Source of the DNA: Bacillota bacterium
GTDB taxonomy: Bacteria; Bacillota_B; Desulfitobacteriia; Desulfitobacteriales; Desulfitobacteriaceae
Direction: 5' to 3'
Length of the DNA stretch: 7,898 nt
NCBI GenBank assembly: GCA_021779415.1
Contig: JAJYAS010000136.1
Coordinates: forward strand, 1-7,898
The notes under the pieces are model-generated. The model did no database searches. It was not told the origin of the DNA and saw nothing but the letters and a program-made list of their open reading frames with translations. Shown here piece by piece: positions 1 through 7,898 of this stretch. The position numbers and the translations under genes are program-made. Every line of letters starts with the position of its first letter. The stretch's first letter is position 1.

Positions 1-157
1 TGCCATATTTTTCACTTACTTCTGCAATCTTGCATGCTTCCTCCGCATTCATTTTACCAGCCGGGATTAGGACCCTACATGCGAAGTGAACACCGTCGTC
101 GGAGGGTATATATCCTTGTCCCAGTAATGATTTCTTCTGCTCATTCGTTAATTCCAT
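1..157 (-). CDS. Siroheme-type nitrite/sulfite reductase-like protein, N-terminal fragment
   Basis: Partial gene: the first 52 codons are present and the rest lies beyond position 1. The ATG at 155-157 has an ideal AGGAGG (165-170) seven bases upstream. The protein begins MELTNEQKKSLLGQGYIP and continues with GVHFACRVLIPAGKMNAEE and a KIAEVSEKYG segment. The order 'HFA-x-RV-x-IP-G-G/K-(x)-AE...A...EKYG' resembles the ferredoxin-like half-domain that opens assimilatory or dissimilatory-type nitrite/sulfite reductases, whose siroheme-[4Fe-4S] centre follows further on. Those enzymes reduce sulfite or nitrite in the cytoplasm with ferredoxin or a similar donor. The cysteines that bind the cluster are not in the window, so catalysis cannot be checked. 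The gene starts 38 bases after the stop of the seleno-DsbA gene with no terminator between, so the two are probably co-transcribed. The family call rests on pattern memory over a short stretch. Confidence 0.6.
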   Translation of the reverse strand, partial: MELTNEQKKSLLGQGYIPSDDGVHFACRVLIPAGKMNAEEACKIAEVSEKYG

Positions 158-195
158 CAAAAAACCTCCTCGTACTTTTTCTCCGTTACCGTGAA

Positions 196-798
196 CTATA
201 GCAAGTTTCCCGCCATGCGGAAACCGTGCCCCTGCAGTAGTCTCTCAAGGGTTTGGTAACTCTGTGCCCCATGGGCTGCGCGACCATCGACGATAAAGCA
301 CGGAATCGTATTGATCCCTAATCGGTGAGCCTCTTCCTCATCAGCCCAAACAGCTTCTTCATATTTTCTAGTAACGAGTGAGTTCAGAAATTCTTCTCTA
401 TCCAGCCCGATCCGGACAGCAATCTCCGTCAAAACTTGAGGGTCATTAATGTTTTTCTCTTCTTGAAATTGAGCAGCAAACACTGCATCATGATAGACGT
501 TTTCCCGCCCAAGTTCTTCGGCGAATTTTGAACCTTCTAATGCTAAGCTTGAATGTTTACTCTTATCGTTAAACGTCATCTGCAACCCATATTTTCGGCC
601 TAACGCTTCAATACTCGCTTTCGCCCTAGCTATATAGCTTGGTGGTTTTTCGGGGATATCGATACCCTCCGGCCTAAGCTCAAAGGCTTTCCACTCTATG
701 GTTAAATTGTAGTCCTTGGCCAACTGGTCAAGTGGGACTTTCCCAATCATGCAATACGGTCATAAGAAATCTGAGAAAACTGTAATCTTGTCCGCCAT
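196..798 (-). CDS. DsbA/FrnE-family thiol-disulfide oxidoreductase, probable selenoprotein (UPYC active site)
   Basis: Read from the ATG at 796-798, this is a 200-residue thioredoxin-fold protein of the cytoplasmic FrnE-like DsbA group, which normally carries CPWC or CPYC near residue 13. Here the N-terminus reads MADKITVFSDFL, then in-frame TGA (760-762), then PYCMIGKVPLDQL. The TGA sits precisely at the nucleophilic cysteine, giving Sec13-Pro14-Tyr15-Cys16. The rest matches the family: EWKAFELRPEG (about 35-45), a helical insert, and GINTIPCFIVDGR with the cis-proline at about 166, followed by HGAQS. GGAGG (806-810) lies seven bases before the chosen ATG. The ATG at 748-750, the only ATG after the TGA near the N-terminus, has no ribosome binding site and would delete strand beta-1 and the active site. 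No signal peptide is seen. The alternative is a nonsense-mutated gene, but the other codons are intact and the position is telling. A nitrite/sulfite reductase-like gene follows, probably in one operon. Confidence 0.85.
729..749 (-). promoter_or_regulatory. Candidate bacterial SECIS stem-loop
   Basis: Just 3' of the TGA, the minus-strand RNA can fold as GGG (744-742) pairing with CCC (736-734) around the loop AAAGT. The stem extends outward through T745-A733, one T/C mismatch, A747-T731, and the wobbles G748-T730 and T749-G729. The loop begins about 18 nt after the UGA, within the spacing usual for bacterial SECIS elements. The loop is flanked by the G run usually important for SelB recognition. 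The stem is short and was found by eye, so it supports the selenocysteine reading without proving it. Confidence 0.5.
760..762 (-). other. In-frame TGA, probable selenocysteine codon
   Basis: TGA on the minus strand is in frame between the ATG at 798 and the TAG at 196-198. It replaces the first cysteine of the C-P-Y-C redox motif. Known bacterial selenoproteins usually have a cysteine homologue with Cys aligned at the UGA, and DsbA-like selenoproteins are an established group. A Cys-to-TGA change needs only one base, so a nonsense mutation or a sequence error is not formally excluded. Confidence 0.8.
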
Positions 799-805
799 GA
801 TTATG

Positions 806-810
806 CCTCC
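806..810 (-). promoter_or_regulatory. Ribosome binding site deciding the seleno-DsbA start
   Basis: GGAGG on the minus strand with a seven-base spacer (CATAATC) to the ATG at 796-798. No comparable site precedes the internal ATG at 748-750. This argues that translation really starts upstream of the TGA. Confidence 0.85.
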
Positions 811-818
811 ATTTTAAA

Positions 819-853
819 AAGTACCATCACATACACTAGTATAGCTGGTACTT
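819..853 (-). terminator. Candidate terminator of the GNAT-like gene
   Basis: In transcripts reading through from the GNAT-like gene (stop at 889-891), AAGTACCA (853-846) pairs perfectly with TGGTACTT (826-819). An inner ATAC/GTAT pairing closes a TAGT loop, and a T run extends to 817. It begins about 36 nt after the stop. The stem is A+T-rich, so it may be weak, and the same bases serve as promoter and operator half-sites for the next gene. The promoter's own transcript starts inside the hairpin and could not form it. Confidence 0.45.
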
Positions 854-867
854 GACATAAGTATCAA
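838..867 (-). promoter_or_regulatory. Sigma-A-type promoter of the seleno-DsbA gene
   Basis: Minus strand: -35 TTGATA (862-867, five of six to TTGACA), 18-bp spacer, -10 TATACT (838-843, five of six to TATAAT). Transcription would start near 831, leaving a leader of about 33 nt that contains the ribosome binding site. The -35 and spacer are overlain by an operator-like dyad, so the promoter is probably controlled. Confidence 0.65.
846..866. promoter_or_regulatory. Operator-like inverted repeat over the seleno-DsbA promoter
   Basis: TGGTACTT, five bases, AAGTATCA: eight-base arms with one mismatch, covering most of the -35 element and the spacer. A third half-site AAGTACCA lies at 819-826. 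Together the three make alternating copies of AAGTAYCA. A TACTT...AAGTA dyad at a promoter resembles sites of HxlR/MarR-family redox-sensing repressors. That family assignment is from memory, and no regulator gene is in the window. Confidence 0.5.
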
Positions 868-888
868 CCTATTCTCCGCTCTTAGAAT

Positions 889-1530
889 TTACAACTCATC
901 ATAAAAAGGGATCTGCTCGCCCATCATACTGGCGATTCTCCAAAGATAATCGTTGCCCATGCTTTCACGTTTATCTTCTTTAAATCCCTTATTTAAAAAG
1001 AATTTCAGTGTACCTTTATTGGCGGCATAGCCTGACAAATAGTTTGCTCCTTGTTCTTTGGCAAACTTACGCAAATTAGTGAGTATCTTATCAAGGGTGG
1101 TATCACTTAATGGGTCAAAGTCATCATTTTTCACTAAGACAATATCATTAATAAAAATCTCCTGCTTATTTAGCTTGGATATATGGAGCCCGATTAAAGT
1201 ATCCTCCGAACCTAAGGAATCCATCCACTTAATTTGGGGTAATTGAACCCCAATTAACCCTGAAAACTCCGGGCTATTTCTATAGTTCTCATAATACTCC
1301 TGCAAAAGTTCAACAAGAGACTGATTATGTGCTCTTGCTTGTACAGAAATATTATATTCACTGGGATACTTCAGTCTTATCTCATCATCGCGAAACACCT
1401 CAATACGCGGATTCTTGCCTACTTCCGCCGAGATGTCATCGATTGGAAAGATGCTATTTATTTGTTCCTCTGATGGATTCCACTGTTCTGAATAAATACG
1501 TCTTGGTTTAAGGGTCATGTCAATCTTCAT
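889..1530 (-). CDS. GNAT-like hypothetical protein
   Basis: Codes for up to 213 residues that I cannot assign to a named family. The C-terminal part (about 128-184) has the look of a GNAT acetyltransferase fold: a beta strand INDIVLV, a long helix (KILTNLRKFAKEQGA), a strand NYLSGYA, then N-x-G-T-x-x-FFLNKGF, matching the usual 'N..a..fY...GF' motif. The acetyl-CoA loop Q/R-x-x-G-x-G/A is not recognisable, so activity is uncertain. The first 100 residues are acidic and unassigned. No signal peptide or membrane segment is seen. The ATG at 1530 directly abuts GAAAGG, leaving no spacer. The ATG at 1516-1518 (Met5), some 10-12 bases from that site, is the better start, which would give 209 residues. 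A promoter lies at 1665-1692. Confidence 0.6.
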   Translation of the reverse strand: MKIDMTLKPRRIYSEQWNPSEEQINSIFPIDDISAEVGKNPRIEVFRDDEIRLKYPSEYNISVQARAHNQSLVELLQEYYENYRNSPEFSGLIGVQLPQIKWMDSLGSEDTLIGLHISKLNKQEIFINDIVLVKNDDFDPLSDTTLDKILTNLRKFAKEQGANYLSGYAANKGTLKFFLNKGFKEDKRESMGNDYLWRIASMMGEQIPFYDEL

Positions 1531-1626
1531 CCTTTCAAAAGTTAACTATTACTTTACGTATCGAAATTCTTCCCTTTTTTGTGGGCTCCCACTAGTTCGT
1601 CACCCAAATTTCATTCTTTCCCTTTT

Positions 1627-1664
1627 ATCTTACACTATTCGGTAAGATCCAATAAATTCCTCCT
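1627..1664 (-). repeat. Dispersed intergenic motif, copy A
   Basis: On the minus strand an AGGAGG is followed by AATTTATTGGATC and a perfect dyad, ATCTTAC (1648-1642), eight bases, GTAAGAT (1633-1627). Aligned with copy B at 4679-4713, about 30 of 35 shared positions agree once two bases are gapped. The AGGAGG sits six bases before a TTG that opens a five-codon frame (M-D-L-T-E-stop) ending inside the dyad. The function is unknown: a leader peptide, an RNA element or the remnant of a mobile repeat are all possible. No T run follows the dyad, so it is not a typical terminator. Confidence 0.6.
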
Positions 1665-1692
1665 ATTCTATGAAAGAAGTTTCTATTGTCAG
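1665..1692 (-). promoter_or_regulatory. Candidate sigma-A promoter of the GNAT-like gene
   Basis: Minus strand: -35 CTGACA (1687-1692, five of six), 16-bp spacer, -10 TAGAAT (1665-1670, five of six). It lies just after the stop of the nucleotidase gene (1706-1708). The transcript would start at about the edge of repeat copy A, giving a 5' leader of roughly 120-130 nt. Confidence 0.5.
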
Positions 1693-1705
1693 TTGCCAGT
1701 TTAAG

Positions 1706-3682
1706 TTACACTATCTCAGTTATATCATTTGCTCCCTTTTTTGCAATACGTCTATCCTTACGTTTTTTGCGAGTCAAAATCAGTATAAGAGCCAATGCAA
1801 TTAAAACCATAACTAGTAAAAGAATAGCATATATTGCAAGGGCAATACTATTTGGACTACCAATGATGGCAAGGACGTTGTGGCTATTATCAACGTTCTT
1901 CCTTCCGTGGGTCTCAATGTAATATTGAGGAACCTGAGGAACTCCGTTCGCTTGATCAGAAGATTTGAGGTATTCGGCAATCGCTAGCCATTCTTTAACT
2001 TCATTATTATGTCCACTGGTTGTGTCAGTAATTATCTGTGCTTCAAAGTCAGTAATAGGGGTGCCATCCTTTCTCTTTGGTACAATAGATAATAGCCCAA
2101 ACGATTTTTCACTCACAACAGATAGCATCTGAGCGGAGTATAAGCCTGCGACAACTCGATAAAGTTTAGTATTATTGATTTCTTCCAATGTACCGTCAGG
2201 TTTTTGCATGGATGTGTTGGTAACTTTATTAAAAATTAACCTATTAGGGTTAAACGTAAAGTTTAGGCCAGACATATAAAGCTGTGCAGTATTCATTATA
2301 GGTGCAATAGAAGCATCAACCTCACAGGCGGTTCTTAGTTCTTTACCTGTAAGGTAGACAGAGATCAAAGGATAACCTGAAATATTATCAGGACCTATAC
2401 CCAAAGAACTTACAGAGAAGGCATCCGCAACAGTTATATCCCCTTTGACGAATGAGCCTCGTATTGTACCTGAAGGGACAAGTGCTACAGTAACTGGATC
2501 ATAATTCACCCCTTCGGCTTTTTTCACGGCGTATATGTAAGCATCGCTTATCAGGTTACCAAGCGTATCCTCTGCGTGTTTTTTTCCTATCTCTGATGTC
2601 GGCACAAAATTATAAGACGTGTGCGCTAAAATATCATCAAATTTCACGCCAAAGTTTTTAAGGTATTTTTCCTGCACAATTCTCTTAAACTTATCGATTG
2701 TCTTGGTAATATCCAGATCGGAACTCAAACTATCATTGATTTCCTTAAGGTTGTAGTTATTGAGTCTCCAACTATCTCCAGAATCCTGTGAAATATTAAT
2801 AACTCCTAAATTTTCACCATACTCTCCGCATGAGCCGATTATTGTTTTACCCACCATTATTGGTTCAATTAACTTTGTATGGGTATGAGCGCTTATCACT
2901 AGGTTGATTTCAGGAACCTTTTTAGCCAGTAGTTCGTCTTCGGATCTTGTCCTATCTGACGAGGTTCCCATATGCGAAAGGCAAATAATAAGATCCACCT
3001 TTTCTTTTTGTTTTAAACTATTAACGATACGTTTGGCATTTTCAACAGCGTTCGTAAATTCGACTTCGGACTTAGGTGCATTAGAAGCGGCATCCTTACC
3101 CATTAACCCGAAAATACCAACTTTCACACCGTTACGTTCAATGACAGTATAATCTTGAACCCCATAATTCTGCATCGCTTGCTGTAAATTAGTTAATGAT
3201 GAAGTTAACCTTCCCTTCTTATCCCTTGGGAAGGTGAGATTTGAGGTCACAATTTGAGGTAGTTTGTCTCCACTCTTTTTTGCCACTTCTAAACTCTCTG
3301 TCAAACCTTTTGCTCGAAAATCAAACTCATGGTTTCCTAAGGTAACAACATCATACCCCATCTGACCCATTATTCTAAGTTCAGGTGCGTCACTTGCATA
3401 GACTGACTGAAAGAGTGTCCCCATTGAAAAATCCCCCGCATCGACCAAAAGCAAATTCGGATTCATTTTCTTCTCGATATTAATAGCGCTTTGTAGCCTT
3501 GCATATCCTCCTAGTGAGAGTAGTTTCTCATTCACGTTAACATTCGACGGCAAGAAATGATCATGCAGGTCATGAGTGAACAGTATTGTCATTTTTTTTT
3601 GACTTTCTTCTGCAAAAGCAATCGGTATACTAAGCCCTATCACCATTAAAAATATGCACACTACCCCAAAATATCTCTTCAT
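1706..3682 (-). CDS. Exported membrane-anchored 5'-nucleotidase / cyclic phosphodiesterase
   Basis: A 658-residue UshA/YfkN-type metallophosphoesterase that would hydrolyse nucleotides or related phosphoesters outside the cell. Residues 1-24 are a signal peptide (KR, hydrophobic core, cleavage near AFA-EE). The metallophosphatase domain shows THDLHDH (36-42, metal ligands Asp38 and His40), DAGD (81-84), GNHEFD (116-121), SHMG (236-239) and SAHTHT (264-269). These two-metal ligands all appear intact. The 5'-nucleotidase C-domain spans about 345-555, with VPSGTIRG (402-409) replacing the commoner NGG-x-R substrate loop and SGLNFTF (471-477) as part of the base-binding region. A hydrophobic segment at about 614-637, followed by RKKRKDRR, anchors the C-terminus in the membrane; there is no LPxTG. 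The ATG has GGGG about 11 bases upstream. It lies 51 bases after the esterase stop with no terminator between, so an operon is likely. The substrate is not predictable. Confidence 0.88.
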   Translation of the reverse strand: MKRYFGVVCIFLMVIGLSIPIAFAEESQKKMTILFTHDLHDHFLPSNVNVNEKLLSLGGYARLQSAINIEKKMNPNLLLVDAGDFSMGTLFQSVYASDAPELRIMGQMGYDVVTLGNHEFDFRAKGLTESLEVAKKSGDKLPQIVTSNLTFPRDKKGRLTSSLTNLQQAMQNYGVQDYTVIERNGVKVGIFGLMGKDAASNAPKSEVEFTNAVENAKRIVNSLKQKEKVDLIICLSHMGTSSDRTRSEDELLAKKVPEINLVISAHTHTKLIEPIMVGKTIIGSCGEYGENLGVINISQDSGDSWRLNNYNLKEINDSLSSDLDITKTIDKFKRIVQEKYLKNFGVKFDDILAHTSYNFVPTSEIGKKHAEDTLGNLISDAYIYAVKKAEGVNYDPVTVALVPSGTIRGSFVKGDITVADAFSVSSLGIGPDNISGYPLISVYLTGKELRTACEVDASIAPIMNTAQLYMSGLNFTFNPNRLIFNKVTNTSMQKPDGTLEEINNTKLYRVVAGLYSAQMLSVVSEKSFGLLSIVPKRKDGTPITDFEAQIITDTTSGHNNEVKEWLAIAEYLKSSDQANGVPQVPQYYIETHGRKNVDNSHNVLAIIGSPNSIALAIYAILLLVMVLIALALILILTRKKRKDRRIAKKGANDITEIV

Positions 3683-3733
3683 TAATGTTGAATCCCCTTT
3701 TTCTAAATCTGCGATTTTGGATAAGTGATTTGA

Positions 3734-4501
3734 CTAATGAACTAATTCACTTATAAAGCTGATAACATCCTTTATAACTAGCTCCGCTTCTTCACTCAAC
3801 AAAATAAGATGTTCGGAGCTATCATAAAACTGTAATCGTTTTAGGGGAGATCCCGTATTTCTGAATATGTAATGAGCGCTACTTTTTCTAACTGTAGGAT
3901 CATCGATAGCTTGTGCTATAAAAACCGGGCAGCGTAACCCTTTGATCCGAGGTTTCGTTGCCTTTACCAATAATATGAAGTTCAGGAGAGAGCCAAAGGG
4001 CAGCACACTAGCCGCTTTAATATTACAACGAATGGTCTTAAAATCCTTCTGAATCAACACGTTCACACTATTTATAAATGCCCTTTTGATATTGAAATAA
4101 TAGATTGGTGTATTGATCGTCACAATCCCGCCAATGTTATGTTTTAATCCAATATTAATGGCGAGAAGGCCTCCCATCGAAAAACCTATGATATAAACTA
4201 CATCACAATCCGATTGTAAGGATAATAGTCCTTCCTCAGCAGAAACTATCCAGTCTGCAAAATTTACGCCTTGCAGGTCTTCACGTTTGCCAGTATGCCC
4301 TTTCAGGCTTGGACATAAAACTCTATATCCTAGGTCACTCAAACGCGATGCTAAAGGTGCTACTTCTTTAACGTTCCCACCAAAGCCGTGAAGCAAAAGG
4401 CATCCAATGTTATTCACGTAATTTCCCTCCTTGGAAATAACCCTATGTTCCACATCCTTATTATTTCTTATCTTCCATATTGGCGACCCGTTTCTTTGCA
4501 A
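3734..4501 (-). CDS. Alpha/beta-hydrolase, carboxylesterase/monoglyceride-lipase type
   Basis: A 255-residue serine hydrolase of the size of Bacillus Est30-like carboxylesterases. It shows the oxyanion loop LLLHGFGGN (35-43), KGHTG (67-71, like the KGHG of this family), and the nucleophile elbow GFSMGG with Ser108. AIDDPTV (199-205) supplies the acid (Asp200 or Asp201) and SSEHLILL the catalytic His231. There is no signal peptide, so the enzyme should be cytoplasmic and cleave short-chain esters or acylglycerols; the true substrate is unknown. It starts with TTG: AGGAGG (4509-4514) lies seven bases upstream, and the codon just before the TTG is an in-frame TAG, so no longer form exists. It precedes the nucleotidase gene by 51 bases and probably shares its transcript. 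The 330 bases upstream carry repeat copy B. Confidence 0.88.
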   Translation of the reverse strand: MQRNGSPIWKIRNNKDVEHRVISKEGNYVNNIGCLLLHGFGGNVKEVAPLASRLSDLGYRVLCPSLKGHTGKREDLQGVNFADWIVSAEEGLLSLQSDCDVVYIIGFSMGGLLAINIGLKHNIGGIVTINTPIYYFNIKRAFINSVNVLIQKDFKTIRCNIKAASVLPFGSLLNFILLVKATKPRIKGLRCPVFIAQAIDDPTVRKSSAHYIFRNTGSPLKRLQFYDSSEHLILLSEEAELVIKDVISFISELVH

Positions 4502-4678
4502 CTAATAGCCTCCTAGCACTAAACCCTCCTTCAGGATTCTCTACGCTGTCGATTCTACAATTATCTCTATTCATTACTTTGCCTTAAGTTTCCTTACTTT
4601 TCGAAGCAATCTCTCCGCTCGTTTGACTCCATCTCGCTGATTGTTTGATAAAGCTGTTCTCTACTTGTTTTACGATAT

Positions 4679-4713
4679 TCTTACAATTCGTCAAGATCCA
4701 ATATATTCCTCTT
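4679..4713 (-). repeat. Dispersed intergenic motif, copy B
   Basis: The minus strand reads AAGAGGAATATATTGGATC, then CTTGACGAATTGTAAGA, closely matching copy A (1627-1664) in the same orientation. The dyad is imperfect (TCTTGAC versus GTAAGA). AGAGG precedes a TTG that opens a six-codon frame (M-D-L-D-E-L-stop), so both copies keep an SD-TTG-GAT-CTT arrangement despite changes further on. It lies about 180 bases upstream of the esterase start. Confidence 0.6.
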
Positions 4714-4739
4714 TTCAGGGATTGAAATTTCCATTTTGC

Positions 4740-4780
4740 AAAAACAAGGCTAGAAGCATTAAATGCCACTAGCCTTGTTT
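4740..4780 (-). terminator. Intrinsic terminator of the MFS gene
   Basis: Perfect 12-bp inverted repeat AAACAAGGCTAG (4780-4769) and CTAGCCTTGTTT (4753-4742), with an inner GCATT/AATGC pairing in the 15-base spacer. The transcript runs into TTTTT at 4740-4744. It starts about 50 nt after the MFS stop codon (4831-4833). Confidence 0.85.
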
Positions 4781-4830
4781 CTACATTTTCCATCAAACAT
4801 TCATCAGGGCCTTAAATATAGAAGACACAT

Positions 4831-6033
4831 TTACAAGTTTTCACTGTGATCAGGGATAGACGCTAAGCGAATCGATAAGAAGAAGGCGACAATCAAAAAG
4901 CATACAATTAATCCCACCACCCCGGTCCAACCAAAGTGGCTCCAGAATACGCCCCCACTCGTGCCACCGACACTGGAGCCACAATAATAGAAAAATAGAT
5001 AGAGCGAGGATGCCTGTGCTTTATGACTTGTGGCTAAACGTCCGACCCAGCTGCTAGCAATAGAATGGGCGCCAAAGAAACCAAAGGTAAAAATAGCTAT
5101 ACCCATAATTTTCAACCACAAGAGACTGCTCAACGTAATAATGACCCCTACTAAAAGGATAGTTAAGGCTAGCCACATCACTTGATAGCGTGCGTACCGG
5201 TCCGCGAGCCTACCCATCCAAGTGGAACTGAAGGTTCCCATAATATAAACAATGAAAATCCACCCCACTAAAGTTTGACTAAGGGAGTAGGGCGGTGCCA
5301 CCAACTGGTATCCAATATAATTGTATAAGGTCACAAAACTGCCCATGACCAAAAATCCTAAGCCATATAAGCGTCGCAAATAGGGATCCTTGCATTGGGC
5401 GAGCAAGGATTCCGTTATTTTACTGATCTGAAGTGGTTGTCGCTTAAAGTTTCTTGAGGGCGGAAGAGTACGCCAAAACATCAGAGTGGCAGCTAGACTT
5501 AAGACTCCGATCACGGCGAGGGCTACACGCCAATTGAAAAAGTCTGTCACCATTCCACTAATAATTCGCCCGCCCATACCTCCAATGGAGTTTCCGCTAA
5601 TATATATTCCCATGGCGACTCCCAGGCTAGCAGGTTCAATTTCTTCGCTTAAATAGGTCATGGCTATGGCGGGCAGACCTGCCAATACAATACCCTCGAT
5701 AACTCTTAGTATGAGCAAAGCGTGAAAATTGGGGCTAACCGAGGTCAGGATGGCTAACACCGAGGCAATAAACAAAGAAATACTCATTACAGACTTACGT
5801 CCCCTAGCATCTGACAAAGCACCTACAAAAAGCATACTGACTGCCATTGCAATCGTTGTCAAAGACAAGGAAAGGCTCGCCACAGTAGGAGAAATATGGA
5901 AGTCTCTTGATAATTCCGGCATCAAAGGTTGTATGTTATACAAAATGGCAAAGGTGTTGAACCCACCAGCAAATAAAGCAAGGATAGCCTTGCGAAAGGA
6001 AATCGTACCTTTTTCAATATAGATCAAGCTCAA
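4831..6033 (-). CDS. MFS transporter, YnfM-like
   Basis: A 400-residue protein of the major facilitator superfamily, made of about 12 hydrophobic segments and ending shortly after the last one. These proteins work in the cytoplasmic membrane as proton-coupled exporters. The family signature in loop 2-3 is clear: GALSDARGRKSVM (71-83). Its degenerate repeat in the second half reads GRLADRYARYQVM (274-286). The opening FRKAILALFAGGFNTFAILYNIQPLMPEL, named here by its start F13 and end L41, and the GN-x-x-GG-x-GGR segment (147-156) resemble the YnfM/YybF branch, often labelled as drug or sugar efflux. The substrate is unknown. The likely start is TTG at 6031-6033; a second TTG two codons later is possible. 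Only a weak GGAAAG-type ribosome binding site precedes either. The gene is monocistronic, between the livF and its own terminators. Confidence 0.85.
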   Translation of the reverse strand: MSLIYIEKGTISFRKAILALFAGGFNTFAILYNIQPLMPELSRDFHISPTVASLSLSLTTIAMAVSMLFVGALSDARGRKSVMSISLFIASVLAILTSVSPNFHALLILRVIEGIVLAGLPAIAMTYLSEEIEPASLGVAMGIYISGNSIGGMGGRIISGMVTDFFNWRVALAVIGVLSLAATLMFWRTLPPSRNFKRQPLQISKITESLLAQCKDPYLRRLYGLGFLVMGSFVTLYNYIGYQLVAPPYSLSQTLVGWIFIVYIMGTFSSTWMGRLADRYARYQVMWLALTILLVGVIITLSSLLWLKIMGIAIFTFGFFGAHSIASSWVGRLATSHKAQASSLYLFFYYCGSSVGGTSGGVFWSHFGWTGVVGLIVCFLIVAFFLSIRLASIPDHSENL

Positions 6034-6065
6034 AATCTTCTTTCCACTATAAATCTTTCGTCCTT

Positions 6066-6080
6066 ATCTTTTAGTAAGAT
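6066..6080 (-). promoter_or_regulatory. Short dyad upstream of the MFS gene
   Basis: ATCTT, five bases, AAGAT about 33 bases before the MFS start. It resembles the dyad of the dispersed motif (ATCTTAC...GTAAGAT) but lacks the SD-TTG part. It could be an operator for the exporter gene or part of a short leader hairpin. The rest of 6034-6184 is A+T-rich; a TTGCAT-16-TATATT promoter-like pair occurs near 6125-6155 but is weak. Confidence 0.3.
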
Positions 6081-6184
6081 GCTTAAACTCATCTCATTAA
6101 AAAATGCAATTACAACGTTTCTTAAATACAATATAATAAATTACCCCTAAGATGCAACCCAAAGACATCCAACAAATCTAAACC

Positions 6185-6238
6185 AGAGACAAAAACAGTG
6201 GCAGATTAGTTTCTAATCTAGCCACCGTTTTTGTCTCT
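6185..6238 (-). terminator. Terminator hairpin of the liv operon
   Basis: A long near-perfect hairpin about 30 nt after the livF stop. AGAGACAAAAAC pairs with GTTTTTGTCTCT, then a G/T wobble, GTGGC/GCCAC, one bulged T, and AGATTAG/CTAATCT closing an AAA loop. The A run on the 5' side pairs with the T run on the 3' side, so the structure could terminate in either direction. Confidence 0.85.
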
Positions 6239-6268
6239 ATGCTAAAAGCACTTGATAAAGTAATTCAT

Positions 6269-6994
6269 TTAACCCTTTAGTTTGGTAACACTCTCACCCA
6301 AATAAGCTTTCTTTACGTCTTCATTGGCCAATAATTCTTTTCCGGTTCCTTTAAGAGTAATCCGTCCGGTTTCGATAACGTAACCCACATCCGCAATGTG
6401 GAGTGCCGCATTGGCATTTTGTTCGATCAACAAAATGGTCATCCCTTGTTTATGAATCTCCCGAATAATGTTGAAAATATCTTTGACGATGAGGGGAGCT
6501 AACCCCAAAGATGGTTCATCCATCATGAGAAGTTTGGGACGAGACATGAGGGCCCGTCCCACCGCAAGCATCTGTTGCTCTCCCCCTGATAGAGTTCCGG
6601 CGAGTTGCCATTCCCGTTCTTTCAGCCGAGAAAAGAGGGTAAAAACCCATTCTATGTCTTCTTTAATCCCCTGATGATCCTTACGAGTAAAGGCCCCAAT
6701 TTTCAGGTTTTCTAGGACGGTCATATCCGCAAACACTCGCCGTCCTTCTGGAACCAAGGTAATTCCCTTTTTTACAATGTTATGGCGCTTCTCCGTCAAC
6801 AGATTTTCCCCATGATAAGTGATTGAACCCCCTTTAGGTTTGACAAGACCAACAATCGAGCGCAGAACAGTGCTCTTCCCAGCACCATTGGCCCCGACCA
6901 AGGTGACAATTTTTCCTTCCTCTACCTCAAGGTTAATCCCTTTTAAAGCTTCAATCCCACCATAGGCGACACTCAACTTTTCAATTTTAAGCAT
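6269..6994 (-). CDS. livF: LIV-I branched-chain amino acid ABC transporter ATP-binding protein LivF
   Basis: One of two ATPases that power uptake of leucine, isoleucine, valine or related amino acids through the LivH/LivM channel, on the cytoplasmic face of the membrane. The chosen start (ATG 6992-6994) gives 241 residues beginning MLKIEKLSVAYGGIEALKG, the usual LivF N-terminus. An ATG ten codons upstream adds only MKRTWGWQKI, unlike the family. Visible motifs: Walker A GANGAGKST (34-42), signature LSGGEQ (135-140), Walker B LLMMDEP (155-161), and LLIEQNAN in place of the common H-loop histidine, which is typical for LivF. VPEGRRVFADMTVLENL (81-97) is also characteristic. The start overlaps the livG stop by eight bases, implying translational coupling. 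Close relatives also carry amides, urea or aromatic acids, so the substrate is not fixed by sequence alone. Confidence 0.93.
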   Translation of the reverse strand: MLKIEKLSVAYGGIEALKGINLEVEEGKIVTLVGANGAGKSTVLRSIVGLVKPKGGSITYHGENLLTEKRHNIVKKGITLVPEGRRVFADMTVLENLKIGAFTRKDHQGIKEDIEWVFTLFSRLKEREWQLAGTLSGGEQQMLAVGRALMSRPKLLMMDEPSLGLAPLIVKDIFNIIREIHKQGMTILLIEQNANAALHIADVGYVIETGRITLKGTGKELLANEDVKKAYLGESVTKLKG

Positions 6995-7760
6995 AATCTT
7001 CTGCCACCCCCAAGTACGCTTCAATCACCTTCTGGTTATTTTGAATCTCATAGGGACTCCCTTCCGCAATCGTGACTCCATGATCAAAGACACAAATCCG
7101 ATCCGAAATCCCCATGACGACTTGCATATGGTGCTCGATCATGAAAATCGATAAGTGGAATTCATCCCGGATTTGACGAATGAACTCAGTCAAATCGTCG
7201 GTTTCCTTAGGATTCATGCCAGCCGCTGGCTCATCTAAAAGGAGAATCTCCGGCTTCGTCGCCAAGGCCCGCGCAATCTCCAAACGACGCTGCTTGCCGT
7301 AAGGAAGCGAGCTGGCTTTTTCTCCTTGAGCATCAACCAACCCCACTTTATCCAAGAGGTTAAGCGACTTCTCTAAGATTTCCCTCTCCTCCCGACGGTA
7401 ACGGGGGAGTTTAAAGGTGGCCTCTAAGAAGTTTGACTTCAGATGCAAATGGTTGGCAATCAAGACATTATCAAGTACTGTTAAGTCCTTAAACAGCCGA
7501 ATGTTCTGAAACGTCCGCGCGATCCCCAGCTTTGTAATCTGATCCGGTCTTTGTCCTGTAATGTTTTTTTCTTTAAAACTAATTTGTCCAATCGTAGGCT
7601 TATAGACACCGGTAATCATGTTAAAGGCAGTTGTTTTTCCTGCGCCGTTGGGACCAATCAACGCCACAATTTCTCCTTGGTTTAAAGCTAGGTTAAAATC
7701 CTTGACTGCTGTCAGCCCGCCAAAAATCATTGAGACATTTTCGACCTTCAATAGGTTCAC
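6987..7760 (-). CDS. livG: LIV-I branched-chain amino acid ABC transporter ATP-binding protein LivG
   Basis: The second ATPase of the transporter, 257 residues, typical for LivG. It shows Walker A GPNGAGKTT (36-44), Q-loop RTFQN (Gln85), the LivG-specific signature LPYGKQRRLE (152-161) instead of LSGGQ, Walker B ILLLDEP (172-178), AAGMNP directly after it, and the H-loop in MIEHHM (207-212). The TGQRPDQITKLGIARTFQN stretch (68-86) is a family hallmark. The start is GTG at 7758-7760 with AGGAGG (7770-7775) nine bases upstream. The start overlaps the livM TGA as GTGA, and its own stop overlaps livF, so the three genes form one tight operon in the usual M-G-F order. Confidence 0.95.
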   Translation of the reverse strand: MNLLKVENVSMIFGGLTAVKDFNLALNQGEIVALIGPNGAGKTTAFNMITGVYKPTIGQISFKEKNITGQRPDQITKLGIARTFQNIRLFKDLTVLDNVLIANHLHLKSNFLEATFKLPRYRREEREILEKSLNLLDKVGLVDAQGEKASSLPYGKQRRLEIARALATKPEILLLDEPAAGMNPKETDDLTEFIRQIRDEFHLSIFMIEHHMQVVMGISDRICVFDHGVTIAEGSPYEIQNNQKVIEAYLGVAEDYA

Positions 7761-7898
7761 TGTTTGCTTCCTCCTTTGGCCAGAGGTTTTTTGCTGAACT
7801 TAGCGAAAAGCCTGTCCCAAGTAAATTCATTAGTTCCCATAATTCCCTTATTAAAGAAGAGGACGACAATCATCAGAAGGGCTGAAAAAACAACCATC
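7757..7898 (-). CDS. livM: LIV-I ABC transporter permease LivM, C-terminal fragment
   Basis: Only the last 46 complete codons are in the window; the gene continues beyond 7898. The fragment begins with the end of a membrane segment (MVVFSALLMIVVLFFNKGIMG), listed here by position: codons from 7897 to 7835. It ends in a charged cytoplasmic tail with WDRLFAKF. The 'R-x-hydrophobic...F-x-x-G-hydrophobic-hydrophobic-G' exit from the final helix and the position directly before livG fit LivM, which forms the membrane channel with LivH. The stop TGA (7757-7759) shares two bases with the livG GTG. Confidence 0.85.
   Translation of the reverse strand, partial: MVVFSALLMIVVLFFNKGIMGTNEFTWDRLFAKFSKKPLAKGGSKQ

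Follow-up and report, generated by a model that had tools for sequence, protein, structure and literature searches.

The window, by which we mean the whole 7,898-nt stretch of DNA analysed here, carries on its minus strand a gene predicted from its sequence to encode a cytoplasmic FrnE-like thiol-disulfide oxidoreductase whose attacking residue is selenocysteine (U13-P-Y-C16); we assign this reading a probability of about 94%. A stop codon at the reactive centre of a redox enzyme is predicted, almost certainly correctly, to be read as selenocysteine (Sec). We favour this reading because the TGA is shared by 35/35 close homologues and is the one stop in 26/26 matches from the family of the nearest relative, because codons 21-30 are conserved and a predicted loop lies at 34 nt, because selA (33/33), selB (33/34) and tRNA-Sec (9/9) occur in relatives and selA adjoins the gene in three genomes, and because TGA is an ordinary stop in 10/34 of these genes and the fold is that of FrnE. 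Against it stand a covariation score reached by 120/500 shuffles, the weak hairpin 2 of the window, Cys in the homologues P0092 and P0095, a MAG without selB, and broken copies at two loci (L054 and L075). The elements of the gene are as follows.

196 to 798, minus strand: predicted gene for a FrnE/DsbA-like selenoprotein of 200 residues, residue 13 being Sec (open frame with a single TGA, Pfam DSBA, AlphaFold2 model, FrnE as nearest fold)
760 to 762, minus strand: TGA predicted to be read as selenocysteine, residue 13 (TGA in 35/35 close homologues, Cys in 8 distant paralogues)
751 to 762, minus strand: predicted U-P-Y-C active-site motif, residues 13-16 (reading of the frame; Cys16 in 35/35)
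806 to 810, minus strand: GGAGG ribosome-binding site, 7 bases 5' of ATG 798-796 (direct reading)
748 to 750, minus strand: internal ATG, the start chosen by gene callers (ATG in only 26/35 homologues)
298 to 303, minus strand: Pro166-Cys167, adding a third thiol where the cis-proline loop lies (Cys in 28/35, Tyr in 7/35)

Read 5' to 3' on the minus strand, GGAGG (810-806) is followed by ATG 798-796, 12 codons (MADKITVFSDFL), TGA 762-760, the codons for PYC, ATG 750-748 and TAG 198-196. The gene has 201 codons including the stop, and the TGA is the sole in-frame stop before the terminal TAG. With the TGA read as a residue, Pfam DSBA covers residues 5-189 (E = 2.5e-35; 122.5 bits versus a cut-off of 25.6). 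An AlphaFold2 model of the protein (pLDDT 94.3) has FrnE as its nearest fold, and the sequence leaves no space for a signal peptide. In D. radiodurans FrnE, the residue aligned with the TGA position is the first Cys of CPWC. Coordinates and alignment agree with the first-pass annotation, which had described a frame with GGAGG at seven bases, an ATG and one TGA at the catalytic Cys. Besides U13, the only thiol residues are Cys16 and Cys167, the latter next to Pro166, which we take from the fold family to be the cis-proline. A third Cys after the cis-proline was considered as a mark of the Sec form and rejected: the position is Tyr in 7/35 Sec genes, and Cys is also found there in the Cys homologues P0092 and P0095.

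Searching proteins with the window protein gave 125 homologues, 120 of them listed. The active-site motif is missing from 117 of the 120 listed, as had been anticipated for the product of a standard gene caller; the remaining three have Cys (P0092, 53% identity; P0095, 51% identity) or Trp (P0004) at the Sec site. At the level of genomes, the nearest relative found was Desulfosporosinus metallidurans (93% identity), and a scan of close-relative genomes yielded seven loci with TGA in 7/7. The gene was present in 26 of the 45 genomes of the D. metallidurans family, and in each of the 26 matches the TGA is the single stop. Among the 159 genomes of the Virgibacillus senegalensis family a match was obtained in 15. 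Four yielded close homologues of full length, each containing a single TGA; the others were a 56%-identical fragment (L054) and stop-free paralogues of 33-39% identity. A 398-genome sample of the V. senegalensis class gave four matches at E <= 1e-45 with one TGA each, one of them V. senegalensis again, and a 398-genome sample of the Desulfosporosinus phylum gave six, namely four with one TGA (three already found), L075 (46% identity, TGA plus TAG) and a 37%-identical stop-free paralogue.

The motif D-x-x-(stop or C)-P-x-C-x-x-G-K was counted in 57 sources (window, L001-L007, L022-L064, L071-L076). After exclusion of six without a match (L052, L054, L055, L061, L062, L075), seven identical copies and L063 (the gene of L051), there were 43 distinct motif genes: 35 close homologues, all with TGA, and eight distant paralogues with Cys. 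Counts out of 35 cover this TGA set only, and the searches, seeded with this family, describe the family and not all DsbA proteins. TGA is the rule among relatives of at least 53% identity in the examined genomes, with P0092 (53%) and P0095 (51%) as exceptions. A tree needs one change between Cys and Sec, with support of only 50/16, and we therefore claim no direction of change. Among plasmids, none of 149 homologue records reached 60% identity, with at most 36% in the best 10 of the 149; phages gave only distant homologues (3 records, 28-31% identity).

These data bear on whether the TGA could be a nonsense mutation or a sequencing error in a decaying gene. Broken copies do exist in relatives (L054 and L075), but the TGA occupies the same codon in 35 close homologues from many genomes, 26/26 matches are free of any other stop, and protein-level constraint extends throughout; decay or error has a probability close to zero and is already refuted for the lineage. 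The first-pass annotation had raised two such doubts. A sequencing error at 760-762 is excluded because independent genomes also have TGA there, and scattered stops in relatives were not seen in the 26/26 Desulfitobacteriaceae matches with one stop, only L054 and L075 looking broken. L054 (about 1300-1750; G055) is a broken copy of the Sec gene right after selA, with the active-site stretch gone and the hairpin sequence CTTGACCAGTTGGCCAAGGA kept. L075 (G631) is a 46%-identical homologue that looks broken: besides TGA at the shared codon, it has a TAG in frame.

Within the TGA set, pairwise differences in codons 2-12 numbered 903, 951 and 3613 at codon positions 1, 2 and 3, respectively, and S9, D10, F11 and L12 were the same residue in 35/35 while using several codons each; the codons before the TGA are hence translated, in the frame used by the remainder of the gene. 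This speaks to a rival start at ATG 750-748, which would give a 184-residue DsbA-like protein devoid of the active site. Such a product would match the 117/120 listed database proteins without the motif, and the internal codon is ATG in 26/35 genes. However, a good ribosome-binding site precedes the 12 upstream codons, whose evolution is that of a protein; Cys16, just upstream of the internal ATG, is kept in 35/35, no ATG is found at this internal start in 9/35, and the product would lack the strand that opens the fold (residues 4-9 in the AlphaFold2 model). We consider the shorter product very unlikely.

The capacity to insert Sec was evaluated in relatives, as the first-pass annotation had regarded a genome without sel genes as evidence against a selenoprotein. 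D. metallidurans possesses selA, selB and a tRNA-Sec of 66 bits. SelA scored above cut-off in every gene-positive genome tested (26/26 of the D. metallidurans family plus 7 Bacilli; the total of 33 leaves out G631 and G672), and selB in 33/34, the exception being the MAG G004. At E <= 1e-10, tRNA-Sec was detected in 9/9 relatives and in 2/14 controls (E. coli, M. jannaschii); this threshold replaced the Rfam gathering score, which is unspecific for tRNA-Sec (passed by 5/14 controls). The tRNA-Sec score was at least 60 bits in 6/7 relatives, with only 48.2 for G006. SelA is found in 36/45 genomes of the D. metallidurans family, including all 26 gene-positive ones (chance 0.0001, relatedness ignored), and in 32/159 genomes of the Virgibacillus family, including all four with the Sec gene (chance 0.0014, relatedness ignored). 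Judging from the genomes of these relatives, the host of the window would carry sel genes as well.

Of 34 genes with a visible end, 10 terminate in TGA, and UGA is therefore not reassigned. If UGA were reassigned or simply read through, it would be decoded as Trp or some other residue rather than Sec, a view that could draw on the Trp in P0004; this protein also has Trp at its own C-terminus, and the residue is probably the code choice of the gene caller. Set against this are the use of TGA to end these genes, the sel genes that accompany the gene and adjoin it in three genomes, and the presence of Cys, not Trp, at the site in the paralogues and in P0092 and P0095, which makes such decoding extremely improbable.

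Downstream of the UGA, RNAalifold on 35 sequences predicted two tandem hairpins, GGGA/UCCC followed by CUUG.CC/GG.CAAG.

734 to 744, minus strand: predicted hairpin 1, GGGA/UCCC (RNAalifold, 35 sequences)
715 to 732, minus strand: predicted hairpin 2, SECIS-like, loop AGUU (725-722), loop 34 nt after the UGA (RNAalifold; near-invariant codons 19-28)

What speaks for this putative RNA element is its synonymous conservation and its geometry. Gene pairs with the same residue share the same codon at a rate of 0.875 in codons 21-30 versus 0.511 over the gene; GGG19, CTT23 and GAC24 are found in 35/35 and CAG25 in 34/35. Base changes in the element are mostly stem-compatible: 4 sequences have U-G in place of U-A through a Lys-to-Arg change, and in 5 a change of Ala to Val replaces an A-C mismatch by A-U; in one of these 5 (L032) the neighbouring pair is lost. 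With respect to geometry, the bSECIS model sets ranges for loop length (3-9 nt), stem length (4-16 bp), spacing (16-37 nt) and minimum free energy (-7.5 kcal/mol or lower), and it asks for G within the first two positions of the loop (PMC13188914). Hairpin 2 fits the loop, stem, G and spacing terms of that model; a single hairpin of -7.5 kcal/mol or lower is formed in only 3/35 genes. The mean best-hairpin energy was -5.8, a value attained by 1.4% of 2100 synonymous recodings (mean -0.84, sd 1.5); as the 35 genes share ancestry, this comparison is no test of independent cases. Taken singly, hairpin 2 of the window is weak (-3.8 kcal/mol; 5.3% of synonymous recodings do as well). The window piece with both hairpins gives -10.8 (z -1.0), and the 63-nt RNA of the window folds otherwise, no better than shuffles (71/200 as good). 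The covariation score was reached by 120/500 shuffles and is thus uninformative on the hairpin, a both-sided change occurring at one pair in one sequence only (L073, columns 30-49). An Rfam search of the window returned 10 matches up to E = 10, none at the gathering score.

We propose that SelB with Sec-tRNA would recognise the hairpin after UGA 762-760, leading to insertion of Sec. Expression as a Sec enzyme, as first predicted for this gene, gains support from the shared TGA, the constrained DNA after it and the sel genes of relatives; the first-pass annotation further suggested that such an enzyme would be more reactive than its Cys homologues. In the product, Sec13 would attack the substrate and Cys16 would resolve the intermediate as a selenenylsulfide. 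D. radiodurans FrnE (5coh, 5cnw; 27% identity) has Cys where the window protein has the predicted Sec, and it also has a C-terminal CxxxxC that is absent from the window protein. Of the features of the FrnE subfamily, the CXXC site is present as UPYC and the CXXXXC, which many members have, is not; because some FrnE proteins are described without it (PMC8945050), its absence is no bar to membership. For D. radiodurans FrnE, a role as cytoplasmic disulfide reductase was proposed, and a mutant with the gene disrupted displayed raised sensitivity to cadmium and diamide (PMC8945050). On the basis of that proposal and mutant, the task of the window protein may be the cytoplasmic reduction or isomerisation of disulfides or oxidised thiols. 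A selenoprotein with chemistry of the kappa-class glutathione transferase or HCCA isomerase type, rather than disulfide chemistry, is a very unlikely alternative to this FrnE-like function. Residues 102-189 matched the Rcas_1661 family thioredoxin-like (seleno)lipoprotein (NF041057) weakly, and membership was rejected at 45 bits, far below the cut-off of 190.

DsbA-like selenoproteins are already known, and it is well supported that the window gene adds a further one. COG2761, under which part of them has been filed, is presumably the FrnE group. Nine Sargasso Sea sequences were placed under COG2761 (PMC1088965), a member was noted in Desulfotomaculum reducens and others (PMC1794560), 45 proteins from 41 organisms were counted by 2016 (PMC5029168), and the group appears in lists of 2022 (PMC9312934) and 2026 (as DsbA-like form 1, PF01323, UxxC; PMC13188914). 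The window protein has the Pfam domain and UxxC in common with these proteins, a likeness drawn by family identifier and motif. The selA-linked Virgibacillus copies and the neighbourhood with GNAT-like and sulfite-reductase-like genes are absent from the available portions of these published accounts. D. orientis has 13 predicted selenoproteins, a set that may include the FrnE-like gene (PMC5330540). A literature search by title and abstract, with most subscription journals outside its range, gave no account of the gene in Desulfosporosinus or of selA-linked copies. Databases hold a selenoenzyme lineage largely without its active site (117/120 listed relatives). If the entries were annotated correctly, Desulfosporosinus-type sulfate reducers and some Bacilli would be credited with a cytoplasmic disulfide enzyme that has Sec at its reactive centre. 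With many related genomes, one Sec codon, a short near-invariant element and Cys relatives for comparison, the family also offers a clean test case.

Two neighbours flank the gene in the window.

889 to 1530, minus strand: upstream co-directional neighbour with a likely GNAT-like fold, 213 residues (in 26/27 Desulfosporosinus-type loci; pLDDT 82.7; weak GNAT matches)
1 to 157, minus strand: beginning of a small nitrite/sulfite-reductase-like gene that runs off the window end (90% identity over 52 residues to L001 6641-7339)

Counting the window, there are 27 Desulfosporosinus-type loci, and in 26 of them the Sec gene is immediately preceded by a co-directional gene of about 210 codons; the remaining one (L003) is truncated at a contig end. 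The protein encoded upstream (L001 copy) has no Pfam match at E <= 0.5; in a Foldseek search with the model, GNAT acetyltransferases dominate (TM about 0.4, E about 1e-4), which makes a GNAT-like fold likely. The nitrite/sulfite-reductase-like gene is found downstream in 20/27 of these loci; it was not found in six, and L045 is cut off. The downstream protein matches PF01077 and PF03460 (L001 copy), and its closest PDB match is an F420-dependent sulfite reductase (E = 5.6e-20). The other eight loci have neither the upstream GNAT-like nor the downstream sulfite-reductase-like neighbour. Three of the loci in which no sulfite-reductase-like gene was found (L044, L046, L047) have another downstream gene in common, encoding proteins with VTKVERMMAAINF or VTKVERILAAINF; a similar gene follows the sulfite-reductase-like gene in L003. 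G183 has, immediately 5' of the Sec gene and co-directional with it, a DsbA-like paralogue that contains Cys (L051 reverse complement, 826-1485 and 1501-2076).

Linkage to selA was seen in V. senegalensis (G007), G169 and G056, where the Sec gene begins 16, 17 and 23 nt after selA, respectively. A very long selA frame in one relative was considered as a fusion and rejected, being only a run of N in the record. The V. senegalensis gene is part of a compact selenium cluster (L086, 7181-18401) in which the Sec gene follows selA and which also contains selB, tRNA-Sec and selD, the last with an in-frame TGA (GGUGCK). The cluster also encodes a glycosyltransferase (286 bits to NF038229, below the cut-off of 400) and an ABC transporter of the PhnD/PhnE/PhnC (phosphonate) type, whose binding protein additionally matches a putative selenate-binding family, below cut-off. 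Neither G007 nor G169 gave a formate dehydrogenase alpha subunit at E <= 1e-100. TGA is absent from the matches of G056, G183, G256 and G383, and present in those of G001 and G672 and in one of five in G299.

It has been reported that FdhA or SelD occurs in every selenoproteome and may maintain the Sec trait (PMC1794560). G007 and G169 fit the SelD side of this pattern as reported there, with the FrnE-like gene as a further Sec protein, and the occurrence of selA-linked copies where no formate dehydrogenase was detected has a bearing on why genomes retain the Sec machinery. Gene order by itself hints at a link to sulfite or sulfur handling through the downstream sulfite-reductase-like gene. 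We offer tentatively, and as rather doubtful, the idea that in G007 and G169 the FrnE-like selenoprotein would be, besides SelD, the main reason for which the Sec machinery is kept, and that in Desulfosporosinus it would be a dedicated partner of the small sulfite-reductase-like protein in a selenium-dependent step of cytoplasmic sulfur/disulfide handling.

Further along the minus strand, the window encodes a secreted-looking 5'-nucleotidase/metallophosphatase of 658 residues (1706-3682; PF02872, PF00149) and two ABC ATPases of the branched-chain amino acid type (6269-7760), LivF-like and LivG-like, both below curated cut-offs, whose frames overlap at 6987-7024 with the start codons listed.
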